This document shows positions 1 to 64,000 of a DNA stretch of 64,000 nt, piece after piece. The notes beneath the pieces are model-generated. The model made no database searches. It worked only from the letters and a program-made list of their open reading frames with translations, and was not told the DNA's origin. Position numbers and translations under genes: made by a program. Numbering within the stretch: the first letter of the stretch is position 1; every line of letters begins with the position of its first letter. This DNA is from an uncultured Flammeovirgaceae bacterium (GTDB taxonomy: Bacteria > Bacteroidota > Bacteroidia > Cytophagales > Cyclobacteriaceae), in assembly GCA_937883755.1 (NCBI GenBank), contig CAKZYA010000006.1, positions 1 to 64,000 of the forward strand, in the 5' to 3' direction.

Positions 1-254
1 GCACTTGAGAACAAAACTACTTTTACAAATTTAACCCTTTTTCAGGGACGACTAAATAGTAGTAAACTGATATAAATCAAGGGTAAACCTACTTTCAAAA
101 ATGGTAAAAGTGCCAAAATCAGTCAATGTACTGTTTGGGCAAAGCTACAATTTATGTTGTGAGGCGTAAATGGTATTTTTACTATATGAAAATATAACTT
201 ATCTATTCCTCTCTAGGGAAAGATAAGCTATCAGTCTCAAACCAGTCTTGACAG
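1..254. other. Gene-free left edge
   Basis: AT-rich stretch before the first gene. No open frame, hairpin or repeat is evident. It presumably holds the promoter of the M23 peptidase gene, but no clear TAnnTTTG -7 box is visible. Confidence 0.4.
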
Positions 255-1226
255 ATGCCAAAAGTAAAATATCATTACGATACAGAAACCTGTAAATATG
301 AGCCAGTTAAACGGACTACGGCTAGCGTCATTCTAGATAGTTTGATGTATGGTTCACTTGTGCTGATTGGGGCGGTTTGTATTTTGGTAATTTACCTTTC
401 GTACTACGATTCACCCAACGAAAAACTGCTTCGTAAGGGCAATGACAAACTAGTATTTCGGCTTCAGATGATGAATAAAGAAATGAAGCAAGTAGATAAG
501 GTGCTGGCACAACTGGAGAACCGCGATGATAATATATATCGTACTATTTTTGAACAAGAGCCTATTGCTGCGTCTATTCGCAACGCGGGTATTGGAGGTG
601 CTCGTCGCTACCAGGATTTGGTGGGTCAGGGGCTTGAGAATGAAGAGTTCTTACTGAAAACATTAACTCACTTCGACCAGATCAAACGGCAGATGTACAT
701 ACAAACTAAGTCGTATGATGAGCTGCTGAGCCTGGCTCGTAGGCAACATTTACTACTGGCTTCAATCCCAGCAATCACCCCTATTTCATTAAAACAGTCG
801 TACTTATCCTCTGGTTTTGGCATGCGCTTTCATCCAATACATAAAATAAGGAGAATGCACAAAGGAATAGACTTCGGTGCTCGGGTAGGTACCCCGATCT
901 ACGCCACCGGAGCTGGTAAAGTGACCAAAGTTTCTACTCGGTTCACTGGCCCTGGTAAGCATATTGAGATTGACCATGGGTTTGGTTTTAGAACGAGGTA
1001 CCTCCATCTATCGGAGTTTAATGTAAAAGTGGGTCAGAAAGTGAAGCGGGGAGAGCTAATTGGTTACAGTGGTAACACAGGTACATCATCGGGACCCCAT
1101 CTACATTATGAAGTGGTCAAAAATCGGAAAAAGGTGAACCCTATTCACTATTTCTACCAGGATATTACCAATGCAGAGTTTGAAAAACTAGTAGAGTTAG
1201 CTTCTATCGAGAACTCATCTATGTAA
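255..1226 (+). CDS. M23 family metallopeptidase (LytM/peptidoglycan endopeptidase)
   Basis: This is a membrane-anchored M23 (lysostaphin/LytM-type) peptidase, expected to cut peptidoglycan cross-bridges in the periplasm. A single membrane segment lies at about residues 26-48, followed by a helical, probably coiled-coil region (about 55-160). The M23 domain covers about 185-300 and has the zinc motif H-K-G-x-D (MHKGIDFGA) and the final H-L-H-Y of GPHLHYEV, so both halves of the metal site are present and it looks catalytically competent. The length of 323 aa is usual for Bacteroidota murein hydrolases of this type. It is monocistronic and convergent with the EamA gene only 8 bp away. A role in cell division or septal hydrolysis is inference. 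Confidence 0.92.
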   Translation: MPKVKYHYDTETCKYEPVKRTTASVILDSLMYGSLVLIGAVCILVIYLSYYDSPNEKLLRKGNDKLVFRLQMMNKEMKQVDKVLAQLENRDDNIYRTIFEQEPIAASIRNAGIGGARRYQDLVGQGLENEEFLLKTLTHFDQIKRQMYIQTKSYDELLSLARRQHLLLASIPAITPISLKQSYLSSGFGMRFHPIHKIRRMHKGIDFGARVGTPIYATGAGKVTKVSTRFTGPGKHIEIDHGFGFRTRYLHLSEFNVKVGQKVKRGELIGYSGNTGTSSGPHLHYEVVKNRKKVNPIHYFYQDITNAEFEKLVELASIENSSM

Positions 1227-1234
1227 AACCTGGG

Positions 1235-2167
1235 TTAGGAAGTCTCCCTGAGTTTTCTCTGACTAGTGATTTGATTGTACCGTTGCACTTTTTGGTAGCG
1301 ACGTATAATTGGATAAGCAAAAACCGAGGCCAGGATAATTAGAGTACCAATGTAAAATTGTAGGGTCATTTGTTCCCGTTCTCCAAATATCAGAATCGCT
1401 AACAAAATCCCGTACACGGGTTCTAAATTATTGGTCAAGTTCATTGCGAAGGCAGTAACGTACTTCATGAGTTCTACTGACATAGAGTAAGCGTACACGG
1501 TGCAAAACAATGCTAATACTAGCAGCCAAAGCCAATCAGTAGCCGAGGGACTCAGGTATAGTTCGCCCGTATCACTAATCCATTGCTGGTATATTGGGAA
1601 GAAGATGACGATAGTCAAAGTTGCTCCAACCATTTCGTAAAACGTCACCAGATAAGAGTCATATTGTTTACTGAACTTAGCATTAAGTACGGTAAATACG
1701 GAAGCAATTAAGGCTGAAATAATTGCCATCCCTAGCCCTAATGCATGAGTAAATTCAAATCGGAAAATCACGTACAGTCCTATTATCACCACTAGCCCCA
1801 GTATCACTTCGTAGGTTTGTATCTTTCGGCGAGTCATCAAGGGCTCGACCAATGAGGTCCACAACGAGCAAGTAGCCATACCAGCTAGTGTTACTGAAGC
1901 CGTAGAGACCCGTGCAGCCCCAAAGAATAAGATCCAGTGCAGGGCAATCAAGCCTCCAGTACCTAATAAAGCAAACAGTTGCCCTGATACCCGAAAGTTT
2001 ATCCGGCGAAGCCACAGTAGCAAAGCTAGAGCACCTGAAGCAATTAGGGTGCGAAAAAAAACCATCTCTACGGTTGGAATACTAATAAGTAAGCCTAGTG
2101 CGGCGGTGAATCCCCAAATCAGGACAATGAAATGTAATAAAGCATAGTGCTTGGTGCGGGCAGCCAT
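1235..2167 (-). CDS. EamA/DMT-family transporter (operon with tgt and lptF/G)
   Basis: A polytopic protein with about ten membrane segments in two EamA repeats, typical of drug/metabolite exporters; the substrate cannot be told from sequence. The open frame extends 21 codons further upstream, but that extension lies inside the preceding gene and reads as non-membrane sequence. The methionine at 2165-2167 begins the natural N terminus (MAARTKHYALLHF) and its ATG shares one base with the stop codon of the upstream lptF/G-like gene, implying translational coupling. It is the third gene of the tgt - lptF/G - eamA operon on the minus strand. Grouping with queuosine modification and LPS export does not reveal the substrate. 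Confidence 0.88.
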   Translation of the reverse strand: MAARTKHYALLHFIVLIWGFTAALGLLISIPTVEMVFFRTLIASGALALLLWLRRINFRVSGQLFALLGTGGLIALHWILFFGAARVSTASVTLAGMATCSLWTSLVEPLMTRRKIQTYEVILGLVVIIGLYVIFRFEFTHALGLGMAIISALIASVFTVLNAKFSKQYDSYLVTFYEMVGATLTIVIFFPIYQQWISDTGELYLSPSATDWLWLLVLALFCTVYAYSMSVELMKYVTAFAMNLTNNLEPVYGILLAILIFGEREQMTLQFYIGTLIILASVFAYPIIRRYQKVQRYNQITSQRKLRETS

Positions 2168-3243
2168 TAGCGGCGAACAGTGTAGTAGAGGAAAATGCCA
2201 ACGGCAGTAAAGATAATGTTTGGTAGCCAAACTGCCAGCATGGGGTTCATGGAGTTTACTTCAGCGATACTCCGAGCAAAAATGAAGAAGATAATGAAAA
2301 TAAAGGCTATTAAGAAACCTAAGGCAATTTGGAAACCAGAGCCTCCCCGGCTTTTCTTGGCTGACATTACTACCCCGATAAATGTGAGGATGATCGCCGT
2401 GAAAGGCGACATATAGCGAATGTACTTCTCTACTAAGTATACTGGAATATCGTTTGCCCCTCGTTCTCGTTGCCGAGCAATATACTGATCTAGCTCATTA
2501 AGGGTTAACGTTTCGTAGAGCCCGTAGGTGCTACCAAAGTCTTTAGGGGAGATATTCAAGGTAGTATCAAGGTCTACTCCATTTGAGATGGTTTCTTCAT
2601 CGCCATCAAACTGGTGTAGGGTCCAGTTCTTCAGTGTCCATTTAGACTGGGTAGAGTCCCACTCAATCCGCCGAGCTGAGAGTTTCTGTAGCATCTGATT
2701 ACCCTGAATTTGCTCTAGCGTAAATCGATAACCTACGTTATTACTATTGTTGTAACTTTCCATGTAAGCGTATAGCTCAGGAGCTACTTTAATATGGATA
2801 TTTCGTTCGTCGTAGTAAAATGGGCTTTTAATATACGTTTGCTCAAAGGCAATCCGATCTTTATTAGCATTCGGAATGACCCAACCGTTCAGAAAAAAAC
2901 TGACTATCGCAATGAGCGAAGAACCGATAAAATACGGAACCAGTAAGCGCGGAAAGCTTACTCCGCTACTCAGCATAGCAACAATTTCGGTATTACCGGC
3001 AAGCTTGGAGGTGACGAACACTACCGCAATAAAAACTGTAATAGGAGTAATGAGACTGGCCAGATAAGGAATGTAATCTAGGTAGTAGGCCAGAATTTCC
3101 CCACCTCCCAACTGATGTTCTAAGAAATCATCGTTCTTTTCAGTAAAATCGATAACACAGACAATAGATACCAATAGCAGTACTACGAACCCGAAGGTAC
3201 CCAAGAACTTCTTAAGTATGTAGCGATCTAAAATTTTGAGCAT
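2167..3243 (-). CDS. lptG: LptF/LptG (YjgP/YjgQ) family LPS export permease
   Basis: Permease subunit of the Lpt machine that extracts lipopolysaccharide from the inner membrane, working with the LptB ATPase and LptC bridge. Architecture fits the family: three N-terminal membrane segments (about 12-34, 55-80, 98-120), a central periplasmic beta-rich jellyroll region (about 130-270) and three C-terminal segments (about 280-355). The start LKILDRYILKKFLGTF is the characteristic amphipathic N terminus. Length 358 aa is normal. It follows tgt by 24 bp and overlaps the EamA gene by one base. No partner lptF, lptB or lptC is in this window. The choice between LptF and LptG is not certain. Confidence 0.9.
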   Translation of the reverse strand: MLKILDRYILKKFLGTFGFVVLLLVSIVCVIDFTEKNDDFLEHQLGGGEILAYYLDYIPYLASLITPITVFIAVVFVTSKLAGNTEIVAMLSSGVSFPRLLVPYFIGSSLIAIVSFFLNGWVIPNANKDRIAFEQTYIKSPFYYDERNIHIKVAPELYAYMESYNNSNNVGYRFTLEQIQGNQMLQKLSARRIEWDSTQSKWTLKNWTLHQFDGDEETISNGVDLDTTLNISPKDFGSTYGLYETLTLNELDQYIARQRERGANDIPVYLVEKYIRYMSPFTAIILTFIGVVMSAKKSRGGSGFQIALGFLIAFIFIIFFIFARSIAEVNSMNPMLAVWLPNIIFTAVGIFLYYTVRR

Positions 3244-3267
3244 TAGCCAAATTTACGTCAAATACGG

Positions 3268-4398
3268 TTATAACCGTTGCATCACTTTTGGAATGATCTG
3301 ATTTTTCCAGGTAGCAAAGCTCTCTTCCTGAATTCTTTCTCTCGCCTGCCGGGCTAACCACAGATAAAATGTTAGGTTATGTACGCTTGCAATCTGTGCC
3401 CCTAACATCTCTTTAGCATGAATGAGGTGTCTCAGATAAGCTTTACTATAAAACGTACTCACGTAACCACCTAGTGTTTCATCAATAGGAGAAAGGTCAT
3501 TTTTCCATTTTTCGTTCCGAATGTTAATAATTCCCTCAGTAGTAAACAGCATACCGTTTCGGGCATTACGGGTGGGCATCACACAGTCAAACATATCAAC
3601 ACCTAGCGCAATGGATTCCAGAATATTAGCTGGGGTTCCCACTCCCATCAGGTAACGGGGACGATTAGCCGGAAGAATACCGCAAACTAGATCAGTCATC
3701 TCATACATCATTTCAGCCGGTTCACCCACCGCTAACCCACCAATAGCATTTCCCAATCGGTCTTGCTTCGCTACAAACTCAGCGGACTGTTTTCTCAAAT
3801 CAGCATACGTGCTGCCCTGTACAATCGGAAATAATGCTTGCTCGTAGCCGTAAAGACCTTCAGTTGTGTCAAACCGTTCAATACAGCGTGCCAGCCAACG
3901 GTGGGTCATGTGCAGAGATTGTGCCGCGTACTTATAATCGCAGGGGTAGGGGGTACATTCATCAAACGCCATGATAATATCGGCGCCAATCGCCCGCTGA
4001 ATGTCCATCACCGATTCGGGGCTGAAGGTGTGGCGTGAGCCATCAATGTGCGACTGAAAAGTAACCCCCGCTTCCTTGATTTTCCGCATATTGGTCAGTG
4101 AATACACCTGGTAGCCACCGCTATCGGTTAGGATAGGACGATCCCAGCCATTGAAGCGGTGTAGCCCTCCAGCCTGCTTCAATAACTCTATACCCGGTCG
4201 TAAATAAAGATGATAGGTATTACTCAGAATAATATCAGCATCAATATCTTCTTTTAGCTCTCGCTGATGAACGGCCTTAACCGTACCAGCCGTACCCACA
4301 GGCATAAAAATTGGGGTGCGAATTGTTCCGTGGTCGGTTACCAACTCTCCCGTTCGGGCATTGCTCTTGGTATCAGTCTTTTGTAAGGTGAATTTCAA
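3268..4398 (-). CDS. tgt: tRNA-guanine transglycosylase (queuosine pathway)
   Basis: Exchanges guanine-34 for preQ1 (or queuine) in tRNAs with a GUN anticodon. Residues 91-96 (TDSGGY) and 268-280 (DMFDC followed by MPTRNARNG) are the catalytic-Asp and substrate-binding segments of bacterial Tgt; 146-152 (DECTPYP) is also conserved. The length of 376 aa is usual. The zinc-binding C-x-C-x2-C cluster normally found just before Y-x-R-A-Y-L-R-H-L is absent: the stretch at about 305-320 (DETLGGYVSTFYS) has no cysteine, while the following HN at 340 is kept. I recall the same loss in other Bacteroidota Tgt proteins. First gene of the tgt - lptF/G - eamA operon. Confidence 0.96.
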   Translation of the reverse strand: MKFTLQKTDTKSNARTGELVTDHGTIRTPIFMPVGTAGTVKAVHQRELKEDIDADIILSNTYHLYLRPGIELLKQAGGLHRFNGWDRPILTDSGGYQVYSLTNMRKIKEAGVTFQSHIDGSRHTFSPESVMDIQRAIGADIIMAFDECTPYPCDYKYAAQSLHMTHRWLARCIERFDTTEGLYGYEQALFPIVQGSTYADLRKQSAEFVAKQDRLGNAIGGLAVGEPAEMMYEMTDLVCGILPANRPRYLMGVGTPANILESIALGVDMFDCVMPTRNARNGMLFTTEGIINIRNEKWKNDLSPIDETLGGYVSTFYSKAYLRHLIHAKEMLGAQIASVHNLTFYLWLARQARERIQEESFATWKNQIIPKVMQRL

Positions 4399-4402
4399 TC
4401 TA

Positions 4403-4450
4403 TGTGTTCAAGTGTTCGTATGTAAAGGTATTCATGAACACAAGAACACA
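4403..4450. repeat. Imperfect inverted repeat of GTGTTC / GAACAC words
   Basis: Left arm 4403-4422 (TGTGTTCAAGTGTTCGTATG) and right arm 4433-4450 (CATGAACACAAGAACACA) are imperfect inverted copies. It fills the gap between tgt and the next EamA gene. There is no T-run after either arm, so it is not a classical terminator. A similar element lies at 51418-51482. Confidence 0.5.
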
Positions 4451-4469
4451 CAAATACTCTAATACACGA

Positions 4470-5345
4470 TTAAGCTACTGATTCTTGGTGCTGCTCAATC
4501 TGTGCTTGTTTCTTCTGTTTGTACCATACGTTCAGTACGACGCCAGTAATTACCAAAACCATACCTAGATAGGTGAGTACATTGAAGGTCTCGCCGAAAA
4601 AGAAGAACCCAAATAGTAGAGCGTAAATAATACTGAGGTAGTTTAGATTAGCCACTTTAGAAACTTCTTCGGCTTGGTACGATTTGGTCATAAAGTACTG
4701 GGCGAACTGGGTAAGTATGCCAATTCCCAACAGTATTAGCCAGTCTATCCCCTGAGGCATTACCCACTGGAAAGCGGATAGAATTCCGGTAATAGGTAAT
4801 GTTACCAAGGGAAAATAGAGAACGATTACCAATGGGTGCTCGGAATGGTTGAGCTTGCGAATAATGGTATAGGCCATACCTGATCCGACAGCTGCCAGGA
4901 TACCCATTAGTAAATGAACAGGTTCCATTCTGGTCTCAAACCCACTAATGACTAGCATTCCCAGAAAGGTAATCAAGAAGAAAAACCACTGCCACGTCCA
5001 GATTTTTTCCCGTAGTAGTAACATTCCCAAAACAGCAGTAGCAATAGGCGACAAAAACTGTAGTGTAATAGCCGTAGCTAACGGAATATTTTGCAGTAAA
5101 GTGAAATAAAGCACCAAAGCTACTGCGCCGAAAGCCCCTCGGGCGATCAACCATTTACGGTTATTTCCCCACATATTTACGCCTTGTGCTCGTAATACAG
5201 TGTAACTCATCACCAGGGAAATTAAACTGCGAAAGAAAACAGCCTCAACAGCAGGAATATGAGAAACTAATTTCACCAGCACATTCATACAGGCGAATAA
5301 AAAAGTCGCCAACAGCATATAGCGTACACCAGGGGAGAATACCAT
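4470..5345 (-). CDS. EamA/DMT-family transporter
   Basis: Second EamA-type exporter of the window, 291 aa, with about ten membrane segments in two repeats (for example VRYMLLATFLFACMNVLVKL at the N terminus and LGMVLVITGVVLNVW near the C terminus). The C-terminal tail is short and charged (KQKKQAQIEQHQ). The substrate is unknown. It is separated from tgt by 71 bp that hold an imperfect palindrome, so it may be transcribed separately or read through into tgt. It is not a close copy of the first EamA protein by eye. Confidence 0.88.
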   Translation of the reverse strand: MVFSPGVRYMLLATFLFACMNVLVKLVSHIPAVEAVFFRSLISLVMSYTVLRAQGVNMWGNNRKWLIARGAFGAVALVLYFTLLQNIPLATAITLQFLSPIATAVLGMLLLREKIWTWQWFFFLITFLGMLVISGFETRMEPVHLLMGILAAVGSGMAYTIIRKLNHSEHPLVIVLYFPLVTLPITGILSAFQWVMPQGIDWLILLGIGILTQFAQYFMTKSYQAEEVSKVANLNYLSIIYALLFGFFFFGETFNVLTYLGMVLVITGVVLNVWYKQKKQAQIEQHQESVA

Positions 5346-5399
5346 GAAACTGGAAAGAAAAACGGCAAAAATTCTAGTAACGCAGAAACTTAGCGAAGG

Positions 5400-7388
5400 T
5401 TACCGTATGGCTTGCACCTCCTCAACTTCTACTGATTGAGGTAAGTCACCGTAAATAATCTCGGGTTGCTCATTAGTAGGGTCAGCCAGTGGGATACGGA
5501 AATAGAACCGACTACCAGAGCCTAAATCACTCTCTACGTATATTTGCCCACCGTGCGCCTGCACAATCTCTTTGGAAATAGCTAGTCCTAACCCTAATCC
5601 TCCTTTGTTCTTTTTGCCATTGGTAGATAACTGCACAAACTTATTAAATACCCGTTTAGCATCTTTAGGTGAAATCCCTGACCCAAAATCCCGCACAGAG
5701 CACTCTACATAATTGCCTACTTGTTTAGTAGAAATCACCACTCTTTCTCCTTCGGGTGAGTAACGGATAGCATTGGTAAGTAGGTTAATGAGTACCCAGG
5801 AGATTTTCTCAGGATCGATCGTAATTTCTGGAAGGTCTTGAGCAGTTTCATTCTCCAAAGTAAGATTTTTTTCCTGTAGCTTGGCTTGTACGGGGGCAAC
5901 CGCGTATTCAACTAGTATTTGAGGATCAACCAGCTTTTTATCCATTTGAATGGTTCCGTTCTCTGCCCGTGCCAGGTCAAGCAATTCAGTTACCATTTTT
6001 ACTAGCCGATTCACTTCCTGTTTCATAGATCCTACCAACTGAGATTGCTCTTCGGAAAGTTCGCCAATGCGGGGGTTTTGCAAGAGCATAAGACTCATAT
6101 TCAGAGCAGAAAGTGGGGTTTTTAGCTCATGAGAAACTACCGCCACAAATTTGGACTTTGCTTCGTCAGATTCTTTAAAGGCAGTAATATCTTTGAGGAT
6201 AACGATATAGCCAATAAACCGACGGAACGAATCTTCTCGTCCGTATACTCGGGTAATTTCTTTAGTGAAGAAAGCTTTCTTTCCGTTGTAGTTATCTACT
6301 CTTAAAAAGTTATGAGCACTTTCTTCATTAGGTTTACTCGATGGTTTAGTTGTTTCTTTAATAGCTTGATTTAGCTCCGCGGTAACCTCATTATCAGTGA
6401 AGTCGCTAAGTTTTCTCCCCAGGAGTTGATCGTCTTCCAGACTGATAATGTGCTTACCTGACTCATTTACCAGAATAATGCGCTTATCTTCATCCAGCAC
6501 AATCAGTCCATCATTCATACTTTTAATGATAGACTCCATTCGGCTTTTTTGAGCTTGCACCTCCTCAATATTAAGCTTCTCAAATTCCTGGAGCTTAATA
6601 GACATCACGTTAAAAGCCTGAGCCAGTTCTCCGAGTTCACTTCGAGAGTCCACATTAATCTTTTGCTGATATTCTCCCTGAGAAATTCGTCGTATTTTCT
6701 CCGTAACGTCAGAAATAGGTTTTACGATAGCATGGGGAACCTGGTATACGGCCCACCCAACAATGATTAGCACTAAGATTAGAATTAGAAAGACCGATAC
6801 TTTAGAGCGAAAATAGAGCCGTTGGGCAATAGCATCTTTATCGCTTAATTGGGCATGATTAATAGCACCTAGTTGAACGCAATCTTCGCGAATCACTTCA
6901 TTTTTTCGCTGAAGCACTGTAAAGTATAGCCCAATACGGTCTACGGTATATTCAAATTGTCCGATGTTGTCTTTATAAGTGAGATACTCATCCTGAATCT
7001 GAGCAAACAGAGTTTCTTCTTGTTGCCCAGCTACATTATTTTGACAGAGGATAAGTTGGTTCTCAAATACTGCTTGCTCGGCTTGCAGTATGTCCATCAG
7101 GGTGGAGTCATCGTAGTTGGTACCTAGGCAAATTTTGGAAAGGATTTGATCAATCTTGGCTAACGAGACGGTCATTCCTTCGGTGGCCTTAATAGCGCGG
7201 TAATTATCCTCTAGTATTTTGTTGGAAGCATTACCTAGATTTCCGAGATAGTAAATGGTAGTACCTACCAATAGTAGCGTGAGGATCGTCACTAAGAGAA
7301 ATCCGGAAAATATTTGCGCCCTGATCTTCATTCTCTGATAATGCCAACGCGGACTAAACCACTGTGAATTATTAGTCTTCTTCAACAT
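5400..7388 (-). CDS. Membrane histidine kinase with HAMP and PAS domains
   Basis: Sensor kinase of 662 aa. The visible order is: membrane segment at about 28-50, an all-helical periplasmic sensor region (50-195), second membrane segment at about 197-217, HAMP (218-272), PAS (285-400), HisKA with phospho-acceptor His420 (AVVSHELKTPLSAL), and an HATPase domain with N box around Asn539, G1 box DFGSGI (567-572) and G2 box GGLGLGL (596-602). All catalytic motifs are intact. It lies 115 bp downstream of the sigma-54 activator gene on the same strand and is its probable partner. A KinB/NtrB-like role is inference; the signal sensed cannot be read. A possible later start is Met20, next to the first membrane segment. 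Confidence 0.93.
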   Translation of the reverse strand: MLKKTNNSQWFSPRWHYQRMKIRAQIFSGFLLVTILTLLLVGTTIYYLGNLGNASNKILEDNYRAIKATEGMTVSLAKIDQILSKICLGTNYDDSTLMDILQAEQAVFENQLILCQNNVAGQQEETLFAQIQDEYLTYKDNIGQFEYTVDRIGLYFTVLQRKNEVIREDCVQLGAINHAQLSDKDAIAQRLYFRSKVSVFLILILVLIIVGWAVYQVPHAIVKPISDVTEKIRRISQGEYQQKINVDSRSELGELAQAFNVMSIKLQEFEKLNIEEVQAQKSRMESIIKSMNDGLIVLDEDKRIILVNESGKHIISLEDDQLLGRKLSDFTDNEVTAELNQAIKETTKPSSKPNEESAHNFLRVDNYNGKKAFFTKEITRVYGREDSFRRFIGYIVILKDITAFKESDEAKSKFVAVVSHELKTPLSALNMSLMLLQNPRIGELSEEQSQLVGSMKQEVNRLVKMVTELLDLARAENGTIQMDKKLVDPQILVEYAVAPVQAKLQEKNLTLENETAQDLPEITIDPEKISWVLINLLTNAIRYSPEGERVVISTKQVGNYVECSVRDFGSGISPKDAKRVFNKFVQLSTNGKKNKGGLGLGLAISKEIVQAHGGQIYVESDLGSGSRFYFRIPLADPTNEQPEIIYGDLPQSVEVEEVQAIR

Positions 7389-7503
7389 ATCAGTTGCAAA
7401 AATTAATCAGAAGGTTGGTATAGTGGCCAAAAAAGTGAAAATAAAGTATATTCTTCATCATAATGATAATCGGGCTATCAGTCTGAAAGATGACAAATTC
7501 TAA

Positions 7504-8928
7504 TTATGAGCTAATGTTGTACTCCTTGAGCTTACGGTACAATGTTGCCAAACCAATATCTAATCGCTTGGCTGCTTCAGACTTATTGCCATTTGTCATC
7601 TCCAGCATTTTAAGAATATGCGCCTGTTCTACTGATTTCAAATCTACTAGACCAGGGTCGGCGGTATAGTTAACATGACCAGTAACTGGTGTACTGTAAG
7701 TATTTGGGCTAGTGTTGGGTGTTTGAGTGGTAACTGATGCCGGGTTAGTTTGGTTCAGAATTTCATTTGGTAAAGCATCGGGGGTCAGTCGATCAGTGTC
7801 AGCCAGAATAACTGCTCGCTCTACTACGTTACGAAGCTCGCGAATATTGCCCGGCCAATTGTAACGTTTGAGGTAGTCTAAAAACTCAGGATCAATACTG
7901 GAGATTGATTTATTAGCTCGCTCGGCATGCTCTTTCAATAGGTGCATTACCAGTAGATCAATATCCTCCTTACGATCACGCAGGGCGGGTAAGTCGATGG
8001 TGAAAGCGCTCAGGCGATAGTAAAGATCCCGACGAAATACTTCGTTATCATCACTAACCAGCTCACGATTGGTAGCAGCAATAATACGGATATCAACTGG
8101 AATAGGCTCAGTTTCGCCCACCCGATTGAGCATACGGGTTTCTAGCACTCGTAGTAGTTTTGCTTGGAGTGCGGGGGACATTTCTCCCAATTCATCCAGG
8201 AAAATAGTGCCTCGATCAGCCACCTCAAAGTAGCCTTTCTTATCAGAACTGGCTCCTGTAAACGAACCTTTCTTATGACCGAATAACTCTGACTCTTGCA
8301 GGTCTTTAGGAATAGCTGCGCAGTTAATCGCTACAAAGTTACCTTTACGACGGCGGCTTGCCAGGTGAACAGCTTCAGCCAGTAGTTCCTTACCAGTTCC
8401 GGTTTCTCCCAGTAGCAGTACTGTGGTATCGGTAACGGCCACCTTTTTTGCCAATTCCAACATACGCTGTACAGGCTGAGAACTACCCACAATCTTAGCA
8501 AAGCTGGATTTTGAGTCAAGCCGGAATTCCATTTCCTGTAACTTCCGGTTCATGGCGGCTTTTTCCATAGCCTTTTGTACTACCAGTGGTAAGCGTTCGT
8601 CGCCATCCCCTTTCGCTAAGTAATCGAACGCCCCGAGCTTCATCGCTTGTACACCATCCTTCACACTACTAAATGCCGTGAGGACAATTACTTCAATAAG
8701 GGGGTATTCTTTCTTGATGTACTTAGTAAAGTCAATTCCGTTAGCATCGGGAAGGTTGACATCGGTGAGGACTAAGTGAATCGTTTGGCTACGAAGTATC
8801 TCCCGCCCAGCGGTTACATCGCTGGCTTCAAAAATGGTGTACCCTTCCAGTCCGAGTATTTTCGCCAATAGGCTACGAATGCTCGCTTCGTCTTCTACAA
8901 TTAAAATTGAATTGCCTTGAATATCCAT
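7504..8928 (-). CDS. Sigma-54-dependent response regulator (NtrC family)
   Basis: Transcription activator of 474 aa for RpoN promoters. The receiver domain (about 6-120) carries the phosphorylatable Asp56 (LVLTDVNLPD). The AAA+ domain has Walker A GETGTGKE (174-181), the sigma-54 contact loop as GSFTGA (221-226, Ser in place of the more common Ala), Walker B TIFLDELGEM (241-250) and the sensor/R-finger region. A Fis-type helix-turn-helix closes the protein (about 433-472). A Thr/Asn/Pro-rich linker lies at 393-420. The histidine kinase gene follows 115 bp downstream. Targets are unknown; I did not find a convincing -24/-12 promoter for it in the window. Confidence 0.95.
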   Translation of the reverse strand: MDIQGNSILIVEDEASIRSLLAKILGLEGYTIFEASDVTAGREILRSQTIHLVLTDVNLPDANGIDFTKYIKKEYPLIEVIVLTAFSSVKDGVQAMKLGAFDYLAKGDGDERLPLVVQKAMEKAAMNRKLQEMEFRLDSKSSFAKIVGSSQPVQRMLELAKKVAVTDTTVLLLGETGTGKELLAEAVHLASRRRKGNFVAINCAAIPKDLQESELFGHKKGSFTGASSDKKGYFEVADRGTIFLDELGEMSPALQAKLLRVLETRMLNRVGETEPIPVDIRIIAATNRELVSDDNEVFRRDLYYRLSAFTIDLPALRDRKEDIDLLVMHLLKEHAERANKSISSIDPEFLDYLKRYNWPGNIRELRNVVERAVILADTDRLTPDALPNEILNQTNPASVTTQTPNTSPNTYSTPVTGHVNYTADPGLVDLKSVEQAHILKMLEMTNGNKSEAAKRLDIGLATLYRKLKEYNISS

Positions 8929-8949
8929 ACGATTGCTTACTGATTACTA

Positions 8950-8957
8950 CAAAAATA
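8950..8957 (-). promoter_or_regulatory. -7 box of the sigma-54 activator gene
   Basis: On the minus strand this reads TATTTTTG, an exact match to the Bacteroidota -7 consensus TAnnTTTG, 21 bp upstream of the start codon. A TTG at the usual -33 spacing is not clear, so the call rests on the -7 box alone. Confidence 0.4.
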
Positions 8958-9116
8958 CTTTTTTTTTATTTCTTGAAAAATTACAAACATCAGTATTCCC
9001 TAATTCGTTGGTTTTTTGGCTAATGTACTGAATTTCAAAAATTTTGTCTCCTAAAACGGTACCTAAATAGACTTGTCAGTTGTATTCATTGTTGGAAATA
9101 TTATATTTTACAAATA

Positions 9117-9572
9117 ATGCCTTTAAAAGTTCCCCAATCAGCCCCTGATTTTTCTCTCCCCTCTACTAGTGGTAGTACATTTAAGTTGAGTCGCGATTTA
9201 GCCAATCAGCCGGGTATCATTTACTTCTATCCTAAGGACTTCACACCCGGTTGTACCCAAGAAGCCTGTAGTTTCCGCGATTCTTTTTCGGTTTTTCGTG
9301 ACCTAAATATTACAGTGGTAGGAATTAGTCGCGATTCGATAGAAAGTCATCAAAAGTTCAAAGAACAACATCGACTTCCGTTTGAATTACTATCTGACCG
9401 CAGTGGGAGTGTTGCTAAAAAATACGGAGCGTTAGTGCCCTTCCTGAAAGTGGTTCGCCGGGTTACTTATTTGTTAGATACCGACCATAAAATTGCAGCG
9501 GTATACGAAGATATGTTCGGTGCTGAGAAACACATTAGGCAAATGATTGAAGCGGTACAGAAGAGTGCTTAA
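9117..9572 (+). CDS. bcp: Thioredoxin-dependent peroxiredoxin (Bcp/PrxQ)
   Basis: Reduces hydrogen peroxide and alkyl hydroperoxides in the cytoplasm, with thioredoxin as reductant. The active site P-G-C-T-Q-E-A-C gives peroxidatic Cys46 and resolving Cys51 in the C-x4-C arrangement of atypical 2-Cys PrxQ/Bcp enzymes. The AhpC/TSA fold covers the whole 151 aa, the usual size. It is divergent from the sigma-54 activator (188 bp between starts). A weak TTG ... TATATTTT arrangement precedes it. Confidence 0.95.
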   Translation: MPLKVPQSAPDFSLPSTSGSTFKLSRDLANQPGIIYFYPKDFTPGCTQEACSFRDSFSVFRDLNITVVGISRDSIESHQKFKEQHRLPFELLSDRSGSVAKKYGALVPFLKVVRRVTYLLDTDHKIAAVYEDMFGAEKHIRQMIEAVQKSA

Positions 9573-9728
9573 TTCTTGGTATTACTTCTATTGCGTTAAA
9601 TGCAAACGTTTGTGTGTTACAAGTGTATGTCCATTCATAGTCTGTCACCCAAAGCAGGGGATATTTAGAAAAGCGCGAAGCAATTTTGTTACAATTATTG
9701 TAGCTTAGAAAGCTTCAACCCTTTCGCT

Positions 9729-12179
9729 ATGTTTCGTACCTACTTCAAGTTCGCTATTCGTACTTTCTGGAAAGATAAGTTTTATACGCTGCTTAATATT
9801 ATTGGGCTGGCAATTGGTATTGCAGTGAGCATTATCATTTTGCTTTACTTACAGAATGATCTTACCTACGATCAGCACCACGTTAAGTACGAGCAAATCT
9901 ATCGTTTAGTCACGAATGTGAAGGGGCCGGGAGTCGAGTTTCATACGGCTAGTGCCGCTCGGGAAATGGGGCCGATGCTGTCGGAGGACTTTCCAGAAAT
10001 ACTTTCTTTTGTTCGACTTCAGGGAATGGGGCGTGTGCTAGTTGCTGTTCCCGGTTCAGGAGAAGAAAGTATGTACAATGAAGAAGACTGGGGACGGGCT
10101 GACTCTACTATTTTTAACGTATTCACTCACCCTTTCTTAGCAGGGAACCCAGTAACTGCTCTGAAAGAAAGGAATAGTATTGTGCTGACCGAATCGTTGG
10201 CTCGTAAATACTTTGGCGAAGAAGAAGCTCTGGGCAAAGCGCTACTGCTGTACGAAAGCAAAGAAAACTTTACCGTTACCGGGGTTATTGAAGACTTACC
10301 GGATAACTCGCACGTAAAGTTTGATGCGTTAGTATCTTTTATTGAACCCCGAGAGTGGGCGATGCAAGATGGTGAGTTTAATTCGGAAGCCATCTGGAAC
10401 CCCGATGTATTTACTTACCTGATGTTTCCGAAAGGATACAGTACGGCTAATTTCTTCGATAAGCTACCGCCCTTTCACGAAAAATATATCAAACCCTTTG
10501 GTGACCAGGTAAGTAGCGAATTGTGGTTTTATCTGGAACCACTGGCCGATGTACATTTTCATTCGGAGCAGGGGGGCGATCAGCCCCAAGGAAATTTTGC
10601 CTATGTGTATGCCTTCGGGGGAATTGGTTTATTCATTCTGTTACTGGCCTGTATTAATTACATGAACCTAGCAACAGCTCGTTCAGGCAACCGCATGAAA
10701 GAGATTGGAATGCGAAAGGTACTAGGTTCTAGCCGTCAGGCGTTGGTGCTTTCTTTTCTAGGTGAGTCGGTGCTATTATCAATCATAGCCTTACTAATTG
10801 GCGTTGGTCTAGTTACCGTAGTACTGTACGCTACGCCCTTCAATGATCTTATTGAGAAAAACCTATCACTCAACTTACTACAAAACCGAATGCTGCTATT
10901 TGGGGCAATTGGTATTTCGCTATTCATCGGGATCGTTTCGGGGTTGTACCCAGCCTTTTACTTACCCGCAATTTCCAGTGTGCAATCGATAAAGGGAGCG
11001 TTCAAATCGTCTTCTTCGGGAATTGTACTACGAAAAAGTTTGGTGATTTTACAGTTTACTATTTCTATTGCGGTAGTTAGTTGTACGCTACTGATGCAAG
11101 ATCAGATTAGCTACGTACGTAATCAAGAACTTGGGTTTAACCGAGAGCACTTGTTGCTAGTGCCGATCCAAGACACCTTGGTGCGAAATCAGCTTCCTTA
11201 CATTAAAAATGATTTGGAACAATACGATGGAATATTGAGTACGACGGTTTCGTACAATGTACCTGGATTAAGTGTAGGTAATTCAGTATTTCAGGTAGAA
11301 ATTGATTCTAACTTAACTACTCAATCCTTCCGAACTTTTTTCGTAGGAGAAGACTACTTGTCAACCATGAATATTTCATTATTGGCAGGGCGAGACTTTC
11401 ATCCAGATTTGGCAGGTGATACCGATGGCAAATCATTCATTATTAATCAAGCAGCTGCCAAAGAACTAGGCTGGTACAATCCAACCAAGCCTGATGCTAA
11501 ACTGGAAGATGCTTTGAGCGGTCGATTAAAATTCTTTCACGGAGAAGAACTAGGTACCGTAGTTGGGATCGTTCAGGATTTCAATGTGAGTTCATTACAT
11601 AATGCCATTGAGCCCACGATTATTATTCCGGCTAACGAGCCCGGAGGGATTTTCTACGCACGATTGAAGGGCGAAAACATCCCGGAGACAATGGACTTTA
11701 TTGAAGAAAAGTGGGCAGCTTACGATCCTAACCATCCTTTTGAGTACGAGTTTCTGGACGAAAGCTTTGACGAACTCTATCGGTCTGACGAACGTCAGAG
11801 TTCGCTTATCTCAGTGCTCTCCGGTACCTGTCTGCTAATCTCGCTGTTAGGTATTTTGGGGCTATCAGCTTTTACGGCAGAGCAACGTACCAAGGAGGTA
11901 GGAGTACGCAAAGTACTGGGAGCAACGGTGTCTCAAATTGTATATTTACTTTTTAAAGATGTGATGCTACTGGTGGTGGTAGCTTCTGTTGTGGCGGCAC
12001 CAATTGCTTACTGGCTGATTGACCGCTGGCTGCAAGATTTTGCCTATCGTGTTGATATTAATATTCTGCTATTTGTATTAGCTAGTGTAGCGGCTCTAGT
12101 CATTGCTTTTGCCACCATGAGCTTCCATTCGCTAAAAGCGGCACGACGTAATCCGGTGGTGAGTTTGCGTTATGAATGA
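9729..12179 (+). CDS. MacB/FtsX-type ABC transporter permease
   Basis: An 816-aa permease with the doubled layout usual in Bacteroidota: membrane segment at about 20-42, MacB periplasmic core domain (about 45-265), three FtsX-type segments (285-420), a fourth start-of-repeat segment near 435-455, a second periplasmic core (about 470-670) and three final segments (690-810). Signature phrases such as RMKEIGMRKVLGSS and RTKEVGVRKVLGAT mark the two FtsX halves. Such proteins are mechanotransmitters for lipoprotein, lipid or toxin handling rather than classical importers. No ATPase gene is adjacent, so its ATP-binding partner must be encoded elsewhere. The start fits the N-terminal FRTYFKFAIRTFWKDKFYTLLN pattern. 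Confidence 0.93.
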   Translation: MFRTYFKFAIRTFWKDKFYTLLNIIGLAIGIAVSIIILLYLQNDLTYDQHHVKYEQIYRLVTNVKGPGVEFHTASAAREMGPMLSEDFPEILSFVRLQGMGRVLVAVPGSGEESMYNEEDWGRADSTIFNVFTHPFLAGNPVTALKERNSIVLTESLARKYFGEEEALGKALLLYESKENFTVTGVIEDLPDNSHVKFDALVSFIEPREWAMQDGEFNSEAIWNPDVFTYLMFPKGYSTANFFDKLPPFHEKYIKPFGDQVSSELWFYLEPLADVHFHSEQGGDQPQGNFAYVYAFGGIGLFILLLACINYMNLATARSGNRMKEIGMRKVLGSSRQALVLSFLGESVLLSIIALLIGVGLVTVVLYATPFNDLIEKNLSLNLLQNRMLLFGAIGISLFIGIVSGLYPAFYLPAISSVQSIKGAFKSSSSGIVLRKSLVILQFTISIAVVSCTLLMQDQISYVRNQELGFNREHLLLVPIQDTLVRNQLPYIKNDLEQYDGILSTTVSYNVPGLSVGNSVFQVEIDSNLTTQSFRTFFVGEDYLSTMNISLLAGRDFHPDLAGDTDGKSFIINQAAAKELGWYNPTKPDAKLEDALSGRLKFFHGEELGTVVGIVQDFNVSSLHNAIEPTIIIPANEPGGIFYARLKGENIPETMDFIEEKWAAYDPNHPFEYEFLDESFDELYRSDERQSSLISVLSGTCLLISLLGILGLSAFTAEQRTKEVGVRKVLGATVSQIVYLLFKDVMLLVVVASVVAAPIAYWLIDRWLQDFAYRVDINILLFVLASVAALVIAFATMSFHSLKAARRNPVVSLRYE

Positions 12180-12189
12180 GAATATACCT

Positions 12190-12313
12190 CACTAAAGTGC
12201 GATGCAATCGCGATTTACACTTCAATTCTACTTATAGCATTAAGTGTCTCGTTAAAAACGCGCCTTAGTGAAGGGAGAAAGTAGAAATCGTGATGCAATC
12301 GCTCTTTATACTT
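12190..12313. repeat. Inverted and direct repeats behind the ABC permease
   Basis: CACTAAAGTGCG (12190-12201) is matched by an inverted copy at 12259-12270 with two mismatches. In addition GATGCAATCGC followed by TTTA.ACTT occurs twice as a direct repeat (about 12197-12222 and 12288-12313). The first copy can fold GCGAT/ATCGC around GCA. No T-run follows, so a terminator role is not supported. Confidence 0.4.
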
Positions 12314-12334
12314 GCAGGGTGGTTAGCAGTAGAG

Positions 12335-12892
12335 CTACCAGTCTTCCAGGTTGGTGACGTTTACTTGTTCGATCTTTTGTTGTTGTATAGCATCTATCAA
12401 CTGCTGAAGTTGTTCTTCAAAGGATTTTTCAATTTGTTGGTTCAATCGGTCTTGTTGTTTGTCCCGCCACCGTTGTTGCCACTCGCTGAGAGGTTGGGGT
12501 GACTTATTGTCGGCTACGTAGCGGCTGTAACGATTACGGATGTAGTTTTGTACGAAAATACTATCAGCTGAATAGCGAATTTTTTCCTCTTTCAGTTCTA
12601 CGATAGCTTGATACATCAGCAAACCAACCGGATGCTTTAGTGCCGAGCGGTTGTACAACATAAACTGCTGAGGGTACTGAAATGAAGCAGAATCGGCACC
12701 GACAATCAGTGTAGAATCTTCGGACTGGGTATAGCCTTCCGATTGAAAGTGCTGATTAGTGTAGCTTTTGAGTTGAGAAAGAGAAAACGCGGTCATTGGC
12801 ACCACTCGCTGAAAGTACGATTGATTTAACTGAACACTTACCAGAAAAATAACCAATACCACCACTAAGCAAGACAACCACCGCGTTTTCAT
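12335..12892 (-). CDS. Hypothetical membrane-anchored or secreted protein
   Basis: I do not recognise this 185-aa protein. It begins with a single hydrophobic segment (about residues 7-22, SCLVVVLVIFLVSVQL), read as a signal anchor, followed by a mixed helical region. The C-terminal third is rich in Gln, Glu and Arg (about 130-180), as in a coiled coil. It lies 25 bp downstream of the BBP2 porin gene on the same strand and may be cotranscribed with amt and the porin. No motif, cysteine cluster or catalytic signature is visible. Confidence 0.6.
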   Translation of the reverse strand: MKTRWLSCLVVVLVIFLVSVQLNQSYFQRVVPMTAFSLSQLKSYTNQHFQSEGYTQSEDSTLIVGADSASFQYPQQFMLYNRSALKHPVGLLMYQAIVELKEEKIRYSADSIFVQNYIRNRYSRYVADNKSPQPLSEWQQRWRDKQQDRLNQQIEKSFEEQLQQLIDAIQQQKIEQVNVTNLEDW

Positions 12893-12917
12893 ATGAAACT
12901 ACATTTTACAAAAAATA

Positions 12918-14075
12918 TCAGAAAGAATATACGGCAGCAAACAGAAACGAAATCAGCGAAGACTGCGGTTCAAAATCACGATTCTGGAATCCATCTTCAG
13001 ATAGAGCATCTAATCGGACTTCCGGAATAAAGGTTAAGTTGCCTACTGCAATGTTGCTAGACAAAGTTAAATCAATAACTGAAGCATCGCCGTCAGGGTC
13101 TGCACCTGTAGGAAGTGCTCCAACACCACCATTAAATTCGCTGAAGTACTCTCCCCGTATCCCAAATGACACTGTTTCCGAGGTAGCGTACTGGGCGTAA
13201 AGAGCTGCTCCGTAAAACCCTGAGTTATCTCCATCAGCATCACTTACAGTAGTACCGTTGGACGTTTGACCTGCACCAGTGGTATTGATAGTAGTGTTAA
13301 CTCCTAAGTAAAACTCGTCGGAAAGATCAAAACCAGCGGTTAAATCGGCCTGAAAGGTTGCTCCGGATGAAGTGCCACCAAAAGTGGTCGGAAAATCTTC
13401 ATCAAGCCTTCCATCTTGATCACCATACAGAAAGTTGAGATAAGCACTAGTTCCATCATTATCATAGCCCAACTGAGCACCGAGTGTGTACGTACCAAAG
13501 GGGTTAAACTCAGTAAGATCAGTAGGGTTCATAACGGCTAACATCGCTGAAAAGCCATCTGAAAGCGCAAAATCAGCCTTCAGTCCAGTGTGGGAGAATG
13601 GGCCGTAAGAGAACATATACGAAGTTGAGTAATTGAAATTTCCGGTAGGTGAGATTACTTCGTATCCTAGAAATGTATTGAAATTACCTAAGGTTAGTGT
13701 AACTGCATCACTTACGTTATAGTACACATATAGCTGGTTAACAATGTTTGCCGAACCACCAGAGTTAAAAACCGCATCAGCACCACGAGGACCGTACACT
13801 AAGTCAGCTACAAAGCCCACTTTTTCTCCTTCGTAGGCAGCAATAAGGTTCACCATCCCTAACCCAAATCCAGGGCGGTTAGCAAATGAAGTAGTAGGAG
13901 CATCAGGAGCTACTACATTATCCCCACTGGCAAATATGCGATTACGAGAATTAAAATTATAACGAAAATAGGTGTCTACTGAGCCAGAGAAGGAAAACGA
14001 TCCCTCGTCTTGAGCAGCTAACGGTAGCACTGAAAATACTGCCAGCACTAATGTGAGTAGATTAATTTTTTTCAT
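12918..14075 (-). CDS. Outer-membrane beta-barrel porin (BBP2-like)
   Basis: A 385-aa outer-membrane protein with a signal peptide at 1-22 (cleavage after LPLAAQ). The rest is made of alternating beta-strands with Gly/Asn/Asp-rich turns and a C-terminal aromatic residue (AAVYSF), as expected for a barrel. Motifs such as VDTYFRYNFNSRN, GFVADLVYGPRG and LTLGNFNTFLGYEVISP match the putative beta-barrel porin-2 family, which often accompanies ammonium or phosphate transporters in Bacteroidota. It lies 186 bp downstream of amt, so it probably provides outer-membrane passage for the same nitrogen source; that link is inference. Confidence 0.85.
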   Translation of the reverse strand: MKKINLLTLVLAVFSVLPLAAQDEGSFSFSGSVDTYFRYNFNSRNRIFASGDNVVAPDAPTTSFANRPGFGLGMVNLIAAYEGEKVGFVADLVYGPRGADAVFNSGGSANIVNQLYVYYNVSDAVTLTLGNFNTFLGYEVISPTGNFNYSTSYMFSYGPFSHTGLKADFALSDGFSAMLAVMNPTDLTEFNPFGTYTLGAQLGYDNDGTSAYLNFLYGDQDGRLDEDFPTTFGGTSSGATFQADLTAGFDLSDEFYLGVNTTINTTGAGQTSNGTTVSDADGDNSGFYGAALYAQYATSETVSFGIRGEYFSEFNGGVGALPTGADPDGDASVIDLTLSSNIAVGNLTFIPEVRLDALSEDGFQNRDFEPQSSLISFLFAAVYSF

Positions 14076-14212
14076 GTTTGTAATTGAAGTTTGAGTTAGG
14101 AGTTAAGCGCAAGAATATAGTACGGTGAGTAACTATCAGATACAGAACTAACCAGTGCCACCGAATGGGCGGCTTAATACTTAAAATTGCAGGAATGAAA
14201 TAAGAGAATTAT

Positions 14213-14240
14213 AGGCGGGGTAGTGTAGATCACCCCGCCT
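14213..14240 (-). terminator. Probable terminator after amt
   Basis: GC-rich perfect stem AGGCGGGGT (14213-14221) / ACCCCGCCT (14232-14240) with a 10-nt loop, starting 21 nt beyond the amt stop. On the minus strand it is followed by an AT-rich stretch (ATAATTCTCTTATTTC) rather than a pure T-run, so it may only partly stop transcription into the porin gene. Confidence 0.6.
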
Positions 14241-14260
14241 TACAGAAATGAATAGCAGGC

Positions 14261-15550
14261 CTATTCGTACACAATGGTGTAACCACGCATACCGTGTTCG
14301 TGGCTGTCGAGACCTTCTTTTTCGTGTTGAGCTGATACCCGAAGTCCCATCGCTTTTTCCAGTACGAAGAAGATAAGCATAGCTGAAGCAAAAGCTGCCG
14401 CACCGCAAGCCAGAATACTTACCAATTGGATTACAAACTGATTCCAGCTAGCCATAGTACCGAAAATACCTACCGCTAATGTTCCGAAGATCCCGCAGGT
14501 TAAGTGAACTGAAACAGCACCCACACAATCGTCTAGCTTTAGCTTATCTAGTGCAACTGCTGAGAGTACTACTAAGCCACCAGAGATTAATCCGATAATC
14601 ATTGCTTCGTAAGGACTCATTAGGTCAGCACCAGCCGTAATACCTACTAGTCCGGCCAGGATACCGTTTAATACCATACCTAAGTCTAATCGTTTGAAGG
14701 TGAAGTAAGCCATAATGTAGCCACCTACTGCACCACAGGCAGCAGCTAATGAAGTAGTCACTAATACTTTAGAAACAGTTTCAGGCTCAGCTGAAAGTAC
14801 TGACCCTCCGTTAAAGCCAAACCAACCAAACCACAGCAAGAATACACCCATGGTAGCTAAAGGCACACTAGAACCAGGAAAATCATTTACTTTTCCGTTG
14901 ACGTACTTACCAATGCGCGGTCCTAAGATGATAATTCCAGCTAAAGCACCCCAACCTCCTACAGAGTGAACCAGGGTAGAACCAGCAAAATCGTAGAAAC
15001 CGTAAGTGCTTAGAAAGCCGCCACCCCACTGCCAACTACCGATAATTGGATAGACTAACCCTACAAAGAGAACAGTGAATATCAGGTAACCATTAATTTT
15101 AATCCGCTCAGCTACAGCACCAGAAACAATGGTTGCAGCCGTAGCCGCGAACATCCCTTGAAATAAGAAATCAGTCCAATAAGTATAACCACCATCAGCG
15201 TAAGTCAATGAGTCATAATCAGCACCAGGGCCGAGGTTGAATCCGGCAAAATCAATAATAAAGCCCTCGCCACCCGGATACATTAGATTGAACCCGATTA
15301 GAGCGTACGAGATTAGTCCGATAGCAGGAGTAAGGGTATTTTTGAACAGGATGTTCACAGTATTTTTAGACTGGGTGAATCCGGCTTCTACACCAGCAAA
15401 GCCTAAGTGCATGACAAATACCAGGAAAGTTGCTACCATCATCCAAACGTTGTTGGTTGTGAGTAGCGTTTGGGAAACCTGGGTTCCCAAGTCAGCAGCG
15501 GCTGTAGCTGCTTGTGCCAATGAAGTGAGATGTAAAACTTCGTTCTCCAT
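14261..15550 (-). CDS. amt: Ammonium transporter
   Basis: Inner-membrane Amt/MEP/Rh channel for ammonium uptake, 429 aa with about eleven membrane segments. The central pore twin histidines are His195 (STLVHSVGG) and His349 (VSVHLTCG), and the family signature around YDFAGSTLVHSVGGWGAL is intact. An extra N-terminal hydrophobic stretch precedes TM1. No glnK/PII gene is adjacent, whereas many bacteria pair the two. The porin gene follows downstream behind a hairpin. The 329 bp upstream hold two stacked inverted repeats (15637-15679) that could be operators. Confidence 0.96.
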   Translation of the reverse strand: MENEVLHLTSLAQAATAAADLGTQVSQTLLTTNNVWMMVATFLVFVMHLGFAGVEAGFTQSKNTVNILFKNTLTPAIGLISYALIGFNLMYPGGEGFIIDFAGFNLGPGADYDSLTYADGGYTYWTDFLFQGMFAATAATIVSGAVAERIKINGYLIFTVLFVGLVYPIIGSWQWGGGFLSTYGFYDFAGSTLVHSVGGWGALAGIIILGPRIGKYVNGKVNDFPGSSVPLATMGVFLLWFGWFGFNGGSVLSAEPETVSKVLVTTSLAAACGAVGGYIMAYFTFKRLDLGMVLNGILAGLVGITAGADLMSPYEAMIIGLISGGLVVLSAVALDKLKLDDCVGAVSVHLTCGIFGTLAVGIFGTMASWNQFVIQLVSILACGAAAFASAMLIFFVLEKAMGLRVSAQHEKEGLDSHEHGMRGYTIVYE

Positions 15551-15636
15551 AGTTTAGGTAAAGTAATTAGGTGAGAAAACAGAATTTTATTTTGAGAAAC
15601 CGAAAGTAAAGAGTATTCTAACTAATACGCAAAATA

Positions 15637-15679
15637 TTACGTATAAAAAATACGTAAAAATACTCTCTGTGAGTATTTT
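15637..15679. promoter_or_regulatory. Two stacked inverted repeats upstream of amt
   Basis: First repeat: TTACGTAT (15637-15644), 5-nt A spacer, ATACGTAA (15650-15657), perfect. Second: AAAATACTC (15657-15665), 5-nt spacer, GAGTATTTT (15671-15679), perfect. They lie 87-129 bp upstream of the amt start. The near-equal geometry (8-9 bp arms, 5-nt spacers) suggests dimeric regulator sites or hairpins. The rest of the 15551-15879 gap is AT-rich without an open frame. Confidence 0.45.
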
Positions 15680-15879
15680 CTTGACAAAGAATATGAGAGT
15701 TTATTGTATTCTTTTGAAGAATAGAGACGATTGGTACGATTATTCCTAATGTGGTAAGTTAAAATTACGTACTTTTTAGATAAGTAATAAATTTTGCTGT
15801 CAAATTTTCGATTTGATTCGAGTAGTAGAGAATTATCATTCTTTATTGAAATAATTCATTTCGCCTTGACTGCTCTTGT

Positions 15880-16509
15880 CTAAATTAAACCTTCTTGGCG
15901 GGCTACCTTCAGCATACCTTGTCTATTATTAACCCCTAACTTTTTCATTATGCGAAAACGGTGAGTCTCGATAGTACGAATGCTGTTGTTGAGCTGTTGG
16001 GCAATCTCTTCATTTGACTGCCCCTCAGCTACCATCTTAAGTATCTCACGCTCACGTTTAGTCAAATGATAAGCATCATTCGTTGTAGTTTTTTCCAGAA
16101 AAGAATCTACTAACACGTGAGAAATACTACCACTGAAATATTTATTTCCTTGCTTCACGGTACGGATCGCTCGCATCAGTTCATCTTTGGTAGCATCTTT
16201 CAGCACATAGCCGGAAGCCCCACTGCGAGCCGAGCGCAACACATACTCATCGTGCGCGTGCATAGAAATAATGAGGGAACGGGTATGGCTAGAGTATTCT
16301 GGTAGCCGCCGGGCAGTTTCTATACCATCTAGTTCGGGCATCCGAATATCTAGTAAAACAATATCTGGCTGTAGAGATTCTACTTTATCTAGAGCTTCCA
16401 ACCCATTAGAAGCCTCACCAACGACCGAGAAGTCGCTTTCGCTCTCTAGTAATATTCTCAACCCATCTCTTACTACAGTGTGGTCGTCTGCTAATACAAT
16501 GGTAGTCAT
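15880..16509 (-). CDS. NarL/LuxR-type response regulator
   Basis: Two-component transcription regulator, 209 aa. The receiver domain (1-120) has the acidic pair Asp8/Asp9 and phosphorylatable Asp54 (IVLLDIRMPELDG). The LuxR-type helix-turn-helix (about 147-207) contains LTKREREILKMVAEGQSNEEIAQ. It lies 35 bp downstream of the histidine kinase gene on the same strand and is very probably its partner. Regulated genes are unknown. Confidence 0.94.
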   Translation of the reverse strand: MTTIVLADDHTVVRDGLRILLESESDFSVVGEASNGLEALDKVESLQPDIVLLDIRMPELDGIETARRLPEYSSHTRSLIISMHAHDEYVLRSARSGASGYVLKDATKDELMRAIRTVKQGNKYFSGSISHVLVDSFLEKTTTNDAYHLTKREREILKMVAEGQSNEEIAQQLNNSIRTIETHRFRIMKKLGVNNRQGMLKVARQEGLI

Positions 16510-16544
16510 GTGGAAGAAGGTAATAAAGGGTTGAATTTACTAGT

Positions 16545-18401
16545 TTAGGACAGTGTAGAAGCTGGAATGGCTTCTTTCTGATAAGTAAGGGGAACCTGAA
16601 CAATGACTTTGGTTCCTGCCCCGACAATTGACATTATATTGAATTGACCGTGCAAATAATTAGTTCGTTCTTTCATATTACCCAAACCTCGTCCAGAAGT
16701 TTTAGATTGAGATCCTATAGCAGTCGAAGTCTTAAAACCAATCCCGTCATCAATCACTGATACCCGAAGTGTACTATAATTGTGGTGTAACCGAATCTCA
16801 ATCTGAGTGGCCTGAGCGTACTTAAGAGCGTTGTTCAGACTTTCCTGCACAATACGGTAGAGATTTGTCTCTATATGTTCTTCCAATCGTTGATTAAAAC
16901 CGGTTTGGTTAACAAAAGAAATATTTTTTCCAGTAATCCGATTCATTTCCTGGGCAAAATTATTGAGTACAGGAGCCAGTCCATAATCAGAGAGCACACT
17001 AGGCATCAGATGAAAAGAAGTTTGGCGCACCTTAGCAATACTTTCGCGCAGTAGTTTTCCAATATCCTCTAAGTGCTGCTGCATATTTTTACTGGTAGCC
17101 ATGGAAGATAGCGCTTCTACATTATACTTAAGTGCTGTTAGCGACTGACCTATATTATCGTGCAAGTCCATAGCAATACGTTTTCGCTCTTCTTCTTGAG
17201 CCTGGAGCACCAGTACCGAGCGCATCCGCTGTTCCTCCATCTTTTGCTTGATCTTAGTACGGTTAGCCAAACTCAATTGTCCAATAGCGTTTTTCTTTTC
17301 AGTAATATCAATACAAAGTAGTAGGTACTGGTAGAGTTCGCCCTGATCGTTCCTCACTGGAACTAGTGTGACAGTAAGCCACACGGGTTGTTTGCGATAA
17401 TTGGTACAAGCCCAGTCTTGGCAGCAATACCCCTGGTTATGCACTTCCACCAAGGCTGCTTCTAGTTTCTCGGGTGAAATCTGAAGTAATTGAGGAACGC
17501 TAGTTGGCAATTCATTATTGGGTAAACGCAGTTGTCGGTGAAATTGGGGACTAATATAGATCAGTTGACCCTGACGGTCGAGTTTAGCAAACAGGGTAGC
17601 CTGCTCTACTGCAAAGTGTATATTACTCAGGTATTTATGTGACTTCTCGAGGGATGAAAACAATAGCTGTCTTTCTCGAGCTAGTGCTTTAGCTTGGGTA
17701 CGGGACTGGCTTAAGATCATTAAGAATTTTCGCACAAAACGAGCTACTGGCCGAAAAATGAATATGATGACCAGCCCAATAATACTAAGTGACAAATACG
17801 TCAGAAACTGTTGCATCAGAATAAGCTGATTAGCCCGTTCCTGGGCTTCTCGTTCGTATTGGTTAATGATTAATTGCATTCCGGCTAGATACTGAGATTC
17901 TTGTTGAAGTAGAGAGGTAATATGAGGTTGATACTGCTCTGGAGTAACTGAATCTTGCTTACTAAATAGGGTGGCCAATGCTTGCCCGTGGGTAATCAAA
18001 TTATCGTAGAATGGTTGGATAAGTTGAAGTACAGTATCTTCTTCTTGCACCAACCGAAGGTGGCTATATGGTTGCTGGGCAAGTTGCTGGTGGGTAGAAA
18101 TCAATTGTTCTGTAGTATGAGCTAATTCGGCGTGGTAGGTAGCTCGCGTCTCACTAGTTGTTGTGGTTAGGAGTAGAGCCGATTTTACTAATTGTTGCCC
18201 CAGCATGGCTTGCTGTCCAGCTAAATTCAGTAGGCGAGCGTCAGATATTTGCTCTTCCATTTTTTGTTTTACAAACCAGTTGCTAGCCAATATAGTAAGG
18301 GCAATCAGAAAAGAAGCCAGCAGATACCGAATGCTTAAGGTTTGAAAGATCCGTTGGGGTAACGAATAAGGCGTGGGCTTAGTAGTAGGTTTAGACACCA
18401 T
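16545..18401 (-). CDS. NarX/PilJ-like sensor histidine kinase (HisKA_3)
   Basis: A 618-aa sensor with N-terminal membrane segment (about 26-43), periplasmic helical domain beginning ARLLNLAGQQAMLGQQLVKSA (57-77), which is the NarX/PilJ-type sensory motif, and a second segment at about 199-216. A PAS domain covers about 258-368. The HisKA_3 dimerisation domain has His414 in ERKRIAMDLHDNIGQSLTAL, and the HATPase domain has NNALKYA, DDGIGF and GRGLGNM motifs. All residues needed for autophosphorylation are there. The LuxR-type regulator follows by 35 bp. The NarX resemblance is in the sensor fold only; nitrate sensing is not implied. Confidence 0.92.
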   Translation of the reverse strand: MVSKPTTKPTPYSLPQRIFQTLSIRYLLASFLIALTILASNWFVKQKMEEQISDARLLNLAGQQAMLGQQLVKSALLLTTTTSETRATYHAELAHTTEQLISTHQQLAQQPYSHLRLVQEEDTVLQLIQPFYDNLITHGQALATLFSKQDSVTPEQYQPHITSLLQQESQYLAGMQLIINQYEREAQERANQLILMQQFLTYLSLSIIGLVIIFIFRPVARFVRKFLMILSQSRTQAKALARERQLLFSSLEKSHKYLSNIHFAVEQATLFAKLDRQGQLIYISPQFHRQLRLPNNELPTSVPQLLQISPEKLEAALVEVHNQGYCCQDWACTNYRKQPVWLTVTLVPVRNDQGELYQYLLLCIDITEKKNAIGQLSLANRTKIKQKMEEQRMRSVLVLQAQEEERKRIAMDLHDNIGQSLTALKYNVEALSSMATSKNMQQHLEDIGKLLRESIAKVRQTSFHLMPSVLSDYGLAPVLNNFAQEMNRITGKNISFVNQTGFNQRLEEHIETNLYRIVQESLNNALKYAQATQIEIRLHHNYSTLRVSVIDDGIGFKTSTAIGSQSKTSGRGLGNMKERTNYLHGQFNIMSIVGAGTKVIVQVPLTYQKEAIPASTLS

Positions 18402-18470
18402 TGAGTAGAATAAAATAGTGCATTTTTGCTAAACTACACAATAAATTACTTTATAGAAGTATGATCCACG

Positions 18471-18498
18471 AAAAAAGGCGAACTCAGTAGAGTCCGCC
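18471..18498 (-). terminator. Rho-independent terminator after proB
   Basis: Stem GGCGAACTC (18477-18485) / GAGTCCGCC (18490-18498), one mismatch, tetraloop AGTA. The six A residues at 18471-18476 become a U-run on the minus strand directly after the stem. It lies about 190 bp beyond the proB stop and 70 bp before the kinase start, insulating the two. Nothing else is evident in the 18402-18691 gap. Confidence 0.75.
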
Positions 18499-18691
18499 CT
18501 TATATGTACTCACTTGGAATTAATTATGCTTTAGAAGCAGTGAGAAAGCATTTGATAGCTGAAAAAAACGAGTTCTCACACCTTTTAGCGAAAATATTGT
18601 GCCAGCCGATGATTGGCTATAAGCCTGCATTTTACCAACTCTACTGGGTAACTATTTCAACAAACTGGGGAGAGAATGAGGATGTAATCAG

Positions 18692-19765
18692 CTATAAATC
18701 AGAAAGGTATAGATGGTCATAGTGAACGATAGGTTTTTTATCCGATTGTCCCATCAGTTGTTGAGCTTGTGAAGCTGGATAATAAGACTTTCCTAGTCCG
18801 AAAACCTTGCCCTGATGTTTTAGCTGTACCACCTCGCCTTTAGAGAAATCTCCTTCTATCTTGATAACTCCTACCAATAGTAAGCTATTAGCCTGTTTTT
18901 GCTGGGTAAGTGCTTGATGAGCTCCTTCGTTTACATGGATGCTACCTTGCTGGGTATTTCCCGCCTGACCAATCCAGCGTTTCACTGTTGACACTTTTCG
19001 GGCAGGTAAAAAATGAGTACCCACTGGTTTTCCTATTAGAATATTTTCTAAAACATCCTTGGTTTGCCCGTTAGCAATATGCACCCCAATACCCAAATCG
19101 GCTAGCTTTCGAGCAATCCGGCTTTTAGTTCGCATACCACCCCGCCCGAAATCTGATTTCTCGGCTGAAATAAGTGCATTGAGGATTTGCTGAGGATGGA
19201 CTTCAGAAATAAGCTGTGCTCCCTCCTGACTAGGCGGACAGTCGTAAATACCATCTACATTAGTTAAAATAATCAGCCGTTGGGCATCCATCATGGAGGC
19301 GAGCAGACCGGCTAGCTCATCATTATCAGTAAACATTAACTCGGTGACCGATACCACATCATTTTCATTGACAATGGGCAGCGTGCTGTGCCGAAGAATT
19401 CCATCCAAGCAATTACGAATATTCAGGTAGTGCCGTCGGCTGCGAAAATCTTCCTTAGTGACCAGAATCTGAGCGCAGGAAATACCGTGTTCGGTAAATA
19501 AATTCCGGTACAACTGCATTAGCTGGGCTTGACCTACGGCGGCTAATACTTGCCGTTGTACCACTGGGTCGGTTTTTGGGAGAGGGGATACCTGTTGTCG
19601 CCCTGCCGTAACTGCTCCGGAAGAAACTAGTAGAACGTCATGGCCACGCTGGCGTAAATTGGCAATTTGCTGTACCAATGAGCGAAGCAAAGGATTATTA
19701 ATGGTACCATCTGGTTGGGCGATAACATTAGAACCAATCTTGACAATGAGAACAGGGCGATCCAC
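18692..19765 (-). CDS. proB: Glutamate 5-kinase
   Basis: Phosphorylates glutamate with ATP in the first step of proline synthesis. The amino-acid-kinase domain (about 1-260) has KIGSNV near the N terminus, LVSSGAVTAGR, the glutamate-binding IVNENDVVS, FTDNDELAGLLA, and the lysine/glycine loop FGRGGMRTKS. A PUA domain follows (about 268-357). The length of 357 aa fits the PUA-bearing type. No proA is adjacent, although proBA is usually an operon. It follows the DUF5777 gene by 31 bp on the same strand, so it may be cotranscribed with the cytochrome/YceI cluster. Confidence 0.95.
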   Translation of the reverse strand: MDRPVLIVKIGSNVIAQPDGTINNPLLRSLVQQIANLRQRGHDVLLVSSGAVTAGRQQVSPLPKTDPVVQRQVLAAVGQAQLMQLYRNLFTEHGISCAQILVTKEDFRSRRHYLNIRNCLDGILRHSTLPIVNENDVVSVTELMFTDNDELAGLLASMMDAQRLIILTNVDGIYDCPPSQEGAQLISEVHPQQILNALISAEKSDFGRGGMRTKSRIARKLADLGIGVHIANGQTKDVLENILIGKPVGTHFLPARKVSTVKRWIGQAGNTQQGSIHVNEGAHQALTQQKQANSLLLVGVIKIEGDFSKGEVVQLKHQGKVFGLGKSYYPASQAQQLMGQSDKKPIVHYDHLYLSDL

Positions 19766-19796
19766 TTTTTAATGGTAAAGATACCCTCGTCTTGCA

Positions 19797-20666
19797 TTAT
19801 TTCAACTGGAACACTCGGGAAATATTAAAGCCAAAATGAATATCACCGGAAAAGAAGTCTCCCGTAGTCTCGGTAATAAAACCTTCTTCTATCATAGATT
19901 GGGCGTTGGTAAGATGTAATTGAAACACGTGTCCGCCAGTCTCAATATCTACCCCTATGGCAAAAGCGTCGTTGTAAAGACTTTCGGTTTCAGCATTGGT
20001 TCGCAGAAAGTACTCAGCATTGAGTGATACTCGCTGGTTGAACTTATAACGACCACCTAAACCTAGCGCGAATAAATCGTTGGGATTTTCTCGTTTCTCT
20101 ACCAAGTTGCGATGCACCAATGTGGGTGTTAGCTGCAAAGAAAGCCGATTAGAAAATTTCCGGGCGATTAAGAATTGATAAGTATAATCCAGGCGGGAAG
20201 AAAAGGAGATATCTTGCTCGTTATTCCGAAGGGTATTAATGGCAATACTGCTAAAGCCAACTACACTCACCGGAATATTTTTTATCCCGCTTTGCTGCTG
20301 AAGCAGGCGAAATTTTACGTAACCATCGTAGGTTTTTTGAAAGGAGCTACGCCCAATTCCCACGTTAAGGAAGTCAGTGATACCATATTCTACTGCCAGC
20401 CGAACGTTAGCCCCATCTAAGCCAAAAAACTCGTAGGCTCCGCCATTGATCCGTCCAAAGCGGTGAGAAATGAGAGCCCCGAGCACTCCCTCGTGCCAAA
20501 ATTCTACTGAATGCCCATTGATAATTCGAGTGGCTTTGAAAGTAGCCTCAACCTGGTTTTGGGTAGGTTCAGCCTGGGCTTCCAGTTCTTGCAATAAATC
20601 ATCTTGGGCAAGTAGTAGCGAAGGCAATATGAAAAATAGTAGTAAAGGAAAGTTACGGTTAGGCAT
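19797..20666 (-). CDS. DUF5777 family beta-barrel protein
   Basis: Secreted, probably outer-membrane barrel protein of about 289 aa. The signal peptide begins at the methionine at 20664-20666 (MPNRNFPLLLFFILPSLLLAQ); an in-frame methionine further upstream would bury the signal peptide behind sequence overlapping yceI. From there on it is beta-strand-rich, with a C-terminal strand ending in Phe-Gln-Leu-Lys. Phrases HRFGRINGGAYEFFGLDGANVRLAVEYGI match DUF5777, a family I associate with c-type-cytochrome operons in Bacteroidota. It overlaps the YceI stop by 8 bp, implying coupled expression. Function unknown. Confidence 0.8.
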   Translation of the reverse strand: MPNRNFPLLLFFILPSLLLAQDDLLQELEAQAEPTQNQVEATFKATRIINGHSVEFWHEGVLGALISHRFGRINGGAYEFFGLDGANVRLAVEYGITDFLNVGIGRSSFQKTYDGYVKFRLLQQQSGIKNIPVSVVGFSSIAINTLRNNEQDISFSSRLDYTYQFLIARKFSNRLSLQLTPTLVHRNLVEKRENPNDLFALGLGGRYKFNQRVSLNAEYFLRTNAETESLYNDAFAIGVDIETGGHVFQLHLTNAQSMIEEGFITETTGDFFSGDIHFGFNISRVFQLK

Positions 20667-21198
20667 CAGCTTGGTAAGTAAAGTGGACAGTAACATCAAC
20701 AACTTCGGCAATATTATAGAAAACTACTTTCGGAATTTTGATCTTGTAATCGGCTACTTTAACTGGAAAAGTAGCGTGCATTTCCCACCCCTCGTTTTTA
20801 GGCTGAATCGTTCCTTCTACCTCGAGCGACTGGGTAATGCCATGAATAGTCATTTGTCCCTGGGCGGTTATGATCTGTGCACCGGATTGGTTGGCATCAA
20901 AACCCTGCAAAGTACCTGTAAAAGTAGCATTCGGATATTTATCTGACTCTAGGTAGTTTTCGTTAAAATGTTCCTGCATCAGGGCTTTCTCAAATGTAAA
21001 GCTTTTGATAGGAATGATGAACGCAATTTCACCGGTGCTAACATCAAAGATACTTTTGGCTTCAGTAGTTTTAGCTTCAATATCTTCTAAAGGCGCACTG
21101 GAATAGAATGATACTTGACTGGAGGCGAGTTGGTATCGCTGAGGGTAACCAGTCAGGCTACTTAGAAAGAAAATCAAAATAAAAAGAGCAGTTTTCAT
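20659..21198 (-). CDS. YceI family periplasmic lipid-binding protein
   Basis: A 179-aa secreted protein: signal peptide 1-20, then an eight-strand lipocalin-like YceI barrel. Characteristic phrases are VSFYSSAPLEDIEAKT, SGEIAFIIPIKSFTFEKALMQEHFNENYLESDKYPNATF and QGQMTIHGITQSLEVEG. YceI proteins bind isoprenoid lipids, quinone-like molecules or fatty amides in the periplasm. It sits between a cytochrome-like lipoprotein gene (5 bp gap) and the DUF5777 barrel (8 bp overlap), so all are one transcription unit. The ligand is not readable from sequence. Confidence 0.92.
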   Translation of the reverse strand: MKTALFILIFFLSSLTGYPQRYQLASSQVSFYSSAPLEDIEAKTTEAKSIFDVSTGEIAFIIPIKSFTFEKALMQEHFNENYLESDKYPNATFTGTLQGFDANQSGAQIITAQGQMTIHGITQSLEVEGTIQPKNEGWEMHATFPVKVADYKIKIPKVVFYNIAEVVDVTVHFTYQADA

Positions 21199-21203
21199 AG
21201 TCG

Positions 21204-21554
21204 TTAGTTTTCGTTAGCCCCCTGTTGCACCCAGCAGTCAATGGTCTGAATTTCAGCTTCCGTGAGAGTAATCCCCGAAGATGAGGGGGGCATAGTTCGG
21301 CTTTGGGTGCGATCGCGAATCCGATCAGCCCGACTAATAATGGTAGAAGTCTGCATAAGATTGGGCGGTTGTGCTCCCGATACATGGCAACCGGGTATGG
21401 CACAGTGAGCTTCAATGATCGGCTGCACATCCTGAGCGAAAGAAACAGTACTATTGCAATCATTTTCTCCAAATAGATCTTCTTCATTATCGTAGGCACA
21501 GGCACTTATAATTAAAAGGCCGAACGCAATTATTCTAATTGGCTGAATTCTCAT
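21204..21554 (-). CDS. Small c-type cytochrome-like lipoprotein (C-x4-C-H)
   Basis: A 116-aa lipoprotein. The signal peptide ends at a lipobox (IISAC, Cys19) followed by acidic residues (AYDNEED), similar to the lipoprotein export signals that send Bacteroidota lipoproteins to the cell surface. One heme-type motif with four-residue spacing is present (CAIPGCH), and a possible axial Met in RTMPPSSSG about 35 residues later. The C-terminal IQTIDCWVQQGA resembles the last helix of small cytochrome domains. The C-terminal half is closely similar to that of the neighbouring SprB-repeat protein. Heme attachment is inferred, not proven. Confidence 0.75.
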   Translation of the reverse strand: MRIQPIRIIAFGLLIISACAYDNEEDLFGENDCNSTVSFAQDVQPIIEAHCAIPGCHVSGAQPPNLMQTSTIISRADRIRDRTQSRTMPPSSSGITLTEAEIQTIDCWVQQGANEN

Positions 21555-21577
21555 ACTTTTTTGCTGAATTAAGGGGA

Positions 21578-22375
21578 TTAATTATTCTGGGCACCATCGT
21601 CTACCCAGCAAGCTATTTGGGTAATCTGTTCATCAGTCAGAGTGCGCCCTGAGCGGGAGGGTGGCATAGTACGGGCTTCGGTACGGCTCTTAATCCGGGC
21701 TGCTTCGTCTATGATATTTTCCGTTACAGAAAAGTCAGGGATATTTGTTCCTGCTACGTGACAGCCGGTTACAGCACAGTTAGTACTGATAATATCTTGA
21801 ATAGTATTGCTAAACGATACATCCGATGCAACCCGGACGGTAGTTTCAGCAAAGCAACCATCGGCATCCTGTACTGTTACGGTATAGTCACCAGGGGTTA
21901 GATTACTAAACTCAGCTGCACTTTGGAATTCGCCCTGATTGATTCGGTACTGATATTCGGGATTGCCTCCCTGAGCTTCCACAGTAAGTGATCCAACTGA
22001 TTCCAGACAAGCTGATGAGTTGGTGGCAATATTGCTAATCATCAAGTCGGACACTTCCTCATTGATAGTAACCAATAGGGTTGCCTCACAACCTCCTTCA
22101 TCTTGGGCTATAATTTGGTACGAGCCAGGTTCCAGGTTCTCAAAAGTTCCGCTGTTCTGAAGAGAGCCAGAACCTATTCGGTACATGACCGAGCCATTCT
22201 GCCCCTGAGTTGTAACTTCTACTGAGCCGGTGCTTTCACAACGGGCGGAAGTTTGGCTAACGATGTTTAGGGAAAAACTGCCATCGCAGGTAGGTTCATC
22301 GCTGTTATCGCAGCCGAAAGAAGCAAGTAGTAGTGCTACTCCCATCACCCGGAGGGGCGTTACTGGGTAATTCAT
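21578..22375 (-). CDS. Lipoprotein with SprB-type repeats and C-terminal cytochrome-like domain
   Basis: A 265-aa lipoprotein (lipobox Cys near residue 22, followed by DNSDEP, an acidic surface-export-like signal). Two SprB-like repeats follow (about 36-108 and 111-185), each of the pattern G-S-[VL]-[TE]-V ... Y-R-I ... F-x-N-L-x-P-G-x-Y-x-[IV]-x-[AV]-Q-D-x-x-G-C. The C-terminal domain (about 190-265) carries CAVTGCH and RTMPPSRSG, the same C-x4-C-H plus Met layout as the next gene. A repeat adhesin module fused to a heme domain is unusual. It heads the cytochrome - cytochrome - YceI - DUF5777 unit, with 23 bp to the next gene. Confidence 0.78.
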   Translation of the reverse strand: MNYPVTPLRVMGVALLLASFGCDNSDEPTCDGSFSLNIVSQTSARCESTGSVEVTTQGQNGSVMYRIGSGSLQNSGTFENLEPGSYQIIAQDEGGCEATLLVTINEEVSDLMISNIATNSSACLESVGSLTVEAQGGNPEYQYRINQGEFQSAAEFSNLTPGDYTVTVQDADGCFAETTVRVASDVSFSNTIQDIISTNCAVTGCHVAGTNIPDFSVTENIIDEAARIKSRTEARTMPPSRSGRTLTDEQITQIACWVDDGAQNN

Positions 22376-22411
22376 AACAGTACAGTTGTTGGTGAATAAT
22401 ACATAGTTAGG

Positions 22412-22444
22412 AAAAATAGTCCAGAACCAGTGATTCCGGACTAT
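22412..22444 (-). terminator. Terminator after the anti-sigma gene
   Basis: Stem of about 12-14 bp: 22416-22429 pairs with 22431-22444, with ATAGTCC/GGACTAT as its perfect outer part and two inner mismatches. The A-run at 22412-22416 gives a U-run on the minus strand directly after the stem. It separates the sigma/anti-sigma unit from the cytochrome unit. Confidence 0.65.
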
Positions 22445-22493
22445 CTGAAGCCTCTTGTCTGATCCAAAACAGAAGCATTGTTTTAATGGTGTC

Positions 22494-23678
22494 TCATCGT
22501 AGTTGATAATTTAGAGAAACAAACATACCCGTAGTGGCGAGTTTGATCTTTCCGAATCCCACTCCCGCTACGGGTATTTTTACAAATGGCTCCACTTGCA
22601 GAGCCCACCGTTTACTCAATAGCCGTTCGTAGCCTAGCGATAGATTGGCCACTTTAAAATAATGTTGGTTCTTGTTGCGCTCCCGATGCTCATAACTATA
22701 AGGTTTCTGTCCATTGCCTTTCTGGTATCGGTACACATAGTCTTCAGTTAACATTAAGTAGGATGATAACCCGCCACTGAAAAACACTCGGCTCCGAGGT
22801 AGATTGATTGCGTAGTATCGCAAGTTTATCGAGATATCCAGCACATCGCACTGGGCATCGATGGAGTTGGGTATCCGGTATTTCTTCCAATAGCCCGGGT
22901 AGGGTTTATAGGATTCTCCATTAGCCGTGTACACCTTGTTGGAAAAAATTACCCCGGTCTGAACACTCAGGCTGGGTACAATAAAGTGTTCTAATGTAAT
23001 TGCTGCTTTACTGCCTAGCTGAGAAGCTTTGCCTAAATTAATAGCACTGATGTCGGGCGAAACCCCAAAGCCAATTCGCCACCGTATATTGGGCAGATAA
23101 GTTTTTTTCTGATCAACTGGATAAACTTCGATTCTATCAGCTACTATTGGTAGCAACAAAGAGGGAATGATTGGCTCTACAGGATTTTGTCTGACGGACT
23201 TTCGATTCAGATACGAAATGCCAGAAGCATTCATCCAGGTTTCTGAAGAGGTTTGGAGTTCGGTAAGAGTAAAATTATCTGAGCTTGTTTCTTCATTACT
23301 ATCACGGTCTAAAACCAAAGTTTTCGGTTGATTTGTTGCTTTGTTTGCTGCCTCAGACTCCAAAGCAATGGGCTGACTATCAGCTGCATCCACGGAAGAG
23401 CCTAATACAGTTTCCTTATTTATCAATGCCTGTTTTTTGCTCAAGTCTTTTGTCACTGATATTGTCTCTTTCAGTGTGTGGTACCATAGCGCTGTACCGA
23501 CTGATCCACCTAGCAGAAGTAGCAAAGTAATCCCCACTACTATTCGAGTGGAAGTACCCCAACCACCTTGTGGGGGATTCAGTTTTCGGCGCATTTTCTC
23601 CCAAGCTCCTGGATTATAGGGAGCGCGATATTGCTCGGCTGCTTTTCGAAAGAAAGCATCAAAATTATGGTCGTTCAT
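22494..23678 (-). CDS. Trans-envelope anti-sigma factor with C-terminal beta-barrel-like domain (Dma-like)
   Basis: Probable dual-membrane-spanning anti-sigma factor, 394 aa. The N terminus (about 1-40, DAFFRKAAEQYRAPYNPGAWEKMRRKL) matches the anti-sigma-like segment seen in Bacteroidota partners of ECF sigma factors. One membrane segment follows (about 45-66), then a polar Ser/Thr/Asn-rich linker (about 70-190) and a C-terminal region of alternating beta-strands (about 195-394) like PorT/OmpA-type outer-membrane barrels. Such proteins (Dma) are described in Bacteroides thetaiotaomicron. The start at 23676-23678 gives an ATGA overlap with the sigma factor stop, so the two are translationally coupled; a methionine three codons upstream is the alternative. 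Confidence 0.75.
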   Translation of the reverse strand: MNDHNFDAFFRKAAEQYRAPYNPGAWEKMRRKLNPPQGGWGTSTRIVVGITLLLLLGGSVGTALWYHTLKETISVTKDLSKKQALINKETVLGSSVDAADSQPIALESEAANKATNQPKTLVLDRDSNEETSSDNFTLTELQTSSETWMNASGISYLNRKSVRQNPVEPIIPSLLLPIVADRIEVYPVDQKKTYLPNIRWRIGFGVSPDISAINLGKASQLGSKAAITLEHFIVPSLSVQTGVIFSNKVYTANGESYKPYPGYWKKYRIPNSIDAQCDVLDISINLRYYAINLPRSRVFFSGGLSSYLMLTEDYVYRYQKGNGQKPYSYEHRERNKNQHYFKVANLSLGYERLLSKRWALQVEPFVKIPVAGVGFGKIKLATTGMFVSLNYQLR

Positions 23679-24238
23679 ACCTTGCATGCTATCCGCTCAT
23701 TTTTTTGGATCATTATTCTTAGTTGAGCTCGTGCCCGCGAAAGGTTCGATTTAGAAGTTCCTACGGATATACTCAGGGTTTCCGCAATTTCTCCATGAGT
23801 GTAACCATCAATTGTAAAAAGGTTGAAAACAGTGCGGTACATAGGAGTTAATCGCTGTATTAGAGCATAAATCTCTTCATACGAAAGTTGACTAATGATA
23901 CTGGTTGCATCAGCAGTAATCTCAGGTTGAGTTTCAATTGGGACATGATGATGGTGTTTCTTTGTTTTGTGGTAATGGTTAATAGCGGTGTTAATCAGAA
24001 TACGCCGGAACCAAGCTTCAAATGATTGGTTTGTATCGAACTTATCAAGGCTTCGGTAGACTTTCATGAATCCATCATTCAACACTTCTACTGCTTCGTC
24101 TTCATTGGGAGTGTAGCGCAAGCAGATACTCATACCGTAGCCATAGTACTGCTGATATAACTGCTTTTGGCAGTCAGCCTTCTGGTTAATACACCCCTGG
24201 ATCAGAGTAAGAATATTCGTAGGCTGGGCTAAACTCAC
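23675..24238 (-). CDS. ECF RNA polymerase sigma factor
   Basis: Extracytoplasmic-function sigma-70 factor of about 187 aa. Region 2 has CLRYTPNEDEAVEVLNDGFMKVYRSLDKFDTNQSFEAWFRRILINTAINHYH (-10 recognition and core binding); region 4 has YTHGEIAETLSISVGTSKSNLSRARAQL (-35 recognition). I prefer the GTG at 24236-24238 as start (giving MSLAQPTNILTLIQGC). The first ATG, at 24316, would add a hydrophobic 26-residue tail unlike sigma factors and lies inside a terminator-like hairpin. The stop overlaps the anti-sigma start by ATGA. It probably autoregulates this pair and envelope genes. Confidence 0.88.
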   Translation of the reverse strand: MSLAQPTNILTLIQGCINQKADCQKQLYQQYYGYGMSICLRYTPNEDEAVEVLNDGFMKVYRSLDKFDTNQSFEAWFRRILINTAINHYHKTKKHHHHVPIETQPEITADATSIISQLSYEEIYALIQRLTPMYRTVFNLFTIDGYTHGEIAETLSISVGTSKSNLSRARAQLRIMIQKNERIACKV

Positions 24239-24303
24239 ATTGAGTATCTTTAAAGCAATACCGTACTGTTGAGATAACGGTTGCGTAAGCAAAGAAAAAT
24301 ACA

Positions 24304-24338
24304 AAAAAATAACCAACCTCTAAAAGAGATTGGTTATT
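24304..24338 (-). promoter_or_regulatory. Terminator-like hairpin in the sigma factor leader
   Basis: Arms 24308-24321 and 24325-24338 form a 14-bp stem with one mismatch, and the minus strand then runs into a U-rich tract (the A-run at 24303-24309). No minus-strand gene lies just upstream, so it would act in the sigma operon's own leader as an attenuator, or be a relic. Confidence 0.45.
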
Positions 24339-24543
24339 CGCGTATGAGACGTAATTCTACCTTCCTACTGTACCTACTAATCTATTTACCTATGAGAGAT
24401 TCTATTCTTTTTTTGTGATCTTTATTACTTAGTAGGGCAGTCCCGCTAAATGTCATCTCCAAATCGAAACTTTTTTTATTTTTTTCAAATGTTGAGTACA
24501 ATGGAAAAATATTTTGCATTGCTGTACTAAACTTCCTTTTTTC

Positions 24544-24551
24544 TAACTTTG
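24544..24551 (+). promoter_or_regulatory. -7 box of the mscS-like gene
   Basis: TAACTTTG, an exact TAnnTTTG match, with a TTG 22 bp upstream. It ends only 7 nt before the ATG at 24559, implying a leaderless or nearly leaderless mRNA. Confidence 0.5.
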
Positions 24552-24558
24552 CCCTTCA

Positions 24559-25488
24559 ATGGAAGAATCGGTACAAACCGTATGGGAGCAAATTGAGGAG
24601 TGGGTACTCATCGTATACCGATGGTTTACTACGGACTTTGCTATTGGCGGGCATCCTTTCGATCTAGTTGATATTATATCTCTTCTAGTCAGTATATATT
24701 TATTGATATATGTCTCTGGCAAATTCCGAAAGTTACTGGTCAACAACGTCCTGACCCGATATAATCTGGATATTGGTATCCGACAATCCATTGGTACTAT
24801 TGTTCGCTATCTGGTTCTCGTATTAGGTTTTACGGTAATTGTTCAGTCAGCAGGGATTGATCTTAGCTCATTAACCGTTTTAGCCGGAGCACTCGGGGTT
24901 GGACTTGGTTTTGGTTTACAGAACATTGCTAATAATTTCATCTCAGGACTAATTATCCTGTTTGAACGACCTATTAAAGTAGGCGATCGTATCGAGGTAG
25001 GAGGAGTTAACGGCGATGTGGTGAATATTTCAGCAAGAGCTACGACCGTTATTACCAATGATAATATTTCTATCATTGTCCCTAACTCTGAATTTATCTC
25101 ATCGCAGGTAATTAATTGGAGCCATAACGATCGGCGGGTGCGATTTCGTTATTCGGTGGGAGTTTCCTATGATGAAGATCCGGAGCAAGTAAAAGAGTTA
25201 CTCATGGAAGTAATGGACGAACACCCTGGTGTGCTGAAAAACCCTGCTCCAGACGTATGGTTTACCGAGTTTGGCGATAGCTCGCTCAATTTTAATATGA
25301 TGATTTGGACATCGATGTATGTACAACGACCGGATGATCTGCGAAGCCAGCTGTATTACTTAGTTTTCAAGAAGTTTAAAGAACACGGGGTTGAAATTCC
25401 GTTTCCGCAACGCGATTTGCACATTCGCAGTGGCGACCTGCCCGTAGAACTAAAAAACCACAATGGAATCAGTACAGATAAAACCTGA
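24559..25488 (+). CDS. MscS-family small-conductance mechanosensitive channel
   Basis: Inner-membrane tension-gated channel that releases solutes on hypo-osmotic shock, 309 aa. Membrane segments lie at about 36-53, 77-97 and 105-130. The pore helix has the Gly/Ala-rich LAGALGVGLGFGLQNIANNFISGLIILFERP, the hallmark of MscS TM3 and the start of the beta domain (VGDRIEVGGVNGDVVNI). The C-terminal alpha/beta domain (about 190-285) is complete. The last 26 bp overlap the start of the serine-pathway gene, so the two are probably cotranscribed. A -7 box directly abuts the start codon. Confidence 0.94.
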   Translation: MEESVQTVWEQIEEWVLIVYRWFTTDFAIGGHPFDLVDIISLLVSIYLLIYVSGKFRKLLVNNVLTRYNLDIGIRQSIGTIVRYLVLVLGFTVIVQSAGIDLSSLTVLAGALGVGLGFGLQNIANNFISGLIILFERPIKVGDRIEVGGVNGDVVNISARATTVITNDNISIIVPNSEFISSQVINWSHNDRRVRFRYSVGVSYDEDPEQVKELLMEVMDEHPGVLKNPAPDVWFTEFGDSSLNFNMMIWTSMYVQRPDDLRSQLYYLVFKKFKEHGVEIPFPQRDLHIRSGDLPVELKNHNGISTDKT

Positions 25489-27370
25489 GAAGTATTTCGT
25501 CTTTGATTTTGACAGTACGTTCACTCAGGTAGAAGCCTTGGATGTACTCTGCGAGATTGCTCTGAAGGATAATCCGAAGCGCGAAAAAGTGCTTGCGGAG
25601 GTAAAGCGAATTACGAACTCCTGTATGAACGGGGAAATTTCTTTCCGGGAGTCGCTCGAAAGTCGGCTGGCGTTACTTCCGGCGCACTGCGATCATCTGC
25701 CCCAGCTCATTGCCGAACTGAAGAATAGTGTCTCACCTTCATTTGTGCGAAATCAGGAGTTTTTCGAGCGGTTCTCGGATCGTATTTACGTGATTTCTAA
25801 TGGCTTCAAAGATTTTATCGTACCCGTTATCCGCGATTACGGCATTGCCGACGAACATGTATTTGCTAACGAATTCACCTTTGATGAAGAGGGAAATGTT
25901 ACGGGCTTTGATGCTTCCAATCTACTTTCCACCGACGAAGGAAAAGTAGCAGTGATCCGCGGTCTGGATTTGAACGGTGATATTTATGTAATTGGTGACG
26001 GCTACAATGATTATAAAATCAAAGCCGCTGGTTTTGCCAATAAATTTTACGCATTTACTGAAAATATTGAACGAGGTTCAGTCATTGATAAGGCTGACCA
26101 TATCACACCCTCGCTTGACGAGTTTTTATATCTGAACAAAATGAATACGGCCATTTCCTACCCTAAAAATCGAATCAAAGTACTACTGCTAGAAAATATT
26201 CATCCAGATGCTGCCCTACGTTTGAAAGAAGAGGGCTACCAAGTGGAAACCCACGATGCTGCTATGGATGAAGAAGAACTTGCGGAAAGAATCAAATCAG
26301 TTTCCATTCTGGGAATCCGGTCGAAAACTCAGGTCACAGCTAAAGTACTAGAAAATGCCAATCGACTATTAGCTATTGGTGCGTTCTGCATAGGAACCAA
26401 TCAAATCGACCTGACAGCTTGCTCTAAGAAAGGAATTGCGGTCTTTAACGCACCTTACAGCAACACCCGATCGGTAGTAGAATTAGCCATCGGTGAGATT
26501 ATTATGTTGATGCGCGGTATTACCGATAAATCGAGTGGAATGCACCGAGGACTGTGGGGCAAATCGGCTAAGAATAGCAATGAAATCCGAGGAAAGAAGC
26601 TCGGCATCGTAGGGTATGGTAACATTGGTTCTCAACTATCGGTACTAGCCGAAAATATGGGAATGGATATTTACTACTACGACATTGTGGATAAACTGGC
26701 GTTAGGCAATGCAACTAAGTGTAACTCGCTAGAGGAATTGCTGAGCCAAGTAGACGTAGTTTCGTTACACGTAGATGGGCGTGGTGAAAATAAGCGGTTT
26801 TTTGGAGCAGATGATTTTGCTGCTATGAAACCGGGGGCTATTTTCTTGAACCTGAGCCGCGGGTTTGTGGTTGACGTAGATTCCTTAAAAGAATATATAC
26901 TAACCGGGCGTATCCGAGGAGCTGCGATAGACGTATTTCCGACGGAGCCTAAGAGTAATGAAGAAGAATTTGTGTCTGAGTTGCGAGAACTGCCCAATCT
27001 CATTCTCACCCCTCACATTGGGGGTAGTACCGAAGAAGCCCAAGAAAATATTGGGGAATTTGTACCGGGTAAAATCATGGAGTACATTAATACCGGAAGC
27101 TCATTCCTAAGTGTGAATTTCCCGAACGTACAATTACCATTGTTACAAAATGCTCATCGGTTGATGCATATTCACCACAACAAACCGGGAGTATTAGCCA
27201 ATATCAGCCAGGTGTTGCTAAAGCATCATATAAATGTAGTAGGGCAGTATCTGAAAACGAATGAAGACATCGGCTACGTAATCATTGATATTGACAAAGC
27301 CTACGATGACGAAGTAATCAAAGACCTAAAAGCCATTGAAAACACCATCCGTTTCCGAGTACTTTACTAA
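25463..27370 (+). CDS. serA: Fused HAD phosphatase (SerB-like) / D-3-phosphoglycerate dehydrogenase
   Basis: A 635-aa two-enzyme fusion covering first and last steps of serine synthesis. The HAD domain (about 8-225) has motif I D15-F-D17-S-T, motif II S112-N-G, motif III Lys161 and motif IV GDGYND (178-183), as in phosphoserine phosphatase. The dehydrogenase (about 237-550) has GYGNIG (394-399) for NAD and catalytic Arg466 (SRG), Glu495 (VFPTEP) and His518 (TPHIGG). An ACT domain (about 563-635) probably gives serine feedback. All key residues are intact. The alternative phosphatase role is another HAD substrate. I recall similar-length PGDH proteins in Bacteroidota. It overlaps the mscS-like gene by 26 bp. 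Confidence 0.92.
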   Translation: MESVQIKPEKYFVFDFDSTFTQVEALDVLCEIALKDNPKREKVLAEVKRITNSCMNGEISFRESLESRLALLPAHCDHLPQLIAELKNSVSPSFVRNQEFFERFSDRIYVISNGFKDFIVPVIRDYGIADEHVFANEFTFDEEGNVTGFDASNLLSTDEGKVAVIRGLDLNGDIYVIGDGYNDYKIKAAGFANKFYAFTENIERGSVIDKADHITPSLDEFLYLNKMNTAISYPKNRIKVLLLENIHPDAALRLKEEGYQVETHDAAMDEEELAERIKSVSILGIRSKTQVTAKVLENANRLLAIGAFCIGTNQIDLTACSKKGIAVFNAPYSNTRSVVELAIGEIIMLMRGITDKSSGMHRGLWGKSAKNSNEIRGKKLGIVGYGNIGSQLSVLAENMGMDIYYYDIVDKLALGNATKCNSLEELLSQVDVVSLHVDGRGENKRFFGADDFAAMKPGAIFLNLSRGFVVDVDSLKEYILTGRIRGAAIDVFPTEPKSNEEEFVSELRELPNLILTPHIGGSTEEAQENIGEFVPGKIMEYINTGSSFLSVNFPNVQLPLLQNAHRLMHIHHNKPGVLANISQVLLKHHINVVGQYLKTNEDIGYVIIDIDKAYDDEVIKDLKAIENTIRFRVLY

Positions 27371-27428
27371 TGGATAATTGATACTGGAATCCATAACTAT
27401 CCCCATTCCCCTGTCAATTTTCAACTAT

Positions 27429-28733
27429 CTAAACCGTTTCTGACTCCTGTTCTTTCTTGGCTTCAGGCTCGTCAGTTTCAATCTTTTCGATCTCTTTATC
27501 TACCTCTTGCCAGTAGTTGGAAGCAAAATCATCGTAAGGGGTGATTTTGGTACCACTCAATACAAGTGCCAGTGTCATGGCAATGCTAGAAATAATGATG
27601 ACAAATAGTAGTACACCGGAGTTGAAGTTTGCTAGCTCCATCTCTACTGGAATCGCAAAGAACAACAGAATAGTGATTAGTCCACGGGGGGCAATAAATA
27701 TTTGGGGCAGAATATCTTTTTTGACAAATATTTTGAACAGAACAAATCGTAAAACGAAAATCAGTAGTAAGAGACTACCACTAACTAATGCTACTTTCGT
27801 GTCCAGAATAGTGGCGATGGTGATAGTCATGCCGAAGATGACAAAGAAGAAGGTTCGTACCACGAAGGCCGACTCCATGGTGATAAGCCGAAAGTTATTT
27901 AGGATACTACTGACTGCCCGAGCGTTGACTAGCTTCTTTAATTCGCCAAAGAAAAACAGCTTGAAGTTATTAAGCACCAGCCCAAAGATAAGAATGATAA
28001 TTAGCGAAGAAAGGTGAAATAACTTTCCTACGGAATAGAGCAGCAATAGCACTGCAATGAGTAGAAAGAGCTTTACATTAGTGTCTAGCTTTTGAAACAA
28101 TAGTACTAGTCCATAACTGAGCACCACTGATAAACCAATAGTGAGGGCAATATTGCTGAAAACTGACCACACAATGGCTGAGGTCGATTCAGTTTCAGCA
28201 TTACCTAGTAAGAAGTAGAAGAACATAATACCGAGAATATCGGAGAATGTAGCTTCGTATACCATAAACTCTCGGGTATGTTCATCTTTTAGCCCACCTA
28301 CACTCGGAATTACAATAGCACTGCTGATAATAGAGAGAGGCACCGCGTACACCAGCGAGTTGAAGAAAGCCCCGCCGTAGGCATATTGAATAATGTAAGC
28401 TCCCGCCAATGCCGTTGCCACCAAGGCAATTAGAGCAACCAAGAAGGATTTCCAGATGATGGGCCAGCGGTCGGCTTCTAATTCCAGATCGAGGGCCGCT
28501 TCCAGTACAATCATGGTTAGTCCTACAATTCCTAGAATTTCCAGTACAGGAATTAGATTATCACCTACCGGAATTCCCAATGCCTCGGCTCCGTACTTCA
28601 TGCCTAAGCCCAAAATAATCAGTAGCAACACACTAGGAATATTGGTTTTACTGGCAATTAAATTGAACAGGTAGGAAAATATAATAATAAGCGACGTGGC
28701 AATTACCGCTACATACGCGTTAAACTCAGTCAT
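27429..28733 (-). CDS. Cation:proton antiporter (CPA family)
   Basis: Inner-membrane sodium or potassium/proton exchanger of 434 aa with about 12-13 membrane segments. Recognisable segments are ILEILGIVGLTMIVLEAALDLELEADRW and FMVYEATFSDILGIMFFYFLLG; the latter carries the acidic residue at the ion site in the NhaP/Kef group, and APRGLITILLFFAIP is the late conserved arginine segment. A short acidic cytoplasmic tail (ETDEPEAKKEQESE) replaces the RCK domain of Kef proteins. Convergent with serA (58 bp gap). Confidence 0.9.
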   Translation of the reverse strand: MTEFNAYVAVIATSLIIIFSYLFNLIASKTNIPSVLLLIILGLGMKYGAEALGIPVGDNLIPVLEILGIVGLTMIVLEAALDLELEADRWPIIWKSFLVALIALVATALAGAYIIQYAYGGAFFNSLVYAVPLSIISSAIVIPSVGGLKDEHTREFMVYEATFSDILGIMFFYFLLGNAETESTSAIVWSVFSNIALTIGLSVVLSYGLVLLFQKLDTNVKLFLLIAVLLLLYSVGKLFHLSSLIIILIFGLVLNNFKLFFFGELKKLVNARAVSSILNNFRLITMESAFVVRTFFFVIFGMTITIATILDTKVALVSGSLLLLIFVLRFVLFKIFVKKDILPQIFIAPRGLITILLFFAIPVEMELANFNSGVLLFVIIISSIAMTLALVLSGTKITPYDDFASNYWQEVDKEIEKIETDEPEAKKEQESETV

Positions 28734-28817
28734 ATTAGATAGTTCTTCTGAATGCTGTCTGCAAAACGTGGGAAGTACCCTGAAGGTTATAAAATAGATA
28801 AATACACACTATTTTGT

Positions 28818-30752
28818 TCATCCTTTTACCAGGAGTTGAGTCGTTAAAATCAATTTTCCTGAGAAAGTCATTTTTCCGTATAGCACCGAGGTGGGTTCCT
28901 TAATTCGGAAGGATGGTGAGTACCAGCCTAAAATAGGCTCAGTTTGCCCCCGAACTTCCTGCACTTGCAGTGCAGCGTCAAACTGTACTTCTAAGGTTCG
29001 TGCCAGGGGGCGTTGAAGATGAAACTGATTATCCCCATTATCCTTTATTTGTACTTCGGGGTGCAAGTGAAGCGGAAACTCAAGCGTATATTCTTGGGCA
29101 GATTTGCTTGTAAGCGTATCAGTCACGGTGATCTGACCAGATTTTTTATCAAAAACCAGATGTCGACGGTGGGTCAACCCCAACTTTTGATAGCCATTAT
29201 GTTCTGCCACGATCGTATCCTGCATCTCAGTGGTACTGCTTTCAATCACTTGAACTTGGTAATGGTTAATCCACATAGTAGGGCCGGTACTATTGGCCTG
29301 GTCGGTCTGGTTAATCCGAATAGTATTATGCGCTAGCGTACTAATGAAGTAGTCACGCCATTCGGCATCAGTATGGTAAGTAAAGGTGCCAGCATCGGTG
29401 ATAATTGGGTAGCCATCTACGTGTACATCAAAAGCCAGGGCATCGGCGTGTCCGTGAGCGGCAATAGACAGAAAGCCCAGAGGGGCAGCATCCATATGAA
29501 CGAATATTTCTTGTTCGCCTTGTTGTTTACGCAAAAAGAAGTGTCCTTCTTCAGAATACAAGCGTGAAGCCTGATTGGTGGTGTCAGCTTCTACACCATC
29601 AAAAGTCATCTTTCCTCCAGCACCAAATAGTACCGCGTTCTTATTATCCCATCCATCTGATTTGGTTTTCCACTCAGTGTTGTTGAATAAAACTACTCCT
29701 GAGGTGAGCAGAGACTTAAAATTATCTGGGTGACCTTCCTCTAGCACTATTACTTTTCCATCGTCTTCATCGCCGTAGTAAGGAATATTCCCTCGCACAT
29801 CCATCATCTGAAAAATGTAATCCAGAATTTTCTCTAGCTGATTTCGGTAGCCTGGTGAAAAAGAGTTATCAGTTGCTTCAGCTACTACAAATGGGATTAA
29901 AAAGAAATCAGTGATAAACTGAATATATTCGGCTGCCTCTTCTTTGTTCACTCCGTTTTGAGAGTGCTGCAAGATAACCTCTTTCTCTAAGCCAGCTTTG
30001 GCGTAGGCTAACCAATCTTCTGATTCGTCAAATTTCCAGAAGGATGCAGCCACAAATAACCCAGCATACTCACTAATTAAGTGATTATTAGCAGATGAGT
30101 AGTAGGAGGGATTCTGGTGGCTGTACAAACAGTGAAGATAGATGGTAGGTACCCACTGCTCTTCTACAAACTTCTTGAAGGGCGTCTCACTTTGCATGAG
30201 CGTATTTACATCCAGCAACTCCCAACAAAAAAACCACACAAGTAGCCGGATATTTACTTCAATGTTACTGTACCAATTTACCCCCACTAGATATGGGTTC
30301 TCGTCAATCCAAGACTGAACAATATCCTGAAACTGCTGCAATACTTTTTCATCTTGAGTGGCACGATATTCTAATGCCAGCAGCGGTAAAAACTGAAGTC
30401 GGTTTACCTCCCAAACGTGCTTGGCGCTCCCGTATTCGCTTGTACGGATATTAATATCCTTGGCAAAGGACTTAGGAAATCGACGTTGGGAGGAAATATC
30501 CAAATGCCAGTCGATGGGTTGATTATAGTAGAATTTTTGGTCAAATATCGGAATAGACTGCTCCTTAATCTGAAAATCAAGCGTGCCTGTCGGTAATATG
30601 GATTTTGGCAAATGAAGTAGACGTTTTTCGGATGGAAAGTAACCCTGCTGCGATTGACGCTCTTTACGCTTTTGCCAGTACTGGCTAGCCCGGTAGCCAA
30701 TTTCGGGTAAAGACATGGTTCGTAAGCGGTGATAATACCAGGACAGGGGCAT
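28818..30752 (-). CDS. Heparinase II/III family protein (alginate-lyase-like)
   Basis: A 644-aa protein of the heparinase II/III superfamily, which cleaves uronic-acid polysaccharides by beta-elimination. The N-terminal alpha/alpha toroid part begins WYYHRLRTMSLPEIGYR, a start typical of homologues in exopolysaccharide clusters. The central region has EYIQFITDFFLIPFVVAE. The beta-sandwich domain has AHGHADALAFDVHVDGYPIITDAGTFTYH, with the conserved His/Asp, and LAHNTIRINQTDQ. No signal peptide is visible, which suggests a role in polysaccharide synthesis or turnover rather than extracellular digestion. The substrate is not predictable. Followed on the same strand, upstream, by small unknown and polytopic proteins. 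Confidence 0.85.
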   Translation of the reverse strand: MPLSWYYHRLRTMSLPEIGYRASQYWQKRKERQSQQGYFPSEKRLLHLPKSILPTGTLDFQIKEQSIPIFDQKFYYNQPIDWHLDISSQRRFPKSFAKDINIRTSEYGSAKHVWEVNRLQFLPLLALEYRATQDEKVLQQFQDIVQSWIDENPYLVGVNWYSNIEVNIRLLVWFFCWELLDVNTLMQSETPFKKFVEEQWVPTIYLHCLYSHQNPSYYSSANNHLISEYAGLFVAASFWKFDESEDWLAYAKAGLEKEVILQHSQNGVNKEEAAEYIQFITDFFLIPFVVAEATDNSFSPGYRNQLEKILDYIFQMMDVRGNIPYYGDEDDGKVIVLEEGHPDNFKSLLTSGVVLFNNTEWKTKSDGWDNKNAVLFGAGGKMTFDGVEADTTNQASRLYSEEGHFFLRKQQGEQEIFVHMDAAPLGFLSIAAHGHADALAFDVHVDGYPIITDAGTFTYHTDAEWRDYFISTLAHNTIRINQTDQANSTGPTMWINHYQVQVIESSTTEMQDTIVAEHNGYQKLGLTHRRHLVFDKKSGQITVTDTLTSKSAQEYTLEFPLHLHPEVQIKDNGDNQFHLQRPLARTLEVQFDAALQVQEVRGQTEPILGWYSPSFRIKEPTSVLYGKMTFSGKLILTTQLLVKG

Positions 30753-30843
30753 AAATACACTGATTTGGGTAGAATGATTTTAGAAAAAGTGCTGCGCGAA
30801 TAAAAGGAAATTTTGGATAGGCTACAAAGCTTCAGTCTCTTAA

Positions 30844-31137
30844 CTATTGAGCTGACATACTTGCGTTGTAGGTGGTAATTAGGGTGTGGATCTCCATCAG
30901 CGCCTGCGCCCATACCTCAAGTTTTAAGCCAAATTTTTGATCAAGGAGAGCGTTGTAAGCAGGTATATGAGCGTAAAAAAGGCGTGCTCGTTCTAGCCAT
31001 TTCTGCTTATTTTCAGGAACAGGTTGGTCAATACCTAGTGCTCGGAGTACATCAGGCTCATGCTGATAAGTTATACGTACTAGCGTGACATATTCTTGGT
31101 AGGTACGCTGGGCGGACTGAAAATCGGCTAGCCACAT
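30844..31137 (-). CDS. Small hypothetical helical protein
   Basis: I do not recognise this 97-aa protein. It is predicted all-helical with many aromatic and Gln residues (DFQSAQRTYQEYVTLVRITYQHEPDVLRALGI ...), no cysteine, no signal peptide and no membrane segment. The frame remains open for about 25 codons upstream without an ATG, so the start at 31135-31137 is the only conventional one. It lies 91 bp upstream of the heparinase-family gene on the same strand. Confidence that it is real is moderate, based on length and regular helical composition. Confidence 0.55.
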   Translation of the reverse strand: MWLADFQSAQRTYQEYVTLVRITYQHEPDVLRALGIDQPVPENKQKWLERARLFYAHIPAYNALLDQKFGLKLEVWAQALMEIHTLITTYNASMSAQ

Positions 31138-31325
31138 TTGGTGTTCTTCATTTTTGAGAATACTATGAGTAAGCAGTAGAACAACTAAGCTACTCTCTAT
31201 GAAGTAAATTTAGTTGTCGGAATTACTGCTAAAAATAAGCCGATGCGTACCGTACTAAGGTTAGCTTTGCTTCCAAAAACTACAAGTGTACCTTTTTAAC
31301 TAGAATAATCTTCCGAGAATATTAG

Positions 31326-32561
31326 CTAAGCAGTTTGTTCGTTCTGGCGTAGCAGTACGACCAGCAACACATACAGAAGAAACGGAGAGAATGCTACTTT
31401 ATAGCGGACAAGCGTCCCGAAATTAGGGGTGGATAAGGCTAATAATATACCTAGTAATACGGAAAACAGCAGGGCACTTACTGCCCAAAGTTGTTCATCG
31501 GTTTTCAGAGCCCTTGTGAGCCGTACTTTCCAGAAGGCTGATAAGCTTATCAAAAGCAATATACAGTGTTCTATTCCAGCTATTTGTGCCAGCATCTTAT
31601 TTATCTCAAATGGTAGCGGACGATACCAGGCGGAAAAAAGCGCCAAAGGAGCATTAAGTAAAAAGCTAGTCAACGTAGGTTCTAATTGCCAGAAATGGAT
31701 GATTGCGTTTGGTCGCCATTTCTGAACAAATATATCGTGATTTTGCACGATCACTACTAATAACCGTTCCGCACTCAGATTGGGGTGCATGAATGTTGCC
31801 AGAGCTATTAGTAAAATAAATAACAGTACCATTCTAACCAGGACGTTGGGACGTTTAAATGGCAGATGCTTAGCAAGCATAATGGCAATTAGCAGAGGAA
31901 TAAGAACGGCGGCATAGTAATATTTAAGTAGCCACAACAGCGCGGTAGCGACGAGTCCGGGCAAAATGAATAACATCGATTGCCTTGAGTTTTTATCAAA
32001 ATAAATCCGTAGTGTCATTGCTACCAGAATACTGATCAGCCCTACGGCGAGGGTTTCCTTCAGAATTCCTGAACTCCAGAACACAAAGGAAGGAAAGGCT
32101 AACCAAGCGATATTGACTGCTAATCGGGTAGTGGGGAAGAATAGATGGAGTGTACGTACCAGAAACCATACTCCCGCAAACGATAGCAGTGATAAATAGA
32201 TGGAAGTAAGCCAATAATTATTACCTGTGAATAGGCAACCTATACTAGTAATCTGGCTCATCAGTAAAGCCCGGGGTTGACGAAGATAGACGAGTGTTGG
32301 AGGGAGGTCGTCGGCATTGAACCAGTTACTGAGATAGCTCGCCCAGTCGGTGCGAGCTAGATTCGCTAAAGTAACCCCATCAGCAAAGTAGTTCCAGGTA
32401 TCACCCCCAGAGTAGTAGAAGTTGTATATGATACCAACCAACCAACCACAGACAATTTTTATACTAATTGCGGGCAAGAACCAAGGGGCAAACTGAGTAC
32501 GGCGATACCAAAAGAAGATGATACCAATGATAATGCCGCTATGAATAGTGATGATCCACAA
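31326..32561 (-). CDS. Polytopic membrane protein, GT-C glycosyltransferase-like
   Basis: A 411-aa integral membrane protein with about ten to eleven hydrophobic segments. The first external loop holds YSGGDTWNYFADG, an acidic loop in the position where GT-C (ArnT/PMT-like) enzymes have their catalytic Asp. The following FPSFVFWSSGILKETLAVGLI also resembles the second conserved segment of that group. Use of a polyprenyl-phosphate sugar donor is inference. It lies 18 bp downstream of the DUF2851 gene and may be cotranscribed with it. An EPS or glycan role would fit the heparinase-like neighbour. Confidence 0.6.
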   Translation of the reverse strand: MWIITIHSGIIIGIIFFWYRRTQFAPWFLPAISIKIVCGWLVGIIYNFYYSGGDTWNYFADGVTLANLARTDWASYLSNWFNADDLPPTLVYLRQPRALLMSQITSIGCLFTGNNYWLTSIYLSLLSFAGVWFLVRTLHLFFPTTRLAVNIAWLAFPSFVFWSSGILKETLAVGLISILVAMTLRIYFDKNSRQSMLFILPGLVATALLWLLKYYYAAVLIPLLIAIMLAKHLPFKRPNVLVRMVLLFILLIALATFMHPNLSAERLLVVIVQNHDIFVQKWRPNAIIHFWQLEPTLTSFLLNAPLALFSAWYRPLPFEINKMLAQIAGIEHCILLLISLSAFWKVRLTRALKTDEQLWAVSALLFSVLLGILLALSTPNFGTLVRYKVAFSPFLLYVLLVVLLRQNEQTA

Positions 32562-32579
32562 TATACGGGTGGCTCCAGG

Positions 32580-33848
32580 TTAAGAAGGTGAAGAAACGAA
32601 CAATGGTTCTTTTTTCAAAATAGCTACTCCGATACCACACGAAAGGCACTGCTTTTTGGTGCAGTAAGTCTGATTAAGTTCCAGCATTCCTTGAGTATCC
32701 AGTGCCGATTCATTAGGAAATCCTAGAGCAACATACTTGCGAGTGGATGCGTTATTCTCTGCCTTGAGTTCTCTCAAACATTGCCAGGCGTGTTGATGAT
32801 AAGAATCATTGTGATGAAAAAGACCGTGAGCAGTGAGCAGTGTCGCTACGGTATTGATAATAAGCGTATCAATGCTTCCTACACCAATAGGTGTTACGCT
32901 CGAAGTATTTTTCAGATTGAACTGATTGCGGTAAAATGCGATGGGGTGAATCCGTAGAAGCCAGGTTATATCTGCACTCCACTGATGGAGTAAATAGGCG
33001 AGCTGCTGGATTCTGACGTGCGGAAAATTAGTAGGGCGAGTCCGACTATACTTCCAGACAGACGAGTTGATCTGTCGATCACTCACCTCAGTCGGAATAA
33101 TTATAGAAGGTTGGCTATCAGCATATTTTGATAATCCAGCTTGGTGAAGTAACGCATAGGTTAAACTAGGAGTATGATGGGCGTATTTTCTGACCCAGCG
33201 GAGTGGGAATGCTTGTGCCAGTTGTTGCATTCCCTCTTGATTTATTTTGAACCCGAACCCCTTTAGTAACCACTGGTAAACGGTTCCCGACCAATCCCCT
33301 TGCTGATACTCAAGCGTTTTGAGTACTTCATTGGCTCTGCGCTCTAGCCGTTGAATAGCTACCCGCTCAACCTGAGCCATTTTGATAATCTCAGGTACAT
33401 GATGAACTAGATGCTCGCAAGGAATGAAAGTCTGATCGCGTTCGAGAAGAGAGCAAATTTGAGATATTACTGCGGAGGAAACTCGGGATTTTAATTCCAT
33501 GGTAGGCACAAGGGTGTCATCGGCGCGAAACACATCCTGATCATTCTCCCATACGACGTGTAGTATAACCCGATCATAAGCTGGATCATGCTGATGACCG
33601 TGCCGTTGCCAGTCCGATGCCTTTACGTGAATCTCTACCGAACCTGACCAATCTAATTCGCCAATCTGCAAACGAGCCATGGCAAAGTCAGGTCCGGCGT
33701 TAGTATTTAGTAGCCCAACTGACTGAACGGTAATTGACTGACCGCTAGTAGTCTGTAAGGCTTCACGATTAAAAGTCTGTTGTTGCCACAGATAATGAAG
33801 TACCGCTTCTTTCACCTTTTTTGCTCGAATACTAAGCAGAAAGGTCAA
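32580..33848 (-). CDS. DUF2851 family protein
   Basis: Matches DUF2851, a Bacteroidota family of about 420 aa with unknown function. Recognisable parts are EAVLHYLWQQQTFNREALQTTSGQ near the N terminus, NTNAGPDFAMARLQIGELDWSGSVEIHVKASDW, and the C-terminal YCTKKQCLSCGIG with three cysteines that could bind metal. The GPDF and SVEIH phrases are the most conserved parts. It is cytoplasmic by sequence. It lies 62 bp downstream of the LuxR regulator gene and 18 bp upstream of the membrane protein gene. Confidence 0.85.
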   Translation of the reverse strand: MTFLLSIRAKKVKEAVLHYLWQQQTFNREALQTTSGQSITVQSVGLLNTNAGPDFAMARLQIGELDWSGSVEIHVKASDWQRHGHQHDPAYDRVILHVVWENDQDVFRADDTLVPTMELKSRVSSAVISQICSLLERDQTFIPCEHLVHHVPEIIKMAQVERVAIQRLERRANEVLKTLEYQQGDWSGTVYQWLLKGFGFKINQEGMQQLAQAFPLRWVRKYAHHTPSLTYALLHQAGLSKYADSQPSIIIPTEVSDRQINSSVWKYSRTRPTNFPHVRIQQLAYLLHQWSADITWLLRIHPIAFYRNQFNLKNTSSVTPIGVGSIDTLIINTVATLLTAHGLFHHNDSYHQHAWQCLRELKAENNASTRKYVALGFPNESALDTQGMLELNQTYCTKKQCLSCGIGVAILKKEPLFVSSPS

Positions 33849-33910
33849 ACAATAATAATCTGTTTTGATAGAAAAGCTACAAGGGAAAGAAGGTGGTGGT
33901 TATTTTAGCT

Positions 33911-34564
33911 TCACCACTTGTTGGCATTATCCAAATATAATCTCACCAACTCTACTGTGTTCCCCACTTGGCATTTTTGAAGCATATTGGCTCGGTGATT
34001 AGAAACAGTACGTTCGCTTAAAAACAAGCGTTCGGCAATTTGCTTGGAGTTTAACCCTTCTACCAACAAGGACAGTACTTCTTTTTCCCGCTTAGAAAGT
34101 ACGTTAATCGGATTTTGAGTATCATTTTCCTGACTTTTCTTCTCTTTAAACCCCTTAACAATCACTTGGGTGATAGTTTGACTATAATATTCATCTCCGT
34201 TGGCTACGGTCTGTATGGCTTCCACCACTTCTTCCCGGTCAGCGTATTTGGTAATGTATCCATCTACCCCGCTATTAAGTGCTTGAAACACATAATTGGG
34301 GGTATCGTGCATGGAAAGGATCAGTACTTTAGTAGGTAGCTGGTTTTCTTTTATCTTCTGAACAATATCAAAGATAGATGTACCTGGCATAGAAATATCA
34401 GCTACTAGCACGTCAGGTTTGTGCTCCATAACTAACTGTAATGCTTCTTCACCGTTACTTACCGCTCCTAATAAATCTATAAAGTCATATTCTTTTAATA
34501 TACTTGCTGTCCCTTCCGTTAGTATAGCGTGATCATCCGCCAAGACTACGGTCATTTTACTCAT
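33911..34564 (-). CDS. NarL/LuxR-type response regulator, no adjacent kinase
   Basis: A 217-aa response regulator. The receiver domain has the acidic pair at residues 10-11 and phosphorylatable Asp56 (VLVADISMPG). The LuxR-type helix-turn-helix contains LSKREKEVLSLLVEGLNSKQIAERLFLSERTVSNHRANM. No histidine kinase gene is adjacent, so its partner is encoded elsewhere. It shares the REC-HTH layout with the regulator at 15880-16509 but the two differ clearly in sequence. Confidence 0.92.
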   Translation of the reverse strand: MSKMTVVLADDHAILTEGTASILKEYDFIDLLGAVSNGEEALQLVMEHKPDVLVADISMPGTSIFDIVQKIKENQLPTKVLILSMHDTPNYVFQALNSGVDGYITKYADREEVVEAIQTVANGDEYYSQTITQVIVKGFKEKKSQENDTQNPINVLSKREKEVLSLLVEGLNSKQIAERLFLSERTVSNHRANMLQKCQVGNTVELVRLYLDNANKW

Positions 34565-34671
34565 AAATAGGTAGTAGTTTATAGTTTAACCTGAAAACTT
34601 AAACACAAAATCGTGCTCTAAAGTGCGAGAAACCGTATAATATTTACAATATAATCGGAAGGGAAGAGATA

Positions 34672-35481
34672 CTATTTGGAACGAATAATAAAAGAAATCT
34701 TCCCAGTAGAAGTTGCCGCTGACCGTACATTATCGCCAGTACGGCTAAATGTTAGTTCCTCTACAGCTTCTCGATAAACCCTTTCTACGGCAGGGCTGAC
34801 CGTTTTTTCCAGCGTCCGAATGCTGATAATTTCACCCCGTCCATCAATAACGATTTGAAATACAATGCGTCCGCTTTCATTAGAATTATCTTGAGGCCGA
34901 GGAATATAGTCCCAGTTCCATCCTGACATTTGTAGTGATGCTCCGTCTTTGGGTCCCTGAGCCCCGTACAAAGCCCGATCATCAATTTTGCCTTCCTCTT
35001 TTCCCTGATTACCCTCTGGCTGCTCTGAGTCGCCCTGATTGGTGTTTTGAGAAGGATACAAACTGCCAGGTACGGGCTCCTGAACGGGTTCTTCAGGCTC
35101 TTCTACTACTTCTTCGGTAGTTTCCAGTACTTCTTCTACTACATCGGGGCTTTCTTCAATAGGAGCTACTTGCTCTACCTGTTCTACTGATTCCTGCACT
35201 TCCTGAGGAGGTGTTTCTTCTATATCTTCTATGATTTCCTCTACCTCCTCGGTTGCCTCTTCAACGGGCTCTTCCTCCACTACCGGAGTAGGTTCAGGTT
35301 GCGGAGACTCTCCAGCACCGGTATCATCCAACCCAAAATTTAGTTCAATGCCGTATTCGGGCAAAGGTGGATCAGGGGCTTGCCAGGCTAATAGGAAAAA
35401 AAATAGCAAAAATAGTCCAGCATTCACTCCGAATGTGATGATAGAAGCAACTTTACGATCTTTTTTTTCTTCAGGAGACAT
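34672..35481 (-). CDS. tonB: TonB-like energy transducer
   Basis: A 269-aa inner-membrane protein that would carry proton-motive energy to outer-membrane receptors. One membrane segment (about 14-34, ASIITFGVNAGLFLLFFFLLAW), a long Pro/Glu/Val-rich spacer (about 55-140: VVEEEPVEEATEEVEEI ...), then a C-terminal TonB-like domain (about 180-269: GRIVFQIVIDGRGEIISIRTLEKTVSPAVERVYREAVEEL). The strongly acidic spacer differs from the Pro-Lys spacer of enterobacterial TonB. It lies just downstream of exbD in the exbB-exbD cluster. Confidence 0.85.
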   Translation of the reverse strand: MSPEEKKDRKVASIITFGVNAGLFLLFFFLLAWQAPDPPLPEYGIELNFGLDDTGAGESPQPEPTPVVEEEPVEEATEEVEEIIEDIEETPPQEVQESVEQVEQVAPIEESPDVVEEVLETTEEVVEEPEEPVQEPVPGSLYPSQNTNQGDSEQPEGNQGKEEGKIDDRALYGAQGPKDGASLQMSGWNWDYIPRPQDNSNESGRIVFQIVIDGRGEIISIRTLEKTVSPAVERVYREAVEELTFSRTGDNVRSAATSTGKISFIIRSK

Positions 35482-35565
35482 TATTACGCTGTCTGTTTGT
35501 TACTACTAACGAATAATTGCCGCGCAAAATTTAGAGTTACGATATTTTTTGCCCAAATGATATTA

Positions 35566-35961
35566 TTATCGGGACTCAGGGCGAGTAGCAATAGAAACTT
35601 TAGCTTCTAAGGCAGTAGCAATTCCAGCGACTCGTACTAAGTACTCTACTGGAACGGATTTATCTACGTTCAGCACAACAACTCCTTCTTGCTCGGAGAG
35701 GGCTGATCGTAGGGCATTTTCCAAATTATCTTCTGACACAGGCTGATCATTAACGTAGTACTCCAAGTCGGGAGTAATCGTCACGTTGACCCGCTGCAAT
35801 ACAATAGTGGAAGTTTTGCTAGAGGGCAAGTTTACGGGCAAACCCGAAGGAGTAACAAAGGAGGATGTAAGCATAAAGAAAATCAGCAGCAAGAAGATAA
35901 TATCAGCAATAGATGAAAAATTGAAGCTGGTTTCTATTTTATTTCTGGCTTTCAGATCCAT
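35566..35961 (-). CDS. exbD: ExbD/TolR-type biopolymer transport protein
   Basis: A 131-aa proton-motor subunit with one N-terminal membrane segment that holds the essential Asp (FSSIADIIFLLLIFFML) and a periplasmic domain (about 45-131). The frame opens 19 codons earlier, but MDLKARNKIETSF at 35959-35961 is the family's usual N terminus; the upstream part is intergenic-looking sequence with GATAGTTGATAGTTG repeats. It sits between exbB and tonB. Confidence 0.92.
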   Translation of the reverse strand: MDLKARNKIETSFNFSSIADIIFLLLIFFMLTSSFVTPSGLPVNLPSSKTSTIVLQRVNVTITPDLEYYVNDQPVSEDNLENALRSALSEQEGVVVLNVDKSVPVEYLVRVAGIATALEAKVSIATRPESR

Positions 35962-36059
35962 AGGATATTCGATTGATAGTTGATAGTTGAAAATGAAAAG
36001 TTTGCAATCAAATCTCACCTCTCATATTTCTCATCGCTCGGCGACCTAGCTCACATTTT

Positions 36060-36743
36060 TTACGTCGGTTCTTGCAGTAGATCGATAAAATCTATGGAAA
36101 TATATTCCATCTGATGCACTACTTTGTTTACCCGAGATACCAGATAGTTATAACCTAGATAGGCCAAAATCCCTACGGCCAATCCGGTAGCGGTAGTAAT
36201 CATGGCTTCATAAATTCCGGTAGAGAGAAGCTGCGGACTGACGTTACCTTCTTCCTGAGCAATGGCAATAAATGCCTGAATCATACCAGTAACGGTGCCC
36301 AAGAAACCAATCATGGGGGCAGCACCAGAAATAGTAGCTAATAGCGTAAGATTTTTTTCCAGGCGGTACAACTCCAGTTTCCCGACATTCTCAATAGCAG
36401 CTTCAATAGATTTAAGTGGGCTACCGATTCGGGAAATTCCCTTCTCAATCATGCGGGAAATAGGAGAGTCAGTTTGAGAGCAGATGACTCGAGCAGAGCT
36501 GATTTCACCGCGAGACACCAACCCCCGGATTTTCTCCATAAACTGTTCAGGAACTTTAGAGGCTCGCTGAATAGTGCGAATACGCTCTACAAAGATGTAA
36601 ATAGAAACAGCAAACAGAATGATGAGGGGAATCATCACCCAGCCACCCTTCAGCAATAAATCAAGCACAGTAACCGACTCGGCGGTGGGATCAATAGCAG
36701 TGGTATCAATAGGGGTTTCGGTTGTGATTTGCAGTAGGATCAT
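36060..36743 (-). CDS. exbB: MotA/TolQ/ExbB proton channel protein
   Basis: A 227-aa inner-membrane subunit of the ExbBD (or TolQR) proton motor. Three membrane segments lie at about 33-51, 131-155 and 178-205. ISGAAPMIGFLGTVTGMIQAFIAIA and EAMITTATGLAVGILAYLGYN are the conserved channel segments. The start is one base after the stop of the SPOR gene, and exbD follows about 100 bp downstream. Whether it serves TonB receptors or a Tol-like envelope role is open; the tonB-like gene favours the former, the SPOR gene the latter. Confidence 0.93.
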   Translation of the reverse strand: MILLQITTETPIDTTAIDPTAESVTVLDLLLKGGWVMIPLIILFAVSIYIFVERIRTIQRASKVPEQFMEKIRGLVSRGEISSARVICSQTDSPISRMIEKGISRIGSPLKSIEAAIENVGKLELYRLEKNLTLLATISGAAPMIGFLGTVTGMIQAFIAIAQEEGNVSPQLLSTGIYEAMITTATGLAVGILAYLGYNYLVSRVNKVVHQMEYISIDFIDLLQEPT

Positions 36744-36744
36744 G

Positions 36745-37419
36745 TCAGTATTTTAGTACCCAAGCATTGTCGCCGTATTCGGCACGGAAAGCATCGATAT
36801 TACTAGCTCCCTCGGCAAATGTACCAAAATCAGCAATAGCTACCCGGTGGATAAGTGGAGCACGCTGGGTAGGATCTAATATTTTAGAACCAATACCATC
36901 TGCTTCCATTTTCTGGGCAAAGTCCATTGCTAAATCATAATCAACAAAACTAGCGATCACTACAAATGTGCGTCCGGTAGGGGCAGTAACCCGCTCAATA
37001 CCTTGATACTGAGCTAAGGCAGGCTCTTCGTACACGGGTTCCTCAGCGATAGGTTCTTCTTCGATAACGGGCTCTTCTACGATGGGTTCTGGTTCAGGAG
37101 TAGTTTCTACCACAACCTGGGGCACTGGCTCATCATCGCCAAACCAAGAAGCCACTTGGTTGACTCCGTCGAACATAAAGAGATAAATAGCAAGCCCTAC
37201 TAAAACGACTAATCCAATGATAGCAGCAACAATCCACCCTCGATTGGATTCTTCCTCCTCTTCTTCTACGTAGTAACGAGGCTCTTCAAATTGAGGGGGC
37301 TCTTCTTCTTCCCGGTCAATTGGGTGAAAGTCGGTTTCGGGTAAACCAAAGTCGTCAGTGTCTTCTAAGTGGTATCCAGTATCTTCCTTATTTTCCATAA
37401 TGGACTCGTTTATATTCAA
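36745..37419 (-). CDS. SPOR domain membrane protein
   Basis: A 224-aa single-pass inner-membrane protein. A highly acidic cytoplasmic N terminus (about 1-60), a membrane segment (about 63-84, WIVAAIIGLVVLVGLAIYLF), a Pro/Glu-rich spacer (about 100-138) and a C-terminal SPOR domain (about 145-224, RTFVVIASFVDYDLAMDFAQKMEADG), which binds denuded peptidoglycan glycan strands at septa. Met8 (MENKEDT) is an alternative start. One base separates it from exbB, so the two are surely cotranscribed. Confidence 0.85.
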   Translation of the reverse strand: MNINESIMENKEDTGYHLEDTDDFGLPETDFHPIDREEEEPPQFEEPRYYVEEEEEESNRGWIVAAIIGLVVLVGLAIYLFMFDGVNQVASWFGDDEPVPQVVVETTPEPEPIVEEPVIEEEPIAEEPVYEEPALAQYQGIERVTAPTGRTFVVIASFVDYDLAMDFAQKMEADGIGSKILDPTQRAPLIHRVAIADFGTFAEGASNIDAFRAEYGDNAWVLKY

Positions 37420-37547
37420 TCAGATAAAATAATAACTATCAGCGATTTACGCGTATCTACTTGCGAAGTAACTGATCCTTTAATAATTACCCTAAGAATA
37501 ATAGGCTTAAAAGTACGCGCGTACCAAATGGCCTGTAAATCAATATT

Positions 37548-39242
37548 TTAAAAACTGTAAGTAATCCCGCCTAAAAACATGATTCCTCGGGATGGGTAAT
37601 TCATAAAACGCTCGTAGTTCTGTGCAAATATATTTCTTACTTCGACAAATGCGGAAAAACGATTAGAAAATAAATAATCAGCCTGAAAATGCAGGTCAGT
37701 AATCGGGTCAAGCTCGCGAGTGGTACCACTAGCTAAATTGAGCCCCTGGATACCCGACATAAACTGTAATTCAGCATTTAGTAAGATCTTTTCAAATAAA
37801 TTAAGGCGGTTAAGCCAACTCAGCGTGAAATTGGGACGGTGCCAAGGCTCGTCTACATTTTCTACGTTGTAGGTATAAAAATCGCCTCGTAAGCTAGAGC
37901 GAAAGCGTTCGGTACTGTTAAGAGAAAGCTCTCCAAAGAGATTAAGCTGAAAGACATTATCGGGATCATACAGAATAGTGAAGCGAGTAGAGTCACGGGC
38001 ACTGTTGGCGAAGAAATACAGATTCTTGTAGTTGCTAGCCGAGAAACCTAAATGAAAGCCAAATAGGCTGTTAATTCGTCCCTTCGCCCCTCCTCGAAAG
38101 CTGAAGTTTCGATTAGTGTGTAACAGAGGGACATCAGCATCCAAATACGGGTTTTCGCGAGTAAAAGAGTAAAGCGAGGTAGCTTCTATGTTTCCGTCGA
38201 TGCCAGCGTATACCTGAAATGCATCATCGAAGTGCAGAGTGGCTAAGGCGTAAGGATACACGTGCAGCTGGTCGGCATTACTCGCAGTGTCGTTTTCGTA
38301 GGCAATGGTGAACCCACCCTTGATGGTCAATCCCTCGCCCGGGCCATCGGAGGTACGATAAACCAGATAAGGTCGAGCTTGAAACAGGCTACGATTGATT
38401 TTATTTTCTACCGAGGTCTCTGGATCCTGATCGCTACGCTGCATTAAGTATAAATTACTTTCTAACCCTAGAGTCAGATGCGGTAAAATCGTATAATCGG
38501 CTTTAAGCTGAAGATTTACTTGGTTTTCTGCCGCCTGATAAGCGTCACTCAAATGGGTAAACCGAGCTTCTACATCGTAGCCGAGAGTGGCGTCTACATC
38601 CGCTCGGGCAATTCCGGCAGATATGGCAATAGCATTAAATATTTGTCTGATTGAGTCGCGCTCGGGCTCAGGTTCTACTAACGGGCTGTATCCGTAGAAG
38701 TGATAGCGCTCTCGCTGGTATTCCGCATCAGCCCGAAGTGTGTGCCCCTGCGCAAAATACTTACCACTTACTCCTATCCGAGAATCGCTATTACCGGAGT
38801 TTGATCCGTCTACCGGACCAAGCCGCGATGACTCGTGTTGCAGATGAAGACCGTAGCTGTATTCATCGTTACGGGTACTATTGGTAAACAACTCGGCGTA
38901 GGGCGTGAGGAAGTTACCAAAGCCTAGTTTTAGATAATTTCCGTACAATGGATCTAGCGGAGGGTTTTTAATTTTTAAGGGACGTACTTGTGGGTTTAGC
39001 CCAGGTAAAGTTGGGGTGACTTCCTGAAACTGATAAGTAATAGTAGTTGTAGGTCGGGTGGTAGGTAGTGGTGGAATTGGCTCAAATCGACGACTAGCCG
39101 TGGGCAAACTAATTTCTCGCTCTTTCTCAATAACTACCTCAGCATCATCAATTTCTCCTTCCTGATCCCAGTCGGGTTCGGTTTCTTGAGCAATAGCTAA
39201 TATGCTCAAACATGAAAAAATAACAGCCAAAAATACCTTCAT
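37548..39242 (-). CDS. Outer-membrane beta-barrel protein (TonB-receptor-like barrel)
   Basis: A 564-aa secreted protein: signal peptide 1-18, a low-complexity acidic and Thr/Pro-rich segment (about 20-95), then a region of alternating strands to the C-terminal Phe (GGITYSF). Phrases GNYLKLGFGNFLTPYAELFTN and FVEVRNIFAQNYERFMNYPSRG are like the barrel parts of TonB-dependent receptors in Bacteroidota, but I see no plug domain. It precedes the SPOR - exbB - exbD - tonB cluster by 128 bp. A perfect 12-bp palindrome (37513-37524) lies in that gap. Cargo unknown. Confidence 0.8.
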   Translation of the reverse strand: MKVFLAVIFSCLSILAIAQETEPDWDQEGEIDDAEVVIEKEREISLPTASRRFEPIPPLPTTRPTTTITYQFQEVTPTLPGLNPQVRPLKIKNPPLDPLYGNYLKLGFGNFLTPYAELFTNSTRNDEYSYGLHLQHESSRLGPVDGSNSGNSDSRIGVSGKYFAQGHTLRADAEYQRERYHFYGYSPLVEPEPERDSIRQIFNAIAISAGIARADVDATLGYDVEARFTHLSDAYQAAENQVNLQLKADYTILPHLTLGLESNLYLMQRSDQDPETSVENKINRSLFQARPYLVYRTSDGPGEGLTIKGGFTIAYENDTASNADQLHVYPYALATLHFDDAFQVYAGIDGNIEATSLYSFTRENPYLDADVPLLHTNRNFSFRGGAKGRINSLFGFHLGFSASNYKNLYFFANSARDSTRFTILYDPDNVFQLNLFGELSLNSTERFRSSLRGDFYTYNVENVDEPWHRPNFTLSWLNRLNLFEKILLNAELQFMSGIQGLNLASGTTRELDPITDLHFQADYLFSNRFSAFVEVRNIFAQNYERFMNYPSRGIMFLGGITYSF

Positions 39243-39410
39243 AAACCGGAGATAGCACTATGGGTTGCTAACGGTGCAACAATAAAAAACGTATGACCCC
39301 GAACCTAGTAAAAATCAAAAAAGGATACAAATTCAGGTTTTTGGTGCTCGGTACTGCCGGCTATACGCTTGAATCACATGATAAGTAAATTAGCAGACTA
39401 GGTATAGAAA

Positions 39411-39788
39411 CTAAAATAAATCATCTTCCCGCTCTAGCATCAAAATGGATGCTTGGGGAACGATCATGTATTTTTCACCCTCGTACACTACTTCAAAAGC
39501 ACCTTTTTGCAGAAAGATAGCTAAGTCACCTTCTTTGGCTTGCAGGGGAATATATTTAATCTGTTCGTCTCGCTCTTTCCAGGGTTCATCGTCATCAGCC
39601 GGAATAGGAATGGGGTAACCAGGGCCCGTTTTCATCACATAACCCGACTGTACTTTTTCTTGCTCTTGCACGCCAGGCGGAAGAAATAGACCACTTTTCG
39701 TTTTATCTGATGCTTTCTTTAGTTTAACTAAAATACGATCACCAACGATGATTAATTTCTTGAGTTTATTATCTGCCGTCAATTCCAT
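39411..39788 (-). CDS. GroES-like co-chaperonin with insertion
   Basis: A 125-aa protein of the Cpn10 fold: LIIVGDRILVKLKKASDKTKSGLFLPPGVQEQEKVQSGYV at the N terminus and GDLAIFLQKGAFEVVYEGEKYMIVPQASILMLE at the C terminus. It is longer than standard GroES (about 95 aa) by an insertion at about 55-90 (GYPIPIPADDDEPWKERDEQIKYIPLQ). No groEL is adjacent, so this is the second, stand-alone GroES-like type. The start MELTADNKL is preferred; eight codons upstream is another ATG. It follows the small coiled-coil gene by about 30 bp. Confidence 0.8.
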   Translation of the reverse strand: MELTADNKLKKLIIVGDRILVKLKKASDKTKSGLFLPPGVQEQEKVQSGYVMKTGPGYPIPIPADDDEPWKERDEQIKYIPLQAKEGDLAIFLQKGAFEVVYEGEKYMIVPQASILMLEREDDLF

Positions 39789-39820
39789 AATTATGTTCTT
39801 TCTTCTGGGCAATTAGTTCA

Positions 39821-40027
39821 CTAGGATAGGCCCACGTGCTTTTCCAGCCGCTCAAAGCGCTCCTCATTTCGCTTTTGAGTCTCGTTATAAATATCAATAA
39901 AAGCATCTAAATCAGCATTGATGGTTTTAAATGCATCATGAAGTCCATCTACCCCTTCTTTCAAGAAGGCAATCTTAGCTTCTGCCAGATTCATACTTTT
40001 TCTCAGTTTTTTAAGTTCTTCGTTCAT
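39821..40027 (-). CDS. Small coiled-coil protein
   Basis: A 68-aa acidic helical protein with heptad-like Leu/Ile spacing (MNEELKKLRKSMNLAEAKIAFLKEGVDGLHDAFKTINADLDAF ...). No known domain. It heads a two-gene unit with the GroES-like gene. A TAnnTTTG box (40050-40057) lies 22 bp upstream, supporting expression. A regulatory or adaptor role is guesswork. Confidence 0.6.
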   Translation of the reverse strand: MNEELKKLRKSMNLAEAKIAFLKEGVDGLHDAFKTINADLDAFIDIYNETQKRNEERFERLEKHVGLS

Positions 40028-40049
40028 CTTTCTTTTGGTTGAAACTTTG

Positions 40050-40057
40050 CAAAATTA
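40050..40057 (-). promoter_or_regulatory. -7 box of the coiled-coil/GroES-like unit
   Basis: On the minus strand this reads TAATTTTG, an exact TAnnTTTG match, 22 bp before the ATG of the 68-aa gene. A -33 TTG at ideal spacing is not evident. Confidence 0.4.
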
Positions 40058-40202
40058 ACAAGTATTCACCAACTCTTTATGTATTTCCGTGTAACTACTG
40101 CTTGATCTCTTCTCGTTTCTGTAACGTTTTCGCACTGGGTTAAGGTTCTTCCACTCTTTTACTGTCATACTGACAGACAACTAGGAGGTTTTTAGATAAG
40201 CT

Positions 40203-42275
40203 TTAGCTGATTCCGCTCCCATTACTAACACTGTTTTCTGGTTGCATAAAGACTAATGCGCCGTCAGCATCTTCAGCCATCAAAATCATTCCTTGCGACT
40301 CAATACCCATCATTTTTCGTGGTGCTAGGTTTACCAATACGCACACTTGCTTACCCACAATATCCTCGGGTTCATAATGCTGGGCGATACCACTGAGTAC
40401 GGTGCGTTGATCAAGGCCGGTATCCAGGGTAAGCTTTAGTAATTTTTTAGATTTTTTTGCTTTCTCCGCGGTCAGAATAGTGGCCACTCGCATATCCAGT
40501 TTTACAAAATCTTCGTAGGTAATTTCTTCTTTCATCGGTGCTAAGTTAGTCGTGGGTTCTTCTTCAGTTGTAGTATCATCTTGGTGGAGTTTAGCCACTT
40601 GCTGGTCTACCCAATCATCTTCAATTTTCTGAAATAGTAGTGCAGGTTTTTCTAACGTGTGTCTGGCAGGAAGTAAATCATCTCGTCCGGCATCTCTCCA
40701 ATCGGTTGATTGGAAATTTAGCATCGCTTGGAGTTTCTGAGAAGTGAACGGTAGGAACGGAGCACTGATGATAGAAAGGTTGGCAGTAATCTGTAAACTG
40801 ATGTTTAAAATGGTTTCTACTCGTGCCTGGTCTTGTTTGATAACTTTCCAAGGCTCAGTATCCGCTAGGTATTTGTTTCCAGTACGGGCTAAATCTATCA
40901 TATAAGCCAGGGCTTCCCGAAAGTTAAAGCTCTCAACTGCCGAAGCTACCTTAGCCGGAATCTCTTGCAGCTTTTGCAAAGCTTCCTCATCCATTGGATG
41001 TAGATCATGCCGGGTGGGGACTAACCCATCAAAGTATTTTTGGGTTAACACTAAGGTACGATTTACAAAATTACCGAATATGGCGACCAGTTCATTATTG
41101 TTTTTCGCTTGGTAATCCTTCCACGTGAACTCGCTGTCTTTAGTCTCCGGCATAATGGAACATAACGCATAACGAAGCTCATCTTGCTTGTTGGGTAATT
41201 CGTCTAAATACTCATGTAACCACACTGCCCAGTTTCGGCTGGTAGATAGCTTGCGTCCTTCTAAGTTCAAAAACTCGTTGGCAGGCACATTTTCGGGTAA
41301 AATGTATTCACTGTGGGTGTGCAGTATTGCTGGGAAAATAATGCAGTGAAAAACGATATTGTCCTTTCCAATAAAGTGAATCAGTCGGGCATTGTCCGCT
41401 TCGTTAGGCTGTTGTTTCCAGTAGAGCTCCCAGTCTTTGCCATTGTCTTGCGCCCATTGTTTGGTGGCTGAAATGTAGCCGATGGGGGCGTCCAGCCAAA
41501 CGTACAGCTTTTTTCCTTCAGTATTGGGCAAAGGAACATCCACTCCCCAATCCAAGTCGCGAGTCATAGCGCGAGGTTGCAATCCGGCCTTTAGCCAGGA
41601 GCTACACTGCCCGTATACGTTAGGCTTCCAAATTCCTTTTTTACCTTTTAGTAACCATTCTTCTAACCAAGGTTGGTATTTATCAAGAGGTAAGTACCAG
41701 TGCTTAGTCGGTTTGAGAATGGGTGTTTTTCCGCTTAAAGTTGATTTAGGGTTAATCAGATCAGTCGGGCTAAGCGATGAACCACAGTTTTCGCATTGGT
41801 CGCCGTAGGCTTCAGGATGACCACATACCGGGCAAGTTCCAGTAATATAACGATCAGCGAGAAACTGCTGAAATTCTTCATCGTAGTACTGCTCTGATTC
41901 TTGTTCGGTAAATTCTCCTTTTTCGTACAGCCGGGTAAAAAAATCCTGAGAGGTTTGGTGATGAATAGGCTCTGAGGTGCGGTGGTACATATCAAAAGAA
42001 ATACCAAAACGCTCGAACGTTTCCTTATTCAGCTCGTGGTACTTGTCAATAATTTCCTGGGGTGATATACCTTCTTTTTTGGCGCGAAGCATAATGGCCG
42101 CTCCATGCTCATCGCTGCCACCCATAAAAATGATATCACGTTGCTGCTGACGCTGGTAGCGAACATAAATATCAGCAGGCAGGTAGGCACCAGCAATATG
42201 TCCAATATGCAGAGGGCCGTTTGCGTAAGGTAAGGCAGCAGTAACGGTGATTCGTGAGTTGGTAGTGTTGGTCAT
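40203..42275 (-). CDS. metG: Methionyl-tRNA synthetase
   Basis: Charges tRNA-Met. About 690 aa. The class I HIGH motif is [14 protein letters not shown] near residue 15-28; the KMSKS equivalent is KLSTS (GRKLSTSRN), a variant I know from Bacteroidota enzymes. A zinc knuckle has [18 protein letters not shown]. The C-terminal EMAP-II/Arc1p-like tRNA-binding domain (about 590-690) begins [16 protein letters not shown]. The start MTNTTNSR is preferred over a methionine three codons upstream. Single gene, 83 bp downstream of an AT-rich gap behind the Omp85-like gene. Confidence 0.96.
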
Positions 42276-42367
42276 AGTAATCAAATTACAGACTGCAAAT
42301 TACAAATTGATAAAACACTAGCTAGTAGCTAAGTCAGCAATCTGCAATTTTTAATTTGTGATTTTTA

Positions 42368-43846
42368 TTAGAAAGCAGTTCGGAAACTATAAAATAGGCC
42401 ACTTGTGCCATCTATTTTCCAGGAATACTCTGCCCGGAATACTGAATCGTAAAAAGTAACGAAGTCGATGCCCAACCCATAACCCATGAGGTAGCGATTG
42501 GATAGGCGGTCGCTTTGCTCATACGGAATAGTGTTACTCACATAGCCTTGGTCAACGTAACCCTTGAGGTAAATATCAAGTGGAATTACATTAAACTGAT
42601 CGAGGGGGATTACCCGGGAGAAGTCAAATTCCCGAGAGAAAATACGTTTGCGGACGGTATTTTGCTGCATAACAAACGACTGTCCTTCAATAACGTCCCG
42701 CTCATAGCCCCGTAGCCATAAACCGTTATATCCCAATCCTCGGAAATTAAAATAAGGCTGAAAGCGAGGAGTGCTCACGTAGCCATTGGCCGAAGTGGCA
42801 AAGTAAAACCCTTTACCTAGGTCAAAGAAGTGACTATACGACCCGGCAACCCGAAAAATATTTACGTGGTCAAATATTCCTAACCCCAGTTTGCTAACTG
42901 AAACTCGCCATCGGTACCCCTTGAGCGGGTAGCCAATAAAATCTCGACGGTCGCCATTGGCGGTATAATTTAGCATAAAGTACTGTTGCCGATTTCCATC
43001 GTGAGTAAAGTAGCTAGGGTTCAGGCTCAAAACAGTATCAGCCACTAGGGCATCAGAATAAGATAGAGTAATACCATGTGTATTGTAGTAGTTAGGGCGA
43101 TAGTTCCAACCGATTAAAGCCGTCAGTTCCCGCAAAGCAGGATTGAGGGGAATGTCTAGTACACTGTCGCTAAACTGAAACTCATGGTCAAAGGTCCTAA
43201 AATTAATGTTCCGATTTTCGGAGTAGCTAAACCCAATTTCGATGCCGTTTTTCTGAGCGGCATCTATATAGGGAATAGAATACGTTAAAGAAAATTGTCG
43301 GGTGAAACCAAACTGGGCAATCGCGGCCAGACGCTCGTTACGCCCTCGAAAGTTGAATTGGGTAAACTTGATGCCGTAGGTGAGCAAGCCCCAGTCTGGA
43401 TTATCCAGGAATACGTTCAGATTTCGAATCGCGCTAGGTACTGTTAGATAAGGAGTGGGCACGGTATACCACCGCTCGGCCACCCGAATAATAACGTCGG
43501 CCTGACCCGGTTGGATTTCCACTATGTGCAGATCAACGTCCAGAAATAGCCGGGTGTTCATCAGCTTTTGCCGATCTTGTTTCAGCAAGTCAGTCAACTC
43601 GTAAGAAGGAAACGTCAGCCCTTCTGCTACGCTAAGTTCCCGCTCAATAATGCTTTGCTTAGTGATACGGTTACCAATGACGAAAATCCGATCAATGGTA
43701 ATGAAGTCAGATAAAAACTGAGCACTATCAGTACGAACTGGAGCACCAATTGATGAGCTTTCGGGTAGAGTACCTTGGCCTTGCGCAGAAAACGCAATGA
43801 TCATTACGAACCACAACCAATATACATATTTACCCCTGTTTTGCAC
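42368..43846 (-). CDS. Omp85-like outer-membrane protein with one POTRA domain
   Basis: A 492-aa secreted protein: signal peptide to about residue 23, one POTRA-type domain (about 48-122: TIDRIFVIGNRITKQSIIERELSVAEG ... DVIIRVAERWY) and a C-terminal barrel of about 370 residues ending in FYSFRTAF. The family is BamA/TamA/ShlB-like. BamA itself has five POTRA domains, so this is a short relative; two-partner secretion proteins have two. Its job may be insertion or lipid transfer. Neighbours (metG, cupin) give no hint. Confidence 0.8.
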   Translation of the reverse strand: MQNRGKYVYWLWFVMIIAFSAQGQGTLPESSSIGAPVRTDSAQFLSDFITIDRIFVIGNRITKQSIIERELSVAEGLTFPSYELTDLLKQDRQKLMNTRLFLDVDLHIVEIQPGQADVIIRVAERWYTVPTPYLTVPSAIRNLNVFLDNPDWGLLTYGIKFTQFNFRGRNERLAAIAQFGFTRQFSLTYSIPYIDAAQKNGIEIGFSYSENRNINFRTFDHEFQFSDSVLDIPLNPALRELTALIGWNYRPNYYNTHGITLSYSDALVADTVLSLNPSYFTHDGNRQQYFMLNYTANGDRRDFIGYPLKGYRWRVSVSKLGLGIFDHVNIFRVAGSYSHFFDLGKGFYFATSANGYVSTPRFQPYFNFRGLGYNGLWLRGYERDVIEGQSFVMQQNTVRKRIFSREFDFSRVIPLDQFNVIPLDIYLKGYVDQGYVSNTIPYEQSDRLSNRYLMGYGLGIDFVTFYDSVFRAEYSWKIDGTSGLFYSFRTAF

Positions 43847-44099
43847 GATACTTACATTTGATGTTGAGCAAGCTTCAATAACTCAAGCGAAATTAACGAT
43901 AAATATTGCATACCTGGGTCGATAATACGCGTATATGTACCAATCAGGACGGAATTATCAATAAATAGTGTATTGCAACTGAAGAAAGGTTTAGGGAAGA
44001 GATAATTTTATTTGCTTTCTTGTACTAGATTCCAGTAGTTTTCTAAAAATACTGTAAATTTACCATCCTAGAAAATACACATATAACTGACTAATTTTT

Positions 44100-44996
44100 A
44101 TGGCACTCGATTATAACCATCCTATTGACGTTATCGAGGATATTGATCTTCGTCACTTTGAGGAAAATTACCTAATTCCTCAGAAACCCGTTATTCTTCG
44201 TGGTTTACTAAAGGGAACTAAAGCTTACGATGAATGGAATTTTGAATATTTCAAGCGCGTAGCCGGTGAGCTAACCATTGGGGTTTTTGAAAACCGGGAG
44301 GAAGATTTAGACAAGACAATGAAGGTACCTCATCGTAAAATGAAGTTCGCGGATTACCTGGATTTGATCGCTACTACTCCAACTGATCTGCGAATTCATC
44401 TCTGGAATATCTTTAAGGATTGTCCAGAGCTAATGGATGACTTTGAGTTTCCACCGATTAATACCACCTTCTTGAAAGGCTTTCCTTATATGTTCTTTGG
44501 TGGACAAGGCTCAGTAGCCCGGATGCACCAAGATATTGATATGTCTAATGTATTCTTGACCCAGTTTGAAGGTAAGCGCCGTGTAGTATTATTCGCTCCT
44601 GAATATTCACCATTGCTCTACCGCTACCCGCTCAATGTGCATACCGGAGTGAATGTAACTAAGCCCGATTATGAGCGCTTCCCTGGTCTGAATTACGTGA
44701 AGGGTTACGAATGCGAAATCAAGCACGGTGATACTTTATTTATGCCCGGAGAATACTGGCATTACATTGAGTATACTGAAGGTGGTTTTGGTATGAGCTT
44801 ACGTTCGTTGAATCCTCATTTATCCAAACGCTTCAAGGGGCTAATGAATATTAGTGTGCGCCAAGCCGTTGACTGGTCGATGCGAAGAGCCATGGGCGAT
44901 CGTTGGTTCGAAACCAAGCAGCAGATTGCTGACCGTCGGGCGAAAGCCGCTATGCGTAAGCTTAGCAAGGAAGAATCAGAACTAATTCCCCAATAG
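44100..44996 (+). CDS. JmjC/cupin-8-like Fe(II)/2-oxoglutarate oxygenase
   Basis: A 298-aa protein of the cupin-like/JmjC hydroxylase group (FIH/JMJD5-like). The iron ligands appear as His143-x-Asp145 (RMHQDID) and His221 (EYWHYIEY); the second cupin motif GDTLFMPGEYWHYIEY is typical. A Lys/Arg (FEGKRRVVLFAP) for 2-oxoglutarate binding follows motif one. The substrate might be a protein side chain or a small molecule. A clear terminator follows the gene. No operon partner is evident. Confidence 0.85.
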   Translation: MALDYNHPIDVIEDIDLRHFEENYLIPQKPVILRGLLKGTKAYDEWNFEYFKRVAGELTIGVFENREEDLDKTMKVPHRKMKFADYLDLIATTPTDLRIHLWNIFKDCPELMDDFEFPPINTTFLKGFPYMFFGGQGSVARMHQDIDMSNVFLTQFEGKRRVVLFAPEYSPLLYRYPLNVHTGVNVTKPDYERFPGLNYVKGYECEIKHGDTLFMPGEYWHYIEYTEGGFGMSLRSLNPHLSKRFKGLMNISVRQAVDWSMRRAMGDRWFETKQQIADRRAKAAMRKLSKEESELIPQ

Positions 44997-45040
44997 GTTT
45001 CAGGCTTTGAAATAAGTTAGGTGAGAACATTCCGGTGAGA

Positions 45041-45070
45041 AAGGTCGTATTTTGAAGTACGACCTTTTTT
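45041..45070 (+). terminator. Rho-independent terminator after the cupin gene
   Basis: Perfect 9-bp stem AAGGTCGTA (45041-45049) / TACGACCTT (45058-45066) with an 8-nt loop, followed by a T-run. It begins 45 nt after the stop of the cupin gene. Confidence 0.8.
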
Positions 45071-45112
45071 ATTTAAAATCAACTGACCCAAAAAGAGCAA
45101 TAACCATCAAAT

Positions 45113-45859
45113 ATGAAATACCTGATCTTTATTCTTGCTATTGTAACCTTAGTCGCTTGCCGTTCCAATTCGTTTGAGAAAAGCCCGGTAGATAACCTGG
45201 TTAGGGATATGACCGATGTACCTGAATATTCTATCATTTTGTACGATATGGATCAGGAGGGAAATTTTTATCCCGAATACAAGCATCAGTATCGGATTAT
45301 TAAGGATACCAATGATGCTGATAGTATTCCTGAAGAAGAAATCACAGCTTGGTACACGGTGAGTGAAAACTTCTTCAATCAGCATATAGATAATATGGGA
45401 ATGGAGATTGTATCTAAGAGTCGGGATGGGGAGATTTCTAAAACCCCTGCGCCTCCCGGGTACAGTAATTATGTAGGAAATCCTCAGTACGGACAGTGGC
45501 AGCAGGGTGCGGGTGGTGAAACGTTCTGGTCATTTTACGGAAAGTATGCTTTGCTAAGCAGTTTATTTAACATGGCTGCTTTTCCGGTGCGTCGCTCTTA
45601 CTATGATGATTACCGGGGCTATCGCAGTAGTGGTCGGCCTTACTACGGGCCTACGGTAGATAATCGCCGTGCCTACGGTACCAACAGTCGCTACACTACT
45701 ACCACGAAGCCAAATACTACTTGGCGCACCCGCACCTCCAGTCGCGATTTTCGCAGTAGTAACCAACGGACTTCTCGAGCTAGTTCTCGCTACAGCGGTA
45801 GTAGCACAAGCAGTAGTTCCAGTTCCCGTTCCCGTAGTAGTGGTGGTTTTGGAAAATAG
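45113..45859 (+). CDS. Lipoprotein with Ser/Arg-rich low-complexity tail
   Basis: A 248-aa lipoprotein: signal peptide with lipobox LVAC (Cys16). The middle part (about 30-125) is a folded-looking region (YSIILYDMDQEGNFYPEYKHQYRII). A hydrophobic patch (about 143-160) precedes a tail rich in Tyr, Arg, Ser and Thr (165-248) ending SRSRSSGGFGK, likely disordered. No acidic surface-export signal follows the Cys. I do not recognise a family. Confidence 0.65.
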   Translation: MKYLIFILAIVTLVACRSNSFEKSPVDNLVRDMTDVPEYSIILYDMDQEGNFYPEYKHQYRIIKDTNDADSIPEEEITAWYTVSENFFNQHIDNMGMEIVSKSRDGEISKTPAPPGYSNYVGNPQYGQWQQGAGGETFWSFYGKYALLSSLFNMAAFPVRRSYYDDYRGYRSSGRPYYGPTVDNRRAYGTNSRYTTTTKPNTTWRTRTSSRDFRSSNQRTSRASSRYSGSSTSSSSSSRSRSSGGFGK

Positions 45860-45879
45860 AAGGCTTTTGTTAACTGATG

Positions 45880-47019
45880 TTACTTTCCTTTTGGGATAGA
45901 TAACTTAAATCGGCTACCCTTCTCAAGAGGAATGTAGTCAATAGTACCGCCAATAGCCTGAACACTTTTCTTAATGAGATAAAGACCTAAACCTGAACCT
46001 TGAGGTACATGTCCGTGAAAACGTTGGAACATATCAAACACTCTACCGTGGTACCGCTCTTTAATACCTAAGCCATTATCAGAAACTTGGAAGACGACGC
46101 GTTGCCCTTCTTCAAAGCACTCAATACTAACGTAGGGTTGATCTTCCTCAAGATCTTGATACTTGATAGCATTGGAGAGTAAATTCTCAACGATAGAGAT
46201 TATGTAGTTTCTCTTAGTGTAGAGAGGTTGAGTGTAATCGAGACTTTGGTAGATAGCAACCTTATTAGCTTTGTCGAGATAGCTAAACTTATTAATAGTG
46301 CCTTCTACCAATGCTTTCAAGTCTACATCGGTGCAAGGTTCTTCAGCTACTTGGGTTTTTCTAATTTCTAGTATATCGTTGGTAAGGCTGTAAAGTTGAT
46401 CGATTTGGTTTCTTACAATATCCATTGTTTCTCTAGCTCGCTCAACATCTCCTTCGCCCAAATCACGATCTACAAAATCTAGTAACCGTAAGGAAGAAGA
46501 AAGTGGACTACGAATATCGTGAGAAAGTTTGGCCGTAAATTTCTGTATCTCAGCATGGGCTTGCTCTAAACGTTCTTTAGTGACATACTGCTGGGTTCTA
46601 TCCTGGATTTGGGCTATAAAATAAAGTGGTTGGTGATCTTCATCCCGTGCTAATGAGACAGTAAGCAGTGCCCAGATAATATGACCGTTTTTGTGGTAGT
46701 AGCGTTTATGCAAACTGTAGGTTTCCATCTCTCCTGCCAGCAAGCGAGAAATTATATCTAGATCAGCTTTCAAGTCATCAGGGTGAGTAATGGTTTGAAA
46801 ATCAGTCTTAAGTAATTCTCTTTTGGTGTACCCCACCATCTGACACAAAGCCGGGTTAACTTTCAGCCACCTTCCTTCAGGGTCAAGTAGTGCCAACCCA
46901 ATAGCTGAGTGCTCCATTGCTAAGTGGAACATCTTATTTTGCTGAACCTGAGTATGCGCCTCGTCCGGATCTATGTACCTATTAGTACTGTGAGCTACAT
47001 ATAAGTTTGAATTGGGCAT
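45880..47019 (-). CDS. PAS-domain soluble histidine kinase
   Basis: A 379-aa cytoplasmic kinase without membrane segment. A PAS domain (about 28-145, PAS_3/S-box type, with a PAC motif around YYHKNGHIIWALLTVSLARDE), HisKA with His167 (AKLSHDIRSPLSSS) and HATPase with N box Asn283 (NLLSNAIKY), G1 SDNGLGI and G2 GSGLGLYL. All motifs are intact. No response regulator is adjacent. The likely signal is a small ligand or redox state at the PAS domain. The partner is unknown. Confidence 0.9.
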   Translation of the reverse strand: MPNSNLYVAHSTNRYIDPDEAHTQVQQNKMFHLAMEHSAIGLALLDPEGRWLKVNPALCQMVGYTKRELLKTDFQTITHPDDLKADLDIISRLLAGEMETYSLHKRYYHKNGHIIWALLTVSLARDEDHQPLYFIAQIQDRTQQYVTKERLEQAHAEIQKFTAKLSHDIRSPLSSSLRLLDFVDRDLGEGDVERARETMDIVRNQIDQLYSLTNDILEIRKTQVAEEPCTDVDLKALVEGTINKFSYLDKANKVAIYQSLDYTQPLYTKRNYIISIVENLLSNAIKYQDLEEDQPYVSIECFEEGQRVVFQVSDNGLGIKERYHGRVFDMFQRFHGHVPQGSGLGLYLIKKSVQAIGGTIDYIPLEKGSRFKLSIPKGK

Positions 47020-47759
47020 ATTTAGTTATAAAATTTATGCATTTTATGCAATTTCAAACCTAAGTATATTTTCCTCAATTTTCTAGTTATAAGTACGCCG
47101 TATAATAGGTAAGTAAGATTTACTGAATTTATTCAGGCGGGTAATCTGATATTCAGCGGCGAAAAGTGCCTTATTTATATAGCAAAAAATATGATTTTTG
47201 TATAAAAAATTGGTAATCAAATACTTATTATTAGCCCAATACGATTGAGAAGAATGTATTGGGTAACTCTGTACAAGTAAAAGACTATCCTTTCTGAAGT
47301 TGGTTTTTTTCTTATTTAGCCAAAAATAATAGACTTACTTGCAGGGACGATAGATTCGCTTGTAACTATGAGCTACTATTTCTCTTTACTCTAGTAATAC
47401 CATCTTGGATAGATTGGTAATTATACGTCCTTGTTTCATTAAAAGTATTGCTTTCGTTAGCTTTTCCTACCTTGTCATTAATTAGCTTCTGAAATGCTTT
47501 AAATAGCTTGGTTTTACCTATTCTTTTCGTGTGACATTAGTAGTGAGCTTTGGTCGAAATTACTTCTACTCGTTTCCTCCAATATCCTCAATTCAGGATA
47601 ACGGTCAGTATAATTGATGCGCTCAGTTGATGGGAAATAGATACTTTGAGTAATATAGGTGCGCTTTTTCATAGCTTCTCCAATTATTGCCAGACTTCTG
47701 ATAACGGAGAATGTAATAAGTTTAAATTCTTATATTTACTTCGCTCAACCTAATTTATT
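47020..47759. other. 740-bp AT-rich gap without genes
   Basis: Longest gene-free stretch of the window outside the repeat zone. I see no open frame of useful length, no strong hairpin, no T-run terminator and no copy of the interspersed palindromes. It holds the divergent promoters of the PAS kinase and the ThuA gene. Confidence 0.5.
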
Positions 47760-48740
47760 ATGGTATACAAAAATATCGTTGCGGTTACCCTGCTATTCTT
47801 CGGAAGTGCTCTAGTTGCTTTTGGACAAGCTCCCCTGAAGGTGCTAATAGTTGATGGTCAGAATAATCACGTTCAGTGGCCTAAGATTACCTACATGCTG
47901 AAGGAGTATATGGAAGAAACAAATATGTTCTCAGTAGATGTAGCCCGCTCGGCTTACACCTGGAAGGGAGAGGAGTACTTAGTTGAGTTTATAGTAGAAG
48001 GAGTTGGTGAGACTACTGCACTGGAGGAGCCTAAATCCGATCCTAATTTCGCCCCTGATTTTTCAGAATACGATGCAGTGATCTGTAACTTTGGTTGGAA
48101 CGCTGCGCCTTGGCCAGCCGAAACCCAGCAAGCCTTTGAAAAATATATGGAAGAAGGTGGTGGCTTAGTAGTTTTCCACGCGGCTGATAACTCCTTTCCC
48201 CGGTGGAAAGCTTACAATCGAATGATTGGCTTAGGTGGCTGGGGCAACCGTACCGAAAAAGATGGACCGTTAGTTTATTATAACGATGCCGGGGAATTAG
48301 TGCGGGATACTAGTCCGGGTAATGCTGGTGCCCATGGTCCTCAGAGTGAATACCAGATACAGATTAGAAAGCCAGATCACCCTATTACCCAGGGGATGCC
48401 CGAAGTTTGGATGCATACCCAAGACGAACTTTACAATAGCTTACGAGGACCTGCTGAAAACATGGAAGTGTTGGCTACGGCTTATGCGGCTCCGGAAAAC
48501 AAAGGAACCGGGCGGCACGAACCGGCTCTGATGACTCTGACCTACGGGAAAGGTCGCATTTTTCATAACATTATGGGGCATGCTGACTATTCGGTTTCTT
48601 GTGTGGGCTTTTTAACGACTATGCTACGAGGTGCTGAGTGGGTGGCTACCGGTCAAGTAACCCAGTCTATACCCGATAATTTTCCCACAGCTACTACTTC
48701 TAGTTCGGAGGAAATATTAACTGAAGGTCAAGGAAAATGA
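47760..48740 (+). CDS. ThuA domain secreted protein
   Basis: A 326-aa exported protein: signal peptide 1-22, then a ThuA (trehalose-utilisation-like, class I glutamine-amidotransferase fold) domain. Motifs: KVLIVDGQNNHVQWP, YDAVICNFGWNAAPWP, EEGGGLVVFHAADNSFP, TYGKGRIFHNIMGHADYS. ThuA-like proteins in Bacteroidota accompany sugar catabolism and may act on keto-disaccharides. An acidic-Ser tail closes it. It is followed by a small lipoprotein gene by 17 bp. Confidence 0.88.
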   Translation: MVYKNIVAVTLLFFGSALVAFGQAPLKVLIVDGQNNHVQWPKITYMLKEYMEETNMFSVDVARSAYTWKGEEYLVEFIVEGVGETTALEEPKSDPNFAPDFSEYDAVICNFGWNAAPWPAETQQAFEKYMEEGGGLVVFHAADNSFPRWKAYNRMIGLGGWGNRTEKDGPLVYYNDAGELVRDTSPGNAGAHGPQSEYQIQIRKPDHPITQGMPEVWMHTQDELYNSLRGPAENMEVLATAYAAPENKGTGRHEPALMTLTYGKGRIFHNIMGHADYSVSCVGFLTTMLRGAEWVATGQVTQSIPDNFPTATTSSSEEILTEGQGK

Positions 48741-48757
48741 TTTGAACAAGAGTTCTG

Positions 48758-49234
48758 ATGATGAAGAATGCTGTTTTAGTCTGCTTGTGCGCGCTTTTCC
48801 TGTCTTGTCAAGATGATGTAGACTGTTGTACCAATATTGATGTAGGGGTTGAGTTTACAGTAAAAAGTCAAGCTGGAGTTGATCTATTAGACCCAGCTAG
48901 CTCGGATGCTTTTTCCGAAGACGATATTTGGCTGTACTACTTAGTAGATGGCGAGACGAAACGGTACTACCAAAGTAACCTGGATGCTGCTCGGGGAATC
49001 ACTGTATATCAAAACAGTAATCAGCAGTCCTACGTAATTGATGTTTTTCCGAATACTGCCGAATCGGAAGAGTTTCCGGTAACATATATTCAGTGGAATG
49101 AAAATGATACGGATACACTCCGCTGTGAGTTTGAAAGAACCGGAAACTCAACAGTATGCACTCGAGTGTGGTTTAATGGCGAGCTAAAACGTGATCCTTC
49201 TATTGCCGAGAGAGTTTTTGAGGTAACTAAATAG
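48758..49234 (+). CDS. Small lipoprotein, probably surface-exposed
   Basis: A 158-aa lipoprotein with a lipobox ending LSC (Cys17) followed by QDDVD, the acidic export signal that sends Bacteroidota lipoproteins to the cell surface. The mature part is beta-rich and has conserved-looking Cys pairs (DCCTN; LRCEFE ... TVCTRV). No family recognised. It lies 17 bp after the ThuA gene and is probably cotranscribed. Confidence 0.65.
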   Translation: MMKNAVLVCLCALFLSCQDDVDCCTNIDVGVEFTVKSQAGVDLLDPASSDAFSEDDIWLYYLVDGETKRYYQSNLDAARGITVYQNSNQQSYVIDVFPNTAESEEFPVTYIQWNENDTDTLRCEFERTGNSTVCTRVWFNGELKRDPSIAERVFEVTK

Positions 49235-49244
49235 CCATATTTAT

Positions 49245-50045
49245 TTACCCAATCATTGGAAAAACCCTTCTGACTTCTTCTTCATCAGGCTGATGCCCAT
49301 ACTCACAAAGTTCAAAGGCTTCAGCCTGTTTTACCCGAGTAGCATATTCTGCTCCGTACCACTTTTCTAATGATTGCCGGGTTTTCTCATCCGGAGTACA
49401 GAGCCATTGCTGTTTCAGCCAATTTAGACGATCTTCCTCAGTTTCTGGCACTTGATCAGACTTACTATCAATCCAGGGTAACCACTCGTAAAATTGCGAA
49501 GTGTGGGCGTGTAAAGCCCGAATTTTGGTCTCGTAAGTTTCGCTAATATCTATCGCTACATCGGGTGAGAAGGGATAAGGTTTCTGGAAGTGATCAGCGA
49601 AGTAAAAGAATGTTGGATTATGCCGTAATGGCGGGGCATCAGAGACGAGGTTAGGAACCATTACCAGGTAAGCCGCATCCTGCACCAATATACTGGTGTA
49701 ACGATGGTCGGGATGATAGTCATTAGGACGATGAGTAACCACAACATCGGCCTGCCAACCCCGAATCTTGCGGATAATTTCGTTTCGGTTGGCTACGTTG
49801 GGTTCCAGTTGTCCGTCATCGTTGTCAAGCACTTCGTAAGTAGCGCCCAAAATTTGGGCTGCCGCTTGTGTCTCTGCTCGGCGACGATCAACCAAAGCTT
49901 GACCACTCAACTCATGATGACCCGCATTGCCATTAGTTACCGAAATAAATTTTACCTGATGACCCATCTTAGCAAATAATGCTGCCGTGCCCCCTCCGTA
50001 CACTTCACAATCATCAGGGTGTGCTCCGATAAATAATATCTTCAT
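49245..50045 (-). CDS. PIG-L/LmbE-family deacetylase
   Basis: Zinc-dependent N-acetylglucosaminyl deacetylase fold, 266 aa. Motif AHPDD near the N terminus (IGAHPDDCEVYGGGT) and HPDH (DYHPDHRYTS) supply the metal site. No signal peptide, so cytoplasmic. Substrates in this family include GlcNAc-PI, mycothiol and bacillithiol precursors. A BshB1-type role is possible, but the sequence is not distinctive. It lies 2 bp downstream of the permease gene and is cotranscribed. Confidence 0.9.
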   Translation of the reverse strand: MKILFIGAHPDDCEVYGGGTAALFAKMGHQVKFISVTNGNAGHHELSGQALVDRRRAETQAAAQILGATYEVLDNDDGQLEPNVANRNEIIRKIRGWQADVVVTHRPNDYHPDHRYTSILVQDAAYLVMVPNLVSDAPPLRHNPTFFYFADHFQKPYPFSPDVAIDISETYETKIRALHAHTSQFYEWLPWIDSKSDQVPETEEDRLNWLKQQWLCTPDEKTRQSLEKWYGAEYATRVKQAEAFELCEYGHQPDEEEVRRVFPMIG

Positions 50046-50047
50046 AG

Positions 50048-51391
50048 TTAAGCACCAGTTTTAGCGTGAACTACTTCTGATTTATCAACAAAGAAATGAA
50101 AATAAGCGTAAGCGATGGCCATAATCCCAAAGTAAATCAGAGCGATTAAGAGATTATAAACAGTCATAGCGACTAAGGCAACCGTAGCAATTACCAGCGC
50201 GATAGCCGGAAAGACTGGATACAAAGGCACCCGAAACGGACGTTCCAGGGTTGGTTCATTTTTCCGTAGTGCAAATAAGCTAATCATAGAAATAATGTAC
50301 AACGAGATAGCCCCGAAGCAAGCAATGGTAATAATTTCGCCTGTTTTCCCGGTTAGTAAGGCAATGATACCTACGCCCATATTGACTACTAGGGCGTAAG
50401 CAGGTGTTTTGAACCGAGGGTGAACCTTACCTAGTTGAGATGAAACGTAGCACATTCGCCCAAACTCAAAGGTAGCTCGTCCGGCAGCCAGAATAATTCC
50501 GTGGAAAGAAGCAATCAACCCTAGCAAGCCTACGGTAATCAGTAAGTGATACAGAAAATTGTTATCACCTACTACATATGATAAAGCCAGTGGTAACGGT
50601 GAATCAGAGGGCTCGCTGCTGCCAGGAGGGTACACAACCGACTCCCAACCGTTTACACCTACTGATGATAAAAAGGTTAAAATACAGAGCATTACCAATG
50701 TGAAGATGGCCGAGCCAAACCCTAGTAATACGTTACGTTGTGGATTCACAGTTTCCTCCGCCAAATTGGCAACCCCCTCAATGGCTAAAAAGAACCAGAT
50801 AGCAAACGGAATAGCTGCGAAAGCCCCCGAGATCCCCTGTGGGAATGCGTTAATAGCCAAGTTTTTCACTTCAAAATGAGGAAGAGTCACTCCAGCAAAA
50901 ATTAATAGCTCGATGACGGCCAGTATCGTGATAACTAACTCAAAGGTCGTCGCTAACCGTACTCCCAGCACATTCAACAGAGTGAAGAAAAAATAAGCCG
51001 CTATAGCAATGCCCAGTGTGGGTACCCCCGGGAAATAAAGGTTGAAATAAGCTCCGATTGCGGCGGCAATGGCCGGAGGAGCAAATACGAATTCCACAAT
51101 TTGCGCCATACCACCGATGAAACCCATCCGCTTACCCAGTGCTCGGTCGGCATAATCAAACGCCCCACCTGCCTTAGGAATGGCACAAGCCAACTCGGTA
51201 TAACTAAAGGTGAAGGTTACGTACATCAGCATGATAAATCCGGTAGCAATTGCTAGGCCCAAAGTGCCACCCTCAGCTAATCCTAGATTCCAGCCGAAGT
51301 ACATCCCTGAAATGACCAGTCCCACGCCCATTCCCCACAGCAACCAAGGGCCTAGTGTCATTTTTAAACCTTCTTCTTGCGTGTTTGCCAT
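50048..51391 (-). CDS. APC-family permease, ethanolamine-permease-like
   Basis: A 447-aa amino-acid/polyamine/organocation transporter with 12 membrane segments. The N-terminal GPWLLWGMGVGLVISGMYFGWNLGLAEGG and later AIPKAGGAFDYADRALG resemble ethanolamine permeases (Eat type). It forms an operon with the PIG-L gene (2 bp gap), which could act on an amine-containing substrate after uptake; this link is inference. No ethanolamine ammonia-lyase genes are present. Confidence 0.85.
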   Translation of the reverse strand: MANTQEEGLKMTLGPWLLWGMGVGLVISGMYFGWNLGLAEGGTLGLAIATGFIMLMYVTFTFSYTELACAIPKAGGAFDYADRALGKRMGFIGGMAQIVEFVFAPPAIAAAIGAYFNLYFPGVPTLGIAIAAYFFFTLLNVLGVRLATTFELVITILAVIELLIFAGVTLPHFEVKNLAINAFPQGISGAFAAIPFAIWFFLAIEGVANLAEETVNPQRNVLLGFGSAIFTLVMLCILTFLSSVGVNGWESVVYPPGSSEPSDSPLPLALSYVVGDNNFLYHLLITVGLLGLIASFHGIILAAGRATFEFGRMCYVSSQLGKVHPRFKTPAYALVVNMGVGIIALLTGKTGEIITIACFGAISLYIISMISLFALRKNEPTLERPFRVPLYPVFPAIALVIATVALVAMTVYNLLIALIYFGIMAIAYAYFHFFVDKSEVVHAKTGA

Positions 51392-51417
51392 AACTTTTAT
51401 AATTGTGTTTGGGTGCT

Positions 51418-51482
51418 CAAGTTTTCATGTGTTCAGGGCTGGAGGTGACTACCAATGTTAGGTACATGAACACGTGAACACT
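51418..51482. repeat. Imperfect inverted repeat of GTGTTC / GAACAC words
   Basis: The left part (about 51418-51436, with TTTTCATGTGTTC) and right part (about 51463-51482, with CATGAACACGTGAACAC) form an imperfect inverted pair. It resembles the element at 4403-4450 and occupies the gap between the MOSC and permease genes. Confidence 0.4.
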
Positions 51483-51969
51483 ATATTGCTTTAACTTCAT
51501 CTCCCACTTGAATAACTCCTTCTTTTATAATTCTTGCCGTGATGCCTCCGTGCCCTCGCATAGCATTGTAGCCACCGGGGCCTAAGTTTTGTTCCATACG
51601 AGAGCAGGGGTGGCATAATCCGCTTATTTCCATTACAGCTTCGCCAATCTGAAACTGTTTATCCTTCAGGGCTAACAAGTTGATTCCTTTCACTACAATG
51701 TTGCGGCGAAGCAAACTCGGGTCAATTTCCTCTTGGTGTAGCATAGAAGCAGCCGCCTGTATATGTTCAGCACTGATTAAAGTTACCTGTCGCTTGCTTT
51801 GGGCTTTACCTGAAAAATGATCGCCTTTCAAACCAACTCCTGCTTGCGCCAGCACTGTATCAACTGGCTGAAGTGGGGCACGTCGCTCAGTACGTATACC
51901 AATCCAGGTGACAGTACCCACTTGAGGTAGCGTATCCAGTAGCGATTTCATCAGCGATTCTTTGTCCAT
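51481..51969 (-). CDS. MOSC domain protein
   Basis: A 162-aa stand-alone MOSC protein. Its key residues are a Cys in SGLCHPCSRMEQ, of the type that binds molybdenum cofactor sulfur, and the phrase GYNAMRGHGGITARI. MOSC domains deliver sulfur for cofactor sulfuration or act with mARC-type reductases. It lies 90 bp upstream of the permease gene. Its client enzyme is not in this window. Confidence 0.9.
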   Translation of the reverse strand: MDKESLMKSLLDTLPQVGTVTWIGIRTERRAPLQPVDTVLAQAGVGLKGDHFSGKAQSKRQVTLISAEHIQAAASMLHQEEIDPSLLRRNIVVKGINLLALKDKQFQIGEAVMEISGLCHPCSRMEQNLGPGGYNAMRGHGGITARIIKEGVIQVGDEVKAI

Positions 51970-52121
51970 AATAGCGAACTTAGGTTTATCGGAATTATGT
52001 GCAGTTATTTAAGGTTTAGATGGCGGCAATACCATGCTTCAAATAAACCTACTAAGTTTTGATCAAACTTACACATTCTGGCGAGAATAGACTATATCTA
52101 GTGAGGGCACGTTCTAAGATC

Positions 52122-52835
52122 ATGCTTAGGCTACCAATCATCATGCTGGTCGTTAGCTGTTTGCTAAGTCTGACTGGATATGCTCAAAAATATAGCACCG
52201 CCGCTGGGTTGCGGGTAGATGGAGATTTACTCGGCATTACGGTGAAGCAACGAGTATTTCGCACCATTGCCTTAGAGGGAATGCTGACGGGCAACGATAC
52301 TGAAATGCGCGGAACGCTGCTGTTAGAGAATCACTACCCGATAATGGGTAAAGGGCTGAATTTTTACATAGGTGGGGGAGGACATGTAGGCGGTATAGAT
52401 GATCTGGGAGCCGTGGCGGGAGTAGATGCCATTATGGGTGCTGAACTAAAGATTCCATTGCTACGACTATTGGTTTCCGCTGACGTAAAGCCGGCGTATA
52501 ATTTCGTTTACGAACAGCAGCGACTGGAATATTCCACTGCTGTTTCGGTACGCTATGTGCTAGGTAAGGAAGGAAAAAGTCAGCGTAAAAAAGCCCGTAT
52601 ACGTCGACAGCAAAAGCGGGAGCGACTGAAAACCAAGTCGGCTAAAATAAAAGAGCGGGAAAAACAGAAGCGTGAGAAGTTTAAGGAGCAGGAGAAAACC
52701 AAACGAACGAAATACAAAGAGAAAACGAAACGGCTAAAGGAGAAAAACAAAGCCAAGCGTAAAAAGCAAAAGGAGAAAGAAGAAAAGACCTTCCGCGACT
52801 GGAAGGTATTCCAGATTTTCAAAAGCGAAAAGTAA
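52122..52835 (+). CDS. Secreted protein with a highly charged C-terminal tail
   Basis: About 237 aa. The start at 52122-52124 gives a signal peptide (MLRLPIIMLVVSCLLSLTGYAQ); the open frame begins 21 codons earlier without a signal. The mature N-terminal half (about 22-155) is beta-rich and Gly-rich like a small outer-membrane barrel (GLRVDGDLLGITVKQRVF, GLNFYIGGGGHVGGIDDLG). The last 80 residues are almost only Lys, Arg, Glu and Gln (KREKFKEQEKTKRTKYKEK), a very long basic helix. That combination is odd, and the tail might bind nucleic acid, LPS or peptidoglycan. Confidence 0.65.
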   Translation: MLRLPIIMLVVSCLLSLTGYAQKYSTAAGLRVDGDLLGITVKQRVFRTIALEGMLTGNDTEMRGTLLLENHYPIMGKGLNFYIGGGGHVGGIDDLGAVAGVDAIMGAELKIPLLRLLVSADVKPAYNFVYEQQRLEYSTAVSVRYVLGKEGKSQRKKARIRRQQKRERLKTKSAKIKEREKQKREKFKEQEKTKRTKYKEKTKRLKEKNKAKRKKQKEKEEKTFRDWKVFQIFKSEK

Positions 52836-52920
52836 CCTTTTGAGTATAGTTAGGTTTCATTCTCGTTAAACGGCGATCTTTTTGTAAATTCGCTTTTCAA
52901 ACAACGTAACACACCTAGCT

Positions 52921-54348
52921 ATGTCAAACACCTACCTTATCTCCCTATTCAGCTTCATGTTTACTTTATTCACTACAGTAGCATTTGCTCAAGATGGGCA
53001 AGCACTTTACGTACAGTACTGTGCCTCTTGTCACGGTGAGGATTTGAAGGGCGGAAATGGTCCTAGCTTTTTAGATGGCGAATGGAAACATGGCTCAGGA
53101 CGAGGTCAGATTACCCGTAATATTAAGTTTGGGATTGCTCAGGTAGGGATGCCGGCTTACGAAAAGGTACTGAGCGATGATCAAGTAAATAGTATTGTAG
53201 GATACGTACTGGAAGCTGAAAAGAGCGCAATAGCTAGCAATAACAACATTCCTACTCAGTTGCAGACCTTAGAGTATAATGTAGATGTTGAGGTGTTTGC
53301 TGAAGGATTAGAAATTCCCTGGGCGGTAGCCTTTGCTGGTGATAACCAAGTACTGGTGACTGAGCGACCGGGTCAACTACGAGTAATTGATAACGGCGAA
53401 CTACAAGCTCCGGTACAAGGTACGCCGGAAGTATTGCACGAAGGGCAGGGTGGGTTACTAGATGTAGCCGTTGATCCTGAATACAATCAAAACGGCTGGG
53501 TATATCTATCGTTCAGCCATGCGCTAGATGATGGTTCGGATAAGCCAGGGGCGATGACCAAAATTGTGCGAGGCAAAATTGAAAATAACCAGTGGACTAA
53601 TGAAGAAGTAGTCTTCGAGGCTCCTCACGAGCTATATCGCACTACCCGCCACCACTACGGCGACCGTATTGTGTTTGACTCAGAAGGGCATCTTTACTTC
53701 AGCATTGGCGACCGGGGCGCACAAGACCAAGCCCAGGATATTACTCGCCCCAACGGCAAAGTACACCGCGTGAACCGCGACGGCAGTATTCCCGAAGACA
53801 ATCCGTTTGTGAGCGAGACGAACGCCATTCCTTCTATCTTCAGCTATGGTAACCGCAACCCTCAGGGCCTAGCAGTACACCCCCAAACCGGTGAAATATG
53901 GGAAACCGAGCACGGGCCCATGGGAGGCGATGAGGTGAATATTATTCAAAAGGGTAATAACTACGGCTGGCCGGTCATTACCTACGGACGCAACTACAAT
54001 GGCACCCCCATTACCGACATTACCCGTAAGGAAGGAATGGAGCAACCTATCATCTACTGGAAACCCTCCATCGCGGTTTGCGGCATGGAGTTCTACCAGG
54101 GTAATGAGTTTCCGAAATGGGAGAACAAACTGTTAGTAGGCGCACTAGCTTACGAAGAAGTACGGCTGCTCACCATTGTAGATGATCGCGTAATGCACGA
54201 CGAAGTAATCATGAAAAACGTAGGGCGTGTTCGCGATGTAGCCCCTGGACCCGACGGTGCCGTCTACGTAGTGATGAACGACCCCCACGTAGTACTCAAA
54301 CTCACCGCTAGCGAAGAACAAGCGACAGTGGATGTGGGGGAAGAGTAA
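52921..54348 (+). CDS. PQQ-dependent sugar dehydrogenase with N-terminal cytochrome c
   Basis: A 475-aa exported enzyme: signal peptide 1-23, a class I cytochrome domain (about 25-105) with C34-A-S-C37-H38 and a Met in QVGMPAYEKVL, then a six-blade beta-propeller of the soluble aldose/glucose dehydrogenase type (about 115-460). Typical phrases are LEIPWAVAFAG, HEGQGGLLDVAVDPEY, HHYGDRIVFDSEGHLYFSIGDRG, SYGNRNPQGLAVHP and EHGPMGGDEVN, the last carrying cofactor and calcium residues. It oxidises aldoses in the periplasm and passes electrons to its own heme. No PQQ biosynthesis genes are nearby. Confidence 0.92.
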   Translation: MSNTYLISLFSFMFTLFTTVAFAQDGQALYVQYCASCHGEDLKGGNGPSFLDGEWKHGSGRGQITRNIKFGIAQVGMPAYEKVLSDDQVNSIVGYVLEAEKSAIASNNNIPTQLQTLEYNVDVEVFAEGLEIPWAVAFAGDNQVLVTERPGQLRVIDNGELQAPVQGTPEVLHEGQGGLLDVAVDPEYNQNGWVYLSFSHALDDGSDKPGAMTKIVRGKIENNQWTNEEVVFEAPHELYRTTRHHYGDRIVFDSEGHLYFSIGDRGAQDQAQDITRPNGKVHRVNRDGSIPEDNPFVSETNAIPSIFSYGNRNPQGLAVHPQTGEIWETEHGPMGGDEVNIIQKGNNYGWPVITYGRNYNGTPITDITRKEGMEQPIIYWKPSIAVCGMEFYQGNEFPKWENKLLVGALAYEEVRLLTIVDDRVMHDEVIMKNVGRVRDVAPGPDGAVYVVMNDPHVVLKLTASEEQATVDVGEE

Positions 54349-54506
54349 AGGTCAAAACGGATAAAGTACGATCTGTTTCAGAGAGAGTATAATCTAAACT
54401 GCACCGCTACGCTTTTAGTTTGCCGGATTAAGAACTGAACAAGTTGCCCTGGAGGGAGGTTACAATTACGCTGTCATTTGTAACACTTCTTACAACTCCA
54501 ATTCCG

Positions 54507-54914
54507 ATGGAAAATTATGTGCGTGTAAACCGAGAGGAATTCCCACTGATAGTTGTCACCTTTACCGGAGCAAAAGCAACTCCTCCTAACTTTCAGCACT
54601 ATTTAGATGAGTTGCGCGCTAACTACGACCGGGAGCAACCATTGGCCTTAGTGTTTGATGCCACCTCAGCCAAAGTACCCGGCATCGCTTATCAGAAAAA
54701 GCAAGGGGAGTGGATGCGCGATCATCAAGACCTTATCAAGACGTACTGTCGGGGTATTGCCTATATTATTCCGAGTGCAGTCATCCGTAATGTGTTGAAG
54801 CTGATATTCAAGATTCAGCGTGACCCAGTACCCAACCAGGTATTTTCTAACCGAGAAGAGGGTATAGCTTGGGCGAAAGCGCAACTAGAAGCAGATCGTC
54901 ATCACGTTGGCTAA
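54507..54914 (+). CDS. STAS-like/SpoIIAA-type small protein
   Basis: About 135 aa. The start MENYVRVNREEFPLIVVTFTGAKATP at 54507 is preferred; the frame also opens 21 codons upstream. The alternating beta/alpha pattern with LALVFDATSAKVPG is like SpoIIAA/STAS-fold proteins, in which a small charged ligand or phosphate is bound. The C-terminal part (VFSNREEGIAWAKAQLEADR) matches the last helix of that group. Function unknown. Confidence 0.6.
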   Translation: MENYVRVNREEFPLIVVTFTGAKATPPNFQHYLDELRANYDREQPLALVFDATSAKVPGIAYQKKQGEWMRDHQDLIKTYCRGIAYIIPSAVIRNVLKLIFKIQRDPVPNQVFSNREEGIAWAKAQLEADRHHVG

Positions 54915-55078
54915 TGTTGCTTTCTTTCTGCCTAAGTACTGAGACAAAAAGACGTTATACATTTCCCCCTTCGTAAAAGAAGCCGCCGCTGGACAAGGAG
55001 ATTTCTAATAATGATGGCTCCTGTCCATCCAATACTGATATTGATTAATCTGTCACTTTCTAGGCACGATCAGTTGAT

Positions 55079-55201
55079 AAATCCCCCTACCCCCTTTTAT
55101 GAAAGGGGGAGGTAGCAAACGAGTTAAATTAAGCCTATGATGCAAACTTGTAATGCTAGATTATCCATTCCCCCTTTTCCAAAGGGGGGGCGGGGGGATT
55201 T
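55079..55201. repeat. BIME-like inverted pair A (C5/G5 hairpins)
   Basis: Left unit 55079-55110 begins AAATCCCCCTA and contains CCCCCTTT/AAAGGGGG as a hairpin (55090-55097 with 55102-55109). Right unit 55169-55201 is the same design inverted and ends GGGGGGATTT. About 58 bp of unique sequence lie between them. Confidence 0.75.
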
Positions 55202-55326
55202 AGTCCAAAGCGCATTAACTAAATGATATTGGTATAAATAGCTATTATCAATTTAGTTATATCCCACTGCGTACTATGAGCAGATGAGAAGTTAAGTACC
55301 CAATCAGATTAAAGTATAAATTTTAC

Positions 55327-55400
55327 CGTCACCGCGAGCGATAGCGTGGCGGTCTCCCACGGCATGAGATCGCTTCGTTGCTTCGCGCCTCGCGATGACG
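55327..55400. repeat. Long interspersed palindrome, copy 1
   Basis: Imperfect palindrome beginning CGTCACCGCGAGCGATAGCG and ending CGCCTCGCGATGACG. Same family as 57900-57992 and 61982-62063, resembling the widespread GTCATTGCGAGCG...CGCAATGAC repeats. Confidence 0.7.
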
Positions 55401-55462
55401 AATTTGTTACCTTTAATTTTGGTCGTGTACTTATTCGTTCAGCGACCGAGTTCTTGAGGAAA

Positions 55463-56557
55463 TTAGAGATACTCATTAATGAGGGAGTCCGTTTTACCGA
55501 CTAAGTTATTCTCCCACAGAGTAGTGCGGTTCATAAATATGGCAAAAGTGAGAGGCTTATTTAGATAGCGTTTTACATACGTGTTGGTTCCAAACCAACC
55601 GCCTGAGTGGCTGGCAGTGCTATCGGTTACTCCCCAACCCATAGCGTATGCTCTTTCTGTACCGTTTACCTCGTGGGTAGAGCTAGGTTTGAAAATCAGC
55701 TGATGTGTTTTGCTGGAGAAAATGGTCTCATTACGTAGAGCCTGATCGTACTTAAAATAATCGTTAATACTAGTGTATACAGCACCGTCACCCATAACAC
55801 CGTTCATAAAAAACCCATCCACCTGGTTAAATTCACTAAGGCTGTCTTTCTGATAACAAAAAGCTCGTTCCGGTATTTCAATGGGTTGGGCCAGATTGAA
55901 GTAATTAGTCCCCGGCATTCCTGCCTTGGTAAATACGTTTTCCTTAGCGTACTTTGAGAATTCCGTACCGCTCACTTTTTCAACAATTAGCGCTAGCATC
56001 AAATAGGCAGTGTTTGAATACTCCCATTGATCTCCTGGTTCAAATACTGGATCGGGGTTGGTAGCTAGCCAGTCCAGTACATCTTTATTTTCCATAATGT
56101 TGGTTGTGTCCCAGTTTGCTGCAAAGTGTTGATAATAGTCAGGTAACCCCGAAGTATGATTTAGTAGATGCTCAATGCTTATATCCTTGAATATTGGATA
56201 AGGTAAGTAGCTGAAAGCCTCATCATCTAACGACAGTTTTCCTTCATCGACCAAAGACAATATACATAAAGCTGTGAACTGCTTGCTTACCGAAGCCATC
56301 CGTAAGTTGGTACTGGTGGTAATAGGTTGCCCCGTTTCCGTATCCCGTAAGCCGTAGCCTTTTCCAATAAGCATTTCTCCGTTGCTGGCTACCAGCAAGG
56401 CTGCGCCGGGTTCATCACTTCCTACTTCAGCATTAAACAGTGAATCCAAACTCGCTTGAAGCTCCTCTAATCCAAATGGTTCTGTTGCTGCTGCTTTATC
56501 AGACGGAGGATTACAGGATACAAAAGCAATGACAAATACTAGTAAGGGAAGCTTCAT
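55463..56557 (-). CDS. Class C beta-lactamase-family serine hydrolase (lipoprotein)
   Basis: A 364-aa lipoprotein (lipobox FVSC, Cys15) of the AmpC/PBP4-like serine hydrolase fold. The nucleophile motif is S89-V-S-K92 (RMASVSKQFTAL), the second motif YSN lies in WEYSNTAYL, and the third is HSGGWFG. All three are intact. Substrates may be D-amino-acid peptides or esters; a resistance role is not implied. It is flanked by palindromic repeats and lies in the repeat-rich zone. Confidence 0.88.
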   Translation of the reverse strand: MKLPLLVFVIAFVSCNPPSDKAAATEPFGLEELQASLDSLFNAEVGSDEPGAALLVASNGEMLIGKGYGLRDTETGQPITTSTNLRMASVSKQFTALCILSLVDEGKLSLDDEAFSYLPYPIFKDISIEHLLNHTSGLPDYYQHFAANWDTTNIMENKDVLDWLATNPDPVFEPGDQWEYSNTAYLMLALIVEKVSGTEFSKYAKENVFTKAGMPGTNYFNLAQPIEIPERAFCYQKDSLSEFNQVDGFFMNGVMGDGAVYTSINDYFKYDQALRNETIFSSKTHQLIFKPSSTHEVNGTERAYAMGWGVTDSTASHSGGWFGTNTYVKRYLNKPLTFAIFMNRTTLWENNLVGKTDSLINEYL

Positions 56558-56661
56558 ATTGGTTGATGTTAGTGAGTGTTAATTCTGTGCAACGAATGCT
56601 TAGCCGTAACGGTTAGGTTAAACTGTGTTTTAATGCTATATGGGTTCTGTTGGTACTTGTT

Positions 56662-57033
56662 TCATTTCTTTTCTACTCTTAGAATCTTCTCCATTTTGCG
56701 ACCTTTCGCTAGTTCATCTACCAACTTATCCAGATATCGTACTTGTCGGGTTAACGTATTATCAATTTCCTCAATTCGGTAACCGCATATTACCCCTTTT
56801 ATCAGGTGAGCATTGGGGTTTACATCTGCTTGTTGAAAGAACGCTTCAAACGTTGCTTTTTGACTGATGAGTTCTTGCAATCTATCTTCATCAAACCCTG
56901 TCAACCACTGTATTACCTGATGAAGCTCTTCTTTGGTTCTGCCTTTTTTCTCCACTTTTGTTATGTAATGGGGATAAACCGAGGAAAAAGTCATTTTTGC
57001 TATTCGCTCGTTATGCTCAGCGGTTACTTTCAT
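56662..57033 (-). CDS. DUF2200 family protein
   Basis: A 123-aa cytoplasmic protein matching DUF2200: [41 protein letters not shown] and [47 protein letters not shown]. Function unknown. A neat inverted repeat (GCTACCC-ATC-GGGTAGC, 57054-57070) lies 20 bp upstream and could be an operator or a hairpin. Confidence 0.88.
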
Positions 57034-57053
57034 ATTATTCTTTTAACGGTTGA

Positions 57054-57070
57054 GCTACCCATCGGGTAGC
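57054..57070. promoter_or_regulatory. Perfect inverted repeat upstream of the DUF2200 gene
   Basis: GCTACCC (57054-57060), 3-nt loop, GGGTAGC (57064-57070). No T-run follows on either strand, so an operator or leader hairpin is more likely than a terminator. Confidence 0.4.
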
Positions 57071-57183
57071 CTTGCAGGCGTTTTCCTTTCAAGTTACAAT
57101 TTTCGTGCTTGGAACAACTAGTGTTCGTACTCGTTTTACGCCCAGTTGGGGCTAGATGATGTTGGCAGTAGTCTTTCAATCAT

Positions 57184-57609
57184 TCAAGCAGATGTGTCTT
57201 CAAAAGCAACTAAATACCATCTACCATCTATTCTTTTAAAATAGTAATGTACGTTTATTCCGTTTTTGATTCCATGCCATGAAAATATCCTCTCATTGGT
57301 ATCTCGTAGTCTCATGTCAAAATTGTCATAAATCTGCGACTGCTTTTCTTCTCGTAAGTAGATTGGATCATAGTTCCATTTTTCCTTCACAATCACTGTA
57401 TCCACCTGCTGATATGTATCGTAATCTATAGTCACAAATTTGACAGGAAATTTAATCCTGCTGATTTGAAATACACTATCTGCTACGAACTTATCCAGGA
57501 AGATATTAAAGTCCTCCTTATCATTCGGTTCTTTGTTTTCATCTTGCTGACCATAAGAGTAATAGAAAGCGAGGATAAGAGGGAATACTACTAAATACCT
57601 TTTTCTCAT
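57184..57609 (-). CDS. Secreted DUF4348-like protein
   Basis: A 141-aa exported protein: signal peptide to about residue 20, then DFNIFLDKFVADSVFQISRIKFPVKFVTIDYDT and RDTNERIFSWHGIKNGINVHYYFKRIDGRWYLVAFEDTS. The FxxFxxKFxxDxxFQxxRIxFP start is like DUF4348, a family of Bacteroidota proteins with an NTF2-like fold. Function unknown. On the same strand as DUF2200 but separated by 150 bp. Confidence 0.7.
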   Translation of the reverse strand: MRKRYLVVFPLILAFYYSYGQQDENKEPNDKEDFNIFLDKFVADSVFQISRIKFPVKFVTIDYDTYQQVDTVIVKEKWNYDPIYLREEKQSQIYDNFDMRLRDTNERIFSWHGIKNGINVHYYFKRIDGRWYLVAFEDTSA

Positions 57610-58123
57610 TTCATTTAGCTTACTGCCAACTTCCGTATAAACGCTATAATAGCCATTATAACAGTACTGTATGGCATATCAACGCTACACGTACTAAGTT
57701 AAGCACTGATTCTGAAAGTTTATCAACCAAATAAGGTTGCCTGATAATTTAGTACGTCGTTAAACAGCATTAAGGCTACATCAACTGTTCTAACAAGTCC
57801 ATTGGCACCGTCAGGAACTCATCAAGTACAGCTAGCAAATCTGCTTACAGTGTCAGGAGCATGAAAAGTTACTTAAGTGGCAGCAAAAACCAATTCTGGC
57901 GTCATTGCGATGAGCAAAGCGAAGAAGCAATCTTCTCATAAAACCCTTGTAGTAATATGTAGGAGACTGCTTCGCAGAGCCTCGCAGTGACGAGGTGAAA
58001 GGAGGTTAGATCTTTTTAATTTCTTAGCTGCGAACCATATTCTAAAAAGCCGCTTTTTCTTCTGTTGGGGATAGCCCGTACTTTGTAGTTGACAAGAACG
58101 TACCACCATTAACATCTATTCTT
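57610..58123. other. Gene-free stretch with one palindrome
   Basis: No useful open frame. It holds the second long GTCA-type palindrome (57900-57992). The rest is AT-rich and shows no further structure. Confidence 0.5.
57900..57992. repeat. Long interspersed palindrome, copy 2
   Basis: Begins CGTCATTGCGATGAGCAAAG and ends GAGCCTCGCAGTGACG; central part holds AAGCAATCTTCTCAT and an inverted counterpart AGGAGACTGCTTC. Same family as 55327-55400. Confidence 0.75.
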
Positions 58124-58852
58124 ATGTTTACTACTGCGGCAATATCCTTCTACCGTACAAAGGAATTCACTCAGTTTATCCGCAATACACTGATTATTGT
58201 CAATCAGCACAATCCTACTGAACTTAAGGTAAAAGGCCAATATCAAGAGCTTAATGGGCTATGCCAGCAACTAGAGAAAGCGTATGAGCTAACCGACAAT
58301 AGCCAGCTATCGCTTCAACTCACCCAGCTAGACGAACGTCGCGACCGAGCCATTATCTGCCTACGTACCCTGAGCGAAGGCTACACCCGTTACCCTAAGG
58401 CAGCCCAGCGGGAAGCAGCGGAACAACTGCTGGCGTGTATCAATCGTTACGGCAACCGTCTTTACGCCTTAAATTACAGTGCGGAAACCGCTACGCTTAA
58501 GCAACTGCTAAGTGAGTTGCAAACGCGACCGGAGTATCAGCAGGCGATAGAAACCTTACAGCTAACCGACGTAGTAAACGAGATGAAGCAAGCGAACCAG
58601 GCCTTTGAACAACTATTCGTACAACGGCTAGAAGAAACTAGCCAGTCAGAAGGACCGAGCAACCGTGAGCTGATGCGTCAGGCTACTGAGGCCTACCGTA
58701 AACTGCTGAAGCATATTGAAGCCCACACTACCTTGAACCCTTCAAACGCGTACTTGCTACTCATCGACCATATGAATGAAAATACTACTCACTTTAACGA
58801 AATGGTAGAGCGCCGAAAAAATGCTTCCGCCTCCGAGCTGATTACTGCTTAG
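58124..58852 (+). CDS. DUF6261 family protein
   Basis: A 242-aa cytoplasmic, all-helical protein. The layout LQLTQLDERRDRAIICLRTLSEGYTRYP and AQREAAEQLLACINRYGNRLYALNYSAETATLKQLLSELQ is that of DUF6261, found mostly in Bacteroidota in multiple copies per genome. No enzymatic motif. Function unknown. It lies 38 bp before the C5/G5 repeat pair that precedes the DUF559 gene. Confidence 0.75.
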   Translation: MFTTAAISFYRTKEFTQFIRNTLIIVNQHNPTELKVKGQYQELNGLCQQLEKAYELTDNSQLSLQLTQLDERRDRAIICLRTLSEGYTRYPKAAQREAAEQLLACINRYGNRLYALNYSAETATLKQLLSELQTRPEYQQAIETLQLTDVVNEMKQANQAFEQLFVQRLEETSQSEGPSNRELMRQATEAYRKLLKHIEAHTTLNPSNAYLLLIDHMNENTTHFNEMVERRKNASASELITA

Positions 58853-58889
58853 GATGCCGAGGCTACTGCTGAGTAATTGGATATGTTTT

Positions 58890-59019
58890 AAATCCCCCTA
58901 GTCCCCTTTGAAAAAGGGGGAAAAAGGGCGCAGTATCACCGATGTGATAATGAATAATTCTGATAATAGGTATTCCTTCGAGCTCCTCCCCCTTTGTAAA
59001 GGGGGATACAGGGGGATTT
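58890..59019. repeat. BIME-like inverted pair B, left of the DUF559 gene
   Basis: Left unit 58890-58921 starts AAATCCCCCTAG and holds CCCCTTT ... AAAGGGGG; right unit 58984-59019 is its inverted partner ending AGGGGGATTT. The spacer of about 62 bp is unique. The pair ends 71 bp before the DUF559 start codon. Confidence 0.8.
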
Positions 59020-59090
59020 GAACACTGCGACTTGAATGTGCAAATGACCTCGTAGTTTGATATACAGTACTAGAATCCACTATCATAGCA

Positions 59091-59456
59091 ATGGCGCAGC
59101 ACTCATATGATAAAAAACTCAAACCACTGGCGCGTCAACTTCGGAATAATTCTACGCCAGGGGAAATTAAACTGTGGAGCGAGGTGCTACGGACACGGGG
59201 TTTTTACGGTTATCAGTTTAATCGGCAGTTTACTATTGGTAACTACATCGTAGATTTCGTCTGCCGAAAGCTCAAGCTGGTGATTGAGCTAGATGATCGT
59301 TCTCACCAGTTTAAAACTGAGCAAGATGCTTTACGCGATCGGTATTTGAGCGACTTGGGATACAGGGTGGTACGCATTGCTGAGTCGGAGGTAATGCATG
59401 ATCTAAACAACGTAATCCGCACTTTAGAAAGCTATTTGCCTAAGGAAGATCAGTGA
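59091..59456 (+). CDS. DUF559 (Vsr-like, PD-(D/E)xK) endonuclease-domain protein
   Basis: A 121-aa protein almost wholly made of the DUF559 domain, related to very-short-patch-repair nucleases. The N-terminal helix LARQLRNNSTPGEIKLWSEVLR is the family signature. The PD-(D/E)xK-like core has Asp55 (NYIVDF), Glu66 and Asp68 (LVIELDDRSH), with His72 after. The stretch DDRSH departs a little from the common DGxxH. It is a single-domain protein with no DNA-binding extension. It is flanked tightly on both sides by inverted hairpin pairs (B ends 71 bp before, C starts 3 bp after the stop), an arrangement like RAYT transposase genes and REP repeats. Confidence 0.88.
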   Translation: MAQHSYDKKLKPLARQLRNNSTPGEIKLWSEVLRTRGFYGYQFNRQFTIGNYIVDFVCRKLKLVIELDDRSHQFKTEQDALRDRYLSDLGYRVVRIAESEVMHDLNNVIRTLESYLPKEDQ

Positions 59457-59458
59457 AG

Positions 59459-59625
59459 AAATCCCCCTGCACCCCCTTTACAAAGGGGGAGAAGCTCATT
59501 GGCACTTTAAATGTTTCTGACTTACCATTGCAATGAGAATTTTTTCACATACAAGATTACTCATTGTGACACTTATGTTGCAATTTCCTCTTTCCCCATT
59601 TCGTAAAGGGGGACTAGGGGGATTT
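59459..59625. repeat. BIME-like inverted pair C, right of the DUF559 gene
   Basis: Left unit 59459-59490 (AAATCCCCCTGC, then CCCCCTTT-AC-AAAGGGGG) begins 3 bp after the DUF559 stop. Right unit 59590-59625 is inverted and ends AGGGGGATTT. The spacer is about 99 bp. Confidence 0.8.
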
Positions 59626-59674
59626 TTCTACTATCTATGAGTGTGAAGCAGATAGTAAATCAAATTATTCTTTA

Positions 59675-60268
59675 ATGAAAAGTTCTAAGAAGGTATTATT
59701 TGGCAAGTCATTATTGATTGCCTCTGTCGGTACTATTGTGGTAACGGTAGTGCTGGTCTATCTAACGGGGCTGACTAGCCACCGATCGTTGCTAGATAAC
59801 TCGTTGATTTCTTTAACCGTTCTGGCTTTAGTCTTCTTTCTCTTTCTGGTCATAGGTCTATATAATGGCCTCAATGTGATAGACAATTACAGCCATAAGT
59901 TGCAACTCTCGTGGCGAAATGCCCGTCGGCGCACGCCGGGTTCTTCCTGGACATCTGACTTTCCTGATATTAGTGCCCCTGATGTTGGCGATGGGCTAGG
60001 GGCAATTGTTGTCGGTATTATCCTCTGGATTGTATTGAGCATTTTGCTAATCGCTACTCTGGTACTTCTTCAAGCTGTTGTATGGGCTACCCTGGTGTTA
60101 ATGATTATTGCTATTTATTGGGTTTTTATCCGGGGACTGAAGCTAATATTTTCTAAATCACCCCAGTGCGAGGGTAAATTTCTAAAAAGTGTGGCCTATG
60201 CATCTGGTTATACTATAATGTACGTAGGTTGGATTTACGGGATACTATATATCTCTACTTTGTTTTAA
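59675..60268 (+). CDS. Hypothetical polytopic membrane protein
   Basis: A 197-aa protein with about four to five membrane segments (about 10-32, 43-64, 108-130, 130-150, 168-190). A hydrophilic loop with NARRRTPGSSWTSDFPDISAPDVGDG lies between the second and third. No family recognised. It begins 50 bp after repeat pair C and converges with the next gene. Confidence 0.65.
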   Translation: MKSSKKVLFGKSLLIASVGTIVVTVVLVYLTGLTSHRSLLDNSLISLTVLALVFFLFLVIGLYNGLNVIDNYSHKLQLSWRNARRRTPGSSWTSDFPDISAPDVGDGLGAIVVGIILWIVLSILLIATLVLLQAVVWATLVLMIIAIYWVFIRGLKLIFSKSPQCEGKFLKSVAYASGYTIMYVGWIYGILYISTLF

Positions 60269-60284
60269 GAAGTAGTGTGCACTG

Positions 60285-60674
60285 CTATTGGGAAGGAGTG
60301 TTCTGATCTTTTTCTTTGGTAGGAATTGTATTGATGGTTATATAGAAAATCAAGCTTCCCAACGCTAGGAAAGCTACGTCCCACCAGTCGGTGGTGAATT
60401 TCTTGGAAAAGAATGGAAAAATGATTTCTGAGATTAAGGTGATGAAGACGGTGGCGACTATCACATCTAAAGCTGATAAGCGATACGCTTTTCCTCGTTT
60501 AAAGAGATACTGTCTTTCTACTAGCATTAGACTTAGTATGATTGGCATCGTCAGTAAATTATCTAGGTAGCGGTCAATCAGGGGAAAGGTAATATCCAGC
60601 CCTTTTTGCAGTACTTGATGAGCGATAAATAGTAGTGCACAAATAATAAACACGGGAGAGGTAAGAACTTTCAT
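60285..60674 (-). CDS. Small membrane protein (magnesium-citrate-transporter-like name in databases)
   Basis: A 129-aa protein with four membrane segments (about 6-22, 40-55, 70-92, 98-115) and the phrases RYLDNLLTMPIILSLMLVERQYLFKR and DWWDVAFLALGSLIFYITIN. I recall similar small Bacteroidota proteins carrying the automatic name magnesium citrate secondary transporter, but nothing here supports transport of citrate. It lies 18 bp downstream of the 68-aa gene. Confidence 0.6.
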   Translation of the reverse strand: MKVLTSPVFIICALLFIAHQVLQKGLDITFPLIDRYLDNLLTMPIILSLMLVERQYLFKRGKAYRLSALDVIVATVFITLISEIIFPFFSKKFTTDWWDVAFLALGSLIFYITINTIPTKEKDQNTPSQ

Positions 60675-60692
60675 CTGTAAGCTGTTTCTGGT

Positions 60693-60899
60693 TTAAAAGG
60701 CCGCCAGGAAAGCAATAATTAAAACAACGATAATGACCGGGGATAAGGCCGTTAATACTAATACTGCTAACGATTTGTATACCCCCTTAAAAATCTTCAC
60801 GGCTACCGAGTCGGCAGGGTTTGGCCGGAGCCATTCCTTTAGTTGAGTAAACTGTTGAATAACATATTTTCGTAACTCTGTCGCGAAGGATTGATTCAT
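60693..60899 (-). CDS. Small single-pass membrane protein
   Basis: A 68-aa protein with an amphipathic N-terminal half (TELRKYVIQQFTQLKEWLRPNP) and one C-terminal membrane segment (LAVLVLTALSPVIIVVLIIAFLAAF). No family recognised. It probably forms a two-gene unit with the four-pass protein just downstream. Confidence 0.55.
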   Translation of the reverse strand: MNQSFATELRKYVIQQFTQLKEWLRPNPADSVAVKIFKGVYKSLAVLVLTALSPVIIVVLIIAFLAAF

Positions 60900-61028
60900 G
60901 GAAATAATAAGCGATAGGGTAGAATAATGTTGGGTGATAAGAAGTTCTTAGCTGCTTAATGAGGCTCTAGTTTTTTTGGAATGTACCGAACTCGGATGAA
61001 TACTCGTGTTTTAGACTGCGAAGTAGTT

Positions 61029-61203
61029 AAATCCCCTTAGTCCCCCTTTTGAAAAAGGAGGAAAAACTCATTTGTTTTTCATATTCTTGTTCTTGCTTTA
61101 TCAGTGCATAGAGGATATTTCTTGATTAAGTGAAGTGTAATTATTTATGTATTGATATTACAGCAAACCCGCTCCCTTTTTAAAGGGGGCGTAGGGGGAT
61201 TTT
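61029..61203. repeat. BIME-like inverted pair D
   Basis: Left unit 61029-61061 (AAATCCCCTTAG, CCCCCTTTT ... AAAAAGGAGG, partly decayed); right unit about 61174-61203 (CTCCCTTTTTAAAGGGGG, ending AGGGGGATTT). The right edge lies directly against the stop codon of the barrel gene. The spacer is about 112 bp. Confidence 0.7.
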
Positions 61204-61818
61204 CTAAAAATCCAGTCGGTAGCGTACTCCGAAGTTGATTGATAAATACGTAAAACTCCGCTTCTCGGTGACGAAGTCGATGGCCTTAGTGGTAGGAGTA
61301 AACTTGATAGTAGCCATTATATCTAGTTCATCAGCAATCTCGTACAACGCACCACCCGTAATTCCCAGACCGATTGCAGTGCTTGACCTAGCATCTTCAC
61401 CACCGCCCTCAACCGCAAGTTTATTAGAAGTAAAAAACGCCCCAAATTCTAATCCAGCAAAAGGACGCAACTCCTCGTCACCAAAGATATATTCACCAAC
61501 CAGTGTTACTGGAATAGCTGAGTAACGGGCAGTAGACAAGCTTACATTAGTTCTAGCCTCCTGCGAAAGAATAGCCTCCACGCCGTTCCGTAAGTCTTTG
61601 GCGTAACCGTTGCGAACGTAGCCGATGTTCATCCCTACATTTAGGTTATCAGTAAGAGCATAACGGCTCTCTACGGTAAAATTAAAACCAACGCCCGCAA
61701 TGTCCGAAAATTTACCAATAGGAATGGCTGGGCCAAAATTTATTCCACCGGAAAATTGGGCATTCGCTGTCTGAAACCCTAGAATGAAGAGCAGAAAAGT
61801 GCAAATTAGATGTCGCAT
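61204..61818 (-). CDS. Outer-membrane beta-barrel protein (PorT/OmpW-like)
   Basis: A 204-aa exported protein: signal peptide 1-20, then eight or so beta-strands: GGINFGPAIPIGKFSDIAGVGFNFTVESRYALTDNLNVGMNIGYV, ending in INFGVRYRLDF with a terminal Phe, the barrel signature. Small barrels like this are frequent in Bacteroidota and have no single known role. It ends directly at the edge of repeat D. Confidence 0.82.
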   Translation of the reverse strand: MRHLICTFLLFILGFQTANAQFSGGINFGPAIPIGKFSDIAGVGFNFTVESRYALTDNLNVGMNIGYVRNGYAKDLRNGVEAILSQEARTNVSLSTARYSAIPVTLVGEYIFGDEELRPFAGLEFGAFFTSNKLAVEGGGEDARSSTAIGLGITGGALYEIADELDIMATIKFTPTTKAIDFVTEKRSFTYLSINFGVRYRLDF

Positions 61819-61981
61819 GATAATAATGAATTAAGTAGTGTTACTAATTGATTTCACTACTTATGCCCGTCATTATCGAAAGGTTAATGATACTACCCAA
61901 AAATGTGGGTAAAAGGAAGTACTACTGCGCGCTTCGAACGTGCAGCTTTAGGTTCAATGTACTAAGCTTCTATAACTCTGC

Positions 61982-62063
61982 CGTCATTACGAGCGATAGC
62001 GAAGTAATCTACTACTTGGGAGGAGATCACTTCGTCGCTCATCCTTCGCTTCTCGTGATGACG
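61982..62063. repeat. Long interspersed palindrome, copy 3
   Basis: Begins CGTCATTACGAGCGATAGCG and ends CGCTTCTCGTGATGACG. It shares the GAGCGATAGCG word with copy 1 and lies between the barrel gene and the 178-aa gene. An open frame of 96 codons across it on the plus strand is not considered a gene. Confidence 0.75.
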
Positions 62064-62109
62064 TGTACTTGGTTTGTTTGTTTTAGTAAAGCAGTCGCTT
62101 TCAGTACGA

Positions 62110-62646
62110 TTAATTACCAAGTAGATTTTGATCCTTAAATACATCAGTAATTACATCTACTCCTGCTTTGGCCAACTGACCAAGACCTTGATCAATAAGC
62201 TTTCCTTTCAGTTGTTGAAACCAGTCTTTCTTGCCAAGCACATTCAACAGATTTTTCAGGGTTTCTATTTCTTTTAACAGATCATCATAGATAATCTCCT
62301 GTCCTACTTCCAACTTATTTAATCTAACAGCTAACTCATCTAATCGGATAGCTATTTCCTTCTGTTGATCAGATGAAAATTTGTCTTTCGGGGCATAGTC
62401 GGATACCTCTGAGAGTTCTTCTACGTATTCAGCTCCATTGGCTGTCAATTCTACACCCAGACTATCTTTTGATAAATAGTCATCAAGGTATCCAATTGTA
62501 TTTAGACTTTTGATGATTTGGATGGCTTCGTTCCACGTTGCATCAATATCATACTCATCATAGAATTTACGTAGGTCAACAATGCCCTCTGATTTTCTAG
62601 CGTATAGCCATTTCAAAATAAGTTCTTTATGTTCCTTAATGGTCAT
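62110..62646 (-). CDS. Winged-helix-like protein with C-terminal coiled coil
   Basis: A 178-aa cytoplasmic protein. The first 80 residues (KELILKWLYARKSEGIVDLRKFYDEYDIDATWNEAIQIIKSLNTIGYLDD ... GVELTANGAEYVEELS) read as a winged-helix-like fold, with LTANGAEYVEEL as the wing-strand. The next segment (about 95-145) is a coiled coil and the end is short and amphipathic (LIDQGLGQLAKAGVDVITDVF). A DNA- or protein-binding role is likely but unproven. No partner gene. Confidence 0.6.
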   Translation of the reverse strand: MTIKEHKELILKWLYARKSEGIVDLRKFYDEYDIDATWNEAIQIIKSLNTIGYLDDYLSKDSLGVELTANGAEYVEELSEVSDYAPKDKFSSDQQKEIAIRLDELAVRLNKLEVGQEIIYDDLLKEIETLKNLLNVLGKKDWFQQLKGKLIDQGLGQLAKAGVDVITDVFKDQNLLGN

Positions 62647-62665
62647 CTGTCAAGTACCTCTTCAA

Positions 62666-64000
62666 TTAAAAAGAATTTACCCGAACCTCGATCTGGTTTA
62701 TGCCGGGTTTTAGACGGATAGAACCGAAATCGGGATTGGTAGTCTCTCCATTTAGCGTAACGATGGCATTTGCCGCATTGGGCAGAGAAAATTCGGCTAC
62801 TGTGTTGGCGGGTAGTTCAATAGTATACTGTTGGCGACGGTTACTGACGAACTCGTATTCGCCAGTTATTGCACCTTTAACAGTAGGCATTTTAATACTG
62901 CTCTTCTTCAAATTGCTCATTTGTGGCTCAATAGTGATGATACCAAACCCTGGAGTTTTAGGCCGGATGCCCCAGAGGTAACGGGGAATAATGTTGGCGG
63001 GAGCGGCACCCCAGGCGTGGTTCCAGTCCAGGTTGGGTTTATATTTCATATCCCAAGCTTCCAGGGCAACAGTAGAGCCAGCGGCAATCATATTCCACCA
63101 ACTACGGTCGTGAGTAGCCGTCATTAATTCCAGGACGTAGTCACTGGCTCCGGCTTCGTACAAGCCTTCCAGCAAAAACTGAGAGCCGTATACGCTACAC
63201 GCCATTCCCCGCGATTTAATGAATTCTACTACCGTTTTCTGATGTTCCGGAGGGACTAAGTCAAAAGCCAGCGGCATCATGTTGGAGTGTAGAGATGAGT
63301 GGGTCGCACCTTCGCCATCGATATAAATGCCGTTTTCTTTATCAAACAACGTAGTATTGATGGCTTGCTTTACTTTTGCGGCCATCAGTGCGAAGTGAGT
63401 AGCATCTTCGGACTTACCTAGTACCTCGGCTAGTTCCGCCATAATCTTCATATTCTGATAGAAAAAGCTGTTCACTACCGTGTTAATCGGCAGCATTTGG
63501 TGACCGTCGCGCTCACCTTCGGGAGTAGAGAGCTTCCAGCCGGTATCTTTTTGGGCGGGAGGCCAATCTACTATATCTTTCAATCGGTTAGTAGTATCTG
63601 AGAAACCTAGCTGAGCCATATACTCTCCAGTTACCTTGCCAGAGGTGGAGCTAATCAGTCCGTCTTCCCGTACTAAATCTATCAAAGTTTTACTCTTCAA
63701 TGGCTCGTAGTATTTTTCAATCAGTTCGGTGTTGCCACTATAGTAATAATCCTGATACATCATCAGAGCGGTATGCAGCAGCCACTCGGTGGGCCAGGTT
63801 GGGTTGTTCATGAACCATTCAATAGTTCGCTGCGCCATCGCGTACTCCCGGTCGGTGGTGTAGTGCCCAAGCTGGTTGATGTAGGCATCCGCCTCATAGG
63901 GAATCCGTTCCCGGTCACCGTCTACGTATATTCCAGTAAAAGAAGTCGCTTTCATGCTGTACTTGCACAAATCCCACACTTGGTTTAGTAGCGTATCGGA
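62666..64000 (-). CDS. Alpha-L-rhamnosidase (GH78), C-terminal part; gene runs off the window
   Basis: At least 445 codons of a GH78-type enzyme. The frame stays open to the window's end (reading [15 protein letters not shown]), so the N terminus is missing; an internal GTG at 63979 is not the true start. [26 protein letters not shown] is the acidic catalytic segment of family 78 enzymes. The (alpha/alpha)6 barrel phrases [42 protein letters not shown] are characteristic, and a C-terminal beta-sandwich follows (about the last 90 residues). It removes terminal rhamnose from plant or algal glycans. Confidence 0.92.

Follow-up and report, generated by a model that had tools for sequence, protein, structure and literature searches.

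Introduction

Palindromic repeats of the REP type are among the commonest repeats of bacterial genomes, and their usual partner is a Y1 transposase; we know of no dedicated REP partner other than the Y1/RAYT enzymes. Homing endonuclease genes often, though not always, reside within self-splicing introns or inteins, and the palindromic elements of Rickettsia lie in frame in coding genes. In the accessible text of the sources concerned, REPINs are defined (PMC8049555), each tnpA-REP lineage is reported to have its own repeat type (PMC6006769), and a 2013 survey asks whether palindromic repeats without a tag pair with specific DNA-binding proteins (PMC3733652).

The DUF559 family appears in several papers, again as far as their accessible parts go. 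E. coli YcjD is treated as a PD-(D/E)xK protein related to Vsr (PMC1189080), a DUF559 domain is described as fused to a SPOUT methyltransferase (PMC1829167), and a DUF559 gene is assigned in passing to the EDxHD homing family (PMC9403480). Caulobacter VsrA, also a DUF559 protein, is linked to a solitary cytosine methyltransferase and to DNA damage, and is read as acting in mismatch repair (PMC12907096). In the accessible text of the open-access literature we found no description of repeats flanking DUF559 genes, a provisional statement as subscription papers fall outside that coverage. Here we describe a DUF559 gene enclosed by hairpin repeats in a window of 64,000 nucleotides, that is, the whole stretch of DNA that was analysed, and compare it with DUF559 loci of other genomes.

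Results

A DUF559 gene between two hairpin pairs

A sequence-only reading of this DNA had proposed that a Vsr-like DUF559 gene is tightly bracketed by inverted hairpin pairs, and this arrangement was borne out when the coordinates were re-derived (Table 1). The ATG of the gene lies 71 bp past the end of pair B, and a gap of two bases separates the stop codon from pair C. Both pairs (B, 58890-59019; C, 59459-59625) consist of two units facing one another, and in each unit a short spacer separates the head AAATCCCCC from a C4-5/G5 hairpin, which is imperfect in one case. The same reading had counted four C5/G5 hairpins in inverted pairs; the inverted pairs stand, but the hairpins are not all perfect C5/G5, the B left arm being C4 and the right unit of C imperfect.

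Table 1. Positions of the nuclease gene and of the hairpin units in the window
Feature	Position	Strand	Details
DUF559 (PF04480) Vsr-like / EDxHD-type nuclease gene	59091-59456	+	121 aa; PF04480 2.6e-31
REPIN-like pair B, left unit	58890-58921	+	head AAATCCCCC and hairpin; reads AAATCCCCCTAGTCCCCTTTGAAAAAGGGGGA
REPIN-like pair B, right (inverted) unit	58987-59019	-	hairpin and tail CAGGGGGATTT
REPIN-like pair C, left unit	59459-59490	+	
REPIN-like pair C, right (inverted) unit	59590-59625	-	imperfect hairpin (CCCCATTTCGTAAAGGGGG); end GGGGGATTT
Pair A	55079-55200	.	extra hairpin pair without nuclease gene
Single right-type unit	61165-61202	-	extra unit

By RNA structure prediction, each of the whole pairs B and C would fold into one long hairpin in which AAATCCCCC is joined to GGGGGATTT (-60 and -65 kcal/mol). 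The two inner units form an inverted repeat of 48 columns in the window flanks, and no long direct repeat common to pairs B and C was found on comparing them. No GTAG or CGTC tag was seen by eye at the foot of the hairpins; the heads are AAATCCCCC in the window and C-run heads in the other hairpins read. With a strict hairpin defined by a stem of at least 7, C4 in the left arm and a loop of 2-14, the 64-kb window contains five strict C4/G4 hairpins, compared with 0 or 1 in ten Markov-1 simulations. The upstream neighbour (58124-58852) encodes a DUF6261 protein (5e-38).

The window protein has weaker Pfam matches to PF18741 and RAP, and no match to PF01797, the Y1 HUH transposase, was obtained in the Pfam scan. 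The residues E25, D55, E66, D68, H72 and D79 are present, and all of them are invariant in the 129 DUF559 domains compared except D68, which is found in 128. An AlphaFold model was computed from four sequences (pLDDT 75.9, pTM 0.68), and with Foldseek the predicted DUF559 fold matches that of the homing endonuclease I-Bth0305I (3r3p, 3.6e-5), as well as 3hrl, titled putative endonuclease-like protein (2.5e-6), and Vsr (1cw0, 1.5e-2).

Repeat copies in the window genome and the locus in its genus

The window genome, a 7.6-Mb assembly of 75 contigs, has a single DUF559 match and 26 exact copies of AAATCCCCCTN0-12CCCCCTTT; the reversed control pattern has 0. Five of these copies lie at 55079-61202 of contig 6, around the only DUF559 match, where by arithmetic a uniform scatter would place about 0.02. 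The genome carries the element once, and its repeats are dispersed in about two dozen copies.

Three other genomes of the genus were compared at this locus. G155 has DUF559 at the same place, with a protein identity of 89% and three of the four hairpin units seen, while G125 has no DUF559 match and a different, unrelated gene in the interval. A decayed DUF559 copy in G071 (L238), truncated or starting right at a hairpin, lies at another locus than that of the window. Because of these three states, the unit at the window locus is one that was inherited or lost, and no clean empty site was found there among G155, G125 and G071. The empty-site alleles that the sequence-only reading expected were therefore not found at the window locus in these genomes, but unoccupied alleles exist for like units inside LeuRS and MetH, described below. 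The DUF559 unit of G155 has an IS200-type transposase gene immediately upstream of it (L073 5301-6000), and its pair B showed the right-hand unit alone.

Hairpins are concentrated beside DUF559 genes

Among the genomes sampled, 131 of 196 in the window's family and 78 of 148 in the phylum have a DUF559 match. For the family, the best 98 by score of 150 listed DUF559 places (more exist) were fetched with their flanks, which together with the window, L074 and L075 gave 101 loci, 73 of them stand-alone genes and 28 with DUF559 within a long open frame. An early scan of relatives with a narrow pattern had given almost no matches because each lineage has its own hairpin sequences.

Next to the stand-alone genes, the density of strict hairpins is 3.11/kb in the first 100 bp and 2.38/kb at 100-200 bp, compared with 0.13/kb at 0.5-1 kb and 0.01-0.02/kb beyond 1 kb. 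The long-frame copies have 5.45/kb within 100 bp versus 0.04-0.05/kb beyond 1 kb. At least one strict hairpin was found within 300 bp at 49/73 stand-alone and 22/28 long-frame loci, and hairpins on both sides within the same distance at 23/73 and 8/28, respectively. When only intergenic DNA is considered, the density is 3.09/kb near DUF559 and 0.075/kb far from it.

Furthermore, we compared DUF559 with other ORFs of the same loci, using the 68 of 73 stand-alone genes that have the 300 bp needed on both sides (the rest were dropped for contig edges). A C4/G4 hairpin lies within 300 bp of 48 of the 68 DUF559 genes versus 4 of 147 other ORFs, and hairpins stand on both sides of 22 versus 0; with a looser C3 criterion the counts are 53/68 and 19/147. 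A hairpin scan blind to sequence also peaks at DUF559, with 1.94/kb within 150 bp versus about 0.2/kb. Of the 73 stand-alone loci, 24 lack any strict C4/G4 hairpin in the 300 bp to either side; among these, the blind scan found a CCC-containing hairpin in 7 cases (CCCTTCTCC and similar) and none in the other 17, several of which are near contig ends. A phylum-wide DUF559 sample has hairpins at 16 of 29 loci; one locus of this sample, L306, is identical with L110 of the family sample and was left out of later counts. Collectively, these results extend the proposed association beyond the window, as it recurs across Bacteroidota, and the hairpins are enriched near DUF559 rather than spread evenly, most of the sampled DUF559 genes having them.

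Next, two motifs were searched in the 196 family genomes. One of them, AAATCCCCCTN0-6CCCCCTTT, came from the sequence-only reading, and has 149 sites in 29 genomes, at least 15 of which have a listed DUF559 at a distance of 600 bp or less, where 0.048 are expected under uniform placement. The other, CCCCCGCNNGCGGGGG, has 53 sites in 18 genomes, and for at least 22 of these a listed DUF559 is no more than 600 bp away, with 0.031 expected; this CCCCCGC motif was chosen among hairpins known beforehand from DUF559 loci, and its enrichment is therefore not fully independent. Both counts of near sites are lower bounds, as they refer to 150 listed DUF559 places and more exist. The enrichment that had been anticipated was thus found, relative to uniform placement, in this search of 196 genomes.

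Solitary dispersed copies are common, as they are for REPINs, because 134 AAATCCCCCTN0-6CCCCCTTT and 31 CCCCCGCNNGCGGGGG sites are not near a listed DUF559. About 90% of the AAATCCCCC-type sites are away from any listed DUF559, and 10 of the 29 genomes bearing this motif and 2 of the 18 bearing CCCCCGCNNGCGGGGG have no listed DUF559, although some have a weaker, unlisted match. In relatives the repeats are thus strongly enriched near DUF559, but most copies have no listed DUF559 beside them and some genomes carry repeats without a listed gene. One contig (G182:C20:43773-66324) carries eight CCCCCGCNNGCGGGGG hairpins, six of them in 1.8 kb around one DUF559 gene.

The type of hairpin tends to follow the nuclease

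Hairpin classes were defined post hoc, with the data already in view, by stem sequence for the 86 of 129 loci with a nearby strict hairpin. A locus and its nearest nuclease relative in another genome agree in class in 58 of 86 cases (2000 shuffles: mean 16.4, maximum 30), and in 53 of 86 (5000 shuffles: maximum 34) when the relative is the nearest in another genus. When the nearest relative with unrelated gene neighbours is taken, the class is the same in 46 of 86 (shuffles: mean 16.3, maximum 35). Because relatives often share their class while paralogue pairs of the same genome differ in class in 12 of 14 cases, the hairpin type tends to follow the nuclease rather than the genome. Within genomes having several classes, the agreement was 19/24, and 14/24 once shared neighbourhoods were excluded.

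We also compared the left with the right flank at 121 of the 129 loci, the others being dropped for contig edges. With the 99.5th percentile of mismatched pairs as the threshold, 45 of the 121 loci have direct repeats above it and 11 have inverted repeats above it. The 14 best flank alignments are direct repeats 122-280 columns long, and at several loci (L074, L091, L134, L291) the whole hairpin pair is the direct repeat.

Units in frame within host genes, and occupied and unoccupied alleles

The long frames that contain DUF559 (28/101 loci) were identified by Pfam scan in 20 cases and by eye in the other 8. In the 20 scanned frames, Pfam names 13 host families with the unit in frame, either inside or at an end. 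DUF559 lies inside LeuRS, IleRS, MetH, HsdR, HsdM, Eco57I-type and type-ISP frames, and at the end of SpoU methylase, amidohydrolase, inositol phosphatase, N-formylglutamate amidohydrolase, QueG and small methyltransferase frames; in the L104 frame it is the sole Pfam match. The LeuRS insert is placed before the editing-domain match in L096 and L101 and after it in L107. The hairpins translate open in frame, for example as LTPNPSPEERG and TSPSPLERGPGGEV, and no splicing domain was found in the Pfam scans of 20 of the 28 host frames.

For MetH in one genus, 7 of 10 genomes are occupied and 3 unoccupied, the insert having a left unit at one end and an inverted right unit at the other, with stems too short for the strict definition. 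For LeuRS in another genus, 14 of 30 fetched loci are occupied and 16 unoccupied, in a sample (40 genomes, best 30 loci by score) that is biased toward occupied loci. The unfetched LeuRS genes of G199, G209, G219, G221 and G224 are apparently unoccupied, judged by coordinates, and G214 has DUF559 elsewhere in the same LeuRS frame. None of the 14 occupied loci has a second match to the LeuRS host part, and the DFxC...ExDGxxH stretch is kept in all 14 inserts. Because occupancy requires 11 Fitch changes on the LeuRS host tree, no fewer than with shuffled labels (mean 10.2), it appears to carry no phylogenetic signal, as would be expected from rapid gain and loss.

The flanks of occupied and unoccupied LeuRS genes are 80-88% identical (12-20% different), and the junctions are too diverged for a target-site duplication to be read. 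Terminal inverted repeats were seen in the MetH and LeuRS inserts and at Deinococcus plasmid loci. In unoccupied LeuRS loops (L189, L190, L192, L194, L202), other in-frame A/T-rich repeats of the ATTC/AAAATTC type are often present, and because of these the loop may be a permissive spot. Taken together, both the linkage of DUF559 with the hairpins and past mobility are well supported, the latter because units lie in frame in many host genes and because occupied and unoccupied alleles coexist.

DUF559 loci beyond Bacteroidota

Among 43 plasmid records with a DUF559 match, 12 were opened, those of Klebsiella, Neisseria and Pseudomonas being left out. Strict hairpins lie beside DUF559 on at least one side at 9 of the first 10 plasmid loci, namely in Synechocystis (one of two), Picosynechococcus (two), Pseudanabaena (two), Deinococcus (two), Azospirillum and Sphingomonas; C-run hairpins also lie upstream of DUF559 at a second Azospirillum locus. 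A co-occurrence of C-run repeats and DUF559 genes in cyanobacteria, which the sequence-only reading had mentioned, is thus supported on cyanobacterial plasmids. On two Deinococcus plasmids (L317, L320) the DUF559 unit lies antisense in different gaps of one hydroxyphenylacetate gene cluster. In phages, a DUF559 match was found in just 3 of 50,697 records.

In E. coli K-12, the DUF559 gene ycjD has C/G-run hairpin repeats (CCCTCTCCC / GGGAGAGGGTTAGGGTGAGGGG) downstream (L326 2493-3214, ycjD to fabI), and the C-terminus of YcjD (RRSPSP) runs into the first of these hairpins. The median number of places per genome matched by parts of the sapF-ycjD-fabI stretch is 4, and 3359 of 5426 genomes contain at least 80% of the stretch. 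The three E. coli alleles without ycjD that were opened include no clean empty site; they are uninformative because an efflux operon sits at that place (PMC12817139, in its accessible text).

Discussion

It is very probable that the DUF559 gene constitutes one element together with the hairpin pairs on either side of it. That the nuclease is the mover of the repeats we infer with less assurance, leaning slightly to this side. The best reading of the whole, which we consider probable, is a selfish or formerly selfish nuclease-plus-REPIN element, analogous to the REPtron, that would spread by cut-and-repair homing. Under this model, the nuclease would nick or cut its cognate repeat after recognising it as a hairpin or cruciform. 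Repair from a gene-carrying copy, between homologous repeats, would bring the gene and the repeats into the cut site, and the REPIN-gene-REPIN layout would be a suitable donor for such a homing-like cycle. The same cutting might occasionally duplicate or disperse bare hairpin pairs and so leave solitary repeats.

Alternatively, the hairpins might be moved by something else, such as a Y1/RAYT or IS200-type transposase, with DUF559 as its cargo or frequent hitch-hiker. Hairpin-ended units are what Y1 transposases move, a Y1_Tnp match is present in 48 of 60 sampled family genomes, including that of the window, and many repeats lie away from DUF559. However, at 30 Y1_Tnp loci of the same family a C4/G4 hairpin was found within 300 bp in just 3, of other sequence, and hairpins on both sides in none; moreover, the hairpin type follows the DUF559 lineage, and catalytic-type residues are retained in 14 of 14 LeuRS inserts. 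We regard a passenger role as unlikely, and RAYT/IS200 as the mover is unsupported given the 3 of 30 Y1 loci with hairpins. The earlier suggestion that a nuclease stands where the REPtron has its Y1 transposase finds support here, as 27 of the 30 Y1 loci are without such hairpins.

Improbable to the same degree is a domesticated repair enzyme, that is, a Vsr-like or hairpin/cruciform nuclease that maintains C/G-run repeats, has its gene among its substrates for regulatory reasons and is now immobile. Its Vsr-like predicted fold is consistent with such a role, as is Caulobacter VsrA, a DUF559 protein tied to a solitary cytosine methyltransferase and DNA damage in the accessible text of its description (PMC12907096); the window genome has one match only, and G000 and G155 share the locus. 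Against this, units in frame in or at the end of 13 host families, together with patchy occupancy, argue for mobility, and there is no evident reason why a repair substrate should bracket the gene so regularly.

It is very unlikely that the hairpins serve, as terminators or attenuators, to insulate a small toxic gene. Strong hairpins do stand close to both gene ends, but they form inverted pairs whose outer heads are conserved, they are found before the gene and not just after it, and units are dispersed elsewhere in the genome and lie open in frame inside coding genes; this explanation is rejected on the anatomy of the units. Chance or an annotation artefact, in which common intergenic hairpins, such as the 26 dispersed copies of the window genome, happen to flank the gene, is ruled out to a near certainty by the far-flank, other-ORF, intergenic-only and Y1-gene controls, the enrichment being about 40-fold against intergenic DNA only, two-sided hairpins standing at 22/68 versus 0/147 genes, and the motifs being enriched genome-wide hundreds-fold under the uniform null.

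More tentatively, the nuclease-plus-REPIN reading could be widened to a class of mobile element that is widespread and as yet undescribed, a possibility that we take seriously without holding it for the probable case. Its Vsr-like nuclease would home into and multiply its own palindromic repeats, could sit in frame and without splicing inside essential proteins such as LeuRS, and would be the source of many C/G-run hairpins of cyanobacteria, Bacteroidota and proteobacteria, possibly including the repeats next to ycjD in E. coli. If this is true, a PD-(D/E)xK family with its own repeat types would answer, for a large class of repeats, the question of protein partners posed in the accessible text of the 2013 survey (PMC3733652). 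A function would also be suggested for DUF559, a family found in 131 of the 196 sampled family genomes, and nuclease modules tolerated in frame within essential enzymes would be an unusual case. E. coli K-12 YcjD offers an immediately testable representative.

Comparison with known systems

E. coli YcjD resembles the unit described here in being a DUF559 family member with hairpin repeats downstream, and differs in that the three other alleles opened hold an efflux operon instead of a clean empty site. Caulobacter VsrA belongs to the same domain family and has a genetic link to DNA damage, but is interpreted as a mismatch-repair enzyme, and repeats are not discussed in the accessible text of that paper (PMC12907096).

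With Rickettsia palindromic elements, DUF559 units share hairpin repeats that are translated in frame within host proteins, whereas the DUF559 units carry a nuclease gene between the palindromes. The EDxHD/Vsr-like homing endonucleases, with I-Bth0305I, have the closest functionally known fold to that predicted for DUF559, and the patchy occupied and unoccupied alleles in conserved genes (LeuRS, MetH) are a further likeness. Unlike these endonucleases, the DUF559 unit ends in palindromic repeats that are also dispersed as solitary copies, and its 20 Pfam-scanned host frames contain no splicing domain.

In the REPtron (RAYT/TnpA-REP, with an IS200/IS605-like Y1 HUH enzyme), as in the DUF559 unit, a low-copy gene is flanked by inverted hairpin repeats. 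The two are also alike in having repeats dispersed in the genome (for the DUF559 unit, 26 exact copies in the window genome and 149 sites in 29/196 genomes), a repeat type specific to the enzyme lineage, and pairs that fold as REPINs, as computed for the window pairs. They differ in that the enzyme of the DUF559 unit is a PD-(D/E)xK Vsr-like nuclease and not a Y1 HUH transposase, and in that whole DUF559 units lie in frame inside essential genes.
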